64,000 bases of DNA from Ferruginibacter sp. GTDB taxonomy: Bacteria; Bacteroidota; Bacteroidia; Chitinophagales; Chitinophagaceae. Of this stretch, positions 1 to 64,000 are shown piece by piece. Below the pieces are notes generated by a model. The model was given only the letters and a program-made list of their open reading frames with translations. It ran no database searches and was not told the DNA's origin. Positions within the stretch are counted from its first letter, which is position 1. Each line of letters begins with the position of its first letter. The DNA lies in NCBI GenBank assembly GCA_025362235.1, contig JANYGZ010000098.1:1-64000 (forward strand), written 5' to 3'. A program made the translations under genes and the position numbers.

Positions 1-87
1 AGACAGAGGTGGCTGTTGGATGCAAAATACTCAACATCATGCTGCAAACGGCAAAACCACAAAGCAAGAAAATATCTTAACAATAAA

Positions 88-590
88 TCAGGATAGGTTA
101 GCTATCAATAAAATTTTATTCATGCAACAAAGCCAGTTAAAGTCCTCAATGAAATTTAAATAATCATCATTCGTAATATCACTTTTATTATGATAGAAAA
201 TAAATTTGTTCCCATTACTTAAAAGCAATTTAAATTTTGAGTATTTATTTTCGGATTCATCAAATACTAAATAGCTGCTAATGTCTGACCAGCTTATAAA
301 AACATCTTGCTTATTTTGAAATATAAACTGCTTAACCCATTTCTTTTTTAGTCCTCATCTATTGTTAATTCAATGTCAGTTGTAGCAACCAGTTTAATAA
401 TTTTCGGTACTAAATAAAAAAAAGTAATTAAAACAATGGCCGAAGATGTAAAAATAGAAATAACTCCTAGGTTATGGTAAGGAGGGTTTGGAAAGAGTAA
501 AACTATTATTCCTGTTACAAAAGATAATAATATTAATGATACAATTAAAAAATAAAATAAGGACACTCCCCTTATTGAGTAGGATTTCAT
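88..590 (-). pseudogene. Small membrane / PH-like hypothetical protein, frameshifted near 350-360
   Basis: ORF 348..590 ends LTIDED*. Shifting frame gives an open continuation GLKKKWVKQFIFQNKQDVFISWSDISSYLVFDESENKYSKFKLLLSNGNKFIFYHNKSDITNDDYLNFIEDFNW... down to a stop at 88. Confidence 0.6.
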
Positions 591-650
591 AATGTTACAT
601 TTAATTATGGGCTAAGGAAATAATGAATACTGAAAAGATTCCCTTAGTTT

Positions 651-1214
651 TTATTTTTTGAACCCAATTCTTTGTCTGTCTTCCCATTTTCTTTGCGCAG
701 CCTTTTCATCTAATAGATTTTCCATTGCATCATAAATCTGATTTAGCTGCACATCATGCTCACCAAGCCGTTCCTTGATTTCTTTTAGCTGTTCTTTTAT
801 ATCAGTTTGTTTCAAAACAGCTTTTTTTATTGCTACAAAAGCCCGCATAATAGCAATATTCATCTTAATTGCTTTATCGGAGTTTATAACTCCGCTTAAC
901 ATGGCAACGCCCTGTTCGGTAAATACATAAGGAAGATATTTCAGATGTTGCCCCCTGCCATTCTTTAAGATCACAATTTGTGATCTTAAAGAATCATTGT
1001 TTTCTGAGGCTTCAATTTGAAGCCGCAGCTCTTCAAATTCTTCTTTAGTAAGCTGAAACATGAAGTCTTTAGGAAATCGCCTGGCTTGGCGTTTTACTGC
1101 CTGGTTTAAACTCCTGGTCTCTATTTCATATAGTTCTGCCAGGTCCCTGTCGAGCATAACCCTTTCGCCTCTTATTTCATAAATCCTGTTTTGGATGCTT
1201 TGTATTATTTGCAT
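651..1214 (-). CDS. ORF6N domain-containing DNA-binding protein
   Basis: IRGERVMLDRDLAELYEIETRSLNQAVKRQARRFPKDFMFQLT...LPYVFTEQGVAMLSGVI is a characteristic ORF6N signature. Confidence 0.92.
   Translation of the reverse strand: MQIIQSIQNRIYEIRGERVMLDRDLAELYEIETRSLNQAVKRQARRFPKDFMFQLTKEEFEELRLQIEASENNDSLRSQIVILKNGRGQHLKYLPYVFTEQGVAMLSGVINSDKAIKMNIAIMRAFVAIKKAVLKQTDIKEQLKEIKERLGEHDVQLNQIYDAMENLLDEKAAQRKWEDRQRIGFKK
960..994. repeat. 35-bp perfect palindrome (1-nt centre) inside ORF6N CDS
   Basis: a-ttctttaagatcacaa-t-ttgtgatcttaaagaa-t; arms are exact reverse complements. Confidence 0.97.
1008..1024. repeat. 17-bp perfect palindrome inside ORF6N CDS
   Basis: ggcttcaa-t-ttgaagcc. Confidence 0.95.
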
Positions 1215-1309
1215 AATAGATGCTTTTCAGATACAGCAACAATATAACAACAAAAAATTCAAATTAAAAGGAAGATGCCAAGGATCGATAATTGTCGCAC
1301 ATAAAAAAA

Positions 1310-1332
1310 TAAGATCACAATTTGTGACCTTA
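1310..1332. repeat. Palindrome upstream of ORF6N gene
   Basis: taagatcacaa-t-ttgtgacctta, one arm mismatch; same core as the intragenic copy. Confidence 0.92.
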
Positions 1333-1339
1333 AAAAATA

Positions 1340-4195
1340 TTATTTGCTCAAATGCATACTACGTTCTTTATACAGTTGCCTGAAATAAGGATCACGCAGG
1401 TCTTTTATAAAACGTATCGCTTCTCCTGTACTTTTCATTTCCGGGCCAAGCTCTTTATTTACACCAGGGAATTTATTAAAAGAAAAAACCGGTTCTTTAA
1501 TGGCAAAACCCGTCATCTTTTTCTCGAATGTAAAATCTTTCAATTTATTTACACCTATCATTATTTTGGTAGCAATATTTAAGTAAGGTATCTGGTAAGC
1601 TTTGGCAATAAAAGGAGTGGTACGACTGGCCCTTGGGTTGGCTTCGATAACATAAACGTTGCCATCTTTAATGGCAAACTGAATATTAATCAGTCCTTTT
1701 ATTTTGAGCGTCCTTGCAATTTTCTCTGCATACTCTTCCATGGTATGAACAATCAATGGCGATAAATTAAACTGGGGCAACACTGCGTTGCTGTCACCAC
1801 TATGGATACCTGCCGGCTCAATATGTTCCATCACGCCCATGATGTGAAAATCTTCACCATCAAAAATGGCATCAATTTCAGCTTCCTGGCAACGGTCCAA
1901 AAAGTGGTCAATTAAAATTTTATTGCCGGGCAAATGTTTTATCAAACTTAAAATACCTTTTTCAAGGTCTTCATCATTCAGCACAATCCGCATACGCTGT
2001 CCGCCAATTACATAACTGGGGCGTATCAGCACAGGGTAACCTACCTGTTTTGCTACTTCAATGGCATCGTCTGTATTAAAGGCTGTGCCATAATTTGGAT
2101 AAGGGATACCCAGTTCTTTTAAAGTATCACTAAATCTGCCCCTGTCTTCTGCAATATCCATACTGTCGAAAGAAGTGCCGATAATTTTTATACCTTTTTC
2201 GTGTAATTTTTTCGCAAGCTTTAACGCTGTCTGCCCGCCCAATTGCACAATTACACCTTCGGGTTTTTCGTGTTCTATTATTTCCCACAGGTGTTCCCAA
2301 AATACAGGTTCAAAATATAATTTATCAGCAATATCAAAATCAGTAGACACGGTTTCAGGATTACAATTCACCATGATGGCTTCATAACCTGCCTCTTTTA
2401 CAGCCAGTAAACCATGTACACAACAATAGTCAAACTCAATACCCTGGCCAATTCTATTAGGCCCGCTACCCAATACAATTATCTTCTTCTTTGCAGAAAC
2501 TTTCGATTCATTGGACACCAGTCCTCCTCCGCTAACCAGCGGAGAGATAGAGGGGGCTTCAAACGTGCTATAGAAATAGGGCGTCTTTGCTTCAAACTCT
2601 GCGCTACATGTATCTACCATTTTAAACACCCTTGTCAGGCCCATGGCTTTTCTGCGGTTATAAATAATTTCCGCATCATCTTCCTTCATAATGCGGACTA
2701 TCTGTTCATCGCTGAAACCTAAAAACTTTGCCTTTGTTAAAACATCATCAGGCAATGTTTTTAAATCATATTGGGCAATCTCTTTTTCACAATCGCAAAT
2801 CTTTTGTATCTGGTAAATAAACCACCTGTCTATGCCCGTACTTTCGCAGATACGTTTTACACTTGCCCCGGCCATCAATGCATCTTTAATGCGAAAAACC
2901 CTGTCCCATTTTGGTATCTTGATGTATTCAATCAGTTCATCTGCATGCATTAAACTTTTGCCATAATAACCTAGGCCTACGGCTTCGTTTTCTAAACTCT
3001 GACAGGCTTTTTGTATCGCTTCGGCAAAGCTTCTGCCAATGGCCATTACTTCACCAACACTTTTCATCTGAAAGCCCAGGGTATCATTGGCACCTTTAAA
3101 TTTATCAAAGTTCCAGCGGGGAATTTTTACAATTACATAATCCAATGCAGGTTCAAAATAAGCCGAGGTAGATTGAGTGATCTGGTTCTTTAATTCATCA
3201 AGATTATACCCGATGGCCAGCTTGGCGGCAATTTTTGCAATTGGATAACCCGTAGCCTTACTCGCTAATGCAGAGGAGCGGCTTACCCTGGGATTTATTT
3301 CTACCACAATTAATTCTTCTGTTTGTGGATTTAAAGCAAACTGTACATTGCAACCACCGGCAAAATTACCCAATGCCCTCATCATCCTGATAGCCGTGTT
3401 GCGCATCAACTGATAAGCGCTATCGCTTAAAGTCATGGCTGGCGCTACTGTTATGCTATCACCTGTATGAACTCCCATGGGGTCAAAATTTTCAACCGCA
3501 CAAATTATTACTACGTTATCATTGCTATCCCTAAGCAGCTCCAGTTCAAATTCTTTCCAGCCCAGCACCGCTTTTTCTACCAGTACTTCATGAATGGGCG
3601 ATGCGGTTAAACCATTGTTCAATGCTTCATCCAGTTCTTCCTTTTTAAATACGATACCACCACCGCTGCCCCCTAAGGTAAATGAAGGGCGAATCACCAA
3701 CGGAAATCCTATCTCCTGCGCAAATTCTTTTCCTTCTAAAAAAGAGTTGGCTGTTCTTGCCTGGCAAACTGGTATACCCATTTCAATCATCCACTGGCGA
3801 AATTTTTCCCTGTCCTCTGCCTTATCTATTGCTTTGATATCAACCCCAATAAGCCTTACATTAAATTTTTCCCAAATGCCCAGTTCATCCGCTTCTTTAC
3901 AAAGGTTTAAAGCGGTTTGCCCGCCCATGGTGGGCAATACGGCATCTATATTATTTTCTTCCAATATCTGCTCGATGCTTTCAACAGTCAATGGCAGCAG
4001 GTAAACCCTGTCGGCCATCATCGGGTCGGTCATTATTGTAGCCGGGTTGCTGTTGATTAATATTACTTTAATACCTTCTTCACGTAAACTTCTGGCTGCT
4101 TGTGTGCCGGAGTAATCAAATTCGCAGGCCTGGCCAATAACAATAGGGCCCGAGCCGATAATAAGTACTGATTGAATGGAATTGTCTATTGGCAT
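1340..4195 (-). CDS. carB: Carbamoyl-phosphate synthase large subunit
   Basis: [33 protein letters not shown] and [26 protein letters not shown]; two ATP-grasp halves. Confidence 0.97.
2521..2559. repeat. Palindromic repeat element in frame inside carB linker
   Basis: gtcctcctccgctaaccagcggagagatagagggggctt; stem ctccgct/agcggag (2527-2544); encodes [13 protein letters not shown]. Confidence 0.65.
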
Positions 4196-4734
4196 AATAT
4201 GTTACCCTATGTACAGGCGTGCAAAAGTAAGGCACTGAGCCGAAAAAATGAAATGAGAATTAAACAATCCGGCGGGTAAAATAATTGAAAATCATTTTAA
4301 ATTTTTGGTATATCAGTTACTGGTTTGTTGCGGCAAGGCCGTAACAGCGGATTTATTCACCATCAAAACCGGAATTAAAAATTTATTAAATCAATAAAAA
4401 GATGTATATATAAAGCGGCTAAAAACAAATGCAGAAAATGCAGTGACTAAAAAATACAAATAAAAACAAGGTCTTTTTAATTAATTAACAAATAATGGCG
4501 AGGTTTTTGAAAAACTAATGATAAACATATACCTCTACCTATCGTACAAAATTTTACTGGTAATTATGGAAACTGTTTTTTGGAATTAATAATACTATCA
4601 CTACAGTAAATTTATGGTTATTTATTTGATGGCATCCTTTTTATAAGGCAACTGTTAAATAAAAATCTTCGATTATTAATACATACACAGTAGTAATTAT
4701 CTTAAATTATTTTAAACCACTAAAATTTCAAAGT

Positions 4735-5625
4735 ATGCAATTATCAAAGAAATTAATTATTGTTACCAGTTTTCTGGCAATTAGTTTATTATTAATAATA
4801 AGCTCCTGCCAAAAACAAGACACGGGTTTAACCAATCCCACAAATGGCAAAAAATTATCCCTGTATTTAACAGATGCGCCATGCCAATACGATTCCGTTT
4901 TTATTGACATCCGCTATGTAGAAGTAAAAGTTGATACAAGTAACGAACACATGAGTGATGACCATTTTGGCGATACGGATAAAGATGAGGATGATGATCA
5001 TCAGCACCATGACGGGTTTGGTAAATGGGATACACTTACCATCAACCCTGGCATATACAATATTTTACAACTACGTAATGGCATTGATACCTTGCTGGGC
5101 ACAGGAAATTTACCACTTGGTTCAATCAGGAAAATCAGGTTAACACTGGGTACCAATAACAGCCTTGTAAATGCCGGCATAAAGTATCCTCTTACCCTGC
5201 TTGCAGGTACCAATAATTATGTGTATATAAAAATCCATAAGGAAGATGAAGATGATGAAGATGAAATTACTTCCGCTCATTCTTCTATCTGGATTGATTT
5301 TAATGTATGCGAATCTATTAAATTAATAGACGGCCAATATTTTCTTAAACCATTTTTTAAACCATTTGGCATGAAGAATTTTGGTAAACTTGAAGGTAAA
5401 GTATTACCAGATGCTGCTCATGCTTTTGTATCGGCAAGTAACGGTACAGATGCAGCCTCAACAATACCTGAAGAAAATGGAGAATACAAAATTCGTGGAT
5501 TAAAAGAGGGAACTTATAGTGTCAGGTTTAAAGGTTCCGGAGGTTATAATGATACAACTATTACAAATATAAATGTGCAAAAAGGTAAGGAAACAAATGT
5601 TCCAACTGTAACATTGCATTTATAG
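4735..5625 (+). CDS. DUF4382 domain lipoprotein with C-terminal carboxypeptidase-regulatory-like domain
   Basis: Lipoprotein signal LLIISSC; KLSLYLTDAPCQYDSVFIDIRYVEVKVD is DUF4382-like; C-term GEYKIRGLKEGTYSVRFKGSGGY. Confidence 0.85.
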   Translation: MQLSKKLIIVTSFLAISLLLIISSCQKQDTGLTNPTNGKKLSLYLTDAPCQYDSVFIDIRYVEVKVDTSNEHMSDDHFGDTDKDEDDDHQHHDGFGKWDTLTINPGIYNILQLRNGIDTLLGTGNLPLGSIRKIRLTLGTNNSLVNAGIKYPLTLLAGTNNYVYIKIHKEDEDDEDEITSAHSSIWIDFNVCESIKLIDGQYFLKPFFKPFGMKNFGKLEGKVLPDAAHAFVSASNGTDAASTIPEENGEYKIRGLKEGTYSVRFKGSGGYNDTTITNINVQKGKETNVPTVTLHL

Positions 5626-5651
5626 GTACTACAATTTTTCTACATAATCAG

Positions 5652-5676
5652 GCCGGAATTTATTTCCGGCTTTTTT
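5652..5676 (+). terminator. Rho-independent terminator
   Basis: gccggaa-tttat-ttccggc followed by tttttt, just after the DUF4382 gene. Confidence 0.75.
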
Positions 5677-5737
5677 ATTTACATCACTATAAAAACTATA
5701 GATAATTAAAAATCAGGCCTCACCGGGGCATGAAAGT

Positions 5738-6037
5738 TTATGATGGATTACCAGCAGGTGGATTATCCTTTTTTCCAAACAAATCACTGATTGTTTTTTC
5801 GGCATCACCGAAATGTTCTTTAAAAGCATCAGCACCTTTTGTTTTCAATTCTTCAAAATAATCTTTGGCTTTTTCAAAGGCTCCTTCTGCTTCATCTTTC
5901 ATTTTATGTGCCTTGTCTTTTAAATCACCGGCAAGTTTTTCTTTTTCTTCCGGGCTCATGCTCATATATTTTGCACCGGCTAAAGCAGCGGCAGCACCCA
6001 GTAAAAAAGTGGCTATGTGTTTTGAATTTACGTTCAT
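5738..6037 (-). CDS. YtxH domain-containing protein
   Basis: HIATFLLGAAAALAGAKYMSMSPEEKEKLAGDLKDKAHKMKDEAEGAFEKAKDYFEE. Confidence 0.75.
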   Translation of the reverse strand: MNVNSKHIATFLLGAAAALAGAKYMSMSPEEKEKLAGDLKDKAHKMKDEAEGAFEKAKDYFEELKTKGADAFKEHFGDAEKTISDLFGKKDNPPAGNPS

Positions 6038-6091
6038 GATAAAATTTTTAATGTTGATTTTAAAATTAAGTTTGCATCTTTATTACAAGAT

Positions 6092-7807
6092 ATGAATGTA
6101 CAAAAAGTAGGCACGTTATTATACTTTTCCCTGTTATTTAATTCGGTTACCGCCCAGGTATTTCCCGAAAAAAACTACCCTCAGCATTATTTTCAATGGC
6201 CCGTTATTGCAAAACATGCGCTGGCAGCCAACTTTGGCGAATTACGGCCCAATCATTACCACATGGGTCTTGATTGTAAAACAGACCAGAGAGAAAATGT
6301 AACCGTGGTGGCTGCGGCAGACGGATATATTGCCAAAGTAAAAATAGAGCCTTATGGATTTGGTAGGTGCATCTACATCAATCACACCAACGGATACACC
6401 ACTTTATACGCTCATTTAAATGATTTTTATCCGGCACTGGAAAAATATATTACTGAGCAGCAATACAAACTGCAAAGCTGGAGGGTATTTATCGATATTC
6501 CCGCTGATTTATTCCTGGTAAAAAAAGGGCAGTTTATTGCCTATAGTGGTAACACGGGTGGTTCCCAGGGGCCACACACGCATTTTGAAATAAGAAATAC
6601 TGCAACAGATAAAGTATTAAACCCTTTATTATTTGGGTTTGACCTGCCGGATAATATTCCACCGGATATTTTGCGTTTAGCCGTATATGACAGAAACATC
6701 AGCACGTATGAACAAAGCCCGAAATTTTACCCGTTAAAAAAAGTGAATGGTATGTACACTACCGTTCCTGCAGTCATCACCAGCAATACAGATAAGGTAA
6801 GTTTTGCCATTACCGCATACGACAGGTACACAGGCTCTACCAACAAAAATGGTATTTACCAGGCTATTTTATCGGATAATTATAAGGAGGTTATTGGATT
6901 TGAGTTAGACAATATCAGTTATGATGAAACAAGGTATCTGAATGCGCATATTGATTACAGATTACGCAGTACCGGCGGCCCTTATGTACAACACTTAAGC
7001 AGGTTGCCGGGTTATCCACAAGGGATTTATAAAGATGTTAGCGGCAACGGTGTAATTAACCTGCACGATAATGCGGTGCATCAAATAAAGGTGGAAGTAA
7101 AGGATGCCAATGGCAATACTTCTTTTTTAAAATTTGCTGTACAAAGAGGGTTTATGCAACAGCAAAAAAATATGCCGTTACCTTTTGCTGTGTACCAGCC
7201 AAAAGAGTTTAATCCCGGTTTTATAAATGTATTTGAAAATGATAAGGTAAGTTTTTATTTGCCCGAAATAAGTTTGTATGATTCCATCAGGTTTAAGTTT
7301 AACGAAATAATTCCTGCAACAGGTTTTCCTGTTTACCAGTTACACAATATTACTGTTCCGTTACAAACCATGTTTGTTTTAAAAATAAAAAATACCGTTA
7401 CTGCTTTTCCAGATAAAATAGTGATGCACCGTTTTGCTAACGGCAAAAATGATTATGCAAAAGCTTTTAATGAAAACAATTGGTTTAAAGTAAACTTCAG
7501 GGAATTTGGCAATTTTCAATTAATGGAAGATACCCTGCCACCCACCATTAAACCCATTGGTTTTAAAGAAGGCATGCGGGTTGGTAAACTAAACCGCCTG
7601 GCATTTGTTATTATTGACAATACAGAAGAAATAACCAATTTTAATGCTGAACTTGATGGTAAGTGGTTACGTTTTAGCAATGATAAAGGCAAAATATTTA
7701 TTTATAAATTTGATGCACATTGCCCAGCGGGTAATCATGAATTAAAAATAACAGCAACAGATTGTGTGGGCAATACTACATTGAAAACATATCATTTTAC
7801 AAGATAA
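6092..7807 (+). CDS. M23 family metallopeptidase
   Basis: HYHMGLDCKTDQRENVTVVAAADGYIAKVKI...GGSQGPHTHFEIR LytM motifs. Confidence 0.9.
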   Translation: MNVQKVGTLLYFSLLFNSVTAQVFPEKNYPQHYFQWPVIAKHALAANFGELRPNHYHMGLDCKTDQRENVTVVAAADGYIAKVKIEPYGFGRCIYINHTNGYTTLYAHLNDFYPALEKYITEQQYKLQSWRVFIDIPADLFLVKKGQFIAYSGNTGGSQGPHTHFEIRNTATDKVLNPLLFGFDLPDNIPPDILRLAVYDRNISTYEQSPKFYPLKKVNGMYTTVPAVITSNTDKVSFAITAYDRYTGSTNKNGIYQAILSDNYKEVIGFELDNISYDETRYLNAHIDYRLRSTGGPYVQHLSRLPGYPQGIYKDVSGNGVINLHDNAVHQIKVEVKDANGNTSFLKFAVQRGFMQQQKNMPLPFAVYQPKEFNPGFINVFENDKVSFYLPEISLYDSIRFKFNEIIPATGFPVYQLHNITVPLQTMFVLKIKNTVTAFPDKIVMHRFANGKNDYAKAFNENNWFKVNFREFGNFQLMEDTLPPTIKPIGFKEGMRVGKLNRLAFVIIDNTEEITNFNAELDGKWLRFSNDKGKIFIYKFDAHCPAGNHELKITATDCVGNTTLKTYHFTR

Positions 7808-7854
7808 AAGAGATTTTACCAGCGCCAGAAAATGGCGCATAAAAAATTAAAAAA

Positions 7855-8328
7855 ATGGCAATACCAGCAGAAGGTAAAAAAGCACCGGCATTTACTGCCC
7901 TTGACCAAAACGGTAAAAAAATTACGCTTGATTTATTTAAAGGAAAAAAAGTGGTGCTGTATTTTTATCCGGAAGATGATACACCAACCTGTACGGACCA
8001 GGCCTGTAACCTTCGTGATAATTTCGGCGCTTTAAAAAAAGAAGGTATTGTAGTGCTGGGGGTTAGCCCGGATGCTGTAGAAAAGCATAAAAAATTTGAA
8101 AAAAAATTCGATCTTCCTTTCACCTTACTGGCAGATCCAAATCACATTATAATTGATAAGTATGGTGTGTGGGGTCCTAAACAAATGTTTGGAAATAAAT
8201 ATATGGGGTTGTTGCGCACCACTTTTTTAATTGATGAAAAAGGAATTATCCGAAAAGTATTTCTAAAGCCAAAATCAAAAAAGCACACCGAAGAAATTTT
8301 AAATGCCTGGAAAGAAATTGCCAAATAA
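7855..8328 (+). CDS. bcp: Thioredoxin-dependent thiol peroxidase (Bcp/PrxQ)
   Basis: GKKVVLYFYPEDDTPTCTDQACNLRDNF. Confidence 0.95.
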   Translation: MAIPAEGKKAPAFTALDQNGKKITLDLFKGKKVVLYFYPEDDTPTCTDQACNLRDNFGALKKEGIVVLGVSPDAVEKHKKFEKKFDLPFTLLADPNHIIIDKYGVWGPKQMFGNKYMGLLRTTFLIDEKGIIRKVFLKPKSKKHTEEILNAWKEIAK

Positions 8329-8614
8329 AAATGTTACCATAAAAGAAAATTCCTGGCTTGCTGCGATAGCGGCTAAAAAATTAGGTACAAAATCAGTTGC
8401 CATGGTATTGGGTAATACGATACACTTACATGGTGCCGGTAAGGAAGAATTTTTGAATGATACAAGATGGGTAAAACATGAGCTTTGCCACATACAACAA
8501 TACCGACAACATGGTTATATTGGCTTTATAGTAAAATACCTGTGGCAAACCATCCGCAATGGATATTATAATAATCAATTTGAAGTAGCTGCAAGGGCTG
8601 CAGAAAAATTATAA
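8303..8614 (+). CDS. DUF4157-like protein with HELCH metallopeptidase-like motif
   Basis: RWVKHELCHIQQYRQHGYIGFIVKYLW; start overlaps the bcp 3' end. Confidence 0.7.
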   Translation: MPGKKLPNKNVTIKENSWLAAIAAKKLGTKSVAMVLGNTIHLHGAGKEEFLNDTRWVKHELCHIQQYRQHGYIGFIVKYLWQTIRNGYYNNQFEVAARAAEKL

Positions 8615-9349
8615 TACCCATATTACTTCTCCAAAATCAAACAACCGCTCCATATTATCTTCCGTAATCAGTTGCCCATGAGCCGTAACACCTTTTATAA
8701 CGGTATCAAAAATAATAGCATCTTTTTTTAGCCTTGTCTTTTTATTCAAACAATATAACAACCCGTTATACGCTTTCAATAAACCGGTAAAATTTCCTTT
8801 TTCTAATTGGTTAAATCTTTTAAGTATTAATTGATGAAGCTCCCTGGCCAATGCAATCGTATCAAAAGATTTTCCGGTTATCTGTTTAAGGGAAACAGCG
8901 TTTTTTAAACGCTCATCAAAATAAGGCTGATTAATATTTACGCCAATACCTGCAACAGCATATTTCCATTCTTTTCCATGAAAAATATTTTCTATCAATA
9001 TCCCCCCTGCCTTTCTGTCACGCCAGTAAATATCATTGGGCCATTTTATGGTTGTTTCATCGCCGGCATAAAAGTTAACAAAATCAAAACAACCCATGGC
9101 AACCGCCACAGAAAGTTGAAATTGTTGTAATGCGTTTAGTGTTGCTGGCTCTAAAACTATACTTAAGGCAATATTTACATCGATGGAAGTTTCCCAAAGT
9201 TTTCCTCTTTGGCCTTTACCAGCTGTTTGTATAGATGAAAAATAAGCGTTGCCGTGCCTGGACAATCCTTCATGCACCCTTGCCATGGCATAGTTGTTGG
9301 TACTGTCCACGGTGTCTAAAACAATAAAAGAAGGAGTTGTTGATGCCAT
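8609..9349 (-). CDS. birA: Biotin--[acetyl-CoA-carboxylase] ligase
   Basis: DTVDSTNNYA...QTAGKGQRGKLWET...IKWPNDIYWRDRKAGGILIEN...AGIGVNIN. Confidence 0.93.
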   Translation of the reverse strand: MASTTPSFIVLDTVDSTNNYAMARVHEGLSRHGNAYFSSIQTAGKGQRGKLWETSIDVNIALSIVLEPATLNALQQFQLSVAVAMGCFDFVNFYAGDETTIKWPNDIYWRDRKAGGILIENIFHGKEWKYAVAGIGVNINQPYFDERLKNAVSLKQITGKSFDTIALARELHQLILKRFNQLEKGNFTGLLKAYNGLLYCLNKKTRLKKDAIIFDTVIKGVTAHGQLITEDNMERLFDFGEVIWVL

Positions 9350-9453
9350 ATTGCAACGATTGATAAAGAAATAGTACTTTTGGTATCATTTGCAAGCTAC
9401 ATGCAGTAAATAATAAAACAAAACAATATTACGTTCGTCATACTGTTTATAAC

Positions 9454-9900
9454 ATGGCAACCCCATCAAAACAGGTAAATAAAACAGCATTAAATTTGAA
9501 CAATCTTACATTATTAGCCAACCGGAAAAAGAGCAGTATTACCCGGCTAACAAAAAACAGTAAACTTTTTAAAGCAATCATTAACGCCATCCAGGAAAAA
9601 AAAGGCGAAAATATTATAAGCCTTGACCTTAGAAAAATACCTGAAGCTGTAGCTGATTTTTTTATAATCTGTGAGGCAAGCAATAATACCCAGCTTAAGG
9701 CAATTGCTGATTTTATAGAAGAAGATGTAAAAGCAAAATGTGGAGAACCTCCTTACAAACACGAAGGGAAACAGGCACAACAATGGATATTGATTGATTA
9801 CGTTAATATAGTGGTGCATGTGATGTTGCCCGAGCCAAGAAAGTTTTATCAACTGGAAGAAATGTGGAGCGATGCATTGTTAACCGAACACAGAGATTAA
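9454..9900 (+). CDS. rsfS: Ribosome silencing factor
   Basis: DLRKIPEAVADFFIICEASNNTQLKAIADFIEEDV...GKQAQQWILIDYVNIVVHVMLPEPRKFYQLEEMWSDA. Confidence 0.95.
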   Translation: MATPSKQVNKTALNLNNLTLLANRKKSSITRLTKNSKLFKAIINAIQEKKGENIISLDLRKIPEAVADFFIICEASNNTQLKAIADFIEEDVKAKCGEPPYKHEGKQAQQWILIDYVNIVVHVMLPEPRKFYQLEEMWSDALLTEHRD

Positions 9901-9969
9901 ATCATTAATAAGACAATTGTTATATAAAAAATAATCAAAATAAAATAAATATTGTAAGCAAGCATTTTT

Positions 9970-12039
9970 ATGGCAGAAAATAATAACAGTGTACCGAAGA
10001 AGAAATTCAACCCTGATAATATCCCCCCAATAGGAGAAGACAATCAAAAAAATAAAAACCGGTTTAATATTTACTGGATATACGGTCTTGTATTTGCGGG
10101 TATTTTAGCCTATAATGTTTACAGGGGGGTTGGTGTTGCCGGTGTAGAAACCAACCAGGTTAAATTTACCGAGCTGGTAAAAGACGGCGATGTAGAGAGC
10201 ATAAAAACAATACGCAATAAAAAAATTGTAAGGGTTTTTATAAAAAAAGATAGCCTCGAAAAAAAGGGAGATGTTTACAGAGCCCTGTTGGGTAAACAAT
10301 ACGACATTGTTACCAAAGCCCCCGGCCCCCAATTATTTTTTCCGATAGTAGATGAAAAAACTTTTGCATTGCAGATGCAGGATTTTTACAAAAAATATCC
10401 CAGCATACAGGAAATTGCAGATTCGCCGGATGATGAAGGTGAATTATTCGGACAAATGGTTTCAACCCTGTTACCTATTTTACTGATAGGGCTATTGTTT
10501 GTAATGATGATGCGTAAGGTGGGCGGCCCCGGTGGCGGAAGCGGTGGTCCAGGCGGTATTTTTAATATCGGCAAATCAAAAGCTACTTTATTTGATAAAG
10601 CATCAAGGGTTAATATAAACTTTGGTGATGTAGCCGGGTTGGATGAGGCAAAAGTAGAGGTAATGGAAATTGTAGACTTCTTAAAAAATCCAAAAAAATA
10701 TACAGCACTCGGTGGTAAAATTCCAAAAGGCGCTTTGTTGATTGGCCCTCCCGGTACCGGTAAAACATTATTGGCAAAAGCGGTAGCCGGTGAAGCCCAG
10801 GTACCCTTCTTTAGCCTTAGCGGTAGTGATTTTGTAGAAATGTTTGTTGGTGTAGGAGCAAGCCGTGTAAGGGATTTATTTAAACAGGCGAGGGAAAAAG
10901 CACCTTGTATTATTTTTATTGATGAAATTGATGCGATAGGAAGAGCAAGGGGAAAGAACATGATGATGAGTAACGATGAAAGGGAAAATACCCTTAACCA
11001 GTTGCTGGTAGAGATGGATGGTTTTGGTACCGATTTGGGTATTATTATTTTAGCAGCTACCAACAGGCCTGATGTATTAGATAGCGCACTGCTTCGCCCC
11101 GGCCGGTTCGACAGGCAAATTACTATCGACAAGCCTGATATGGTTGGCAGAGAGGCAATTTTTAAAGTGCATCTTGAACCTATTAAAATATCAACCACAT
11201 TAGATATTTATAAACTGGCAGAACAAACACCAGGTTTTGCCGGTGCAGATATTGCCAACGTTTGTAACGAAGCAGCTTTAATAGCCGCCCGTAAAAATAA
11301 AGAGGCAGTAGATATGAGCGATTTTCAGGATGCTATTGACAGGGTGATTGGTGGTTTGGAAAAGAAAAACAAAATCATTTCACCCGAAGAGAAACAAATT
11401 ATTGCTTACCACGAAGCCGGTCATGCTATTTGTGGCTGGTACCTGGAACATGCGTATCCTCTATTAAAAGTTACCGTGGTACCAAGGGGTTCGGCAGCAT
11501 TGGGATATGCCCAGTATACTCCAAAAGAGCAATACTTGTACAATACCGACCAGTTAATGGACCAGATTTGTATGACCCTTGGTGGAAGGGCCAGTGAAGA
11601 AATTTTCTTTGGAAAAATAAGCACCGGCGCAAGTAATGACCTGCAGCAAATTACCAAGATTGCTTACAGCATGATTACTGTATATGGTATGAATGATAAA
11701 GTGGGTAATATCAGTTATTACGACCCTAACCAGGAAAATACTTTTACCAAACCATTCAGCGAAGAAACAGGTAAAATGATTGATCAGGAAGTACGCGACT
11801 TAATAAGTAAAGCCTACATAAGAACAATAGAATTATTAACGCAAAAGAAAGGCGATGTAGAGTTGCTTGCAAAAGAATTATTGAAGAAGGAAGTATTGTT
11901 TAAAAGTGATGTAGAAGCTTTAATTGGCAAAAGGCCTTACGAAGAAAAAAAGGCGCTGGATATAAAACCTGAAGAAAAAATATCAACAGAACCGGAAACC
12001 TCGTTACCGGAAGAATTAGTACATCCGCCAATAATTTAA
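9970..12039 (+). CDS. ftsH: ATP-dependent zinc metalloprotease FtsH
   Basis: [44 protein letters not shown]. Confidence 0.98.
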
Positions 12040-12045
12040 AGGGTA

Positions 12046-12681
12046 ATGGCAATAGCAAACGCAAAGGAAAACATATTAAAAAAAATAATTCAGGCACTGA
12101 GTCACTCAGTGCCTTTGCCTTTTCCATTAAGTGAGGGTGCAAGCAGTGTATACCAGCCTGCCACAGAAGATCTGGACATTCTTTTTGCGGGCGAGTTTAC
12201 AAAATTACAGGGAAAATTTGTTTACTGCACAGATGAAAAAGATTTAAACAATCAACTGGAAAAATTAATTGACGCCCGGGAATGGAATAAAATTTATTGT
12301 AATGAAGATAAATGGAACGAGGTTTTCAGCAACACCATAAATCTGCAAAGCTGCCATGCTGCCATTACCGGATGCGAATACCTCGTAGCAAGAACTGGCA
12401 CCATTGTTATGAGCGCAGCCCAGCAAAGTGGCCGTACCGTTAGCGTATATGCACCCGTACATATATGCATTGCATATCCTCACCAATTGGTATACGATGT
12501 AAAAGATGCACTGCAGTTATTGAAAAAAAAATATGCAGGTAATATTCCCTCCTTAATTACTTTTGCCAGCGGGCCAAGCCGTACGGCAGATATTGAAAAA
12601 ACATTGGTAACAGGTGTTCACGGGCCTAAAGAAGTATATTTGTTTTTGGTAGATAAGACAAGTGCAGCGAAGGATTTTTAG
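12046..12681 (+). CDS. LUD domain (LutC/YkgG family) protein
   Basis: MAIANAKENILKKIIQAL...CEYLVARTGTIVMSAAQQSGRTVSVYAPVHICIAYPHQLV...TFASGPSRTADIEKTLVTGVHGPKEVYLFLVD. Confidence 0.9.
   Translation: MAIANAKENILKKIIQALSHSVPLPFPLSEGASSVYQPATEDLDILFAGEFTKLQGKFVYCTDEKDLNNQLEKLIDAREWNKIYCNEDKWNEVFSNTINLQSCHAAITGCEYLVARTGTIVMSAAQQSGRTVSVYAPVHICIAYPHQLVYDVKDALQLLKKKYAGNIPSLITFASGPSRTADIEKTLVTGVHGPKEVYLFLVDKTSAAKDF
12092..12114. other. Strong hairpin in first codons of LUD CDS, directly downstream of ftsH
   Basis: aggcactgag-tca-ctcagtgcct: perfect 10-bp stem, 3-nt loop, followed by TTTG. Confidence 0.85.
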
Positions 12682-12692
12682 ATAACGTAATC

Positions 12693-13451
12693 ATGAATAT
12701 AACTCCCAATAATAAAATATATTTTCTCTCCGACTTTCATTTGGGTGCACCCAATGCAGCTGAAAGCCTGCTAAGGGAAAAAAGAATTGTACATTTTTTA
12801 GATTCCATAAAAAATGATGCAGAACAGATTTTTATTGCAGGTGATATATTTGATTTTTGGTTTGAATACAAACTGGTTGTACCAAGGGGTTATACAAGGC
12901 TGCTGGGCAAACTGGCTGAACTTACAGATGCTGGTATATTGATTCATTTTTTTGTAGGTAACCATGATATGTGGATGAAAGATTACTTTCAAAATGAATT
13001 AAATATTGCTGTTTATTTTAAACCACAGGCATTTGAATTTAATGGAAAAAAATTTTTAATTGGACATGGCGATGGGCAAGGGCCCGGTGATCACGGCTAT
13101 AAATTTTTAAAGAAAATTTTTCGCAACCCTTTTTGTCAATGGCTTTTTAGCATTTTCCCGCCATTTATTGGTTTAGGTATGGCCAATTACTTTTCCCGGA
13201 AAAGCAGGGAAAAGGCAGGCCAGGATGTAGAAGTATTTTTGGGTGAAGAAAATGAGTGGTTGATTATTTATTGTAAAGAAGTATTGCAAAAAGAACATGT
13301 TGATTATTTTATTTTCGGTCACCGCCATTTGCCAATTGATTTTAGTTTAAATGCCAACAGCCGTTATATCAATTTAGGTGAATGGATCAACTACGATAGT
13401 TTTGCGGTATTTAATGGCGAAACAACTGAGCTTAAATATTTCAACAAATGA
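12693..13451 (+). CDS. lpxH: UDP-2,3-diacylglucosamine diphosphatase
   Basis: [12 protein letters not shown]...[15 protein letters not shown]...FVGNHDMW...[13 protein letters not shown]...FGHRH. Confidence 0.9.
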
Positions 13452-14266
13452 CAGCAATAAAAAAAATAGTATTGCTTTTTTGCATTAGTATCGTGGCGGT
13501 GCTATATACCAGAGCCCAAAAAGATTCTTCGTTTTATTTTAGCAAAAGCTTCCCAGGCAATTTCACTTATTTTACGGTTGATAATCTTGATAATGTGTAT
13601 TTGCTCAGCAGTACCGATCAATTAATAAAAATTGACCCCAACGGCGATAATATGGTTTTTAATGAATTGCGCAAGTATGGGAAATTATTTTCTATTGATG
13701 CAACCAACCCTTTAAAAGTATTGCTGTATTATAAGAATTTTTCCACTATTGTTGTGCTGGACAGGAACCTTACTGTTCGCAATACAATTAACCTGCGCAA
13801 GCAAAGTATTATAAATGTAAAAACAATTGCTGCATCTTACGACAATAATATCTGGTTGTTTGATGAAGGGGATGCCAAGCTTAAAAAAATTAACGACAAC
13901 GGCGATATACTGCTGGAAACAGTTGATTTCAGGAACCTGTTTGATACTATCCCTTCACCAACACAAATTGTAGACAGGGATAAATTTGTATATCTCTACG
14001 ATATTGCAAGGGGCTTTTATACATTTGATTATTATGGCACACTAAAAAATAAAGTGCCCTTATTAAACTGGACCAATACGGACGTTTTTGCAAATACTTT
14101 TTACGGTTTTAGTGATAGCTCCCTGTATCAGTATAAACAAGGTTCCCTAAATTTAAAAGAATATAAACTCCCCGTTTCTTTTAATAATGCCCTGCAAATA
14201 AAAATAGGCAATAATAGATTGTATGTTTTATACAAAGAAGGCCTTCAGCAATTTTTAGTAAAATAG
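13448..14266 (+). CDS. Hypothetical secreted beta-propeller-like protein
   Basis: Signal-like N-terminus; repeated [25 protein letters not shown]-type segments; ATGA overlap with lpxH. Confidence 0.65.
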
Positions 14267-14294
14267 TTTATCAGCATTATAGTATTTTTATGGT

Positions 14295-15398
14295 ATGGAT
14301 TTTTTAGATAAAATTTATTTTGACAATACGCTCCGAAGCTATTGTATAGTTATTGCTACAATAGGCATTGTAATATTACTGAAAAAATATTTATCGCTAT
14401 ACCTTGTTTCACTGAGCTTTATTTTTGTAAAAAGAATATGGAAAACGGTTAGTAAGGAAAGTTTTGTAAACCTTGTAGCCGGTCCTTGTGAAGGTTTTTT
14501 GGTAGTATTGATTAGCGTAATTGCCATCGACAAACTTAATTTTCCGAATGTACTCTTATTCACATTATATGCCCATACAACTGCTGATATATTTTCAAGG
14601 GCAGGAACCGGTTTAATTATAATAACTTTTTTCAGGATGTTATTAAAGCTAATGGATTTTGTAGCGCTTGTAATGGAAGAAAAAGCCAACAGTACATCCG
14701 ATTTAAGGGATAACCAGATTGTTGTTTTCATAAGAGATTTTTTAAAAGTTATCGTCAACATCATCGGTGTTTTACTAATTATTAAAGCATGCTTTAACCA
14801 ACCATTGGGTAATTTACTTACCGGGTTAAGTATTGTGGGAGCTGCTATTGCATTGGGAGCAAAGGAAAGCCTGGAAAATTTGATTGCCTCTTTTATTATT
14901 TTTCTGGATAAACCATTCTATGCAGGCGATACAGTTAAAGTAAACAACGTAACTGGCAGGGTAGAAAAAATTGGTTTACGAAGTACAAAAATACTTACCC
15001 CCGATAAAACCCTGGTTACCATTCCAAATAAACAAATGGTAGACTCTATTGTAGATAACTGGAGCATGAGAACCCATCGGCGTGCAGAGATAAAATTAGA
15101 ATTATCCGTAAAAACCCCTGTGGACAAAGTTGAAAATATTATTGAAGAAATAAAGAAAATATTACAGTCCAATAACGGGCAACTGTCGCCTTATTCTGTT
15201 TTCTTAAAAGAGTTTGGAAAAAATGGTATCACTATTATAATCGAGTATTTTACTGAAACAATTCCATTGCCCGAATTTGATGCCCTAAAAGAACATGTTA
15301 ACCTTCAGATAAAAAAATTACTGGAAAGAAATGAAGTGGCATTTGCAGGCGAAGGCAATACGATTGTTATCAATAATAATGAAATAAAGGAAAACTAG
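14295..15398 (+). CDS. Mechanosensitive ion channel (MscS family)
   Basis: LTGLSIVGAAIALGAKESLENLIASFIIFLDKPFYAGDTVKVNNVTGRVEKIGLRSTKI. Confidence 0.93.
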   Translation: MDFLDKIYFDNTLRSYCIVIATIGIVILLKKYLSLYLVSLSFIFVKRIWKTVSKESFVNLVAGPCEGFLVVLISVIAIDKLNFPNVLLFTLYAHTTADIFSRAGTGLIIITFFRMLLKLMDFVALVMEEKANSTSDLRDNQIVVFIRDFLKVIVNIIGVLLIIKACFNQPLGNLLTGLSIVGAAIALGAKESLENLIASFIIFLDKPFYAGDTVKVNNVTGRVEKIGLRSTKILTPDKTLVTIPNKQMVDSIVDNWSMRTHRRAEIKLELSVKTPVDKVENIIEEIKKILQSNNGQLSPYSVFLKEFGKNGITIIIEYFTETIPLPEFDALKEHVNLQIKKLLERNEVAFAGEGNTIVINNNEIKEN

Positions 15399-15427
15399 TT
15401 TTAATAAATATTCCTGTCAGGAGTTTG

Positions 15428-15952
15428 TTACCTGTTAGTATCAATAATCTGCGCCAATTCTGTATCCCATTTACCTGTTTTGCCATATTCAACAACACGG
15501 CCTAACTCTTTACCATCTTTCATTACAATAATGGTGGGCACATTAATAATATCAAATGCTTCGGCAATGTGGCCCAATGCTTTTTTATTTCGGTTAACAC
15601 CAAAAAATGTAATATTATCATCTGGCACGCCGGTCATTTCCTGCAGCCTGAAAAACCTCGGTAAAATAAACTGGGTATCCTCACACCAGGTACCGCCAAA
15701 TACTACAAATTGCAATTTCAATGCTTTGCTTTTAGCAAATGTTACAAGTAAGGACGTATCTGGCGCATATATATTATGGTTAGGGGCATACCATTTGGTA
15801 AACAAACTATCGTTCTGCACCAGGTACTTATTAATGGTTCCCCTGTAAACATTTACCTCTTTGTTTTCTGGATCTTTTGTTATTTCATATTCAGCCTGGG
15901 CCTGTGCAAAACAGCTTATCATTAACAGGTATACAATGATTGGTATTTTCAT
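15428..15952 (-). CDS. Thioredoxin-family protein, exported
   Basis: Signal peptide; VVFGGTWCEDTQFILPRFFRL...INVPTIIVMKDGKELGRVVEYG. Confidence 0.8.
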   Translation of the reverse strand: MKIPIIVYLLMISCFAQAQAEYEITKDPENKEVNVYRGTINKYLVQNDSLFTKWYAPNHNIYAPDTSLLVTFAKSKALKLQFVVFGGTWCEDTQFILPRFFRLQEMTGVPDDNITFFGVNRNKKALGHIAEAFDIINVPTIIVMKDGKELGRVVEYGKTGKWDTELAQIIDTNR

Positions 15953-16004
15953 AAAATGGTATTGGTTATAATCTGCTAAGGATCGATGTGGGTTTAGATG
16001 AAGT

Positions 16005-16526
16005 TTATAGATTGGCTTTTAATTCGTTTAAAAACCCCTTTAGTTTTTTTAGTGATTCTATCATGGCAAATTTTTCATCTGCCTTTTTATTATTTTTTAT
16101 AAATTCTTTTGCGCCTTCCATAGTATATTTTCTTTCTCTCATCAAATGATAGATCAGTTGAATATTCTTAATATCCTCAGGCCTGAACAGGCGGTCGCCT
16201 TTTCCGTTTTTCTTTGGCTTTAATACATCAAATTCATTTTCCCAAAGCCGTATCAACGATTGGTTTACTTTAAACATGGCCGCAACTTTGCCAATAGAAT
16301 AATACATTTTCTGAAACAGTATTTCATCATTGGGTACATCCAGTAAATCAACCCCTTCGCACATTTCCTTCAGGCTCTTTCTTCCCCTGGTTGATTTTAT
16401 TTTTGGAATCGTTATTTCAGCAGGCAGATCAATTATTTCTTCATTTTTTACATAAACATTCTTAGGCGGCAGCGGGGATCGCTGCTGGTCATCAAAATCA
16501 AAGGCTATTTGTTTCGGTTTGTCCAT
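16005..16526 (-). CDS. MerR family transcriptional regulator
   Basis: YYSIGKVAAMFKVNQSLIRLWENEFDVLKPKKNGKGDRLFRPEDIKNIQLIYHLMRE. Confidence 0.88.
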   Translation of the reverse strand: MDKPKQIAFDFDDQQRSPLPPKNVYVKNEEIIDLPAEITIPKIKSTRGRKSLKEMCEGVDLLDVPNDEILFQKMYYSIGKVAAMFKVNQSLIRLWENEFDVLKPKKNGKGDRLFRPEDIKNIQLIYHLMRERKYTMEGAKEFIKNNKKADEKFAMIESLKKLKGFLNELKANL

Positions 16527-16584
16527 ATAATGCTGATCTGAATAAATACCTATTGACTGTTAATTTACAATTTTTTGAAAAAGT

Positions 16585-17556
16585 TTAATCAAAACTTTTT
16601 GCACTGCCGGTAGCTGACAATTTTAATACCCTATCGTACTGCTCTGCATTAAGGTCATTATAAAAAAAGTAAACGGGGTCAACGGGTCTTCCGTTAATAT
16701 GCACTTCATAATGACAATGTGGGCCAGTACTGGCTCCGGTACTACCAACCCATCCAATTACATCGCCACGTTTTACACGCTGTCCAACCCGGGCCTTAAT
16801 GCGAACCATATGCATGTATACGGTTTCATAACCATACCCGTGATTAATAATTACATGATTACCTGTACCTGTACTAAGCCCTGCTGTTGCAACAGTGCCA
16901 TCCCCGGTAGCATAAATAGGAGTGCCCTGGGGTGCAGCAAAGTCAAGCCCTTTATGCATTTTAGGGATACCATAGATAGGATGTATGCGATATCCAAAAC
17001 CACTGGCAATCCTGGTAAGATTTTTATTGCTTACAGGTTGGATGGCTGGGATGCTGGCTAATTTATTTTCCTGGTTGTTAATCAGTTTTTCAATGGCATC
17101 ATAACTATTAGCCTGGTAAGCAATCCTGGCACTAATATTATTTAGATCCAATGAAATTGTTTTGCCTAAAGCATCATCGCTCATCACATTCACTTTTTCC
17201 AGTTCCTTTGCTTTTTCCTGCAATTTAGCCCTTGCGCTATCCGGTACGGGGTTGGCTTCAAAGATAGAGCGGTATACCTCATTATCTCTTTTTTCCAGGT
17301 CAGCCATTTGCTGTTGCAAACTTTTTACCTTTTCACCTAAGGCTGTATAGCTATCTTTTACTGCATCATACTTCAACTTCGATTCTCTATCACCTGGATT
17401 AGGAATAAATTTAGTATACAATGTAATCACTACAACAGAGCTTACAAATAAAGCAGAGAGAAACCCAAATATTCTCAGAAGTTTTACCCTAAACGGAGTC
17501 ACCAGCTTTTCATAGCGAAGCGAATTGGTGTTATAGTAATATTTTATTTTTTTCAT
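16585..17556 (-). CDS. Membrane-anchored M23 family metallopeptidase
   Basis: ASGFGYRIHPIYGIPKMHKGLDFAAPQGTPIYATGDGTV...GSTGASTGPHCHYEV. Confidence 0.93.
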   Translation of the reverse strand: MKKIKYYYNTNSLRYEKLVTPFRVKLLRIFGFLSALFVSSVVVITLYTKFIPNPGDRESKLKYDAVKDSYTALGEKVKSLQQQMADLEKRDNEVYRSIFEANPVPDSARAKLQEKAKELEKVNVMSDDALGKTISLDLNNISARIAYQANSYDAIEKLINNQENKLASIPAIQPVSNKNLTRIASGFGYRIHPIYGIPKMHKGLDFAAPQGTPIYATGDGTVATAGLSTGTGNHVIINHGYGYETVYMHMVRIKARVGQRVKRGDVIGWVGSTGASTGPHCHYEVHINGRPVDPVYFFYNDLNAEQYDRVLKLSATGSAKSFD

Positions 17557-17666
17557 ACAGGCAAAACCCCTTAAGGATATTTTACAAAAAAATTATATAC
17601 TTTTCTTTATATAAACGCAACAGGTAGTTTATAGTATTTGAACAGCTTTATTTGTTTATTATATAC

Positions 17667-17766
17667 TTCAAATTGTCGCAGCAAAATGGTGGTTGGTGGG
17701 GACACTAACCACGGCTCAGCTTCGGCCGGTGTCCCCACCGGCCGAAACCGGAAGTTACAATTTGAA
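17667..17766. repeat. ~100-bp nested inverted-repeat element in the M23/alaS divergent intergenic region
   Basis: Outer arms ttcaaattgt (17667-17676)/acaatttgaa (17757-17766). Inner arms ggtggggacac (17695-17705)/gtgtccccacc (17729-17739). Competing hairpin ttcggccggt (17721-17730)/accggccgaa (17737-17746). Confidence 0.85.
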
Positions 17767-17813
17767 ATTCATGCATTCCACCTGTACAGATGGCGATGGG
17801 CTAAGGTTTTCCT

Positions 17814-17821
17814 TACCTTTG
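17814..17821 (+). promoter_or_regulatory. Candidate Bacteroidota -7 box for alaS
   Basis: TACCTTTG matches TAnnTTTG, 75 bp before the start codon. Confidence 0.5.
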
Positions 17822-17895
17822 CGCAACAGATTTTTTTAAATGTCTACAAATATAGACTGATATACTGCAAAAATCAACCCAAATAAGAAAGCTTT

Positions 17896-20718
17896 ATGAT
17901 GACGAGCGCACAGATACGCCAGCAATTCCTCGACTTTTTTAAATCAAAAAGGCATACCATTGTGCCTTCTGCACCCATTGTTTTAAAAGATGACCCTACC
18001 TTATTATTCACCAATGCCGGGATGAACCAGTTTAAAGATTATTTCCTGGGCAATAAAAAAGCGCCGTATAACAGGGCCGCAGATACGCAGAAATGTTTAC
18101 GCGTAAGCGGTAAGCACAACGACCTGGAAGAAGTGGGGGTAGATACCTACCATCACACCATGTTTGAAATGCTGGGCAACTGGAGCTTTGGCGACTATTT
18201 TAAAAAAGAAGCCATTGAATGGAGCTGGGAATTATTAACCAGTGTATATAAATTAGATAAGGATAAATTATATGTGACCATTTTTGAAGGCGATGAAAAA
18301 GAAGGTTTACCAAAAGATGAAGAAGCTTATAACGAATGGAAAAAATATGTTGCGGTAGACCGTATTTTACTGGGTAATAAAAAAGATAATTTTTGGGAGA
18401 TGGGTGATACCGGGCCCTGCGGCCCCTGTACAGAAATACATGTTGATTGCAGAACCGATGAAGAAAGAAGGCAGGTAGCAGGTAGCACATTGGTAAACAA
18501 CGATCACCCGCAGGTAATTGAAATATGGAACAACGTATTTATTCAGTATAACAGAAAAAAAGATATCAGCCTTGAAACATTGCCGGCTAAACATGTAGAT
18601 ACCGGTATGGGGTTTGAAAGATTGGTAAGGGTTATACAGGACAAACAAAGTAATTATGATACCGATGTTTTTACAGGCACCATTGCAGCAACAGAAAAAA
18701 TTGTGGCGAAAAAATATGCAGCCGGTGATGATAAGCAAAGTATTGCATTCAGGGTTATTGCAGATCATATACGTGCAATAAGTTTTTGCATTGCAGATGG
18801 GCAGTTGCCTTCTAATACCGGCGCAGGCTATGTTATACGCCGGATACTTCGCAGGGCTGTTCGTTACTATTATTCATACCTGGATTATAAACAACCATTG
18901 TTGTTTCAATTGTTGCCGGTAATTACTACGCAATTTGAAAATGTTTTTCCAGAGTTGAATGCGCAGAAAGATTTTGTTGCAAGGGTGATTGAAGAAGAAG
19001 AAGAAGCATTTTTAAGAACCCTCGATAAAGGATTAAAAAGAATAGATGTTTATGCTAGTGAATGCATAAACAATTTTAACAATGAAGTTATACAAAGGCT
19101 CACATTGCCTGTTGAAAGTGAAAACCTTTTTTTTGAAAATTTTAAAATATTTTTAGAATCAGGTGTAGTTAATCCTTCGATTAATTATAAAACCAAAGTC
19201 GATAATTTCATCAACGAAAACGCGCCGGTCCACCAAAAAGATTCCGCTGGAAATCTTTTATGGGGTTATAATGGCCGACTTACATTGACTGGAATGCAAG
19301 CGTTCGAACTTTATGATACATTCGGCTTCCCATTAGACTTATTGAAATTGGTTACAAGCGAATATGGTCTAACTATTGACGAGAAAGGTTTTGTCGAGTA
19401 TATGCAACTGCAAAAAAATCGTTCTCGTGCAGCCACAGTTATTGATGCAGGAGATTGGATCAATGTTAGTAATGAACGCGGGGAAGGATTTGTGGGTTAT
19501 AATGATTTGAATGTAACCACCAAAGTACAGAAATACAGACAGGTAAGTGCCAAAGGAAAAGATCAGTTTCAACTGGTATTGGCGACTACTCCTTTTTATG
19601 CAGAAAGTGGCGGCCAGGTTGGCGATAAAGGCATTTTGGTATTTGAAGAAGAAACTATTGAAGTGGTTGATACCAGGAAAGAAAATGATCTTACTATTCA
19701 TTTTACTGATCGGCTACCTGCAGACATTCATGCAGAAGTAAATGCCATTGTAAATAGCGAACGCCGCCTGAACATCCTTTACAACCATACTGCTACACAC
19801 CTTATGCAAGCTGCCCTTAGGCAGGTGCTGGGTAAACATGTGGAACAAAAAGGTTCATTGGTAAATGACGAAAACCTTCGCTTCGATTTTTCACATTTCA
19901 GCAAAATGACTGAAAATGAAATAAGGGAAGTAGAAAAAATAGTAAATGATAAAATACGTGCAAACATTCCGGTTGTAATACGCAGTCTGCCAAAAGAAGA
20001 AGCGATAAAACTTGGAGCAACGGCTTTGTTTGGTGAAAAATATGGCGATGTGGTAAGAGTGGTAACAATCGATCCGGAGTTTTCAATTGAACTATGCGGG
20101 GGAACGCATGTAATGCATACGGGGATGATTGGTTTGTTTAGCATCACAAGCGAAGCTGCTGTAGCAGCAGGTGTACGCCGTATAGAAGCATTAACCGGAC
20201 CTGCCGCATTTAAGTATTTAAGTGAAAGACTTGAAAACCTGAAAGAAATAGGTACGCTTCTAAAATCAAACGATCCTATAAAGGCAGTTGATAAATTGCT
20301 TACCGAAAATGCGCAATTGAAAAAACATATTGAACATTTGGAGGCAAGACAGTTGGTTGTAGTAAGAAATGAATTGCTGCAGAAAGATGAGATCATTAAC
20401 CAGGTAAATTTCATTGGTGATATTGTTGAAGTAAGCAATCCAGATAGTCTCAAGAAATTATGTAACGACCTGAAGAATCGCCTCAGCGATTTTGTAGTAG
20501 TGCTTTGTGCAAACATAGGGGGTAAAGCATTTGTTGCCGTGGGTATAGCAGATACAGTGGTAGCAGCAAAAAATTTAGATGCCACCAAAATTATTAAAGA
20601 GCAGGTATCTGCTTTGATAAAAGGCGGCGGCGGTGGCCAAAAAAACCTAGGTACCGCAGGCGGTCAGGATACAAGTAATTTTAAAGCGATTATAGAAAAT
20701 ATAAAAGCCTTGTTGTAA
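17896..20718 (+). CDS. alaS: Alanine--tRNA ligase
   Basis: QIRQQFLDFFKSKRHTIVPSAPIVLKDDPTLLFTNAGMNQFKDYFLG...ELCGGTHV...GGGGGQKNLGTAGG. Confidence 0.98.
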   Translation: MMTSAQIRQQFLDFFKSKRHTIVPSAPIVLKDDPTLLFTNAGMNQFKDYFLGNKKAPYNRAADTQKCLRVSGKHNDLEEVGVDTYHHTMFEMLGNWSFGDYFKKEAIEWSWELLTSVYKLDKDKLYVTIFEGDEKEGLPKDEEAYNEWKKYVAVDRILLGNKKDNFWEMGDTGPCGPCTEIHVDCRTDEERRQVAGSTLVNNDHPQVIEIWNNVFIQYNRKKDISLETLPAKHVDTGMGFERLVRVIQDKQSNYDTDVFTGTIAATEKIVAKKYAAGDDKQSIAFRVIADHIRAISFCIADGQLPSNTGAGYVIRRILRRAVRYYYSYLDYKQPLLFQLLPVITTQFENVFPELNAQKDFVARVIEEEEEAFLRTLDKGLKRIDVYASECINNFNNEVIQRLTLPVESENLFFENFKIFLESGVVNPSINYKTKVDNFINENAPVHQKDSAGNLLWGYNGRLTLTGMQAFELYDTFGFPLDLLKLVTSEYGLTIDEKGFVEYMQLQKNRSRAATVIDAGDWINVSNERGEGFVGYNDLNVTTKVQKYRQVSAKGKDQFQLVLATTPFYAESGGQVGDKGILVFEEETIEVVDTRKENDLTIHFTDRLPADIHAEVNAIVNSERRLNILYNHTATHLMQAALRQVLGKHVEQKGSLVNDENLRFDFSHFSKMTENEIREVEKIVNDKIRANIPVVIRSLPKEEAIKLGATALFGEKYGDVVRVVTIDPEFSIELCGGTHVMHTGMIGLFSITSEAAVAAGVRRIEALTGPAAFKYLSERLENLKEIGTLLKSNDPIKAVDKLLTENAQLKKHIEHLEARQLVVVRNELLQKDEIINQVNFIGDIVEVSNPDSLKKLCNDLKNRLSDFVVVLCANIGGKAFVAVGIADTVVAAKNLDATKIIKEQVSALIKGGGGGQKNLGTAGGQDTSNFKAIIENIKALL

Positions 20719-20758
20719 GGGCAGGCATCTATTAGCCACTATTGCCCCGTGAGTAAGA

Positions 20759-20850
20759 TTTCACACAAAGAACGCTAAGGATACAAAGTACACAAAGAAT
20801 AGAGACATTGCTTAGTGTTCTTTGTTTTTGTTGTCCTCTTTGCGTGAAAC
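20759..20850. repeat. Intergenic inverted-repeat family, copy 1
   Basis: tttcacacaaagaacgctaaggatacaaagtacacaaag...cttagtgttctttg...ctttgcgtgaaac. Confidence 0.8.
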
Positions 20851-20918
20851 AAATGAACCGCTTTCAGCCCTTCTTAAAAGTTTTGTTAAAGAAAAAAAAT
20901 AATCTCCGAAACATTTCG

Positions 20919-20944
20919 TAACTAAATTATTTTAGTTAGCTTTG
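20919..20944 (+). promoter_or_regulatory. Operator-like palindrome overlapping -7 box of PDZ gene
   Basis: taactaaa-ttat-tttagtta (20919-20938) overlapping TAGCTTTG (20937-20944). Confidence 0.6.
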
Positions 20945-20979
20945 AACTACTAAATATTTCGTATATCAAAATAACTAAC

Positions 20980-22077
20980 ATGAAAAAAGCATTTGTTACC
21001 ACACTGGTTTTAAGTTGTATCAGCTTCTCGTTTTCTGCAATAGCACAACAAATGGAAGTACATGAACTAAGAGAAAGGCCAGCGATACCAGGAGGGTCAG
21101 AAAAGAATGAGCAGCGGGAAGTCATTATTAGAAGCAATGGCGATAAAGAAATCAGTCTTAAAATAGACATCAATGGCGATACCGTAACCATTAATGGAAA
21201 ACCGCTGGAAGAATTTAAAGAAGAAAACGTTACCATCAACAAAAGAAAAATGATTATCCGTGATGGAAATGATATGATGACTTTTAATTTTGATGGCCCG
21301 AAAGGAATGCCGGAAATGATGGCCCTTGACGCATTAAAGGGAATGAATAGACACGTAATGTCTTCCCGGCCTTTTCTTGGTGTAACTACTGAAAAAGCTA
21401 CAGGCGGTGCAAAAATTGTAGAAATTGCAAAAGGCAGTGCAGCAGAAAAAGCTGGCTTACAAAAAGATGATATTATTACAAAAGTTGGCGACCAGCAGGT
21501 AACGGATGCCGAAAGTCTGGCCAATATTATTTCATCAAAAAAACCAAAAGAGGAAATAAAATTATCTTACCTGCGGCAAAGTAAAAAGAAGGATGCAAAA
21601 ATAATTTTAGGGGAAAGAAAAGAAAACAGGTCAATGAGCTATTCGTTTAAACAACCCAATGTAATGATTCATCCCAATCCCCATATGCAAATAATGCCAA
21701 TGCCGGATGGTAATATGATGTACGATAATTTTAATAGTGACAAATTTAATTTTGGCCCAATGGAAGAAATGGAAGATTTTAAGGGGGGTTTTCCACGTCA
21801 AAAAAGATTGGGTTTAAAAATTCAGGATACAGAAGAAGGCGGTAATGTAAAAATAATTTCAGTAGAAGATTCTTCAGCCGCTCAAAAAGCAGGGCTACAA
21901 AAAGACGATATTATCACAGAAATAAACGGGCAAAAAATAAGTAATACCGATGATGCCCGTGAACAATTACAGGAAGCAGCAGAAAAATCAGCCTACACTA
22001 TCAAAGCCAAAAGAAATGGAATTGATATGAGTTTTGATGTGAAGATTCCTAAAAAACTTAAGACCGCTAATTTATAA
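20980..22077 (+). CDS. Secreted PDZ domain-containing protein (two PDZ domains)
   Basis: FLGVTTEKATGGAKIVEIAKGSAAEKAGLQKDDIITKVGDQQVTDAESL and RLGLKIQDTEEGGNVKIISVEDSSAAQKAGLQKDDIITEINGQKI. Confidence 0.9.
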   Translation: MKKAFVTTLVLSCISFSFSAIAQQMEVHELRERPAIPGGSEKNEQREVIIRSNGDKEISLKIDINGDTVTINGKPLEEFKEENVTINKRKMIIRDGNDMMTFNFDGPKGMPEMMALDALKGMNRHVMSSRPFLGVTTEKATGGAKIVEIAKGSAAEKAGLQKDDIITKVGDQQVTDAESLANIISSKKPKEEIKLSYLRQSKKKDAKIILGERKENRSMSYSFKQPNVMIHPNPHMQIMPMPDGNMMYDNFNSDKFNFGPMEEMEDFKGGFPRQKRLGLKIQDTEEGGNVKIISVEDSSAAQKAGLQKDDIITEINGQKISNTDDAREQLQEAAEKSAYTIKAKRNGIDMSFDVKIPKKLKTANL

Positions 22078-22114
22078 AGAAAAGCCGTCATCAACAACCA
22101 TTTGTCAACAGTAT

Positions 22115-22372
22115 TTAGCTCTTGGCAAATGGTTGTTTGTCTATTGTTGCTATTCTAATTATTGATCCGATAGCACAAATAATAATTACTACTAAAGAAC
22201 CTATTGTGGTTTTATTATAATTGATATACAAAACGATTCCTGCAACTAAAAATCCTATTAACATAAACACCGCAGCATTATTTCGGGAAGGTTTACAGGA
22301 AGCAATTTTCATTAACGGGGCAAACAAATTAGAATATGCTATTAATGATATGCCTATAATTACAGTTGTCAT
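22115..22372 (-). CDS. Small hypothetical membrane protein
   Basis: 85-aa ORF with three hydrophobic segments. Confidence 0.5.
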   Translation of the reverse strand: MTTVIIGISLIAYSNLFAPLMKIASCKPSRNNAAVFMLIGFLVAGIVLYINYNKTTIGSLVVIIICAIGSIIRIATIDKQPFAKS

Positions 22373-22492
22373 AAAAATGTTTTAATGAATATACGATTTT
22401 TGTAGGCTATGATATAGTATTTATCAAGTTATGATGATAAGAAACTTCAAAAGTTCTTAATCTCTCTTTGGAAATAGGGTCAAACTTCTTTG

Positions 22493-22500
22493 TACATTTG
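22493..22500 (+). promoter_or_regulatory. Candidate -7 box for gatB
   Basis: TACATTTG, with TTTG at 22467-22470 as a possible -33 element. Confidence 0.5.
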
Positions 22501-22505
22501 CATCC

Positions 22506-23951
22506 GTGATAAAAAATGATAAATACCAGGTAGTGATTGGCCTGGAAGTACATGCACAGCTGCTGACCCAAAGCAAATTATTTTGTGGGGATAGTGCTGC
22601 TTTTGGTGCGGCCCCCAATACGCATATCAGCCCTATAACATTGGCACATCCCGGAACCTTACCAAAAATGAACCGGAAGGCTATTGAGTATGCCGTAAAA
22701 CTGGGCCTTGCCCTGCATTGTGATATTGAGCAGAAAAATTATTTTGCCCGTAAAAATTATTTTTATCCTGATCTGCCAAAAGGATACCAGGTTAGTCAGC
22801 ATACTACACCCATTTGCAAAAACGGTACAGTTAGAATTAAAGTAGACAATACCGAACGGCATATAAAACTGAACCGTATTCATATGGAAGAAGATGCAGG
22901 CAAAAGCCTGCATGATGTAGATGAGTTGTATACAGCAATTGATTTAAACCGTGCCGGAGTTCCGTTGCTGGAAATTGTAAGTGAACCAGACCTGCATAGC
23001 AGCGAAGAAGCTTTTGCTTATGTAACAGAATTGCGCCGCCTTGTCCGCTGGTTAAATATTTGTGATGGTAATATGGAAGAAGGGAGCATGCGTTGCGATG
23101 CCAATATATCTATCCGTTTAAAAGGTGCAACCGCATTAGGTACCAGGGTTGAAGTAAAAAACCTTAACAGCATCCGCAATGTAAAAAGGGCTATTGATGT
23201 GGAAGTAAACCGCTTGATCGATATTGTAGAAAGTGGTGAAAAAGTATTACAGCAAACAAGAAGTTATGATGCAGATACCAACACTACCTTTTCGTTACGT
23301 AGTAAAGAAGAGGCAGATGATTATCGTTATTTTGCTGACCCAGATCTTACTCCTTTTAACATTACTGATGAATTTTTACAAACTATAAAATCATCACTTC
23401 CCGCATTGCCGGAAGAGCTGGAAATAAAATATAAAAACGTATTTAAACTGCCCGATTATGATGCACAGGTTATTTGCGGCGACAAATCACTGGTAGATTT
23501 TTTTGAGGGCATGGTACAACATACCACCAATTACAAAGCAGCAGTTAACTGGCTAATGGGGCCTGTAAAATCTTATCTGAACGACAGGGGTATAGACATT
23601 GGTTCCTTTCCATTATCGCCTGAAAAAATAAGTGTATTAATTCAATTGGTAGATGATGGCAAAGTAAATTTCAGTATTGCCTCCTCAAAAATATTTGTTG
23701 CATTATTGGTATCGCCTAAAAAAACACCTCTACAAATTGCCACAGAACTTAACCTATTGCAGGAAAGCGATAGCGCCCCTGTGGCAGCATGGGTAGATGA
23801 AGTAATTGCAAAAATGCCCGATAAGGTAAAAGAATACAAAGGCGGCAAAAAAGGCCTGATAGGTTTATTTGTTGGGGAAGTAAAAAAACTAAGCAAGGGA
23901 AAAGCCGACATGAACCTTGTAAATAAATTATTGGAAGAAAAATTAAGTTAA
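22506..23951 (+). CDS. gatB: Asp-tRNA(Asn)/Glu-tRNA(Gln) amidotransferase subunit B (GTG start)
   Basis: YQVVIGLEVHAQLLTQSKLFCGD...GSMRCDANISIRLKG...VEVKNLNSIRNVKRAI. Confidence 0.97.
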   Translation: MIKNDKYQVVIGLEVHAQLLTQSKLFCGDSAAFGAAPNTHISPITLAHPGTLPKMNRKAIEYAVKLGLALHCDIEQKNYFARKNYFYPDLPKGYQVSQHTTPICKNGTVRIKVDNTERHIKLNRIHMEEDAGKSLHDVDELYTAIDLNRAGVPLLEIVSEPDLHSSEEAFAYVTELRRLVRWLNICDGNMEEGSMRCDANISIRLKGATALGTRVEVKNLNSIRNVKRAIDVEVNRLIDIVESGEKVLQQTRSYDADTNTTFSLRSKEEADDYRYFADPDLTPFNITDEFLQTIKSSLPALPEELEIKYKNVFKLPDYDAQVICGDKSLVDFFEGMVQHTTNYKAAVNWLMGPVKSYLNDRGIDIGSFPLSPEKISVLIQLVDDGKVNFSIASSKIFVALLVSPKKTPLQIATELNLLQESDSAPVAAWVDEVIAKMPDKVKEYKGGKKGLIGLFVGEVKKLSKGKADMNLVNKLLEEKLS

Positions 23952-23959
23952 CGATCCAT

Positions 23960-25087
23960 ATGAAAAAATTATTTGCAATTATATTGTGTGCAGCCGTTTT
24001 AGCCTCGTGTAAAAATGCTGGAAATACTATAGGAAAATTTACTGTAAACGGTCAAATAAAAAATGCTCCCGACCAAAAAATATATTTGGAAGAATTATTT
24101 TTTAGTGATAAAAACCCCGTGGTGTTAGATACAGCTGAAGTAAAAAACGGACAGTTTACGCTTACTGCAACAGCGCCGGAAGAAGGACTCTATCGTTTAA
24201 GAATGGAAAAGGACAGTGTTTTTTTTATCCTTATCAATGATAAAGCTGATCTGGATTTTACGGCAGATTATGATAAATTGTCCATTGAAAATGCCTCTGT
24301 TAATTCAGCAGCAAATGCTTCTATAAAAAAATTCATTGTCGGTATCCGGTCACAAAGAATTGCACTTGAAACAGAATCTGCTGCAACAGAACAATCGGCC
24401 GCTTCCGGTGCTACAGATAGTGCGGTGATGGTAGCAAAAGAAGTGTCTAAACAAAGGGAAGACGCCTATAAAAAATATATTCTTAATTATATGGATACTA
24501 CCAAAGATGCTGTTGTCGCTTTATTTGCGCTAGGGTATTCACGTGATATAGAAACAGCAAAGCTGGAAAAATCAATTAACAGTTTACCAAAACGTTTTCC
24601 CAATCATCTTGCTTTAAATGGACTTGTAGCGCAATACAACCAGATGATTGCCCAATACAACGCCAAACCACACGAAGGCGGCATGGCACCTGATATCAAT
24701 ATGCCTGATACAAGTGGTAAAGCTTTTTCACTGAGTATGTTAAAGGGCAAGTATGTGCTGGTTGATTTTTGGGCAAGCTGGTGCGGCCCCTGCCGTGGCG
24801 AAAATCCTAATGTTGTAAAGGCATACAATTTATTTAAGGATAAAAATTTTACCATACTGGGGGTATCACTTGACCAGGACAAACAGAAATGGGTAGACGC
24901 AATTAAGTCAGATAGTTTAAACTGGCACCATATCAGTGATTTAAAATACTGGAACAGCGCTGCAGTAGCTTTGTATGGTTTTGAAGGCATTCCTTTTAAT
25001 GTACTGGTTAATCCTGAGGGAAAGATTGTTGCGATGAATTTAAGAGGCCCAGCATTGGAAAGTAAGTTACAGGAAGTATTGAAATAA
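23960..25087 (+). CDS. TlpA-family thiol-disulfide oxidoreductase with N-terminal DUF4369-like domain
   Basis: Lipoprotein signal; GKYVLVDFWASWCGPCRGENPNVVKAYNLFKDKNFTILGVSLD. Confidence 0.92.
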   Translation: MKKLFAIILCAAVLASCKNAGNTIGKFTVNGQIKNAPDQKIYLEELFFSDKNPVVLDTAEVKNGQFTLTATAPEEGLYRLRMEKDSVFFILINDKADLDFTADYDKLSIENASVNSAANASIKKFIVGIRSQRIALETESAATEQSAASGATDSAVMVAKEVSKQREDAYKKYILNYMDTTKDAVVALFALGYSRDIETAKLEKSINSLPKRFPNHLALNGLVAQYNQMIAQYNAKPHEGGMAPDINMPDTSGKAFSLSMLKGKYVLVDFWASWCGPCRGENPNVVKAYNLFKDKNFTILGVSLDQDKQKWVDAIKSDSLNWHHISDLKYWNSAAVALYGFEGIPFNVLVNPEGKIVAMNLRGPALESKLQEVLK

Positions 25088-25268
25088 CCTGCGCTGCTGT
25101 TGCTGCGTTTTTAATTATTTTCAACGGCTGTTATTTACATAAACTGCTATATTCAGGGAGCCGTTATTATAGTATTATTGACCGGCCTGTATAAAATGAA
25201 CCTTAATAGTAAATGGTCTTATGTTAGGCGCAAGCAGTTGGCCATTTCATCAAATCGAGCTTTTTATT

Positions 25269-25276
25269 TATCTTTG
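25269..25276 (+). promoter_or_regulatory. Candidate -7 box of toxin-antitoxin operon
   Basis: TATCTTTG, 20 bp before the antitoxin ATG. Confidence 0.5.
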
Positions 25277-25296
25277 AAACACTTAAATAATATTAA

Positions 25297-25530
25297 ATGA
25301 GTACAGCTAATTTAAAAATTGACCTAATCAATAAAATAACCCAATTGAAAGAAAGTTATGTGATTGAAGAAATCAACCGACTATTAGACTTTGAACTGGA
25401 AAAAGGTATTTTTAAGTTAACTTCAAAGCAACATGCCAGAATTTTGGAGGCTAAAGAAGAATATAAAACAGGTAAAGTCTTGTCAGAAAATGAAGCTAAC
25501 AAACAAATTCAAGAATGGCTTACCAAATAG
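25297..25530 (+). CDS. Antitoxin-like protein
   Basis: Small acidic ORF overlapping a RelE/ParE-like toxin gene by 16 bp. Confidence 0.7.
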   Translation: MSTANLKIDLINKITQLKESYVIEEINRLLDFELEKGIFKLTSKQHARILEAKEEYKTGKVLSENEANKQIQEWLTK

Positions 25531-25811
25531 TATGGACTGAGAAAGCGAATATTGAAAGACAACATATTCTTGAATTTTGGGCAGAGAATAATAAATCCAA
25601 AGTTTACAGTTTAAAATTAAACAAACTATTTATCTCTACAATTCGAGACCTTTCCAAGAGACCTGACATTGGCAGGAAAACTGAGTTTGAAAACGTTCGG
25701 GTAAAAATTGTTCGTGACTATCTAATTTTCTACGAAATTATAAAAAAGGAGATACTTATTTTATCTGTTTGGGATGGAAGAAGAGATAAAATGAATTTCA
25801 AAATACGATAG
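25515..25811 (+). CDS. RelE/ParE superfamily toxin
   Basis: MAYQIVWTEKANIERQHILEFWAENN...LSKRPDIGRKTEFENVRVKIVRDYLIFYEIIKKEILILSVWDGRRD. Confidence 0.88.
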   Translation: MAYQIVWTEKANIERQHILEFWAENNKSKVYSLKLNKLFISTIRDLSKRPDIGRKTEFENVRVKIVRDYLIFYEIIKKEILILSVWDGRRDKMNFKIR

Positions 25812-25989
25812 CCTGCGCACTCTAAATTTTTTTTAAGCAACCTTATTCAGGATTATCATTATTAACAACTTTTTTCATGACGGGGCATTCTGCCTAATCC
25901 TAATAAATAATCCAATATTTATTATACAATGTTTATGAAAAACACAGGTAAAGAAAATACATCAGGACAGCAATTCAGGTTTCATTATA

Positions 25990-27414
25990 CTAATACTTTT
26001 TCTTAGGCTCCTTTACTAATGAAGTGTCACCGGAAAGTAATGGAACAAAATAACCACCAGTATCAATAATGGTTTTTTTAAAAATAGTTTGTAAAGTTTT
26101 CCAGTCTTTTGAAGTACACCCTGTTTGATAGAGAAAAAGTGATTGCAGTTTATTCAATCCTTTTAGTTGTGTAATGGCCGCCGCTGTTACTTTTGTGCCA
26201 ACCAGGTTTAAACTTTGTAAATTGTTATTTGCTGCTAACATAGGCATCCCTTTATCTGTAATAAAAGTATTCGAAAGATCAAGCCTGGTAAGGTTTGTTA
26301 ATTGTGAAATGCTTGCTAAAGCCCCATCATTAATATTTGTGTTGTGTAATTTCAGCCAGATGAGTTGTTGTTTTAATTGCAGCAATAATTGCAGGTCTGT
26401 TTTATCAACTATGCTGTCAGTTACAAAATTTGCCTGAAGGTAATTGGTGTTTTGTGCTACGGGCAACACAACAATATTGTGTGTTTTTAATTGTTCAATT
26501 ATTTTTTCATCTGCTTTTGCAACAGGGGCCGAAGGTATATCTGTTCTTTGTTTTTGTATAATTGCCAGTGTTTGCAATGCAGTTAAAAAAATTTTTATCT
26601 TATCGGTCTGAGCTAACTCTTTTACCTTTTTTTGTGCATCAGCATTATTCATGATCCACCAATGCAGCAGTTTTATTTGGCTTTCTGTTGGCTGTGGTTT
26701 TTCTTTTGGCGGCATGTGGTGTTCATTGTCTGTCGGCAACAGCAAACGCTTTATCATTTCACTTTCATCTGCATTGCCCGGTATTATTATTTTACCGTCT
26801 TTTCCACCCTTCATCAACAGGTTTATTTCATCCATACGTAAGCCACCTTTTTGCTTGTTGGCATTGTGGCAACTGTAACACCTGGTTTGTAAAATAGGCG
26901 TAATAATATCTGTATAAACAACTGCCTCCTGCACGTTTGCAATTGGTTTTATAGTTGTATTGGTAACACTGTCTGTGGTAAATATTTCTTTAAATGGCTT
27001 TGTTAAATAATCTGAACCATGCGTTAAAGAGCCGCCTAAATGCCCTGTAACCATTAGCATTAATAATAATGCAATCGATAGCAATTTTTTATTAACAGCA
27101 AAAGCCGGGTTCTTTTCTTTAGCATATAACATCAATGAAAACAATGCTACTCCAATGCCCATCCACATATGCCAGCTAACGAGTGATTTGTCATAATCAT
27201 CACTGATAGATAAGAGGTAACCTGTAATACAGGATGCAAATGCAGTAAACGAACCTGCCAGTAAAATAACTGGTATTGCCGGTGTTAAGGATGCATATTT
27301 ATTTTTGTGGCTCATCCATTGAAGCACCAATCCAATCAGCAAAATACCCAACGGTAAATGCACCAACAGCGGATGAAAATGACCAAGAAATTCAATAACG
27401 GACAATACTCTCAA
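25990..27414 (-). CDS. Membrane protein with DUF2231-like domain, planctomycete-type cytochrome c domain and leucine-rich repeats
   Basis: HFHPLLVHLPLGILLIGLVL; CYSCHNANKQKGGLRMDEINLLMKGGKDG; LTNLTRLDLSNTFITDKGMPMLAANNNLQSLNLVGTKV. Confidence 0.85.
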   Translation of the reverse strand: MRVLSVIEFLGHFHPLLVHLPLGILLIGLVLQWMSHKNKYASLTPAIPVILLAGSFTAFASCITGYLLSISDDYDKSLVSWHMWMGIGVALFSLMLYAKEKNPAFAVNKKLLSIALLLMLMVTGHLGGSLTHGSDYLTKPFKEIFTTDSVTNTTIKPIANVQEAVVYTDIITPILQTRCYSCHNANKQKGGLRMDEINLLMKGGKDGKIIIPGNADESEMIKRLLLPTDNEHHMPPKEKPQPTESQIKLLHWWIMNNADAQKKVKELAQTDKIKIFLTALQTLAIIQKQRTDIPSAPVAKADEKIIEQLKTHNIVVLPVAQNTNYLQANFVTDSIVDKTDLQLLLQLKQQLIWLKLHNTNINDGALASISQLTNLTRLDLSNTFITDKGMPMLAANNNLQSLNLVGTKVTAAAITQLKGLNKLQSLFLYQTGCTSKDWKTLQTIFKKTIIDTGGYFVPLLSGDTSLVKEPKKKY

Positions 27415-27495
27415 GAAATAGAATTTTTACTATTTAACCAATTTTTAAAACCCAATTCGCTTCAATCTCCAACATTTCCATCTCCTTCGGAGAGG

Positions 27496-28437
27496 TTAGG
27501 CGGGGCTATACCTTTTTCTCAATAAATGCATCATGTATACATTAATAGCCCATTGATCTGCCAATGGCTGATGGGTGTAAGGAATGGTGGGCATATAATC
27601 GGGTGGGCCAAATTCAGTTAATACCGTAAGTACTTCACCCTTTTGTTTTTTTATGGCAACGACGGCATCCCACCAAGCAAAATGTGCTTTTACTGCATCC
27701 TCCCATTCAGGAGCCCTCGGGTCGCTTACCTGCGGTCCTTCTGCATGGCCAATGCGGGCATGTAAATGATCGGTTCTTTGTATGGCAAGATTTACTGTTT
27801 CCTGCTGATCTGCCAACAAACTTTCGCTTACATTGCACCAATGCGATATATCCAGTGTAATTCTAAGTTCGGGTATTTGTTGCATAAAATTTTTAGCTAT
27901 TGGTGCTGCGAAAAGCATCCTTGAACGGTGTGTTTCGTGACAAATTTTTATACCAGTATCTTTTGCGAGGCCCAATGTAAAATCAATGATGGCTTTGTTT
28001 TCTTCGTAAGTAAAATAATCTTTGCCACTGTGGCAATTGATGTACAACGGGCGTTGATTTTTATTGGTAGCTGCAGCAGTGATCATTTGTTTAAAACTGG
28101 TAACATGTTCTGCATAATTGCTTTGATGCCCGGCGGTAAGAAAACCTACTTCCAGTGTATATTTTTTGAGTGCCATAAAAAGTTCATCGGCATCTTTTTG
28201 CGCAGTGGGCCACCATATTTCAATACCATCATAGCCTTCTTCTTTTACTTTGGCACAGTAAGCGTCTATGGTTCCCTGGTAGCCCCAATTGGTAGCCAGC
28301 ACTTTTAATTGAAAGCCTGTATTCATTTGATTGTTTTTTTGTGGTGATGCAAATACATCCAGTGATGCCAGCAATAAGGCGGTAGTGGCAGATGTGCTTG
28401 TTCGTAAAAAATTTCTTCTGTTAAATAACATAGTCAA
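27496..28437 (-). CDS. Sugar phosphate isomerase/epimerase (TIM barrel)
   Basis: Tat-like RRNFLRTSTSATTALLLASLDVFA; EEGYDGIEIWWP; GIKICHETHRSRMLFAAPIAKNFMQQIPELRITLDISHWC. Confidence 0.85.
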   Translation of the reverse strand: MTMLFNRRNFLRTSTSATTALLLASLDVFASPQKNNQMNTGFQLKVLATNWGYQGTIDAYCAKVKEEGYDGIEIWWPTAQKDADELFMALKKYTLEVGFLTAGHQSNYAEHVTSFKQMITAAATNKNQRPLYINCHSGKDYFTYEENKAIIDFTLGLAKDTGIKICHETHRSRMLFAAPIAKNFMQQIPELRITLDISHWCNVSESLLADQQETVNLAIQRTDHLHARIGHAEGPQVSDPRAPEWEDAVKAHFAWWDAVVAIKKQKGEVLTVLTEFGPPDYMPTIPYTHQPLADQWAINVYMMHLLRKRYSPA

Positions 28438-28570
28438 TGGTCAATGGCGTGTTGTCAATAAAGTTAGGGTAGTTATTTTATATGATATGCCAGGGCCAGT
28501 TTGATTGATGAAATTTTTAAATTATTTACTTACATTATTAATCATCATTACCTATTGACCATTCACTACA

Positions 28571-30079
28571 TTAAGTCAAAATATCTGTAATTATTTTTCC
28601 CCTTGTATCCGTTAACCTAAAGGGTCTTCCCTGGAACTCGTAAGTAAATTTTTCATGATCAAAACCCAACTGGTTTAATATGGTGGCCTGTATATCAAAT
28701 GGCTCTACTTTACCACTAATGGCGCTATACCCTATCTCATCAGTTTCGCCATACGAAAAACCTTTTTTAATACCAGCCCCGGCCATCCACATCGTAAATG
28801 CTTCTGTATGATGGTCCCTGCCCTTATAAGGATTTTGTTTGCCCTCCCTGTTTTCCGCCATGGGTGTCCTGCCAAATTCTCCACCCCATACTACCAGCGT
28901 TTCTTCCAGCAGGCCACGTTGCTTTAAATCGAGTATCAGTGCGGTAATGCATTTATCAACCGAGCGGCATTTATTGATAAAGCCAAGGTCAATAGCAAGG
29001 CTTGCTTCGGTGCCATGACTGTCCCAACCCCAGTCGAATAACTGCACAAAGCGTACACCTTTTTCAACCAGTTTCCTTGCTAACAAAACATTGTTGGCAA
29101 AAGATCCCTGGCCAGGTTTGGTGCCATACATTTCATGAATATAAGCAGGTTCATTACTGATATCCATTACCTCCGGTGCGGCAATCTGCATTTTAAAAGC
29201 CATTTCATATTGCGAAATACGGGAAAGGATTTCAGGGTCGTTGTAGGCTTTATATTCTTCTGCATTTACCTCGTTAATGGCATCAATACTTGCCTTGCGT
29301 AAATCCCTGTTCATTCCTTCGGGGTCTTTTATAAACAGTACGGGATCGCCTTCGCTGCGGCATTGAACACCCTGGTACACACTTGGTAAAAAGCCACTGC
29401 CCCAAACACTTTTACCTGCATCGGGGTTTTTGCCGCCACTGGTCAACACTACAAAGCCGGGCAGGTTTTGATTTTCTGTTCCCAGCCCATAGGTTGCCCA
29501 GGAACCTAAACTTGGCCGGCCTAAGCGGGCAGAACCAGTATGCACCATCAGTTGTGCAGGAGCATGGTTAAACTGGTCGGTTGTTACCGCTTTTAAAAAA
29601 CTAAGCTCATCAACAATACTTGCCAAATGCGGCATATTTTCGCTTACCCATGTACGTGAGTTTCCGTATTTTGCAAATTTTGCCTGAGGCCCCAGCATTT
29701 TTGGAACACCTCTTATAAAGGCAAATTTTTTCCCTTCCAATAAAGATGGGGGACAATCCTGTCCATCCATTTTCATCAGCTCGGGTTTGTAATCAAAAAG
29801 TTCCAGTTGTGAAGGTGCACCAGCCATGTGCAGGTAAATAACACTTTTTGCCCTTGCTGCAAATGGAGGCAGTTTGGGCATCAGCGGATGAGCAGGGTCA
29901 AAAGCAATACTGTTCGATGGACTAGGTGAATTAGTACAACTGCCAAACATAGAACCAAAAGCAAGTACACCCAAACCCATGGCACTTTCTTTTAAAAAGT
30001 GCCGACGTGTTTGCATAGTTATCACGGCCCTTTCTGCTTCTTTCAGCAACCGTTGGTTATGTAATTCTTTTTGTGTCAT
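28571..30079 (-). CDS. DUF1501 domain-containing protein
   Basis: RRHFLKESAMGLGVLAFGSMFGSC; AKSVIYLHMAGAPSQLELFDYKPEL; VVWGGEFGRTPMAENREG...GRDHHTEAFTMWMAGAGIK. Confidence 0.93.
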   Translation of the reverse strand: MTQKELHNQRLLKEAERAVITMQTRRHFLKESAMGLGVLAFGSMFGSCTNSPSPSNSIAFDPAHPLMPKLPPFAARAKSVIYLHMAGAPSQLELFDYKPELMKMDGQDCPPSLLEGKKFAFIRGVPKMLGPQAKFAKYGNSRTWVSENMPHLASIVDELSFLKAVTTDQFNHAPAQLMVHTGSARLGRPSLGSWATYGLGTENQNLPGFVVLTSGGKNPDAGKSVWGSGFLPSVYQGVQCRSEGDPVLFIKDPEGMNRDLRKASIDAINEVNAEEYKAYNDPEILSRISQYEMAFKMQIAAPEVMDISNEPAYIHEMYGTKPGQGSFANNVLLARKLVEKGVRFVQLFDWGWDSHGTEASLAIDLGFINKCRSVDKCITALILDLKQRGLLEETLVVWGGEFGRTPMAENREGKQNPYKGRDHHTEAFTMWMAGAGIKKGFSYGETDEIGYSAISGKVEPFDIQATILNQLGFDHEKFTYEFQGRPFRLTDTRGKIITDILT

Positions 30080-30124
30080 AAATATATGTATGTTCCGGGG
30101 TTTTACTAATAAATTATTGCTTGT

Positions 30125-30676
30125 TCATGCTTTATTACCTTCATCACCCGGTTTAAAACCTATCATTGTTCTTTTTACTTTTGGGGCATCAAGCAATAGT
30201 TTTAAAGCTTCAAATACTACGGCTATATCCTGTTTGTTTTCTGATACATCTTTTTCCAATTTTTCGAGTTTCAATAAAATATCTTTATTTGTTAATAGCA
30301 GTTCCCGTATTTTAGTAAATATCCTTATGATTTGAATATTTACCTGGATTGCAACCGGGCTATTTAATACACTTGACAGCATTGCCACCCCTTGTTCGGT
30401 AAAAGCATATGGTAATTTTCTTCTGCCTCCCCAACTTGAAGTCGCAAATTGCGACTTCAAGTTTTCAAACTCTTGTATAGTTAATTGAAACATGAAATCC
30501 TCCGGAAACCTTTCTGAATTTCTTTTCACCTGTTCATTTAATCTTTTTGTTTCTACCTGGTAAAGTTCAGCTATTTCCTCATCCAGCATAACTTTTTGAC
30601 CACGAATCAAATATATTTTGCTCAATAAAACTTCTTCCGGAATCATTAATTGTATTTGCTTTTTAACCTTCGCCAT
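30125..30676 (-). CDS. ORF6N domain-containing DNA-binding protein (start may be 30676 or 30724)
   Basis: IRGQKVMLDEEIAELYQVETKRLNEQVKRNSERFPEDFMFQLT...LPYAFTEQGVAMLSSVLNSPVAIQVNIQIIRIF. The track ORF to 30724 reads through an upstream palindrome. Confidence 0.9.
   Translation of the reverse strand: MAKVKKQIQLMIPEEVLLSKIYLIRGQKVMLDEEIAELYQVETKRLNEQVKRNSERFPEDFMFQLTIQEFENLKSQFATSSWGGRRKLPYAFTEQGVAMLSSVLNSPVAIQVNIQIIRIFTKIRELLLTNKDILLKLEKLEKDVSENKQDIAVVFEALKLLLDAPKVKRTMIGFKPGDEGNKA
30433..30463. repeat. 31-bp perfect palindrome inside second ORF6N CDS
   Basis: aacttgaagtcgcaa-a-ttgcgacttcaagtt. Confidence 0.97.
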
Positions 30677-30694
30677 ATCCAACTTTTTATCGAT

Positions 30695-30729
30695 TAAGTT
30701 TGAGGTCACAAATTGTGACTTCAAACTTA
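30695..30729. repeat. 35-bp palindrome (1 mismatch) at 5' end of second ORF6N gene
   Basis: taagtttgaggtcacaa-a-ttgtgacttcaaactta. Confidence 0.95.
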
Positions 30730-30798
30730 TTTTGTTTTGGGAAATTGTGTATCACAATTTTTGACATAAAGTGATTTAAATTTAATAGTGTAGAATCT

Positions 30799-30823
30799 CT
30801 AAGGTCACAATCTGTGACCTTAG
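30799..30823. repeat. 25-bp palindrome (1 mismatch) upstream of second ORF6N gene
   Basis: ctaaggtcacaa-t-ctgtgaccttag. Confidence 0.95.
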
Positions 30824-30941
30824 TAGTAAATTTTGTTCTGCTTGTTTTTAATCAAGCTTTACAACGTAGTCCCAATATTCTGGATTTACTTTACATAACA
30901 ACGATTCGACCAAACAATAACTCATCACTCCTAACTCATCA

Positions 30942-33704
30942 CTAATTCTTCGTAACCACTTCATCTAAATTCAATATAGCATTTGCCACTACTATTAATG
31001 CCGCTGTTTCCGCATTGGTATGTTCATTTATTCCACCCACCATTTCACATGCATTATTTGCATTGTTCTTAAACTGGCTGTAGGCTGTTTTGTATAAATT
31101 CATCAGCGCCTGTAAACTTTTGTCGTCGACAGTATGTTGCGTCGCCAACTGGTATCCTGTTTTAATTTGTTGCTGTACAACAGTACCGGCAAGTTTTTGC
31201 ATGCGGTAAGCAAAATGCCTAGCAAGGTCAATGTAAGCAGAATCATTTAAAGAAGTGAGTGCCTGCAAAGGCGTGTTGGTTCTTATGCGGCGCACGGTAC
31301 ATACTTCACGGGAAACTCCGTCGAAAGTTAGCATGGAGGGATAAGCAGCAGAACGTTTCCAATAGGTATACAGGGCCCGGCGGTATTGATCTTCATTTTT
31401 ACTTTGCACCCATTCTGCACCATTCCAGGGCGAAAGCCAGATACCTTTTGGCTGGTAAGGAAATACGCTGGGGCCATACATTTTGTTGCTGATTACTCCG
31501 CTGATACAAAGCGCCTGGTCGCGTATTTGTTCTGCGGATAATCTTACCCTTGCATAGCGTGCATATAATTTATTGTAAGGATCTTTCTGTAACTGCTCCG
31601 GTGATATTTTAGAATCCTGCCGGTAGGTGGCACTTAGCACTATGGTTTTAAGTAGTTTTTTTACGCTCCATTTGTCACCGTGTATAAACTGGTAACTCAG
31701 CCAGTCTAACAGTTCCTGGTGTGTAGGTGCTGTACCCTGCGATCCCATATCTTCCAGCGTTTCAACAAGGCCTGTACCAAACAATTGTTCCCAAACACGG
31801 TTTACCATTGTACGGGCGGTTAATGGATTTTGTGTAGATGTTAACCATTGCGCCATACCCATTCGGTTTGCTGGTGCATTTGCTGGCAATACACCCAATG
31901 AAAGTGGAATACCCGGTTGTACTGCTGCACCTTTTACGAGCCAGTTACCCCTTTCAAATACATACGAAGTGCGATGCATATTTTTTGGGTTGTCCATCAT
32001 CACCGGTGTGGTGGGTACATTTACATTTATCAATTGCCAGTATTTTTTTTCAGCACTGTCATAACCGGGTTTGCCCGCTTCAGCAATATCGTTGGTAAAA
32101 TAGAACCAATCAAACAAAGCACCGGTATCACCAGGTTTTTTAAGCAGGTGATTGGTGTAAGTAAAATAAAGATGGTGCATACCGCTTTGTGCAGCCAATG
32201 CTGTCTGGCTGATTGTCCATCCATTTTTAGATTTCTTCAGCGGAACAGTTGCAATAACAGACCCGTTTGGCTCATCAATATGTATCTGCCAGGTGCCTCC
32301 TTCAGCATTTCCCTGGTAACGGAAAATTAATTGTGTGCGGTTGGTTAAATCAACATTTTTTAACCGGCAAAGCGCATTGTTACGCAATGCCAGCCATTTG
32401 GTATCTGACAGTTCGCTATTGGTAAAACTATCGCAGGTAAGACTGTTATAGGCAGGCTGCCATGTTTTTAAAAAGATAAAGGCTTCTTTTGCTTTTTCGG
32501 GTGTGGAGTTTTTTTGCAGCCAGTTGGTAAGATTGGCCAATTCATTTTTAAGGCTATCGTTAAAATGCCGCAGCAGGGGATAATCAGCTTCGGTGTCTTC
32601 ATCCCGGCTATCATTGTAAAAGGCTAAAAATTTATAATAGTCTTCGTGCTTAAAAGGATCATACGGATGGCTATGGCATTGTACGCAGGCAAACGTAGTA
32701 CCCATTGTTGCCTGCCAGGTGGTATTTACCCTGTCCATTACAGCAGCAGTCCTAAATTCTTCATTGTCTGTTCCGCCTTCGTCGTTTGTCATGGTATTGC
32801 GCTGAAAGGCTGTCGCAATAAGGTCTTCATCAGTTGGATGCGGTAACAAATCACCGGCTATTTGCCTGGTGAGAAAACTATCATAGGGCATATCCTGGTT
32901 AAAGGCATTGATGAGCCAGTCCCGGTAATGCCAGATGTTGCGGCTATCATCTCTTTCATATCCCTTTGTGTCGGCATACCTTGCAAGATCCATCCATAGC
33001 GCCGCCCATTTTTCACCAAAATGAGGAGAAGCCAGCAAAGAATCTACAAGATTTAAGTACGCTTTTTCGCTGTTGTCATCCAGGTATTGCTTTGCAATTT
33101 TTTCCGGTGCAGGCATACCAATAATATCAAGGCTTACACGGCGCAGTAATGTTTGTTTATTGGCCTGCGGCGAAGCAGATAAATCAGTGCCTTTCCATTT
33201 TACTTCTATAAAATTATCTATCGGATTACTGGCCCACTTGCTTTTCGTTTTAAATAAACCGAAGAAAGAAGATGGTTGAGGAACCGGTATTTCTTTTACA
33301 GGGGTATAGGCCCAATGTTCACCCCAGCGGGCACCTTCATCAATCCATCTTGTAAGTATATCAATATCTTCTTTTGATAAATGATCATGTTTGTAGGGCA
33401 TCCTTTCTTCCGGATCTTTCAGGGTAAGCCGTCGTATCATTTCGCTGTTGGCTGCATCTCCCGGAACAATGGCCCTTTTGCCGGATTCTGTTTTGCCCAG
33501 CAATGCCTCTTCCCGAAACAGCAGATTAAAACCCGCTTTTTGTTTTACCCCGCCGTGGCAGGTAATGCAATTTTTATTGATGATGGGTTTTACCTGGGTA
33601 GTAAAATCAACCGCTGGCCGTTTGGTTATATACAAAAAACTGCTGGCTGCAATTAACAACAGTATGGTGACTACAGTAAATTTTTTTGATGGCAAGCCCG
33701 GCAT
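30942..33704 (-). CDS. PSD1 / planctomycete cytochrome c domain protein (DUF1549 + DUF1553)
   Basis: CITCHGGVKQKAGFNLLFREEALLG; PIDNFIEVKW...RRVSLDIIGMPAPEKI; RMGMAQWLTSTQNPLTARTMVNRVWEQLFGTGLVETLEDMGSQG. Confidence 0.93.
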   Translation of the reverse strand: MPGLPSKKFTVVTILLLIAASSFLYITKRPAVDFTTQVKPIINKNCITCHGGVKQKAGFNLLFREEALLGKTESGKRAIVPGDAANSEMIRRLTLKDPEERMPYKHDHLSKEDIDILTRWIDEGARWGEHWAYTPVKEIPVPQPSSFFGLFKTKSKWASNPIDNFIEVKWKGTDLSASPQANKQTLLRRVSLDIIGMPAPEKIAKQYLDDNSEKAYLNLVDSLLASPHFGEKWAALWMDLARYADTKGYERDDSRNIWHYRDWLINAFNQDMPYDSFLTRQIAGDLLPHPTDEDLIATAFQRNTMTNDEGGTDNEEFRTAAVMDRVNTTWQATMGTTFACVQCHSHPYDPFKHEDYYKFLAFYNDSRDEDTEADYPLLRHFNDSLKNELANLTNWLQKNSTPEKAKEAFIFLKTWQPAYNSLTCDSFTNSELSDTKWLALRNNALCRLKNVDLTNRTQLIFRYQGNAEGGTWQIHIDEPNGSVIATVPLKKSKNGWTISQTALAAQSGMHHLYFTYTNHLLKKPGDTGALFDWFYFTNDIAEAGKPGYDSAEKKYWQLINVNVPTTPVMMDNPKNMHRTSYVFERGNWLVKGAAVQPGIPLSLGVLPANAPANRMGMAQWLTSTQNPLTARTMVNRVWEQLFGTGLVETLEDMGSQGTAPTHQELLDWLSYQFIHGDKWSVKKLLKTIVLSATYRQDSKISPEQLQKDPYNKLYARYARVRLSAEQIRDQALCISGVISNKMYGPSVFPYQPKGIWLSPWNGAEWVQSKNEDQYRRALYTYWKRSAAYPSMLTFDGVSREVCTVRRIRTNTPLQALTSLNDSAYIDLARHFAYRMQKLAGTVVQQQIKTGYQLATQHTVDDKSLQALMNLYKTAYSQFKNNANNACEMVGGINEHTNAETAALIVVANAILNLDEVVTKN

Positions 33705-33861
33705 GTTACAGTTCCTTTTTATTATCTAAAAATACCAATATTTGCTGGAATTTTTGGAAGCATTTAAAGTATATCCTTAATAGTAGCAGATATTGTGTAG
33801 CCGTGCTTTCAAACTTAAAACAATTAGTTTAATATTTCAAAAAGCGAAGCAAAGCTTTGAC

Positions 33862-34143
33862 TTATTTTATTTTTCTGAGCTTCTTGATTCTGACTGGGCG
33901 ACAGGAGCCATGAATAATACCTAAAATGATTATTTCATTGATTTTAATTCGATAAATGACAGGCCATGAATAGCAGGTTGCTTTTCGGTAAATTTTACCC
34001 TTGGTAGGAATTTCTTCACACTGACGGAAAAGAAATGGACTGGCGGTAATGCGGTCAATGGTTGCTAATAATGCATCACCCACTTTAATTGCATTGAGTG
34101 GCTGTTGATTAACCAGTAATCTCATCGATGTTCTGCAAGGCAT
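33862..34143 (-). CDS. RelE/ParE superfamily toxin
   Basis: VGDALLATIDRITASPFLFRQCEEIPTKGKIYRKATCYSWPVIYRIKINEIIILGIIHGSCRP. Confidence 0.75.
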   Translation of the reverse strand: MPCRTSMRLLVNQQPLNAIKVGDALLATIDRITASPFLFRQCEEIPTKGKIYRKATCYSWPVIYRIKINEIIILGIIHGSCRPVRIKKLRKIK

Positions 34144-34155
34144 TGAGAGAAACCT

Positions 34156-34407
34156 TTACAGTGTAAGTTTTTGCAGTTGTTTTCTTTTGTTCGCCCATTT
34201 TGCTTTGGCTTCTCTTAATGAGATATTTGGTGAATCTTCCGAAGTATGAACCCAGTTTTGAAATGCTTCAAGGCTCATTGCTTCTCCTCCTAAGGCGGGA
34301 GAAGCAAATTCTTTTTTTTCAATGATACGGATAAAATGCTTTTCCTCTAAAGCATGAAGCGCCTTAAGACCATTATCATCTGTTATTTGAATTGTAAGTG
34401 TTTGCAT
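34156..34407 (-). CDS. Antitoxin-like protein
   Basis: Small ORF just upstream of the RelE/ParE-like toxin; MQTLTIQITDDNGLKALHALEEKHFIRIIEKKE. Confidence 0.65.
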   Translation of the reverse strand: MQTLTIQITDDNGLKALHALEEKHFIRIIEKKEFASPALGGEAMSLEAFQNWVHTSEDSPNISLREAKAKWANKRKQLQKLTL

Positions 34408-34579
34408 TTTTCAAGACTATGTTGCGTATATAAAAATACGCAAATTATTTCTAAGGTGGAAACTGCCTTAAATACCTTGGAGATTTCTTATAATGTCATA
34501 GATGCAGAATTGCAAGAATTTTATTCAATGGTAAAAAAATTATGTGTGTATATTCGGTAAAATACAACCAGCATAATTT

Positions 34580-35452
34580 ATGCGCCCACATAAAAAACCT
34601 TTTGCAGAAATTATTTTTATTTACCTAATCATTGGTTTTTGTGGATTTTTATGCTACAGGTTTTTACCGTTTGAAAATAAAACATGGGGATTTTTTGCAG
34701 CAGATTTAGTGATGACAGTTGTTACATTTATATTTTCACTGTACAAAAAAAACAGCAGTGTATATGATGCTTATTGGTCGGTTATTCCTTTTTATTTTAT
34801 TGTATTGTGGTGGATCAATACATATCAATCATGGGGTATAGCGCAGTACACCACTGCCCTGGTGATAAGTTTTTGGTCGTGGCGTTTAACGCATAACTGG
34901 TACAGAAGCTGGCGGGGATGGGATCATGAAGATTGGCGTTACGTAAATTTTAGAAAACAATTTGGAAAATATTTTCTGCCCATCAATTTTTTAGCCATTC
35001 ATTTATATCCAACTTGCATTGTATTTCTTAGCATGAGTGGTTTATTTTTTTTGTATGATGGAAACACAAAAAATGTAAACGTATTTTTTATTGCGGGTAA
35101 TATCATTGCACTGGCAGGTGTTTTATTTGAGCTGGTTGCAGATAACACATTGTATAAAAACCGAAATAATCCTGGCAGGGTAAAGCACAGCATCATCAGG
35201 GAAGGTATATGGAACCATACCCGTAACCCTAATTATTTAGGCGAGATATTATTCTGGATTGGGCTGGCGATAACAGGGCTGGCAGCTTCAGCACCAGCCT
35301 GCACATGCCTTGGCGCCATAGGCATGGTATTAATGTTTTTGTTTGCCTCTATCCCTATGAAAGAAAAAAGACTGTCTGCAACATACGATGATTTTGAAAA
35401 ATACAAAGCAGAAGTACCGATGCTGTTACCAATGCCATCTAAAAAATCATAG
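34580..35452 (+). CDS. DUF1295 domain-containing protein (steroid 5-alpha-reductase-like fold)
   Basis: YDAYWSVIPFYF...SWRLTHNWYRSWRGWDHEDWRYVNFRKQFG...HSIIREGIWNHTRNPNYLGEILFWIGLAI. Confidence 0.9.
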   Translation: MRPHKKPFAEIIFIYLIIGFCGFLCYRFLPFENKTWGFFAADLVMTVVTFIFSLYKKNSSVYDAYWSVIPFYFIVLWWINTYQSWGIAQYTTALVISFWSWRLTHNWYRSWRGWDHEDWRYVNFRKQFGKYFLPINFLAIHLYPTCIVFLSMSGLFFLYDGNTKNVNVFFIAGNIIALAGVLFELVADNTLYKNRNNPGRVKHSIIREGIWNHTRNPNYLGEILFWIGLAITGLAASAPACTCLGAIGMVLMFLFASIPMKEKRLSATYDDFEKYKAEVPMLLPMPSKKS

Positions 35453-35513
35453 TCGTATAATTGAAGCCGGGCTTTGCAATAAAAACTGTCTTCCAATAAA
35501 ACATTGCGGCTAC

Positions 35514-36512
35514 TCATAACCCATCTATCTTTTGCTGTTGTAAAAATTCCCGTTTAACTGCGCTGGCTGTTTTATGCTGGCCTGTATGGCTCCAGCCCGG
35601 CGCCATGATGATATATAATAATTTGTTTTTTATTCCGGGCGCTTTTATTACATCTTTTGCCAGGGCAGCAATTTCACCAAAATAAACATCCCAAAAATTT
35701 TGCGCATTCATGTTGCGGGTTATGCCATAAACGGGCGGCTCATTTTCTTTCTCTTGGCGCAGTGTTCCAAATACCCGGTCCCATATATTCAACAGGTTAC
35801 AAAAATTGGTATCCATATACAAGGGGTTTTTTGCATGGTGTACCCGGTGGTGAGACGGCGTAAGTATAATACGGTTCAAAAAGCCCATGCGCCCGTCTTT
35901 AAGTATATTTTCGCCTACATGAATAAACCCTCCCCATGTGCCATCAATAAACATAATAAAAAATAACAGGGGTGGGTTTACCCCCAGCAAAATACAGATA
36001 GAAGTACGTATCACATCTGCATAAGGCGCTTCCAGGAAAAAATGCGCATAGGTTACCGAAAGGTTCATTTGCTCTGGTGCATGGTGGGTTGAATGCAGGC
36101 ACCAGAACAGCCTTACTTTATGCCCCAGGTAATGATATACAAAATGGGCAAGCTCCCAAACAATATATCCATAAATAAACCAGTACCACGTAAACGTAGT
36201 GGTAATAAGGGCGTATGGTAGCAAAAGCCCAATACAAAAAGCAACAGCCGCAATTGAAATAAACCTGCCGATAAAACTGTTAAAAACATAAATAAAAAAT
36301 ATCACTTTATAATGGGCTATTTTAAACCTTTTATAAAAAGCCGCTCTTATAATTTCAATAATCAAAATAAAGGGAATCAGGGGCGCCAGCGCAGACGTAA
36401 TACCATCAAGGGTTTTCAGCGAGCTGTAGTCGTTTGTTTTAAACATTTCCAGCCACGCATTAATGCTTAAAAACGAAATCAGTTCATTGTATAATTGCTG
36501 GAAAATTTCCAT
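35514..36512 (-). CDS. Sterol desaturase / fatty acid hydroxylase family protein
   Basis: Histidine-box cluster WELAHFVYHYLGHKVRLFWCLHSTHHAPEQMN...LTPSHHRVHHAKNP. Confidence 0.92.
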   Translation of the reverse strand: MEIFQQLYNELISFLSINAWLEMFKTNDYSSLKTLDGITSALAPLIPFILIIEIIRAAFYKRFKIAHYKVIFFIYVFNSFIGRFISIAAVAFCIGLLLPYALITTTFTWYWFIYGYIVWELAHFVYHYLGHKVRLFWCLHSTHHAPEQMNLSVTYAHFFLEAPYADVIRTSICILLGVNPPLLFFIMFIDGTWGGFIHVGENILKDGRMGFLNRIILTPSHHRVHHAKNPLYMDTNFCNLLNIWDRVFGTLRQEKENEPPVYGITRNMNAQNFWDVYFGEIAALAKDVIKAPGIKNKLLYIIMAPGWSHTGQHKTASAVKREFLQQQKIDGL

Positions 36513-36585
36513 AAATAATTTTAAGTAATAATAAAAATCAATGAATGCGTAAATATAAAAATATACCAGCCAATGAAGAAAATAA

Positions 36586-36685
36586 TTTCACACAATGCAC
36601 ACAACAAGAACAACGGTTACAAAGTAATACACCATGCAGCAATACTTTTTGTGTTCTTTGTATACTTAGTGTTCTTTGCCGAAAC
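36586..36685. repeat. Intergenic inverted-repeat family, copy 2
   Basis: tttcacacaatgcacacaac...caatactttttgtgttctttgtatacttagtgttctttgccgaaac. Confidence 0.85.
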
Positions 36686-36716
36686 CAATAAGAGATTGTC
36701 TTTTAGGGCAGATTAA

Positions 36717-36817
36717 TTTCACACAAAGCACACAACGAAAACAAAGGATATAAAGTAATACATCATGAGGCAATACTCTTTGTGTACTTTGTATACTTAG
36801 TATTCTTTGTGTGAAAC
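36717..36817. repeat. Intergenic inverted-repeat family, copy 3
   Basis: tttcacacaaagcacacaacgaaaacaaagg...caatactctttgtgtactttgtatacttagtattctttgtgtgaaac. Confidence 0.85.
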
Positions 36818-36846
36818 CTGAGTAAAAAACAATGCTTATTAAAAAT

Positions 36847-37836
36847 TTATTTCGGGTATTTATTAATAAGTTTTTTTACTGGTTTTACAGTTTGCAGGTA
36901 GGCAAAAATTGATTTCAGGTCTCCATCCGTTATACCTGCATAATCTACAATGGGCATTATTGTATTGGCTTTGCCCGGGTTATAATTATAACCCTTCTCT
37001 TGCCGGCAGGCATTAAATTTATTGATGAAGGCAGTATCGGTCCATGTGCCGATGCCGGTGGTTGAATCGGGTGTTATGTTGGCCGAAGCTACTTTAAAAC
37101 CGGCAATGGTAAAGGTATTGCCACCTGAATACACGTTGGCAAAATCCGGCTGCCCTTTTACATAAGGCGTATGGCAGTCTGCACAGGCAGCCATCGTAAT
37201 TAAGTATTCGCCGTATTTTACTTTATCCGTTTCTGCGGGGCGTATATTTCCGTCAACCGTTTTTTCCAATGCCGGGGCGGGGTAAGCCATACTTATCGGA
37301 ATCATTAATTCCCTGGGAGGCACTTTATTTTTAATGGGTTTTAGTGTTTTGATGTAGGCAATAATGCTCAACAAATCTTCTTTTGCCATATGGTTAAAAT
37401 TGGCATAGGGCATTAAAGGAAACAAGGTGTCGCCTTTATTATTAATGCCCTGTGTAATGGCCCGCAAAATTTCATCGTCTGTCCAGTTGCCGATGCCGGT
37501 TTCCTTGTCGGACGTAATGTTTTTGCTGTAGATGGTTCCAGGGATGGCGTCTAAAATAGTATGATCAAATTTACCACCACCCATGCCTTCGGTACCGGCA
37601 ATAACGGGGCCGGAAAATTTGCTGAAATCCCGTCGGCTGTGGCAATGAATACACACCGCTACATGCAGGGCAAGGTATTCGCCCCGGGCAAGAACTTTTT
37701 TGACAGAGTCTTCTTTTTTAATGGAGTCTTCGTTTACGATTGCCAGTGTTGAAGAAGCGTTGTTATTGCAGGCGGTAAAATAAGTGGCGGCCAGCAGCAT
37801 ACAAATCAGCACTGGCAGGGAAATTATTTTTTTCAT
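36847..37836 (-). CDS. Diheme c-type cytochrome
   Basis: CIHCHSRRDFSKFSGPVIAG and CADCHTPYVKGQPDFANVYSGG; lipoprotein-type signal. Confidence 0.92.
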   Translation of the reverse strand: MKKIISLPVLICMLLAATYFTACNNNASSTLAIVNEDSIKKEDSVKKVLARGEYLALHVAVCIHCHSRRDFSKFSGPVIAGTEGMGGGKFDHTILDAIPGTIYSKNITSDKETGIGNWTDDEILRAITQGINNKGDTLFPLMPYANFNHMAKEDLLSIIAYIKTLKPIKNKVPPRELMIPISMAYPAPALEKTVDGNIRPAETDKVKYGEYLITMAACADCHTPYVKGQPDFANVYSGGNTFTIAGFKVASANITPDSTTGIGTWTDTAFINKFNACRQEKGYNYNPGKANTIMPIVDYAGITDGDLKSIFAYLQTVKPVKKLINKYPK

Positions 37837-37928
37837 GATTGCAGGTGTTGGTTAAGGGAATTGTGTAATGGGCGTAAATATTAAACTAATAAATGACAAA
37901 TCCAATAGCATGATAATCTTTCTTTACT

Positions 37929-37969
37929 ATCCCCGAAAATCCAAAATGGCATTTTGGATTTTCGGGGAT
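37929..37969. repeat. 41-bp perfect palindrome (20-bp arms, 1-nt centre)
   Basis: atccccgaaaatccaaaatg-g-cattttggattttcggggat. Confidence 0.97.
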
Positions 37970-38170
37970 TAAAAATACCCTGTAAACCAAATATTGTTTA
38001 TACAATCACAAAATGATTGTTTTTGAAAATAGCTTTTTTTTGGCAGTGTTATAAAATGTAAACAAAATAAATTGCAAAAAACAACGAGGCGGTTGGGGCC
38101 TAAGCGTGCCGAATTTGTATTAAAATGTAAAGGGTTATAAAATTGCCTGCCTGCCTCTGCTGCAATTGAT

Positions 38171-38310
38171 TTATAATTTCACCTGTTTGAGCAACTCATA
38201 ATTAAAGGGGAGGTCTTCGTTTATTGTTTTCCATAAAATTTCATATTCAATACCAAAATAATGATGTGTAAGCAGGTTGCGGAAGTCTGTCATCAGCTGC
38301 CATTCCCGTT
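38171..38310 (-). pseudogene. C-terminal remnant of HepT-like (DUF86) protein
   Basis: MTDFRNLLTHHYFGIEYEILWKTINEDLPFNYELLKQV matches the HepT RNxLxHxYFGI...W pattern; N-terminal part absent. Confidence 0.6.
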
Positions 38311-38395
38311 TATACAAAAATGGTATAATTTTTTTGGTGGTGGGGGATAGTATTTTTGTACAGACGTACATAGCACAGCCCAACGCAGTTTTAAT

Positions 38396-38770
38396 ATGAG
38401 CCGCATTAAAAGCAAAAACACGAAGCCCGAAATGCTGGTGCGTAAATTTTTGTTTGCCCATGGCTACCGGCACAGACTGCACGATAAAAAATTACCCGGC
38501 AAACCGGATATTGTTTTACCAAAATACAAAACGGTGATTTTTGTGCATGGCTGTTTTTGGCATGGCCATACCAACTGCAAATATTATGTGGTACCCAAAA
38601 CCCGTACTGACTGGTGCCTCAATAAAATAAACAGCAACATTGCCAATGATACCAAAGCTATCACTGCATTAAAAAAAGAGGGATGGAAAATCATTGCCAT
38701 CTGGGAATGTAAATTAAAACCTGCCAGGGTTGAAAAAACTTTACCGGCCCTTCTGAAAAAACTCTCCTGA
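38396..38770 (+). CDS. vsr: Very short patch repair endonuclease Vsr (start codon uncertain)
   Basis: MSRIKSKNTKPEMLVRKFLFAHGYRHRLHDKKLPGKPDIVLPKYKTVIFVHGCFWHGH. Confidence 0.95.
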   Translation: MSRIKSKNTKPEMLVRKFLFAHGYRHRLHDKKLPGKPDIVLPKYKTVIFVHGCFWHGHTNCKYYVVPKTRTDWCLNKINSNIANDTKAITALKKEGWKIIAIWECKLKPARVEKTLPALLKKLS

Positions 38771-38946
38771 AAAATTGTAAAAAATTGTGCATAGGGACTT
38801 AAAAGCAAATGTACTTTAAGTTAAATAAGATAGTATTGACGATTATAAAAACAGTTACGAACAAAACATCTGTGTCCTAAAACATGCCGCTTTTTTGCAT
38901 TAATTAAAATAGGTTTGGAAATAGACAATAAACTAAAATAGGATTT

Positions 38947-39153
38947 ATGAAACTGAATGCAGGAAAACCAATTGAAATATTTTTAATGAACGACCAACCT
39001 TTTACATGTCCATATTGCGGAGCAAGATGCTTGGAAATTGGTAACTTTTATCATACTAATGCAAAGGCCTTAATTGAGGAGTGTATGAATACTGAATGTG
39101 GCTTTATTTGTTATGAAGAAGAAAATGAATATTACCTTAAATTGTGGAGATAA
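38947..39153 (+). CDS. Small zinc-ribbon-like protein
   Basis: CPYCGARCLEIG...CMNTECGFIC; two CxxC-like pairs. Confidence 0.55.
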   Translation: MKLNAGKPIEIFLMNDQPFTCPYCGARCLEIGNFYHTNAKALIEECMNTECGFICYEEENEYYLKLWR

Positions 39154-39163
39154 TTTAACAATT

Positions 39164-39931
39164 ATGAAAGAAGGGCAAAAGCTCTGGACAAGAGATGAAT
39201 TAATTCTAGCAGTTAATCTTTATTGCAAATTGCCTTTTGGTAAAATGCACAAAGGAAATGATGAAATAATCAAATTTGCTGAACTCATTGGGAGGACACC
39301 ATCTTCTATTGCATTGAAGTTGGGAAATTTTACAAGCTTTGACCCAACCTTAAAGGAAAGAGGAATTAAAGGTGCTGCTAATGCAAGTAAATTAGATAAG
39401 AAAATTTGGAACGAATTTTATAATAATTGGGATGCTGCGTTAATAGAAAGTGAATTATTATTAGCAAAAAAGGAACACACAACTATTGAAAAGCTAAATA
39501 ACGTAAACATTAGCGAAATTCTTAAAGAAGATTTAGAGAAAGAAAGACTTGTGAAAACAAGAGTAAATCAATCTATATTTAGAACAATGATGCTTGCAAC
39601 ATATAATAATAAATGTTGCATAACGCAGATTGAAAATAAGGAATTACTAATTGCAAGCCATATTATTCCTTGGGCGAAAGATGAAAAGAATAGATTAAAT
39701 CCAATGAATGGCTTATTATTAAATGCGTTGCATGATAAAGCTTTTGAAAATGGTTTAATAACAATTGCAGAAGATTATACAATTAAAATTTCTTCTTCCT
39801 TCAAAAAGAAAAATGTTTCTGAAAGTATTAAACAAAATTTTATCGATTTTGAGGGGAAGCAAATACACTTACCAGATAAATTCTTACCTGCGAAGGAATT
39901 TTTAAAAATTCATAATGAAAGATTTAAATAG
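39164..39931 (+). CDS. HNH endonuclease (restriction-endonuclease-like)
   Basis: LWTRDELILAVNLYCKLPFGKMH N-term; NNKCCITQIENKELLIASHIIPWAKDEKNRLNPMNGLLLNALHDKAFENGLITI HNH region. Track ORF begins at 39098, but MKEGQKLWTRDE at 39164 looks like the real start. Confidence 0.85.
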   Translation: MKEGQKLWTRDELILAVNLYCKLPFGKMHKGNDEIIKFAELIGRTPSSIALKLGNFTSFDPTLKERGIKGAANASKLDKKIWNEFYNNWDAALIESELLLAKKEHTTIEKLNNVNISEILKEDLEKERLVKTRVNQSIFRTMMLATYNNKCCITQIENKELLIASHIIPWAKDEKNRLNPMNGLLLNALHDKAFENGLITIAEDYTIKISSSFKKKNVSESIKQNFIDFEGKQIHLPDKFLPAKEFLKIHNERFK

Positions 39932-39985
39932 ATTTTAAATTATTTCAGAAATTAGATTAAGTTTTTTCCATTAAAGTATAAATAA

Positions 39986-40249
39986 ATGAAAACTTTTAAA
40001 GTATCATCTTCACAAGGATATTTAATTGTTAATGAGCAAACGGGAATTGTAATTAAGTGTAATAGTAATAGGGGTAAAAATGATTATTTGCTGGCGATAG
40101 AAAGGTTTGATTTTGCCAGATACAAAGCAGCTTTCAAAAGTAATACGGTTCCTGAAGATATAGACATTTTGCGTCTATCATATTGGTCTAAAAATAATAT
40201 ATATGATACGCCAGCCGAAGGCTATGAACCAAATTTTTATTTAGGATAA
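39986..40249 (+). CDS. Hypothetical protein
   Basis: Intact 87-aa ORF with no family recognised. Confidence 0.45.
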   Translation: MKTFKVSSSQGYLIVNEQTGIVIKCNSNRGKNDYLLAIERFDFARYKAAFKSNTVPEDIDILRLSYWSKNNIYDTPAEGYEPNFYLG

Positions 40250-40612
40250 TTCTTTCCGTGCAAAGTTTTCCATCATAAAATTCACGCTCTATAAATTATA
40301 AGATTCCCTGCAACCGCCCCGCCTATTAAATAGATGACCACCCTTTTTTGAGGAAGATATTACCCGGAAATGATAATCCCGGCAGAAAATCAGGAAAAAA
40401 ATTCACTGCAAAAAAACAGGATAAGCTGTGGTAAAAAAAATAAAATGGTTCAATGGCTGCGGTAATTTGCCGTACACAACATACCTAAACCAGCGATATT
40501 AACAATTCTTTTTTAAAATTGTATGGTCGGTGGCTACTGGTGGCGGGGTATTTGTAAAATATCAATTCGAACAGTTGTATTAACTGGTCTTAAACAACTA
40601 AAATATTTTTTT

Positions 40613-41161
40613 ATGAAAAGAAACCGTATCATTTTCCTGGCAATATTGTTATTCGCATTGTCAGGAATTTTTCTGCCGGCTGCAGTTCATGCACAAAACA
40701 ATGATAAAGCCAAAATGGTGGACGAAAGTAAAGAAGCTAAAGCCTCATTTGTAAAATCAGACCGGGGCATGGATGAGCTTTTTAAAAAATCTCATGGTTA
40801 TGTGATCTTCCCAAATGTTGGCAAGGGTGCATTAATAATAGGTGGTGCCGGTGGTAAGGGAACAGTATTTGAACATGGAGTAGCTATAGGCAAGGCAAAA
40901 ATGTCGCAGGTAACTGCAGGTCTGCAAGTGGGTGGAGAGGCTTACCGGGAAGTGATATTTTTTGAAAATAAAGCAGCACTGGATCACTTTAAGGGTGATA
41001 AGCTGGAATTCAGCGGACAGGTTGCTGCAGTGGCGGTAAAAGAAGGAGCATCTGCCAACGTAAAATACAGAGACGGTGTTGCAGTGTTTACACAAGAAAA
41101 AGGTGGCCTGATGCTGGAAGCTTCGCTGGGTGGACAGAAATTAGATTACGAGGCATTTTAA
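40613..41161 (+). CDS. SYLF / YSC84-like lipid-binding domain protein
   Basis: FKKSHGYVIFPNVGKGALIIGGAGGKGTVFEHGVAIGKAKMSQVTAGLQVGGEAYREVIFFENKAAL; start MKRNRIIFLAILLF within the longer track ORF. Confidence 0.9.
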   Translation: MKRNRIIFLAILLFALSGIFLPAAVHAQNNDKAKMVDESKEAKASFVKSDRGMDELFKKSHGYVIFPNVGKGALIIGGAGGKGTVFEHGVAIGKAKMSQVTAGLQVGGEAYREVIFFENKAALDHFKGDKLEFSGQVAAVAVKEGASANVKYRDGVAVFTQEKGGLMLEASLGGQKLDYEAF

Positions 41162-41229
41162 ATTTTTATTAAGTAGCATAACAAGGCGTTTTTATTGGTG
41201 GAGTATTAAATTGTAATACCGAATTAAAA

Positions 41230-41274
41230 GAACCCTTGTCCTGACATTCTGTTTGAATGCAAGGACAAGGGTTC
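41230..41274. terminator. Long stem-loop downstream of SYLF gene
   Basis: gaacccttgtcct ... aggacaagggttc, 13-bp arms with a second inner cattc/gaatg stem. Confidence 0.55.
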
Positions 41275-41444
41275 GTGTTTAAAATATCCAAATTATTTTT
41301 TCAAGAACGGTTATAATCGTTAGTCCCTCTACTGGCGCAAGCGTTCCAAAAAAGCAGCTCATTTTGTCTGTTGGATGCATTAATAAGCAAACTTTGATTT
41401 TTAATGCTTACTTTCAACAACAGCTTTCCGACAAGTAAAAGCAA

Positions 41445-42014
41445 ATGATGAATACTCACCCGGAGACAACCAACAGCAGCAAGAAAGGTATTTTTATCTT
41501 AACTGTTATTTTATTGTTCGCCGTCGGCATTTGTTTAATAGTAAATTATTCTATTGACCATTCGTTCAACTGGTCGCTGTATCCCGCAGGGGCATTGATG
41601 GTAGTATGGGCCACCATTGCCCCATTAATGATGATGAAAAAATACAGGGTGTTAGGCCTGTTTTGCGGATTGACAATAACACTGATTCCTTTTCTTTTTT
41701 TAATTCAGTGGCTCAACCCGGTTAAAGGCTGGCTAATGCCCCTTGCCTTACCCATCGCCTTGGTGTTTCTGTCAGCACTTGCAATTTCCCTGTTAGCGTT
41801 CAGCTACCTGCAAAATAAACGGTATGCAAAAGCGTTTGCCATCTTTATGTTTGGTGTGGTTGCAAATGTGGCTGTAGGTAAAATAGTGAACGGCTTTTTA
41901 GATCATAACAATGTTGAGGACATTTCCAGGACTTACACCCTGTCTGTATCAGCGCTGCTTACCTTGTTATTTATTGTTGCAGGCTATGTTGGAGCTGGTA
42001 AAGCAAATAAATAA
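41445..42014 (+). CDS. Hypothetical multi-pass membrane protein
   Basis: 189-aa ORF with several hydrophobic helices. Confidence 0.6.
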   Translation: MMNTHPETTNSSKKGIFILTVILLFAVGICLIVNYSIDHSFNWSLYPAGALMVVWATIAPLMMMKKYRVLGLFCGLTITLIPFLFLIQWLNPVKGWLMPLALPIALVFLSALAISLLAFSYLQNKRYAKAFAIFMFGVVANVAVGKIVNGFLDHNNVEDISRTYTLSVSALLTLLFIVAGYVGAGKANK

Positions 42015-42116
42015 TTACACCAGGGCACCTCTTTCCGTGCAACGTTATTGTAAACCGGTACCCAAATTGAAAATTAGTAATTTATATAAAGGGTAAGTAA
42101 AAGGAAATTTTTTTGA

Positions 42117-42494
42117 ATGAGTTTTTATAGAAAAATAATATTCGTGGTAATTTGTTTTCTTTTAGCTGCCGTCGGTTTTTTAATTAAAATCCCTGCTCCG
42201 TTAAGAGGCCATGATAAATTACTGCACATTTCAGCTTACTTTATAGCCGCCGCTTTTTTAAATTATTTATTTAAAAAAAGGCATTTGGTAATATTTATAG
42301 TGCTGTTTTTATTTGGGGTATTAATTGAATATTTACAACAAGTAGCTAATAAAATAACACACTCTCACATTCATGGAAGATTTGATTTAGAAGATATTTA
42401 TGCAAATACCAAGGGTCTTTTATTGTATTCTTTTATTGCACTGATATTATGGACGCTTAAAAAAATCTATACTTATTTCAGATCCGCTAAATGA
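42117..42494 (+). CDS. VanZ-like family membrane protein
   Basis: HDKLLHISAYFIAAAFLNYLF...GVLIEYLQQ...HIHGRFDLEDIYANTKGLLL. Confidence 0.8.
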   Translation: MSFYRKIIFVVICFLLAAVGFLIKIPAPLRGHDKLLHISAYFIAAAFLNYLFKKRHLVIFIVLFLFGVLIEYLQQVANKITHSHIHGRFDLEDIYANTKGLLLYSFIALILWTLKKIYTYFRSAK

Positions 42495-42662
42495 TGTTTT
42501 CCCTTTGTATGCACCTCTCTCTGTTGCCGTGGCACGTGTCACAAACTATTTCTTAGGATAAAATAATCTGCTGACGATTTTTTATTTCCTTTATACTCCC
42601 AATTGGCTCGTGAAGGATACAAAACAAGGCTGAGTTATTCACACTTTTTTTCTTCCTGATAC

Positions 42663-43067
42663 CTATAAATACCTCACTTTAAAATTTGTTTCTCCCAACA
42701 GGGCATCAAACTCATGGTCACCAGTAATGAGGGTGGCTTTTTTACTGATAGTGATGGCTGCGGCAAAAGCATCGGCATAACTCATAGAAAAGCCTGCCTT
42801 AATTTTAGCGGCCTGCAGGCAAAGCGGCAGATCTGCTTCAATGATATGTAATGGCAATTGCTTTAATATTTGCAATGCAGCTTCTGCAGCCTTTACATCC
42901 ACTTTACGGCAAATCATATAATACACTTCGCCAATATTTACCGAACAGATATATGCCTCCATTTCATCATTGGCTACTTTTACCAGCATTTCTTTAATAA
43001 TGGTATAGCCGGGTTCTTTCCTGAAAAAATTTATCAGGGCATAACTGTCAAATACAATCTTTTTCAT
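42663..43067 (-). CDS. PIN domain toxin (VapC-like)
   Basis: KIVFDSYALINFFRKEPG...SMSYADAFAAAITISKKATLITGDHEFDAL. Confidence 0.88.
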   Translation of the reverse strand: MKKIVFDSYALINFFRKEPGYTIIKEMLVKVANDEMEAYICSVNIGEVYYMICRKVDVKAAEAALQILKQLPLHIIEADLPLCLQAAKIKAGFSMSYADAFAAAITISKKATLITGDHEFDALLGETNFKVRYL

Positions 43068-43342
43068 TTGCCGGTTTTTTTAGTGCCCGCATTCAGGTTC
43101 ATTTTTCTTTCCTCCCGTTTTTTTTCTTCCTGTTTAATTTTCATAAACTCAGCAATAGAAGGAAATGAATCTTTTAAACTTCCTGCAAGGTTTTCAAAAT
43201 AGGTTTCATCCATGGGCTTAATCAACACGCCGTCAGCCGTTTCTTCAAATACTACTTTTACGCCGCTTTTAATGCCATATTTGGTTCGCAGGCGCTTTGG
43301 TATCAGCAATTGCCCTTTAGAGGTTAAAACAGATGTTTCCAT
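43064..43342 (-). CDS. AbrB/MazE-type antitoxin
   Basis: METSVLTSKGQLLIPKRLRTKYGIKSGVKVVFEETADGVLIKPM; ATG at 43340-43342. The track ORF is over-extended 5'. Confidence 0.85.
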   Translation of the reverse strand: METSVLTSKGQLLIPKRLRTKYGIKSGVKVVFEETADGVLIKPMDETYFENLAGSLKDSFPSIAEFMKIKQEEKKREERKMNLNAGTKKTGK

Positions 43343-43361
43343 ACATTTAATTTTTGTACTA

Positions 43362-43400
43362 CAAATATATAAAAGTATTACTAAATAAAAAAGTATTACT
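43362..43400 (-). promoter_or_regulatory. Promoter and tandem operator repeats for PIN/AbrB toxin-antitoxin operon
   Basis: -7 box TATATTTG on the minus strand (43369-43362); direct repeats aaaagtattact at 43371-43382 and 43389-43400. Confidence 0.6.
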
Positions 43401-43903
43401 TTATTTATTTTTATCCTAAATGAAACACTTGCGCCAGTAAATTCAATAAATAATAAAATTCCCTGCAACCGAACCGCTATGCTGATTGCTAGTTGCGAGG
43501 CGTTGCCTGGAAGACTACTTTTCCCCGAATATTTTAATGGTAGTTGATCTCTGTTTTTTCTTTTTTTCATTGCCAAAAAAAGAAACAAAAAACGCTAGGC
43601 AGGAAGGGCCTCATCCGCCTTTCAGGCACCTTCTCCAACAGGAGAAGGGAAAAGGTTGCGATTTGTTCGGCCCCTTCCTGCCGCATAGCTATGTGGGTCT
43701 TTAGTACTAGTGTAAACTGGACCGGGGAACTTTATTGTACGCCTTTACCGGCTACAGTTTTTTAAATTAGAAGGATTGGTAGTATTCTGTATGTTGTTAC
43801 TATAAAAGGTCGTGGTTGTTATGAAATAGTTGAACTGACCGCACCTAAGAGTAGTGAACAAACGCTGAAGCTACAGTAGTGCCACCGTTCAACATAGTTG
43901 CTT

Positions 43904-43932
43904 CCCGAAATCGGGATGTAATCGATTTCGGG
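43904..43932. repeat. Inverted repeat cccgaaatcg/cgatttcggg
   Basis: 10-bp perfect arms (43904-43913, 43923-43932). Confidence 0.85.
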
Positions 43933-44062
43933 CCGGCTTTTTTTGGTTACTTTTTTTCCGCAAAAAAAAGTGACAATAATGCGCTGTCAAATTGCAAATG
44001 AAAACTGTATCGTAGTGTTCTAAATTATTTTTTTCAAGATCAGTTGAATAACCGTTATTCTC
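43932..44062. repeat. Duplicated intergenic block, copy A
   Basis: ggcttttttt..ggttactttttttccgcaaaaaaaagtgacaataatgcgctgtcaaattgcaaatgaaaactgt..cgtagtgttctaaattatttttttcaagatcagttgaataaccgttattc. Confidence 0.88.
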
Positions 44063-44242
44063 TGCCCTTCCTTCGGTGCAACGTCTTCCATTATCAAATC
44101 CTCACTCTATAAATTATAAGATTCCCAGCAACGTCACAAGTTCTACTCATTGCCCGTTGAGAAACCCTGGAACTGAAATAGACTTCGGAAAAAACTTACA
44201 CAGCAGTACAGATTACGAAATAAATTTTCTACTTTTATTGAT

Positions 44243-44674
44243 ATGGAAGAAGAATTAAACACAGGAGAAATTCAGGAAAACAAAAAGGAAAAGAAAGCCA
44301 AAGAGAAGGCTGAGAAAGAGCAATCATCGGCGGAGCGAACGCTCCTGGCGTATGAACGTACCTTGCTGGCCTGGGTAAGAACAGGAGTTCATTTAATGAC
44401 CTTTGGTTTTTTCATTTACAAATTGCTGCAGCAAAAGGTAGTGGAATCCGGGGCACACCCGGTGCTGGACATCATTTCACCAAGAACGATCGGGCTCATC
44501 ATGATATCATCTGGTTTTATTGGCTTATCACTGGCTGTACTACGTTTTATACAGGTTGCAGACAAGTATGGACAATTGAGGCGGAAAACATATGTAAACC
44601 CAGCCATGTTACAGTCGTATGTAATACTACTTCTTTCTGCAGCGCTGGTTATTGGAGCACTGGCAGGAAGATGA
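44243..44674 (+). CDS. DUF202 domain-containing membrane protein
   Basis: ERTLLAYERTLLAWVRTGVHLMTFGFFIYK. Confidence 0.88.
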   Translation: MEEELNTGEIQENKKEKKAKEKAEKEQSSAERTLLAYERTLLAWVRTGVHLMTFGFFIYKLLQQKVVESGAHPVLDIISPRTIGLIMISSGFIGLSLAVLRFIQVADKYGQLRRKTYVNPAMLQSYVILLLSAALVIGALAGR

Positions 44675-44857
44675 CAGGCACCAAACAATGATAAAAAGGT
44701 CATCGCTATCAGCAGGCGGCGGCAGTTCTCCTCTTTCGATGCAGCATCATTCATCATCAAATACTCATTCTATAAATTTAAATAGTAACAAGTGATTCTG
44801 CGGAACACTTGCGCCAGTAGGCCTTTGCTCCAGACAGTTTTTAAATAGCGAAGAGCG

Positions 44858-44990
44858 GGCGGCTTTTTATTGTTACTTTTTTTTCCGCAAAAAAAGTGAC
44901 AATTAAGCGCTGTCAAATTGCAAATAGAAACTGTGCCGTAGTGTTCTAAATTATTTTTTTCAAGAACAGTTCAATAAGCGTTATTCCCTA
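44858..44990. repeat. Duplicated intergenic block, copy B
   Basis: ggctttttattgttacttttttttccgcaaaaaaagtgacaattaagcgctgtcaaattgcaaatagaaactgtgccgtagtgttctaaattatttttttcaagaacagttcaataagcgttattc. Confidence 0.88.
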
Positions 44991-45034
44991 ATCTTTCTTT
45001 TTTAAAACTTATCTTCAAAATAAAATTAACCGGT

Positions 45035-46351
45035 ATGAAATATTATTTATCCTTTTTATTATTGGTTGTAGCGGCACTCGCCCGCAAACAACCTGAATCC
45101 AAAATGGCTCCTCCCGGCATCAATCAACTGGCAACGCAATATGTGCGACTGGCTTTGGATATTGGCAGGTATGATTCATCGTTTGTAGATGCCTATTATG
45201 GCTCCGACTCTTTACAACCTTCAGCTACAAAAAAAGCAACATTTTCGAAAGACAGTTTTTTACTGGAAGTACAACATTTACAGGATGCATTGGGGCAGTT
45301 ATTGCTGCAAACAACCAATGATACCATACAAAAAAGAGCCACCTGGATGAAGGCACAGCTGACTGCATTTGGGCGAAGAATAAAAATATATTCGGGGGAG
45401 TATGCAAGTTTTGATGCGGAGAGTATGGACCTGTATAGTGTTGCAGCACCGGTTTACCCCGAAACACATTACCAGGCATTGGTGGCACAGCTGGATACCC
45501 TGTTACAGGGAAAAGGTACTGTGCAGGAAAGGTTTCAATTACTGTGCAACCGGTTTATTATTCCAAAAGCAAAGTTAGATACCGTTTTTCATGCCGCTAT
45601 TGCAGAATGCCGCAAAAGAACATTGCACCATTATACCCTTCCTGCAAATGAAAATTTTATGCTGCAATTTGTATCGGATAAACCGTGGAGCGGTTATAAC
45701 TGGTATAAGGGAAATTACCAAAGCCTGATACAGATTAATACCGACCTGCAGATATTTATTGACCGTGCCATTGATGTGGGCACTCATGAAAGTTACCCCG
45801 GTCACCATGTGTACAATATGCTGCTGGAGAAAAATTTATACCACGATAAAGGATGGGTAGAAATTTCTTTATACCCTTTGTTCAGCCCGCAATCGCTGAT
45901 AGCAGAAGGCTCGGCCAATTATGGTATTGACCTGGTATTTCCGGGTAATGATAAAATAGCATTCTGCAAAGATGTGTTATTGCCTCTTGCAGGATTGGAT
46001 ACAACAGGCATCAGTATTTATTTTAAAGCACAAGCCATAAAGGGCCAGTTAAAATTTGCCCGCAATGAAGTGGGCAGGGGTATCATCAATAAAACAATGG
46101 ACACACCAACAACCATGCGCTGGTTGAAAGATTATTGCCTGATGAATGAGGAGACGGCTAAAAAAAGTATCCGCTTTATTAATGTAAACCGCAGCTATGT
46201 AATTAACTATAATTATGGAATGGAGTTGATAAAAAATTATATGGAAGCAAAAGCGGGTGGTGCTGCCGATGCTGACAAAAGATGGGAGGCGTTTGGCGTA
46301 CTTTTGAGTAACCCTGTACTGCCTTCGGATTTGTTGAAAGCAAGTAAGTAA
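45035..46351 (+). CDS. DUF885-like protein (metallopeptidase-like)
   Basis: DVGTHESYPGHHVYNMLLEKNLYHDKGWVEISLYPLFSPQSLIAEGSANYGIDLVFPG. Confidence 0.78.
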   Translation: MKYYLSFLLLVVAALARKQPESKMAPPGINQLATQYVRLALDIGRYDSSFVDAYYGSDSLQPSATKKATFSKDSFLLEVQHLQDALGQLLLQTTNDTIQKRATWMKAQLTAFGRRIKIYSGEYASFDAESMDLYSVAAPVYPETHYQALVAQLDTLLQGKGTVQERFQLLCNRFIIPKAKLDTVFHAAIAECRKRTLHHYTLPANENFMLQFVSDKPWSGYNWYKGNYQSLIQINTDLQIFIDRAIDVGTHESYPGHHVYNMLLEKNLYHDKGWVEISLYPLFSPQSLIAEGSANYGIDLVFPGNDKIAFCKDVLLPLAGLDTTGISIYFKAQAIKGQLKFARNEVGRGIINKTMDTPTTMRWLKDYCLMNEETAKKSIRFINVNRSYVINYNYGMELIKNYMEAKAGGAADADKRWEAFGVLLSNPVLPSDLLKASK

Positions 46352-46382
46352 AATAATTACGGCCGTTTAAAAAAAGTATAGA

Positions 46383-48245
46383 ATGAAAGCCACAAAAAAT
46401 TTTACCGTTAAAATAGCTGCCCAAATATTTATTTTTTTGTTGCCTGTTATTTCATTTGCTGCAGGCAAAGACAGTGTATTTGTTAATCAATTTGGCCTTT
46501 TGCCCAACACAAGGGAAGACGCAGTAAAAGCCGTGCAACAGGCCCTTGCAGTTTGTAAAACAAAAACAAATCCAGTGCTTGTTTTTAGTAAAGGCCGGTA
46601 TGATTTCTGGCCACAATTTAGCGAGCAAAAAAATTATTACGAATCAAATACTACCAATAATAACCCCAAACGTTGCCCCATTTTAATTGATCATTTTACA
46701 ACACTAACGATTGACGCAGGCGGTGCCGATTTTATTTATCATGGCCCTGAACAACCTTTTACTATTGACCATAGTGAAAATATTTCGATAAAAAATGTGA
46801 GTATCGACTGGGATATTCCATTGACTGCACAGGCTACTGTAATAAATACAACGACTGATTATATTGACCTGCAGATTGACACAGTTGCCTATCCTTTTAC
46901 AATTAAAAAAGGTAAGCTTGTATTTACAGGTGAAGACTGGCAAAGTGAGTGGTGGGACTGTATGGAATTTGAACATGATACACGTTTAATTGTTCCGCAA
47001 ACAGGCGATGCCGGCGTACTTGGCAATAACTGGACAAATTATACGGCCACACAACAACCGGGAGGATTGGTGCGTCTTAACTATCACTTTATAAGAAAGC
47101 CTGCCATTGGAAATGTATTAGTAATGCGCCACAGCGATAGGGATCATGCCGGCATTTTTATCGCAGACAGTAAAAACATCCAGTTAGAAAATATTAATAT
47201 TTACAACACAGCCGGCCTGGGAATATTATCACAATATGCAGAAAACCTTTCATTCAAAAATATACAGGTGGTACCCAACAGGCAGAAGGGACGTTACTTT
47301 AGCGGGCATGATGATGGTTGTCATTTTTCCAACTGTAAAGGAAAGATACTGGTAGACGGTTGTTCATTTGAAGGTTTGATGGATGATCCTATTAATGTGC
47401 ATGGCACGGCAGTACAGATCATTGAAAAAAAATCAGCCAATCAATTGCTTTGCCGTTTCATGCACGAACAAAGTATTGGCATGGAATGGGCACGTGCCGG
47501 CGATGTAATTGGTTTCATCAATCATACAACCATGCAGACAGTTGCAACAGGAACGGTGGTTAATTTTACAGCACTTGATTCTGTCAATTTTATGCTTACG
47601 TTCAGTAACCCAGTTCTTGCAGCCATTAACATAAAAGATGCCCTGGAAAATATAACCTACACACCGGATATTACCATCCGTAATTGTTGGTTTGGAGTTA
47701 ACCGGGCAAGGGGTATTTTGATATCAACACCCGGTAAAGTATTGGTTGAAGACAATACATTTATATCAAGTGGTTCGGCCATTCTTATAGCAGGCGATGC
47801 CAATCAGTGGTTTGAATCTGGTGCCGTAAAAGATGTTTTAATACGCAGAAATAATTTTACAGATGCCTGCCTTACTTCTATGTACCAGTTTTGCGAAGCC
47901 ATTATAAGTATAGAACCAGAGATACCAAAGCCGGACCCCGGCAAAGCTTTTCACCGTAACATTGTTATTACAGAAAATAATTTTCATCCTTACGACTACC
48001 CGGTATTGTATGCAAAGTCGGTAGATGGACTTGCCTTTACCAATAACACTATTACCCGCAGTACCCGTTTTAAACCTTTTCACCCGAACGGGTTTATGTT
48101 TACTTTTAACGCCTGTAAAAAAGTATCTATTACGGGTAATGCATTACAGGGAGATGTGTTAGGGAAAAATATTAACCTGGAAAAAATGGCTGTAAAAGAG
48201 TTGTCAGTAAAACCCGGTGAATCATTTACTGTGCAAAAAGATTAG
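46383..48245 (+). CDS. GH110 alpha-1,3-galactosidase-like right-handed beta-helix enzyme
   Basis: FSKGRYDFWPQFSEQKNYYESNTTNNNPKRCPILIDHFTTLTIDAGGADFIYHG; DDPINVHGTAVQII; RFMHEQSIGMEWARAGD; NRARGILISTPGKVLVEDNTFISSGSAILIAGDANQWFESGAVKDVLIRRN. Confidence 0.85.
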   Translation: MKATKNFTVKIAAQIFIFLLPVISFAAGKDSVFVNQFGLLPNTREDAVKAVQQALAVCKTKTNPVLVFSKGRYDFWPQFSEQKNYYESNTTNNNPKRCPILIDHFTTLTIDAGGADFIYHGPEQPFTIDHSENISIKNVSIDWDIPLTAQATVINTTTDYIDLQIDTVAYPFTIKKGKLVFTGEDWQSEWWDCMEFEHDTRLIVPQTGDAGVLGNNWTNYTATQQPGGLVRLNYHFIRKPAIGNVLVMRHSDRDHAGIFIADSKNIQLENINIYNTAGLGILSQYAENLSFKNIQVVPNRQKGRYFSGHDDGCHFSNCKGKILVDGCSFEGLMDDPINVHGTAVQIIEKKSANQLLCRFMHEQSIGMEWARAGDVIGFINHTTMQTVATGTVVNFTALDSVNFMLTFSNPVLAAINIKDALENITYTPDITIRNCWFGVNRARGILISTPGKVLVEDNTFISSGSAILIAGDANQWFESGAVKDVLIRRNNFTDACLTSMYQFCEAIISIEPEIPKPDPGKAFHRNIVITENNFHPYDYPVLYAKSVDGLAFTNNTITRSTRFKPFHPNGFMFTFNACKKVSITGNALQGDVLGKNINLEKMAVKELSVKPGESFTVQKD

Positions 48246-48324
48246 TCTTCTGTGCCTGGATGATTTATGTACTTACAAATTATAGCGTGCTAGAAATTTA
48301 CAGGAAATGGAATCAGTAGCCGAT

Positions 48325-49641
48325 TTACAATACGGGTTCCCATCCTTTTTCATATTGCCTTCTCCAGTATGCCATGGCTGCCTCATCATTTAAAATATGG
48401 CCATTAGCTGGATTGCAGCTTAACTGCTTTCCTGTGCGATAGGCAATATTTGCCAGGTGACACATTAATACAGATTTATGCCCTTCTGAAACCGGTGCTG
48501 TTAATTTTGCTTCACCTTTTATTGATTGTATAAAATTTTCAAAGTGGTACATATCCAGATCACCACTGGCACTAACTGTATTGGCGCCGGTATTGCCGCC
48601 ACTTGCTTTTACTTCCTTAATTAATTTATTATCTGCATCAACAATTTTATAATCATCATTACCCAGGTTTATCAATGTTCCTTTATCGCCATAAATAATA
48701 AACCCACGGCTGGCCCCTTCAACATTGTATTTATTACAACTGCGCCCTTCCCAGCTGATCATTTTCTCCGGGCCAAATTCTACTGATACATTTAGTGTAT
48801 CAGGCGTTTCCCAGTCATCTTTATAAGCATAACGTCCACCGGCAGCGTTAACACGGGTTGGAAAATCGAGACCCATAAACCAACGGCAACAATCCAGTTC
48901 GTGTGTGCCGTTATTACATGTTTCTCCTGTGCCCCAATTCCAGCGCCAGTGCCAGTTGTAGTGAACAATATTATCAAGGTATTCTTTACGGGGTGCAGGG
49001 CCCTGCCATAAATCAAAATCGAGCGTTGAGGGAACCGGAACTTTTTTACCAAAGCCAATTGTTTTTCTGTTGTTTACATACCATGCTTTACCAAAATAAG
49101 CATTTCCAATGGCTCCTTCTTTAACCTGTTGTGCTGCTTCAATCAATGTTGGAAACGAACGCCGTTGGCTGCCCATTTGAATGAGCTGGCCGGGATATTT
49201 TTTCATCGCTTCTACCAGCAATTCGCCTTCATAAGGATTATGCCCGCAGGGCTTTTCAACATATACATGCTTGCCATGCGTTACACCCAGTATAGCTGCA
49301 GGTGCATGCCAATGGTCTGGCGCTGCAATTATCAATGCATCAAAATCTTTTTTTGCTACCAGCTTTCTTACGTCTTTTTCTATAATGGGTTTTTTACTTG
49401 TATTGGCAAATACTTTTAACCCTTTTGCAATGGCAGCATCCTCTACATCGCACAAATAAGCTACTTCTACATTATTAATTTTTGTAAAATTTTCTGCCAG
49501 GTAAGTACCCCTGCCATTGAGCCCCATTACAGCAACTGTAATTTTATTGGATGGTGCATTTTTTCCAAAAATAGAAAACGGAAGGATGGTGATGCCTGCT
49601 GTTGCCAGCGACGAGCTTTTAATAAATTTTCTTCTATTCAT
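48325..49641 (-). CDS. Gfo/Idh/MocA family oxidoreductase
   Basis: Tat-like RRKFIKSSSLATAGITILP; VAVMGLNGRGTYLAENF...APDHWHAPAAILGVTHGKHVYVEKPCGHNPYEGELLVEA. Confidence 0.94.
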   Translation of the reverse strand: MNRRKFIKSSSLATAGITILPFSIFGKNAPSNKITVAVMGLNGRGTYLAENFTKINNVEVAYLCDVEDAAIAKGLKVFANTSKKPIIEKDVRKLVAKKDFDALIIAAPDHWHAPAAILGVTHGKHVYVEKPCGHNPYEGELLVEAMKKYPGQLIQMGSQRRSFPTLIEAAQQVKEGAIGNAYFGKAWYVNNRKTIGFGKKVPVPSTLDFDLWQGPAPRKEYLDNIVHYNWHWRWNWGTGETCNNGTHELDCCRWFMGLDFPTRVNAAGGRYAYKDDWETPDTLNVSVEFGPEKMISWEGRSCNKYNVEGASRGFIIYGDKGTLINLGNDDYKIVDADNKLIKEVKASGGNTGANTVSASGDLDMYHFENFIQSIKGEAKLTAPVSEGHKSVLMCHLANIAYRTGKQLSCNPANGHILNDEAAMAYWRRQYEKGWEPVL

Positions 49642-49851
49642 TGTATGAATGTATTTATTTTATTGTAAATATTCTATTCATTAATGTATTGCTTCATAAA
49701 TATAAAGTAATATTTTTTACATCTTCTCATAGGCGGCCTTTAACTGAATGATGGTAGGGAATAAGTGATACGCCTGGATGCTTTTATATAAGAAAATTAG
49801 CCAATAAAAAACGGGCACCTTTCAATGCCCGTTTAACGCTTTCTGCAACTT

Positions 49852-50247
49852 TTAATTAATCACAATTTCCTGCTGCGGCATTTCTTCACCCGCTTTGATG
49901 GGCAAACTTACCTGCAACACACCATCGGCATATTTGGCCGAAATAGTGCTGCTGTCGATGCTTTCATCGATAGTAAAGGTCCTGCTGAATCCGCCGCGGC
50001 TATATTCCCGCTGTATCCATTCCGGACGGGAAAAGCCTTCTGGCGGACTGTAAGAAACGGTCAATTGCTGACCCTTTACATTCAGTTGAAAATGTTCTTT
50101 GATGCGGCCGGGCGCAAATACCAGCATTTCAAAACTGTTATCGGTTTTGTAAATGTTTACTGATGCCCGTTGCATTGATCGGATAAACAGGGGGCTCCTG
50201 TTTCCGTGATGGTTGCCTTTTGCGGCGCATGACTGATTGTAGTGCAT
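49852..50247 (-). CDS. Hsp20/alpha-crystallin family protein
   Basis: VNIYKTDNSFEMLVFAPGRIKEHFQLNVKGQQLTVSYSPPEG...GGFSRTFTIDESIDSSTISAKYADGVLQVSLPIK. Confidence 0.88.
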   Translation of the reverse strand: MHYNQSCAAKGNHHGNRSPLFIRSMQRASVNIYKTDNSFEMLVFAPGRIKEHFQLNVKGQQLTVSYSPPEGFSRPEWIQREYSRGGFSRTFTIDESIDSSTISAKYADGVLQVSLPIKAGEEMPQQEIVIN

Positions 50248-50555
50248 GTTGTTTTTTTAGTTGAAAAAAATTATTAACATACTACATGCCATCAAAAACG
50301 TGCCGCATTATTTGCTCTGTAATTATGACAGAAGGCTATCGCACTTGCCGATAAGCAGAATTCCGTAAACCGCCATTTTTTTGTTGGCTTTTAGTATTTG
50401 CTGCGAATATCATTCTCTCTGTTAATAGCAATCGATTAGCATTTCGCAACCCTTGATTTTAGCTTTACTCCATTAAATATATTACTCAGCCAGGTACCCT
50501 GCCGATAATATATTTTTGGTTTTGATATTTATTTTTTAACTCAAAAAATTAGTTT

Positions 50556-50719
50556 ATGAAAAAATTATTTTAATTGCTGTTGGCACTTTTATTATTAGTT
50601 ATTGTTTTGCACAAACAGATACAATCCATTTAAAAAGCAAAGAAAAAAATGGCCAGCGTGAAACACTATTAATAACAGATGGCCCTCACAGCGATTTAGA
50701 TTGGGTTAGGTGGCGCTGA
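50556..50719 (+). pseudogene. Truncated/frameshifted secreted protein remnant
   Basis: atgaaaaaa then, one frame over, IILIAVGTFIISYCFAQTDTIHLKSKEKNGQRETLLITDGPHSDLDWVRWR*. Confidence 0.5.
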
Positions 50720-50877
50720 CCCTATATTCTCAGTAATTTACGACCTGTGTTTTGCAAAAAAATAAATGGTTTTGGTTTTGCAAACAGTATTACAAATTGA
50801 AACCTCTTAATCCACGTAAAAATAAAACCGATAAAGAATAAAACGGCTACACTTTTGCATTCATCATAAATTGTTCA

Positions 50878-51585
50878 TCAGGCAACGGAACAATAAGCAC
50901 AATGATGCTCCTGTGCCCGCCCGATAGCCCATACGCCGGATGGTACAGGTTGTATGCCTGGCAGCAATCCATCCATCCAGTCTTTTTTTACATCGGCAGC
51001 ATTTAATCCCATTTTACCTGCTACTACAGCACTGTTTACAGTGATTGCTGCTTCACATACACAAAACATTACCCCACTATCTTGTAGTTCATTAATACCA
51101 AGGGACACTTCTCCAATTCCGGGGATTTTAAAAGTGCCTTTTGCTGGTTTCCAAAATGGATTCCTGGTGGCGGGCGATTTGGTAGCAGGATCATTTGCTT
51201 TAAATTGTTCACCAAACTTATATTTGGCCCAGAGCCTGTCTTCAAATGCATAAGCTATACCATCGTGACGCAGCACCACCACCACGCCGCAATCTGATGC
51301 AGGCGACCCGGTGGCTTCATTGGTTAATAAAAAAACCCTTGGCCACGCAAAGGGAAATACTTCATTGGGATGAGGGACATCAAATACCATACGATGCCTG
51401 CCCTTTATCTTGTCAAACCATGCATCAGGATCTTCAGGCCTGGCAGCCTTATTTTTATCTGAATATTCGGCTTCTAAAAGCAATGGATTTCCCAATGAGG
51501 AAATACCAAATATCGCAGCGCTTTTAGCCAGCATGCTCATAAAGCCGCGGCGGGGTGTTAGCTTGTTAAAAATAGTTGTCTCCAT
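50878..51585 (-). CDS. Hypothetical Tat-exported protein
   Basis: RRGFMSMLAKSAAIFGISSLGNPLLLEA; intact 235-aa ORF; C-term VWAIGRAQEHHCAYCSVA. Confidence 0.7.
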   Translation of the reverse strand: METTIFNKLTPRRGFMSMLAKSAAIFGISSLGNPLLLEAEYSDKNKAARPEDPDAWFDKIKGRHRMVFDVPHPNEVFPFAWPRVFLLTNEATGSPASDCGVVVVLRHDGIAYAFEDRLWAKYKFGEQFKANDPATKSPATRNPFWKPAKGTFKIPGIGEVSLGINELQDSGVMFCVCEAAITVNSAVVAGKMGLNAADVKKDWMDGLLPGIQPVPSGVWAIGRAQEHHCAYCSVA

Positions 51586-51839
51586 TTTTTAAGTTTTTTG
51601 GTGAGTAAATTAATCGGCGGTATCAAAGTACAATTTTACTTATACAGATGCAAGTGATAAAATAATTTTTTTGTAAACATCCGGTTAATTTACTGCCTTT
51701 GCATCAGCTTACTTAAAACAGTTTTTTGGGAATAGTGCTATCCATTGGAGTTTGAAAATAATGCTCAATAATTTTAAGGCAATAATTATTTCATCTCTTT
51801 TCTGAATCCATGTTACAAGGCACCCGCATTAAAAAATGA

Positions 51840-52610
51840 TCAGATCACAAAAGGAAATATTGCTTTGCGCTGCAAAGGATAATCGCTGAATTTTTGTTTG
51901 TACCATTGATGGTGAGATAAAGCACGGGGAATCAAATTGGCGGCTGTCCATACAAAAAAAGCTAATGCAGGAAGGTTCCAGCAAAGTATGGCATAACCCA
52001 GCCACTCTATTAATTCGCCCAGTAAATTGGGGCAGCTTATTTTGTTAAACAACCATTGCTGTGGAATTACATAATGTGTTTCATTGGGTTTGCGCAGGTT
52101 TATCAATATGTCGTCGGCCTTCCAGTTGATATACAGGCCTGTAAAAAAAATAATAATGCCTGCAATAACCCGTATATCAGTAAACCAATTATTGGTATAG
52201 CTGGCAAACTGTGCAAAATAAATACCGAGTAAACCGCCGGAGATACAATTGAAGAGGATGCCGGAACCAACAATTACCCAGGGCATTTTTTTTCCTTTGG
52301 TATGCAAGCGAAAAGGAAAAATTAAACTGCGGTAAACATAATGAAAACAAAAGAGGCCAATCATTATCCATGCCGCCGCTGATATTTTATGAATCACCGG
52401 AAGGATATTGAGCCAGAGTATGACCAGCACAGGCAGCTCCATCAATAACCAGCCGGTACTGTTTAAAACCAGCGGCCCCCATTTGCCGGAACTATGGCGG
52501 CCATAAGGCGCCGTAATTTTTAGTAATAAAAAAAATATACAGAGAGCAACACCCATCCACACAAATATGATGGATTGATACATTGGCCATGAAATGGAAA
52601 AAAGATTCAT
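51840..52610 (-). CDS. 3-oxo-5-alpha-steroid 4-dehydrogenase (steroid 5-alpha-reductase) family protein
   Basis: APYGRHSSGKWGPLVLNSTGWLLMELPVLVI...RSLIFPFRLHTKGKKMPW...GELIEWLGYAILCWNLPALAFFVWTAANLIPRALSHHQWYKQKFSDYPLQRKAIFPF. Confidence 0.92.
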   Translation of the reverse strand: MNLFSISWPMYQSIIFVWMGVALCIFFLLLKITAPYGRHSSGKWGPLVLNSTGWLLMELPVLVILWLNILPVIHKISAAAWIMIGLFCFHYVYRSLIFPFRLHTKGKKMPWVIVGSGILFNCISGGLLGIYFAQFASYTNNWFTDIRVIAGIIIFFTGLYINWKADDILINLRKPNETHYVIPQQWLFNKISCPNLLGELIEWLGYAILCWNLPALAFFVWTAANLIPRALSHHQWYKQKFSDYPLQRKAIFPFVI

Positions 52611-52646
52611 GCGGCTGGTTTTGTAAGCGATTCGTTTTACTATTAA

Positions 52647-53654
52647 TTAAACAAGATAACCATTATTCTTAAACCAATGGAAGGCATCGCTTACCGTTTG
52701 CTGAAGTGGGCGGGTTGTATACGCCAATTGTTCCATGGCTTTATTACAGCTGATGCACCGGTTACCTGTAAATATTGTATCAAGTGCCTCAATGGTATAG
52801 AGTGGCTCTTTCTTTTTTATATAAGCGATTGATTTAACAAAAGGCAATCCTGCCCTGCCCACGAAAGCGGGAAAAGCGAAAGGTCTTATTTTTTTCCCGG
52901 ATGCCGTAGCCAGCAATGCAGCCAGTTGTTGCAGGCTATGCCATTGTCCGCCCAGCAAATAATTTTGACCAGGCATGCCCATAGTTAACCCATTTACAAT
53001 GGCGTTCGCCAAATCCCGTACATCACAAAAATCAAAACCACCATCAAAAACAAAAGGTAAACGGCCTGTATATAAATCAATAATTACCTTGCCTACTTTG
53101 GAGGGTTTGTAATCGTAAGGGCCGATGATAGAAGTGGGATTCACCACCAATACTTCCATTGCAGTGCCATTGAATGATAAGGCAATTTGCTGCCCTGCTT
53201 TTTTTGAACGGTCATACGCAAATGCTTTTTCATTTACCAGTTCCCTGTTTTCATCCAGCAGTTGCTGAGTTGGGTGTTGGTTGTAGGCATGGATAGAACT
53301 GGTATGTACCACTCTTTTTATACCGCATTGCTTTGCTGTTTCCATTAAAATTTTTGTGCCCTCTACATTTGTTGAATGCACCATTCCATGAGGGTCGCCA
53401 TTTACGGAAATGAGGGCTGCACAATGAATTAATGCATCACAACCGCTTAACAAAGTATGCAGTGTGCCGGGGTCTAGTAAATCGCCTTCAATAATTTCAA
53501 CAGGCAGGTTTTCAAGCGATCGGGCATCATCTTTTACCAATGCTTTTATTGAATAATTTCTTTTAATCAGTTCGGGCAAAATGGCTGAACCTAAATGTCC
53601 GGCAGCGCCGGTAATGGCTACTTTCATGCAAGTGGTATTTACTGCTATCGGCAC
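52647..53654 (-). CDS. NAD-dependent epimerase/dehydratase (3beta-HSD / dihydroflavonol-reductase-like)
   Basis: KVAITGAAGHLGSAILPELIKRNYSIKALVKDD...KRVVHTSSIHAY...VVNPTSIIGPYDYKPSKVGKVI. Confidence 0.9.
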   Translation of the reverse strand: MPIAVNTTCMKVAITGAAGHLGSAILPELIKRNYSIKALVKDDARSLENLPVEIIEGDLLDPGTLHTLLSGCDALIHCAALISVNGDPHGMVHSTNVEGTKILMETAKQCGIKRVVHTSSIHAYNQHPTQQLLDENRELVNEKAFAYDRSKKAGQQIALSFNGTAMEVLVVNPTSIIGPYDYKPSKVGKVIIDLYTGRLPFVFDGGFDFCDVRDLANAIVNGLTMGMPGQNYLLGGQWHSLQQLAALLATASGKKIRPFAFPAFVGRAGLPFVKSIAYIKKKEPLYTIEALDTIFTGNRCISCNKAMEQLAYTTRPLQQTVSDAFHWFKNNGYLV

Positions 53655-53715
53655 TCAAATTACAATGCAGTTTGTTAACGCTAAAAAAAATAAAGAGCCC
53701 ATCTTTACTGTCTGT

Positions 53716-54162
53716 TTATTGCCTATCGGCAAGGGTAAAAGCTTTCACCATTATTTCAATATCAATTATTCCTCGGAACCCGCTAAAACCTACTGAATAT
53801 TTTGTACCATCGGCGGTTACAATTGGCTGACCTCCTTCCCATCCTATTAATTCGGGGGCCTCAATGCCATTGGCATTTTCATCTACCTCTTTGTTAAAAA
53901 CCATTCTTTCGTATTCGCCGGTTTTTACACCAGTAAGCCATACCTGGCTGGCTTTTGTCCATGCAATTTTAAAGGTTGACCTTTGCCGGGCTTTATCTTC
54001 TCCAAACATTTTTCCAAACACCTGGCCGCTATCACTGATAATGCAAACAGCAACATTTCCATTGGCGATTTTCATATCTACTGGGTTTTCTTTATACGCC
54101 GGTATCATTTCTTCCACTGCTTTAAATATGCTGTTAATAAAATCATCTACATTTTTGTTCAT
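53716..54162 (-). CDS. GlcG/HbpS-like (heme-binding) protein
   Basis: GNVAVCIISDSGQVFGKMFGEDKARQRSTFKIAWTKASQVWLTGVKTGEYERMVF. Confidence 0.65.
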   Translation of the reverse strand: MNKNVDDFINSIFKAVEEMIPAYKENPVDMKIANGNVAVCIISDSGQVFGKMFGEDKARQRSTFKIAWTKASQVWLTGVKTGEYERMVFNKEVDENANGIEAPELIGWEGGQPIVTADGTKYSVGFSGFRGIIDIEIMVKAFTLADRQ

Positions 54163-54550
54163 AGATTAAAGTTTATTGGTGAATGAAATATTTCCCCTGA
54201 TTAAAAATTTCATAAGTTTACAATAACGAAAATAAATCAAGTACAGAATAAAGTTATTGTATTCTTCTTTAAGGAAATGCAATGATTTATTGCATTGAGG
54301 CACCAGGATACATGGTAAGGCTAGGTAAAGGGCATTGATCGTTTCTTAAGATGATCGGTTGCCTTTGTTATTTTAATCTACTAAGAATCGCTACCAGGTA
54401 ACAAAATTAAATCTTCCGAAATTATAGTATTCACCAACTGTGACAGTGATTAAATATTTCGCTGCAGAGTGAATAGTATTGTCTGCCGTTACGGAATACA
54501 CATCGGCTCTTCGCAGGCTTGCGAACTGTTTAAAATGCCAGCAAAAAAAA

Positions 54551-54898
54551 TTATTTCTCCTTTAACCCCGTTTTTTTCCAGTCAACAAAAGCAGTGATGG
54601 TGGAATCAGACAGCTTTGGATGCATCTTTGGCATAAACTCATGATCGTCGGGATTTTTTTGAATACGTGTTATCATATCATCAATATTGTCTTTGGCAGC
54701 TGTATAACTACTCAACGGTTTTTTATTTCCTTTACCTTCTATATGGCAAGGTGCGCAACTTGTCTGAATAATTGGCCCGATACTATTTTCATAGGTTATC
54801 TCTTTTGCAGCTACAGTAGCCTTTTTTTTAGAAGAAGAACAGAACTGAAATAATACTACGGCTGTCAGCAACAGTACTGTAATAGATACTTTACGCAT
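54551..54898 (-). CDS. c-type cytochrome lipoprotein
   Basis: FQFCSSSKKK lipobox; IIQTSCAPCHIEGKGNKKPLSSY. Confidence 0.85.
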   Translation of the reverse strand: MRKVSITVLLLTAVVLFQFCSSSKKKATVAAKEITYENSIGPIIQTSCAPCHIEGKGNKKPLSSYTAAKDNIDDMITRIQKNPDDHEFMPKMHPKLSDSTITAFVDWKKTGLKEK

Positions 54899-55139
54899 TT
54901 GGATAAGTTTATATGAATGTATTAATGACTACACAAATTAACTGATTTATTGTTAATCGGGAAAAAAAGCGACGAAAGCGATAAATACTGCGACTAAAGC
55001 AATCCACTACATTAATTTACTTAAGAGAAATAAGGAAGCATTTTACATCATTGAAATATTTGCAACAGCAAGGGCGAGGGTTTTTATAAAAGAAAATGCA
55101 TAAAAAATAAGTAAATTGTAATGATTTAAAACTACTGTC

Positions 55140-56267
55140 ATGAAACGATTGCACCTTGTTTGCCTGCTGCTTTTATTTGCAGCTGATATTTGCCAGGCTG
55201 TACCTGCAGGTATTCATCCCCCTTTAGCGATTGGTGCTGCTGCACCAGCTTTTAACCTGAAAGGTACAGATGGAAAAATGTACACCCTCGCTTCTTTTAA
55301 AACCAGCCCTGTGCTGGTAATAGTTTTTACCTGCAATCATTGCCCCACTGCACAGGCTTATGAAGACAGGCTGATACGGTTAAAAAAAGATTATGGAAAT
55401 AAAGGTGTGGCAGTAATGGCCATCATGCCAAACGATCCTGCTTCCATTACCCTGAGCGAATTGGATTATACGGATATGAGCGACAGCTATGAGGAAATGA
55501 AAATACGAGCAGCACAAAAGCATTTCAACTTTCCATATTTGTACGATGGCAACACAGAGGCGGTATCAATTGCCTACGGACCGGTGGCCACCCCGCATGT
55601 TTTTATTTTTGACAAAGAAAGAAAGCTCCGCTACCAGGGACGGATAGACGATATGGAAAAGCCATCAAAAACACCCACCAGTTTTGACACCCGTAATGCT
55701 ATTGATGCGTTGCTGGCCAATAAAGAAGTTACCACCCCAACAACAAAAGTTTTTGGCTGTTCTGTTAAATGGGCAGAAAAAACCGAACTGGTAAAACAAA
55801 GCAATGAGAAATGGGCAAAGCAACCTGTAATGCTGGACAGTATTACAGAACAAGGCATAAAAGACCTGGTGAAAAACAGCGGCGATAAACTAAGACTGAT
55901 CAATATCTGGGCTATCTGGTGTGGCCCCTGTGTAACAGAATTTGACGATTTTATTACTATCAACAGAATGTACCGCAGCAGGGATTTTGAATTTATCAGC
56001 ATTAGTGCAGATGATCCGGCGACAAGGGATAAAGTGTATAAATTTCTGCAAAAGCACCAGGCAGCCAATACCAACTACCTTTTTAATACCGATAATAAAT
56101 ATAAACTGATAGAAGCAGTGGATCCCAATTGGCAGGGCGCTTTGCCTTATACTTTACTGGTAGAGCCGGGTGGTAAAATAGTGTATTCAAAACAAGGGCC
56201 GATTGATTTAAAGGAAATGAAGAAGACAATTGTAGATAACCCAATGATCGACAGGTTTTTTAAATAA
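55140..56267 (+). CDS. Two-domain thioredoxin-fold protein (redoxin + TlpA-like)
   Basis: PVLVIVFTCNHCPTAQAYEDRLIRLKKDY in domain 1 and LINIWAIWCGPCVTEFDDFITINRMYRSRDFEFISIS in domain 2. Confidence 0.9.
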   Translation: MKRLHLVCLLLLFAADICQAVPAGIHPPLAIGAAAPAFNLKGTDGKMYTLASFKTSPVLVIVFTCNHCPTAQAYEDRLIRLKKDYGNKGVAVMAIMPNDPASITLSELDYTDMSDSYEEMKIRAAQKHFNFPYLYDGNTEAVSIAYGPVATPHVFIFDKERKLRYQGRIDDMEKPSKTPTSFDTRNAIDALLANKEVTTPTTKVFGCSVKWAEKTELVKQSNEKWAKQPVMLDSITEQGIKDLVKNSGDKLRLINIWAIWCGPCVTEFDDFITINRMYRSRDFEFISISADDPATRDKVYKFLQKHQAANTNYLFNTDNKYKLIEAVDPNWQGALPYTLLVEPGGKIVYSKQGPIDLKEMKKTIVDNPMIDRFFK

Positions 56268-56562
56268 ATTAATGCTTTGATATGAACCCGTCTGTAAGAA
56301 AGAAGAAGACACACCTGGTTTTGTTGAAGTGACCAGCTGCTGACCGGCTTGTAATTGTACCTATCTATTGTTTAAAAAGAGTTTGACATATACAAAAATA
56401 CAAACGCCGGATATACACCCGGCGCTATAGAATTTTGGTAGTAAATTGGATCCGCAAATTACTAAGGGGTATTTGCGTTGGCCATTTATGGCTGAACATA
56501 GGAAAAATATCTTTAAAGATGCTGTTCACTTTTGTCAAAAAATGCAACCTTTTTTTACTTTT

Positions 56563-56883
56563 TTAAAATTGAGAATACAGTTTCTGTCCCCCGCTTAAAA
56601 CAATATCTGCATCTTTATGCATATACAGCTTACACACCTCATCTTCTAAAACTGTTACAAGGTTTTGTGTAGTTGCCTCAAATAATTCCTGCAGGCTTAT
56701 TTTATCTGCATAAAACATCTGCAGGCATATAGTGTCTGTTTCAAAAAATACCTTGCCGCCTTGCTTTACAAGTACTGCAGATAATATCACTGCACCAAAT
56801 TCGTTTTTATACAACGAAAGTTCTACCCCGGCATTATCTATAATTTGTTCCCTTAATATTAGGCTTGAGGTATCTAAAACCAT
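56563..56883 (-). CDS. Hypothetical protein
   Basis: Intact 106-aa ORF with no family recognised. Confidence 0.5.
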   Translation of the reverse strand: MVLDTSSLILREQIIDNAGVELSLYKNEFGAVILSAVLVKQGGKVFFETDTICLQMFYADKISLQELFEATTQNLVTVLEDEVCKLYMHKDADIVLSGGQKLYSQF

Positions 56884-57195
56884 CCTGTTTTTATTTATGT
56901 AAAATTACTGCTGCTCTTAACAACTGATGGGGACAAATGACACAAAATATTGAATTGCTGCTGTTGATAAAACAAAATAAAATTTATCTTGAATTGTTAG
57001 CGGCCAGCAAAAAACCTTATCAGGATTTTGAGAAGCTAAAGAATTTATTTAAATGTTTAATGGGCTAGTAAAAACTATTTGCGGCATCACGCAAAATGGC
57101 TGATACAAGACTATTACTGTCACCTGCAAATTTTTCCAGCACAATAATTTGAGTTCCGGTATTGTACAAAAAATTATGGTTGCCGGATATATTTG

Positions 57196-57434
57196 TTATT
57201 TTACAAACACTAAAAATACTTTGCCATTGTTGATGCAGGCTTGTATGTCTTCTAAGGAAGCCTTGCCATATTCTTTACTATCGCCATAAAAGGTATAGGT
57301 ATTTGACAGTTCATTCTCCAAAAACCAACCGCCGCCGTTTACTTTATTTTTTGCGTTACAATCTGGCTATGGTATGCCGCATTCATCATAATAAGCCAAT
57401 CATCTTCAATTATAAATGTTTTAAACAAGTCCAT
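57196..57434 (-). pseudogene. Frameshifted small conserved protein
   Basis: MDLFKTFIIEDDWLIMMNAAYHSQI then, one frame over, NAKNKVNGGGWFLENELSNTYTFYGDSKEYGKASLEDIQACINNGKVFLVFVK*. Confidence 0.55.
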
Positions 57435-57683
57435 CGTTACAATTATTTTACTGTTAATAAAACACACAGGCTGCCCAAGGCCTGCTGTAAATAAATTGCA
57501 GTCTGGTTGTGTACTAAAACACAAAACTAATAATGCAGAAAAAAGATCAGTGAGACAATTGACACAAAAACAAATTGGGAATAGTTCTTATACGACTAAT
57601 TATTTTACCCTAATGATTTTCAATTGAAAAAATTTCGGTAATTAAGCCATCCCGGTATATAGCCGCTAATTTTATCAAACCCT

Positions 57684-57691
57684 TAACTTTG
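57684..57691 (+). promoter_or_regulatory. Candidate -7 box of ABC transporter gene
   Basis: TAACTTTG. Confidence 0.5.
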
Positions 57692-57716
57692 CCCTCATTA
57701 AATAAATGAATACGCT

Positions 57717-59459
57717 ATGAGTAAAACCAAACAGTCCGTTACCCTTGCACAGGCATTTAAAGAATTTATCTGGCCAAGGAGAAAAGTAGTTTTTATTGGC
57801 CTGGTACTCATTATTATCAGCAGGCTTGCTGGTTTAGTATTGCCCGGCGCCAGTAAATACCTGATGGATGATGTGATTGTGAAAAAAGATTTGCATATGC
57901 TGAAAATTCTGTTGCTGGTGGTGGCTGGATCAATAGTGGTGGATGTTATTTGCTCCTTCCTGCTCACAAAATTATTAAGTGTACAAGCCCAGCGTTTAAT
58001 TGCTCAATTGAGAATTAAGGTGCAGAAAAAAATACTTTCACTGCCCATCAGTTATTTCGATAATAATAAGTCGGGTGCATTGGTAAGCCGCATCATGACT
58101 GATGTAGAAGGGGTGCGAAACCTGGTAGGTACCGGCCTGGTTCAATTGATTGGCGGCCTGATAACCTCCATTATCTCTTTAGTGCTGTTAATAAGGATTA
58201 GTCCCATGATGACTTTTTATGTACTAGTACCGGTGGTGATTTTTGCGGTAGTGGCAGCCAAAGCATTTACTTATATACGCCCTATTTTTAAAACAAGAGG
58301 AGTCATAAATGCAGATGTAACCGGGCGGTTAACAGAAACCATCAATGGGGTAAGGGTAATAAAAGGATTTAATGCAGAAGAACAGGAGAACAAAACCTTT
58401 GAAAAAGGAGTAGAACAATTGTTTCAGAACATAAAAAAGAGCCTTACCTCCACAGCCATTATCACCAGTTCTGCTACGCTGCTTTTAGGATTAGCCTCGG
58501 CAGGCATTATGGGTATTGGTGGCTACATGATCATTCAGCAAAAACTAACTTTTGGTGAATTTCTTTCCTTCACACTTTATCTTGGATTTATGATTGCACC
58601 CATTCTTCAGATGAGCAATATCGGCAGCCAGCTTACTGAGGCATTTGCGGGATTGGACAGAACACAGGAGATCATGAATATGGATCCTGAAAATGATGAA
58701 TTGATAAGAACCCTTCAATTACCTGTTTTAAAAGGTGACATTAAATTTGACCATGTTTCCTTTTCATATGAAGAAGGAAAGGAAGTGGTAAAGGATATTA
58801 GTTTTGATGCCCCTTCCGGATCGGTAACTGCATTGGTGGGCAGCTCAGGATCGGGCAAAACAACTATTGCCAGCCTGGCGGCAACTTTTATTACACCAGA
58901 TTCGGGCACCATTACCATTGACGGCATTGATTTAAGCAAAGTGATTTTAGGTGAATACCGCCAGCACCTTGGTGTTGTGTTGCAGGATGATTTTTTATTT
59001 GAAGGTACCATTCGTGAAAATATTTTATTTGCCCGTCCTGATGCAGGAGAGGAAAGGCTTGGCAAAGCTGTGAGTGCTGCCTATGTAGATGAATTTACCA
59101 ATAGATTTGAAATGGGCCTGGATACATTAATCGGCGAAAGAGGAATTAAATTATCGGGTGGACAACGCCAGCGTATTACCATTGCAAGAGCTATCCTGGC
59201 TGATCCTAAAATCATTCTGCTGGATGAAGCTACCAGCAGCCTGGATACAGAAAGTGAAGCACTGATTCAGCAGAGCCTGAATGAACTGATGAAAGGCAGA
59301 ACCACTTTTGTAATTGCACACAGGCTTAGTACCATCCGCAAGGCAGATCAAATATTGGTGATAGAATCAGGAAGAATTGCAGAAAGAGGAAACCACCAGG
59401 AACTGATTGACAAAAAGGGCCGTTATTATGAATTGTTTACTTACCAGGCGAGAATATAA
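57717..59459 (+). CDS. ABC transporter ATP-binding/permease protein (MsbA-like exporter)
   Basis: TM region plus Walker A GSSGSGKTT, signature LSGGQRQRITIARAIL, Walker B IILLDEATSSLD. Confidence 0.96.
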   Translation: MSKTKQSVTLAQAFKEFIWPRRKVVFIGLVLIIISRLAGLVLPGASKYLMDDVIVKKDLHMLKILLLVVAGSIVVDVICSFLLTKLLSVQAQRLIAQLRIKVQKKILSLPISYFDNNKSGALVSRIMTDVEGVRNLVGTGLVQLIGGLITSIISLVLLIRISPMMTFYVLVPVVIFAVVAAKAFTYIRPIFKTRGVINADVTGRLTETINGVRVIKGFNAEEQENKTFEKGVEQLFQNIKKSLTSTAIITSSATLLLGLASAGIMGIGGYMIIQQKLTFGEFLSFTLYLGFMIAPILQMSNIGSQLTEAFAGLDRTQEIMNMDPENDELIRTLQLPVLKGDIKFDHVSFSYEEGKEVVKDISFDAPSGSVTALVGSSGSGKTTIASLAATFITPDSGTITIDGIDLSKVILGEYRQHLGVVLQDDFLFEGTIRENILFARPDAGEERLGKAVSAAYVDEFTNRFEMGLDTLIGERGIKLSGGQRQRITIARAILADPKIILLDEATSSLDTESEALIQQSLNELMKGRTTFVIAHRLSTIRKADQILVIESGRIAERGNHQELIDKKGRYYELFTYQARI

Positions 59460-59614
59460 TGCAGGTGCATGCCTTTTGTTTTTTATACCTATTTTAAATA
59501 AATGGAAAGTATTTTATGACAATGTAAAAATGAGGGTTGCCACTACTATCAATCATAAAAAATAATTATATTTGATAGGGCGTCAATTCAGGAGCCTGTT
59601 AAACTCAAAACATC

Positions 59615-60488
59615 ATGTCAACAATACTTATAACAGGTGCCAGCAAAGGCATTGCCGTGCAACAGCTCTTGCATTTGCACGGGCTGGCCACACAGTTGCA
59701 GCAACCATGCGTAACCCTAACGGATTTCCTGAACTGGCAAAAGTAGCGGCTGCAGAAAACTTTCTATCAAAATATATACGATGGATGTTGATTCAGATGC
59801 ATCTGTACAGAATGGGTTTGTCCGTATCAATAAAGAAATAGGACCTATTGACGTTTTGGTGAACAATGCCGGGATAGAGCGTATGGGAAACGTGGAGGAG
59901 GTGAAATTGGAAGAATTTCGTGCGGTTATGGAGACCAATTATTTTGGTGTTATACGTTGCATTCATGCGGTTCTTCCGGAAATGACAAATCGCCGTAATG
60001 GATGCATTATTAACATAGCCTCAGTTGCCGGTAGAATTGCTTCGCCCACGATGAGTGCTTATTCGGCATCTAAATTTGCGTTGGAGGCATTGAGCGAAAC
60101 ACTTGCAGCAGAAGTTAAATCTTTGGGTATACATGTAGCGATAGTTGAACCCGGCATTATCGATACGGATATGGCCAGGCATATTACTGTTGTTCCTGCT
60201 GCCTCCAAATATTCTCACCAGGAACGCCTGGGCGCATTGTTTGCAGCCTCGCTAAAAACCCCGGTATCGCCATTTATAGTGGCTGATAAAATACTGGAGA
60301 TTGCCACGAACGGAACATCGCAACTTAGGCATCGGGTTGGGCCAGACGCTTTGTCCTTTATTGGCTGGCGCCAGTCGATGAGCGACGAGACCTGGGTAGA
60401 TCTTGGTGCCATGGAAGAAAAGGAGTGGTACGACAGGCTGGAAGGAGATTTCTCCATGAAAATAAAGCCTGAGCCACAACCTGCATAA
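59615..60488 (+). pseudogene. SDR-family oxidoreductase with apparent frameshifts in the N-terminal third
   Basis: MSTILITGASKGI (frame 1), then ATALAFARAGHTVAATMRNPNGFPELAKVAAAENFLS (frame 2), then MDVDSDASVQNGFVRINKEIGPIDVLVNNAGIERMGN...MSAYSASKFALEALSETLA (frame 3). Confidence 0.8.
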
Positions 60489-60596
60489 AGGCGCTGCTCT
60501 ATATTAAATACTGTAAGAAGGAGTTCAAAAAAGACCGCTGATTAATAAATGATCAGTCATCTATTTTAAATTATAAACCCGTGCTATTTTTTTTAA

Positions 60597-60628
60597 AACA
60601 GCCCTTGCATTTTTATGTAAGGGCTGTT
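60597..60628. terminator. Stem-loop, likely terminator
   Basis: aacagcccttgcat-tttt-atgtaagggctgtt with one G-T wobble. Confidence 0.5.
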
Positions 60629-60654
60629 ATCTTTAATGTCTAAATTTATCAGCT

Positions 60655-60951
60655 ATGTATCTTATCAGAGAAGTATTTCAGACAAAACCTGGCAGAGCAA
60701 AAGACCTTGTTAAAATGTTTAAACAGGCAGCACCTCATTTTGAGAAAATTGGGGAAATGAACAATATGAAAATCCTTACAGATGTTGTTAGTAATTACTG
60801 GACGGTGGTGGTTGAATCAGAAACTGAAAATATTGGTGGCTTTTTTAGCAACATGCGTTCGGCAACTATGAGTGATGAACTAAAAGAAATAATGAAAGGT
60901 TATATGGATTGTGTAGCAGGCGGCCACAGGGAAATATTTTTAGTGGAGTAA
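60655..60951 (+). CDS. Dimeric alpha/beta-barrel (NIPSNAP/ABM-like) hypothetical protein
   Basis: MYLIREVFQTKPGRAKDLVKMFKQAAPHFEK...WTVVVESETENIGGFF. Confidence 0.6.
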   Translation: MYLIREVFQTKPGRAKDLVKMFKQAAPHFEKIGEMNNMKILTDVVSNYWTVVVESETENIGGFFSNMRSATMSDELKEIMKGYMDCVAGGHREIFLVE

Positions 60952-61063
60952 AAAGGTCGTTCGATAATGGACTGCAAAATTTTAAACGCCGGATAGAGTC
61001 CGGAGTGACGGAGTCTTATGATAAAAAATTCACCCTGCTTTCTTAATGCTAATTATTTTAAAA

Positions 61064-61549
61064 TCATGCTTTTAAATAACTCCATCCCTGTTCCTGTTTT
61101 AGTATTACTTCACCAACACCCATTGGCACAAATCCTGCTTCAGGAATCATCTCTTCTTTGGTAATTTTTCTTAGCCTCATGGTATTTTCACAACCCACAA
61201 AAACTACTCCCATATTTTTAAATTCTGTTATCCTTTTCTGTTCAGTAGTTTTTGCTGCAACCAGCATTTCGATGCCAAAGCCATGGGCCACCACTTCAAT
61301 CATAACTGTTTCGCCCCATCCCTCTTTTAAGTGCATTATATTATTCATTAAACTTTTCCATACCAGGGTATCATTACTGCTTAATTGAATAACCACTCTG
61401 TGCCTAACGGTATTTTCTGCTTTGACATTAGCAGGCAAGTCAGTACCAGTGCTGTTGGTTTTATCCTGTTGTGCAAATGCATCCGTTGTTGTAATTGCAA
61501 TCAATGCAATCAGTATGATTTTTTTCATTTGTATTTTTTTAGTGGTCAT
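61064..61549 (-). CDS. DsrE-family protein, exported
   Basis: HRVVIQLSSNDTLVWKSLMNNIMHLKEGWGETVMIEVVAHGFGIEMLVAAKTTEQKRITEFKNMGVVFVGCENTM. Confidence 0.8.
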   Translation of the reverse strand: MTTKKIQMKKIILIALIAITTTDAFAQQDKTNSTGTDLPANVKAENTVRHRVVIQLSSNDTLVWKSLMNNIMHLKEGWGETVMIEVVAHGFGIEMLVAAKTTEQKRITEFKNMGVVFVGCENTMRLRKITKEEMIPEAGFVPMGVGEVILKQEQGWSYLKA

Positions 61550-63240
61550 TAATGAAATTGATAATCTACCCCGGTTACCTGTGTAAGCAGGGTTTGCGGT
61601 GCATCCAATATTTTTGCAGCCATCGGCGGTGTTGGTGTTACCGGGGAATTAACAACAAGATACTCTTTGATAACAGAATGCAAGGTATGCACAGTATTAC
61701 TTGCATTGCTGACTCCCCTGATCCGGCAAAGCATATCAGCAGGGTCACCATCTCTTTCGCAGGCACAAATAGTATACTCCTTATTTTCTTCCAACGGGTT
61801 TCCTGCAATGGAAATAGTTTGTACTCTTTTTCCATTTTCTCCAAAAGCATAAAAACTTATTTGCATACCCTTGAACTTTATCATCCAGCCACCAAAACGA
61901 TCTGCAGCATTTTTTGCAAACACATTGTGCAGTTCTTTTTCAAGCCAAAGTTTTATTTGTTTACCTGTTACGCTTCCGGTCCTAATTGTGCTGTCTACCG
62001 GTAACATATCGTACAGATATCCTTCTGTTATGGGTATATTGCCTGTATGGTCTGCTGTGGTGCAAGGCGGGCAAAAACGAAACCCGTTGGATAGCACCAC
62101 ATCAATATCTTTCATCTTCCAGTGCAAGGCATTTACTATCATTGTATCAATAGGGTTTTCTACAACAAAATATCTATAAAGCGGAATGGTACTGTATCCT
62201 ACTATTTTATTGATTGAATTTTCAAATGCTATTTCGTTGTCGTTCATAATTGCATTAACCGCTGCATCGGCTTTATAATCAGCCGTTGTAATCTCTACCA
62301 GTTTATAATCATCTTTTATTACCTTACCCTTTTCAATAATAAGAGTCAATTTACCAACAAAGGAACCAAATGCACCCGGCTCAACCACTTTTGCATATTT
62401 GCAAATAATCGGGTTTCGTACCCGCTCATGTGTATCGCCTCCTAAAATATAATTTACCCCTTCACACTCAGCAAGATTGGCTAAATAAATTTGTTGTGAC
62501 AAGCCAAGGTGAGCAATAATCATTACATAAGCGCATTGCTCCTGGTTACGTAATACATCTACATAGTAGGCCAGGTTTTCTTCGGGCTTTGTATAAATAA
62601 TTCCTTTGCTGTAATTGGGCGATTGCCGTATTGGAACGAAAGGATCTGTATACCCAATAAATCCAATTTTTACGCCCTTTATATTCCAGGTATAGTAGGG
62701 CTGAAAAATTAATTCGCCTTTTTTTCCTTCACCCAAATCGTGGTACATGTTGGCACAAATTTTTGGAGCATTTAAAGCACCCAACAAAGTCTGCATGGCT
62801 TTTTTATAATAAACAACTTCCCAGTTTCCGGGCAGGTAAAGATCGTAGCCTAACTCATTTAACATAGGAACCATGGCCTTGCCGGTAGTTTTTACAGAAA
62901 GCTCACTACCCTGAAACATATCGCCGGTATCAATAATAAAAGTATTTGGATTTTCTTTTCTTTCTTTTTTAAAGTAAGTAGCCAGCTGGGCATAGCCTCC
63001 TGTTTTGCGAAAAACAGGTTGGTTATTTTCCCAAAATAATTCGTCGTGTGGGTGTACCTGGCAATGTACATCGGTGGTTTGTAAAATAGAAATGGCAAAT
63101 GGTTTATCGTTATCAATATCAGCTTTTTTAACGGGTTGCAGTTTTTGGGCAGTTGCCACAACAGGGGCTGTTGTAACCAGGCCGGCACCTGCAGCAAGTG
63201 AAGTAATTTGTTTTATAAAGTGACGCCTGTTTTTTGCCAT
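61549..63240 (-). CDS. SoxB-like metallophosphatase / 5'-nucleotidase superfamily protein
   Basis: Tat-like RRHFIKQITSLAAGAG; ISILQTTDVHCQVHPHDE...GGYAQLATYFKKERKENPNTFIIDTGDMFQGSELSVKTTGKAMVPMLNELGYDLYLPGNWEVVY...NGFRFCP. Confidence 0.82.
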   Translation of the reverse strand: MAKNRRHFIKQITSLAAGAGLVTTAPVVATAQKLQPVKKADIDNDKPFAISILQTTDVHCQVHPHDELFWENNQPVFRKTGGYAQLATYFKKERKENPNTFIIDTGDMFQGSELSVKTTGKAMVPMLNELGYDLYLPGNWEVVYYKKAMQTLLGALNAPKICANMYHDLGEGKKGELIFQPYYTWNIKGVKIGFIGYTDPFVPIRQSPNYSKGIIYTKPEENLAYYVDVLRNQEQCAYVMIIAHLGLSQQIYLANLAECEGVNYILGGDTHERVRNPIICKYAKVVEPGAFGSFVGKLTLIIEKGKVIKDDYKLVEITTADYKADAAVNAIMNDNEIAFENSINKIVGYSTIPLYRYFVVENPIDTMIVNALHWKMKDIDVVLSNGFRFCPPCTTADHTGNIPITEGYLYDMLPVDSTIRTGSVTGKQIKLWLEKELHNVFAKNAADRFGGWMIKFKGMQISFYAFGENGKRVQTISIAGNPLEENKEYTICACERDGDPADMLCRIRGVSNASNTVHTLHSVIKEYLVVNSPVTPTPPMAAKILDAPQTLLTQVTGVDYQFH

Positions 63241-63259
63241 TGCTGTAAAGTTGATAAAA

Positions 63260-64000
63260 TTATTTTGATGCAGTTTTATCTTTTTGGGCCTTTTCCTTTT
63301 TCAATTGTTCATCTGCAATTGGTTGGTAAGGTCCGTATTTATGTTGCTGCTCCGAAAATTTATCGGCGTAGGGGCCAAAGGGATAATCAACAGGTTTTCT
63401 TGTTATATCCGGCCAGTCTTTCCATTCGTTTTTATGTGGTCTCGGTTGGGAGTTAATAAATGCAGCCACATCCCATGCTTCTTCGTCTGTTAGTTGTGGT
63501 TTTTTATAAGTAATACCCTGCGGCATGTTGTACTTTACATATTTTGCAATATTACTGATGCGGTACAAACCTGCTCCATCAGTGTAACTGTTTTTACCCC
63601 ATAGCGCCGGATAAATATATTCTGAACTGTCTGCATTCAATTTGCCTTCGCCATAAGGCTGATGACAGCGCTGGCACATAGCGATGTACACTACTTTTCC
63701 ATGTGTTGTATCAGCAGCACGATCCAGGTAAGCAAGGTCCTTAAAACCGGAGCCAGCTGCTTTCTTTCCTTTACCTACATTGCTGCCGATAAAGTTTATG
63801 TAAGCAACAATGGCCTGCATTTCCTTTCCAGAAGTATCAATCCTTTTGCCATTTAAACTTCTTTCAAAACAATCATTTACCCGTTTGTACACATTTTCTA
63901 TTGTGCCGCTTCTTGCCCTGAATTTTGGATATAATGAAGCTACCGAACCATAATTATTTGCAAACACTGCAGTACCCGCCTGCAAGTGACAATTCTGGCA
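63260..64000 (-). CDS. c-type cytochrome (SoxA/TsdA-like), truncated by window edge
   Basis: CQNCHLQAGTAVFANNYGSVASLYPKFRARSGTIENVYKRVNDCFERSLNGKRI...CQRCHQPYGEG. The frame stays open through 64000, upstream of the track's TTG start. Confidence 0.82.
   Translation of the reverse strand, partial: CQNCHLQAGTAVFANNYGSVASLYPKFRARSGTIENVYKRVNDCFERSLNGKRIDTSGKEMQAIVAYINFIGSNVGKGKKAAGSGFKDLAYLDRAADTTHGKVVYIAMCQRCHQPYGEGKLNADSSEYIYPALWGKNSYTDGAGLYRISNIAKYVKYNMPQGITYKKPQLTDEEAWDVAAFINSQPRPHKNEWKDWPDITRKPVDYPFGPYADKFSEQQHKYGPYQPIADEQLKKEKAQKDKTASK

Follow-up and report, generated by a model that had tools for sequence, protein, structure and literature searches.

A palindrome in the coding sequence of ORF6N genes coevolves with the recognition helix of the encoded protein and suggests self-recognition

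ORF6N genes display a palindrome in the DNA that encodes the linker of their product, and coevolution between this palindrome and the predicted recognition helix indicates that it is very probably the DNA site recognised by the protein of the same gene. The window, that is the whole stretch of 64,000 nucleotides from Ferruginibacter sp. that was analysed, contains ORF6N genes 1 and 2 (Table 1). Gene 1 scores above the PF10543 gathering cut-off of 27.8 bits and thus belongs to the ORF6N family. Its AF2 model (pLDDT 88) has a long C-terminal helix (113–178), and a Foldseek comparison against BFVD returned viral KilA-N and antirepressor models (prob 1.0, E 1e-5 to 1e-3), which places the protein in the KilA-N superfamily fold. 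Structural matches in the PDB were weak (Ski/Dachshund, prob ~0.5), and a profile search of the PDB gave chance matches alone.

Table 1. Coordinates of the two ORF6N genes of the window and of their palindromes
Feature	Position	Strand	Remarks
ORF6N gene 1	651..1214	-	187 aa, KilA-N-like DNA-binding protein; PF10543 118.5 bits, E=1.6e-34
Gene 1 codons 33-42, predicted recognition helix TRSLNQAVKR	1089..1118	-	helix in AF2 model
Gene 1 codon 38 (Gln), predictor of the offset-4 base pair	1101..1103	-	residue-base rule
35-bp perfect coding palindrome of gene 1, putative self-site	960..994		A-T at offset 4, fits Gln38
Tandem coding palindrome of gene 1, perfect 17-bp, GGCTTCAATTTGAAGCC	1008..1024		T-A at offset 4, not covered by the rule
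Upstream palindrome copy of gene 1	1310..1332		A-T at offset 4, fits Gln38
ORF6N gene 2	30125..30676	-	134.8 bits; begins at ATG (30724 if a TTG is the start instead)
31-bp perfect coding palindrome of gene 2	30433..30463		G-C at offset 4; reading position occupied by Glu
Upstream palindrome of gene 2	30695..30729		A-T at offset 4, misfits Glu; in frame with gene 2
Short upstream palindrome of gene 2	30742..30760
Upstream palindrome of gene 2	30799..30823		A-T at offset 4, misfits Glu

The original prediction had placed two perfect palindromes, of 35 bp and 17 bp, within the coding sequence of gene 1 and a third copy about 100 bp upstream whose plus strand reads RSQFVTLKN. Both coding palindromes were borne out when the sequence was re-examined, the longer one having 17-nt arms and a 1-nt centre; the upstream copy is also present, with its centre 107 bp upstream of the ATG, one arm mismatch and the expected plus-strand frame. 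The further claim that the three are copies of one unit holds for the 35-bp palindrome and the upstream copy, which have a common core, but not for the 17-bp palindrome, whose arm core differs and which is probably older. Perfect arms never exceeded 12 nt in 20,000 synonymous-codon shuffles of gene 1, compared to the 17 nt observed. Elsewhere in the 4.33-Mb genome the core was found, allowing up to 3 mismatches, solely near gene 2. The coding palindrome of gene 2 differs from that of gene 1, and three further palindromes lie upstream; the one nearest to the gene would be translated as KSQFVTSN if gene 2 began at the TTG. Seven PF10543 matches in the genome correspond to about six genes or fragments, and several of the other ORF6N genes have gene-specific palindromes.

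The coding palindrome proved to be a trait of the family in a sample that comprised 148 Bacteroidota genomes plus 80 named loci of diverse phyla. Ten or 11 of 11 linker positions are paired in 100 of the 127 full-length ORF6N genes, again from many phyla, when compared to 3 of 333 neighbouring genes; the enrichment in other ORF6N linkers, over synonymous shuffles and over other genes, on which the original prediction had staked itself, is therefore observed. Across 115 ORF6N genes a mean of 10.1 of 11 linker positions is paired; synonymous shuffles reach 6.9 and the best-scoring site elsewhere in each gene 7.6, and p<0.05 holds for 106 of the genes. The arms covary (0.80 paired versus 0.60 if independent and ~0.2–0.28 when slid), unlike the centre triplet, which displays no covariation, and they remain complementary although the amino acids of the linker change thereby. 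Translation of the core occurs in two frames, which give SQ[IF][AV]T or a LVTNWHRF-like peptide, and many ORF6N genes on viral contigs carry the linker palindrome as well.

The strongest covariation with the bases of the palindrome was observed for helix residues 34, 35 and 38; for 34 and 35 it involves offsets 4 and 7, and little signal came from the C-terminal columns. Residue 38 (numbering of gene 1) predicts which base pair stands at offset 4: Gln occurs with A-T (41/41), Glu with G-C (36/36) and Arg (18) or Lys (6) with C-G (24/24), with no exception among 101 symmetric ORF6N sites. The rule held in 40 of 40 ORF6N genes outside the discovery set and in 48 of 48 Flavobacterium orthologues of one locus, two test sets that share part of their ancestry with the discovery set. 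In most cases a Ser codon supplies the offset-4 base as its third nucleotide, the codon being TCA where residue 38 is Gln (39/39) and TCG where it is Glu (35/35), so that the difference is synonymous. With helix and linker excluded from tree building, 35 changes are counted for the residue class and 35 for the base, and the supported independent contrasts, few as they are, agree in 6/6 (p=0.03) and 5/5 cases. The pattern is in line with known amino acid-base preferences. Thus, the specificity of the site follows the encoded protein, as would be expected of an intragenic self-operator. A rule of this kind is hard to account for otherwise than by an ORF6N protein that reads its own palindrome; the idea that ORF6N proteins bind these palindromes is in this way strongly supported by residue-base coevolution, which strongly suggests that each of them recognises a site within its own gene. 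Against such self-reading count the E. coli W-type dinD allele with a mere quasi-palindrome (see below) and the 9 of 121 ORF6N genes whose internal palindrome is weak.

Bro-N and RhuM genes, which had been fetched as negative controls, proved positive for coding palindromes, and so did KilA-N genes, including those of Firmicutes phages. A palindrome score of at least 10 was reached by 14/25 Bro-N, 19/28 RhuM, 10/19 KilA-N and 81/127 ORF6N genes, versus 0 to 1.2% of shuffles and 2% of neighbours; Rha (PF09669) genes were too rare for scoring. Cores and centre types are specific to each of the four families, and the distance from the start codon is similar, mostly nt 180–260. In bacterial and phage KilA-N genes the coding palindromes are GAATTC-cored and even-centred, and reach 44 bp at one locus. 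RhuM arms covary (0.91 paired versus 0.56 independent and 0.13–0.30 slid), and residue X of the RhuM motif [IV][STNG]XH, the counterpart of ORF6N residue 38, corresponds to the offset-4 pair in 24/24 cases: Glu (8) or Tyr (3) goes with G-C, Lys (3) with C-G, and Leu (7), Met (2) or Gln (1) with A-T. No DNA match to RhuM was obtained in E. coli. Two classes of allele exist for the E. coli dinD gene: the K-12 type has a 32-bp near-palindrome, and 1,885 genomes match most of its probe; the W/O157 type has a quasi-palindrome alone and was found in 2,753 genomes. At four loci dinD is seen to be an allelic mosaic, with the first 240 nt 55–70% identical between K-12 and W and the remainder 92–100% identical.

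These results are best explained by the following mechanism. ORF6N proteins would act as dimers, as their long C-terminal helix suggests, with a KilA-N-like head, and residue 38, aided by 35 and 34, would read offset 4 (and 7) of each half-site. Reader and site would be inherited together because the site sits in linker-coding DNA. By binding within its own transcription unit the protein could limit its own expression, acting either as a roadblock or, in genes with a flanking copy, through a loop; such autoregulation would be a likely consequence, one step beyond binding. A wider reading, to which we give somewhat less than even chances, is that genes of the KilA-N superfamily are self-addressed, one segment both encoding a variable part of a DNA-binding protein and being its target. 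If so, the exchange of a cassette could change the protein and the outer arms of its target in one step, with residue 38 and offset 4 coevolving. Should the linker peptide read the outer arms as well, the loop that confers specificity would be encoded by the same DNA to which it binds.

The original prediction had drawn its operator idea from the upstream copies, and these do not bear it out: flanking copies agree with the residue-38 rule at or near chance (upstream 17/32 versus 13.3 expected, p=0.11; downstream 35/72 versus 34.4), and any flanking copy is present in 37 of 121 ORF6N genes, about one third. The upstream copy fits the protein in gene 1 and misfits it in gene 2. Since flanking copies obey the rule no better than chance would have it, a simple promoter operator is unsupported, and the upstream copy as a matched operator is not generally supported. 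Compensation between weak internal and flanking palindromes was not significant, and the promoter motif TAnnTTTG had no consistent placement near upstream palindromes. Tandem and flanking copies show local duplication, and flanking arrays contain several palindrome types and a few hybrids. A match between the type of the flanking array and that of the linker was considered and rejected, being weak across phyla (0.68 versus 0.63, 0/500 permutations) and absent in Flavobacterium (18 versus 21.6). Rare solitary intergenic palindromes of ORF6N type, with no ORF6N gene found nearby, occur at four loci; a core match around position 1507 of locus L297, AAAAAAAGTCGCAAATTGCGACTTTTTTT, is probably an ordinary terminator that resembles the core by chance.

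Three linker types, A, B and C, occur at one Flavobacterium ORF6N locus. They are distributed almost randomly on the tree of the C-part (24 changes, versus 23.7 after shuffling) and show weak clustering on the N-part tree (20 versus 23.6), and three aligned ORF6N pairs are alike in their flanks and unlike in their linkers; judging by these comparisons, the linker is indeed swapped as a cassette between alleles. The palindrome could accordingly be a recombination hot spot, where a hairpin, a cruciform or a recombinase drives the exchange of linker cassettes among ORF6N alleles and flanking arrays, and this would also suit the half-genes, which break at or adjoining the palindrome, and the A/B/C hybrids, found in 6 of 73 flanking elements and none of 50 linkers. 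We consider it improbable, since it predicts neither a residue-base rule at silent sites nor family-specific cores, since no inverted half-gene was found in 262 loci, a result that also speaks against an inversion switch of the shufflon or phase-variation kind, and since conserved flanks can themselves mediate exchange. Hence the allele shuffling proposed at the outset stands as regards the exchange of cassettes, but it leaves silent-site coevolution and family-specific cores unexplained. The outer arms (offsets 9–15) are palindromic, yet they sort into linker types whose combination with the remainder of the gene is freely reshuffled; no reader for them was found among the features tested. 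In five ORF6N genes the C-half is lost with a break at or near the linker palindrome, sometimes with fusion to a downstream palindrome array, and the ORF6N paralogues that stand in tandem at locus L091 (3370–4553) differ in linker and C-part and have almost identical N-parts.

Tandem linker copies, the use of several frames, flanking arrays and rare solitary copies would be expected of a mobile mini-element, similar to Rickettsia palindromic elements or REPs, that inserts in ORF6N linkers and flanks. The copies are nonetheless confined almost entirely to ORF6N genes, their remnants or the adjacent 300 bp (131 strong palindromes within the genes, 49 at ≤300 bp, none at 300–1000 bp), the exact core is near zero in genomes that lack ORF6N, 12 Flavobacterium loci without the gene are also without the palindrome, its position is conserved across four families, and an empty site with target duplication was not found; the insertion of a mobile element into open reading frames, as originally entertained, now deserves hardly any credence. 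Slightly less remote, though still very improbable, is a functionless palindrome that arises as template switching during replication repeatedly corrects a quasi-palindrome, the linker being under little constraint. Such correction has been proposed for Nematomorpha (PMC6649704), and here the arms change together and a symmetric arm change persists even in an ORF6N gene that lacks the C-half, but conserved family-specific cores, the use of two frames and the residue-38 rule are left without account. The coding-strand stems of 11–20 bp could form an mRNA hairpin that regulates translation or decay; G-T (G-U in RNA) mismatches are however avoided roughly as strongly as A-C, which argues for a constraint on DNA and not on the sense RNA, and the rule connects a base pair with a helix residue that lies far from it, so that a hairpin function is scarcely tenable. 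Recognition by a factor other than the encoded protein, to which the off-rule flanking copies might point, is just as implausible, given that core and offset-4 base track the cis-encoded protein family by family and allele by allele.

Recognition of the palindrome by the protein of the same gene would give a function to proteins annotated by domain alone. Four widespread and barely studied families seem to have a common, unnoticed feature that constrains protein and DNA in the same bases, which is also a warning that the silent codons of these genes are not silent. The ORF6N system makes protein-DNA coevolution readable allele by allele, and sequence data by themselves yield part of a recognition rule for offset 4, in which Gln goes with A-T, Glu with G-C and Arg or Lys with C-G. 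Some of this is open to experiment in a laboratory strain, E. coli K-12, since its SOS gene dinD has such a palindrome.

In the open-access literature searched on ORF6N, KilA-N and palindromes, no self-encoded site or coding palindrome of this type was described, nor was there any account of palindromes that four DNA-binding families have at corresponding positions and that coevolve with the helix in two of them (ORF6N and RhuM). Intragenic operators include lacO2 in lacZ and galOI in galE. Like these, the ORF6N palindrome is a putative protein site within coding sequence and may act via looping or as a roadblock; it differs from them in that the gene which holds it also encodes its reader, that genes of several Pfam families have it at corresponding positions, and that one of its bases tracks a helix residue of the reader. 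If plain autorepression proves to be the mechanism, a new variant of intragenic operator would be a fair alternative label. Intragenic operators and coding palindromes (PMC6649704) are each known already, separately. The Nematomorpha mitochondrial palindromes are also perfect inverted repeats in translated sequence whose arms are kept complementary, but they are scattered over genes, reach 284 bp and have no known reader (PMC6649704), whereas those of ORF6N type measure ~25–44 bp and occupy one fixed gene position with conserved, family-specific cores. Rickettsia palindromic elements likewise lie within open reading frames and are translated in frame; according to the part of PMC6649704 that cites them they are dispersed and lose their identity over time, whereas palindromes of ORF6N type are not spread over many unrelated genes, stay in one gene superfamily and keep their identity. 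REP/RAYT systems resemble ours in that gene-associated palindromes flank the gene of a DNA-acting protein, and differ by their many extragenic copies dispersed genome-wide, compared to a main copy that is coding and few solitary ones. With KilA-N, Bro-N and antirepressor proteins, finally, ORF6N proteins have both fold and domain order in common.
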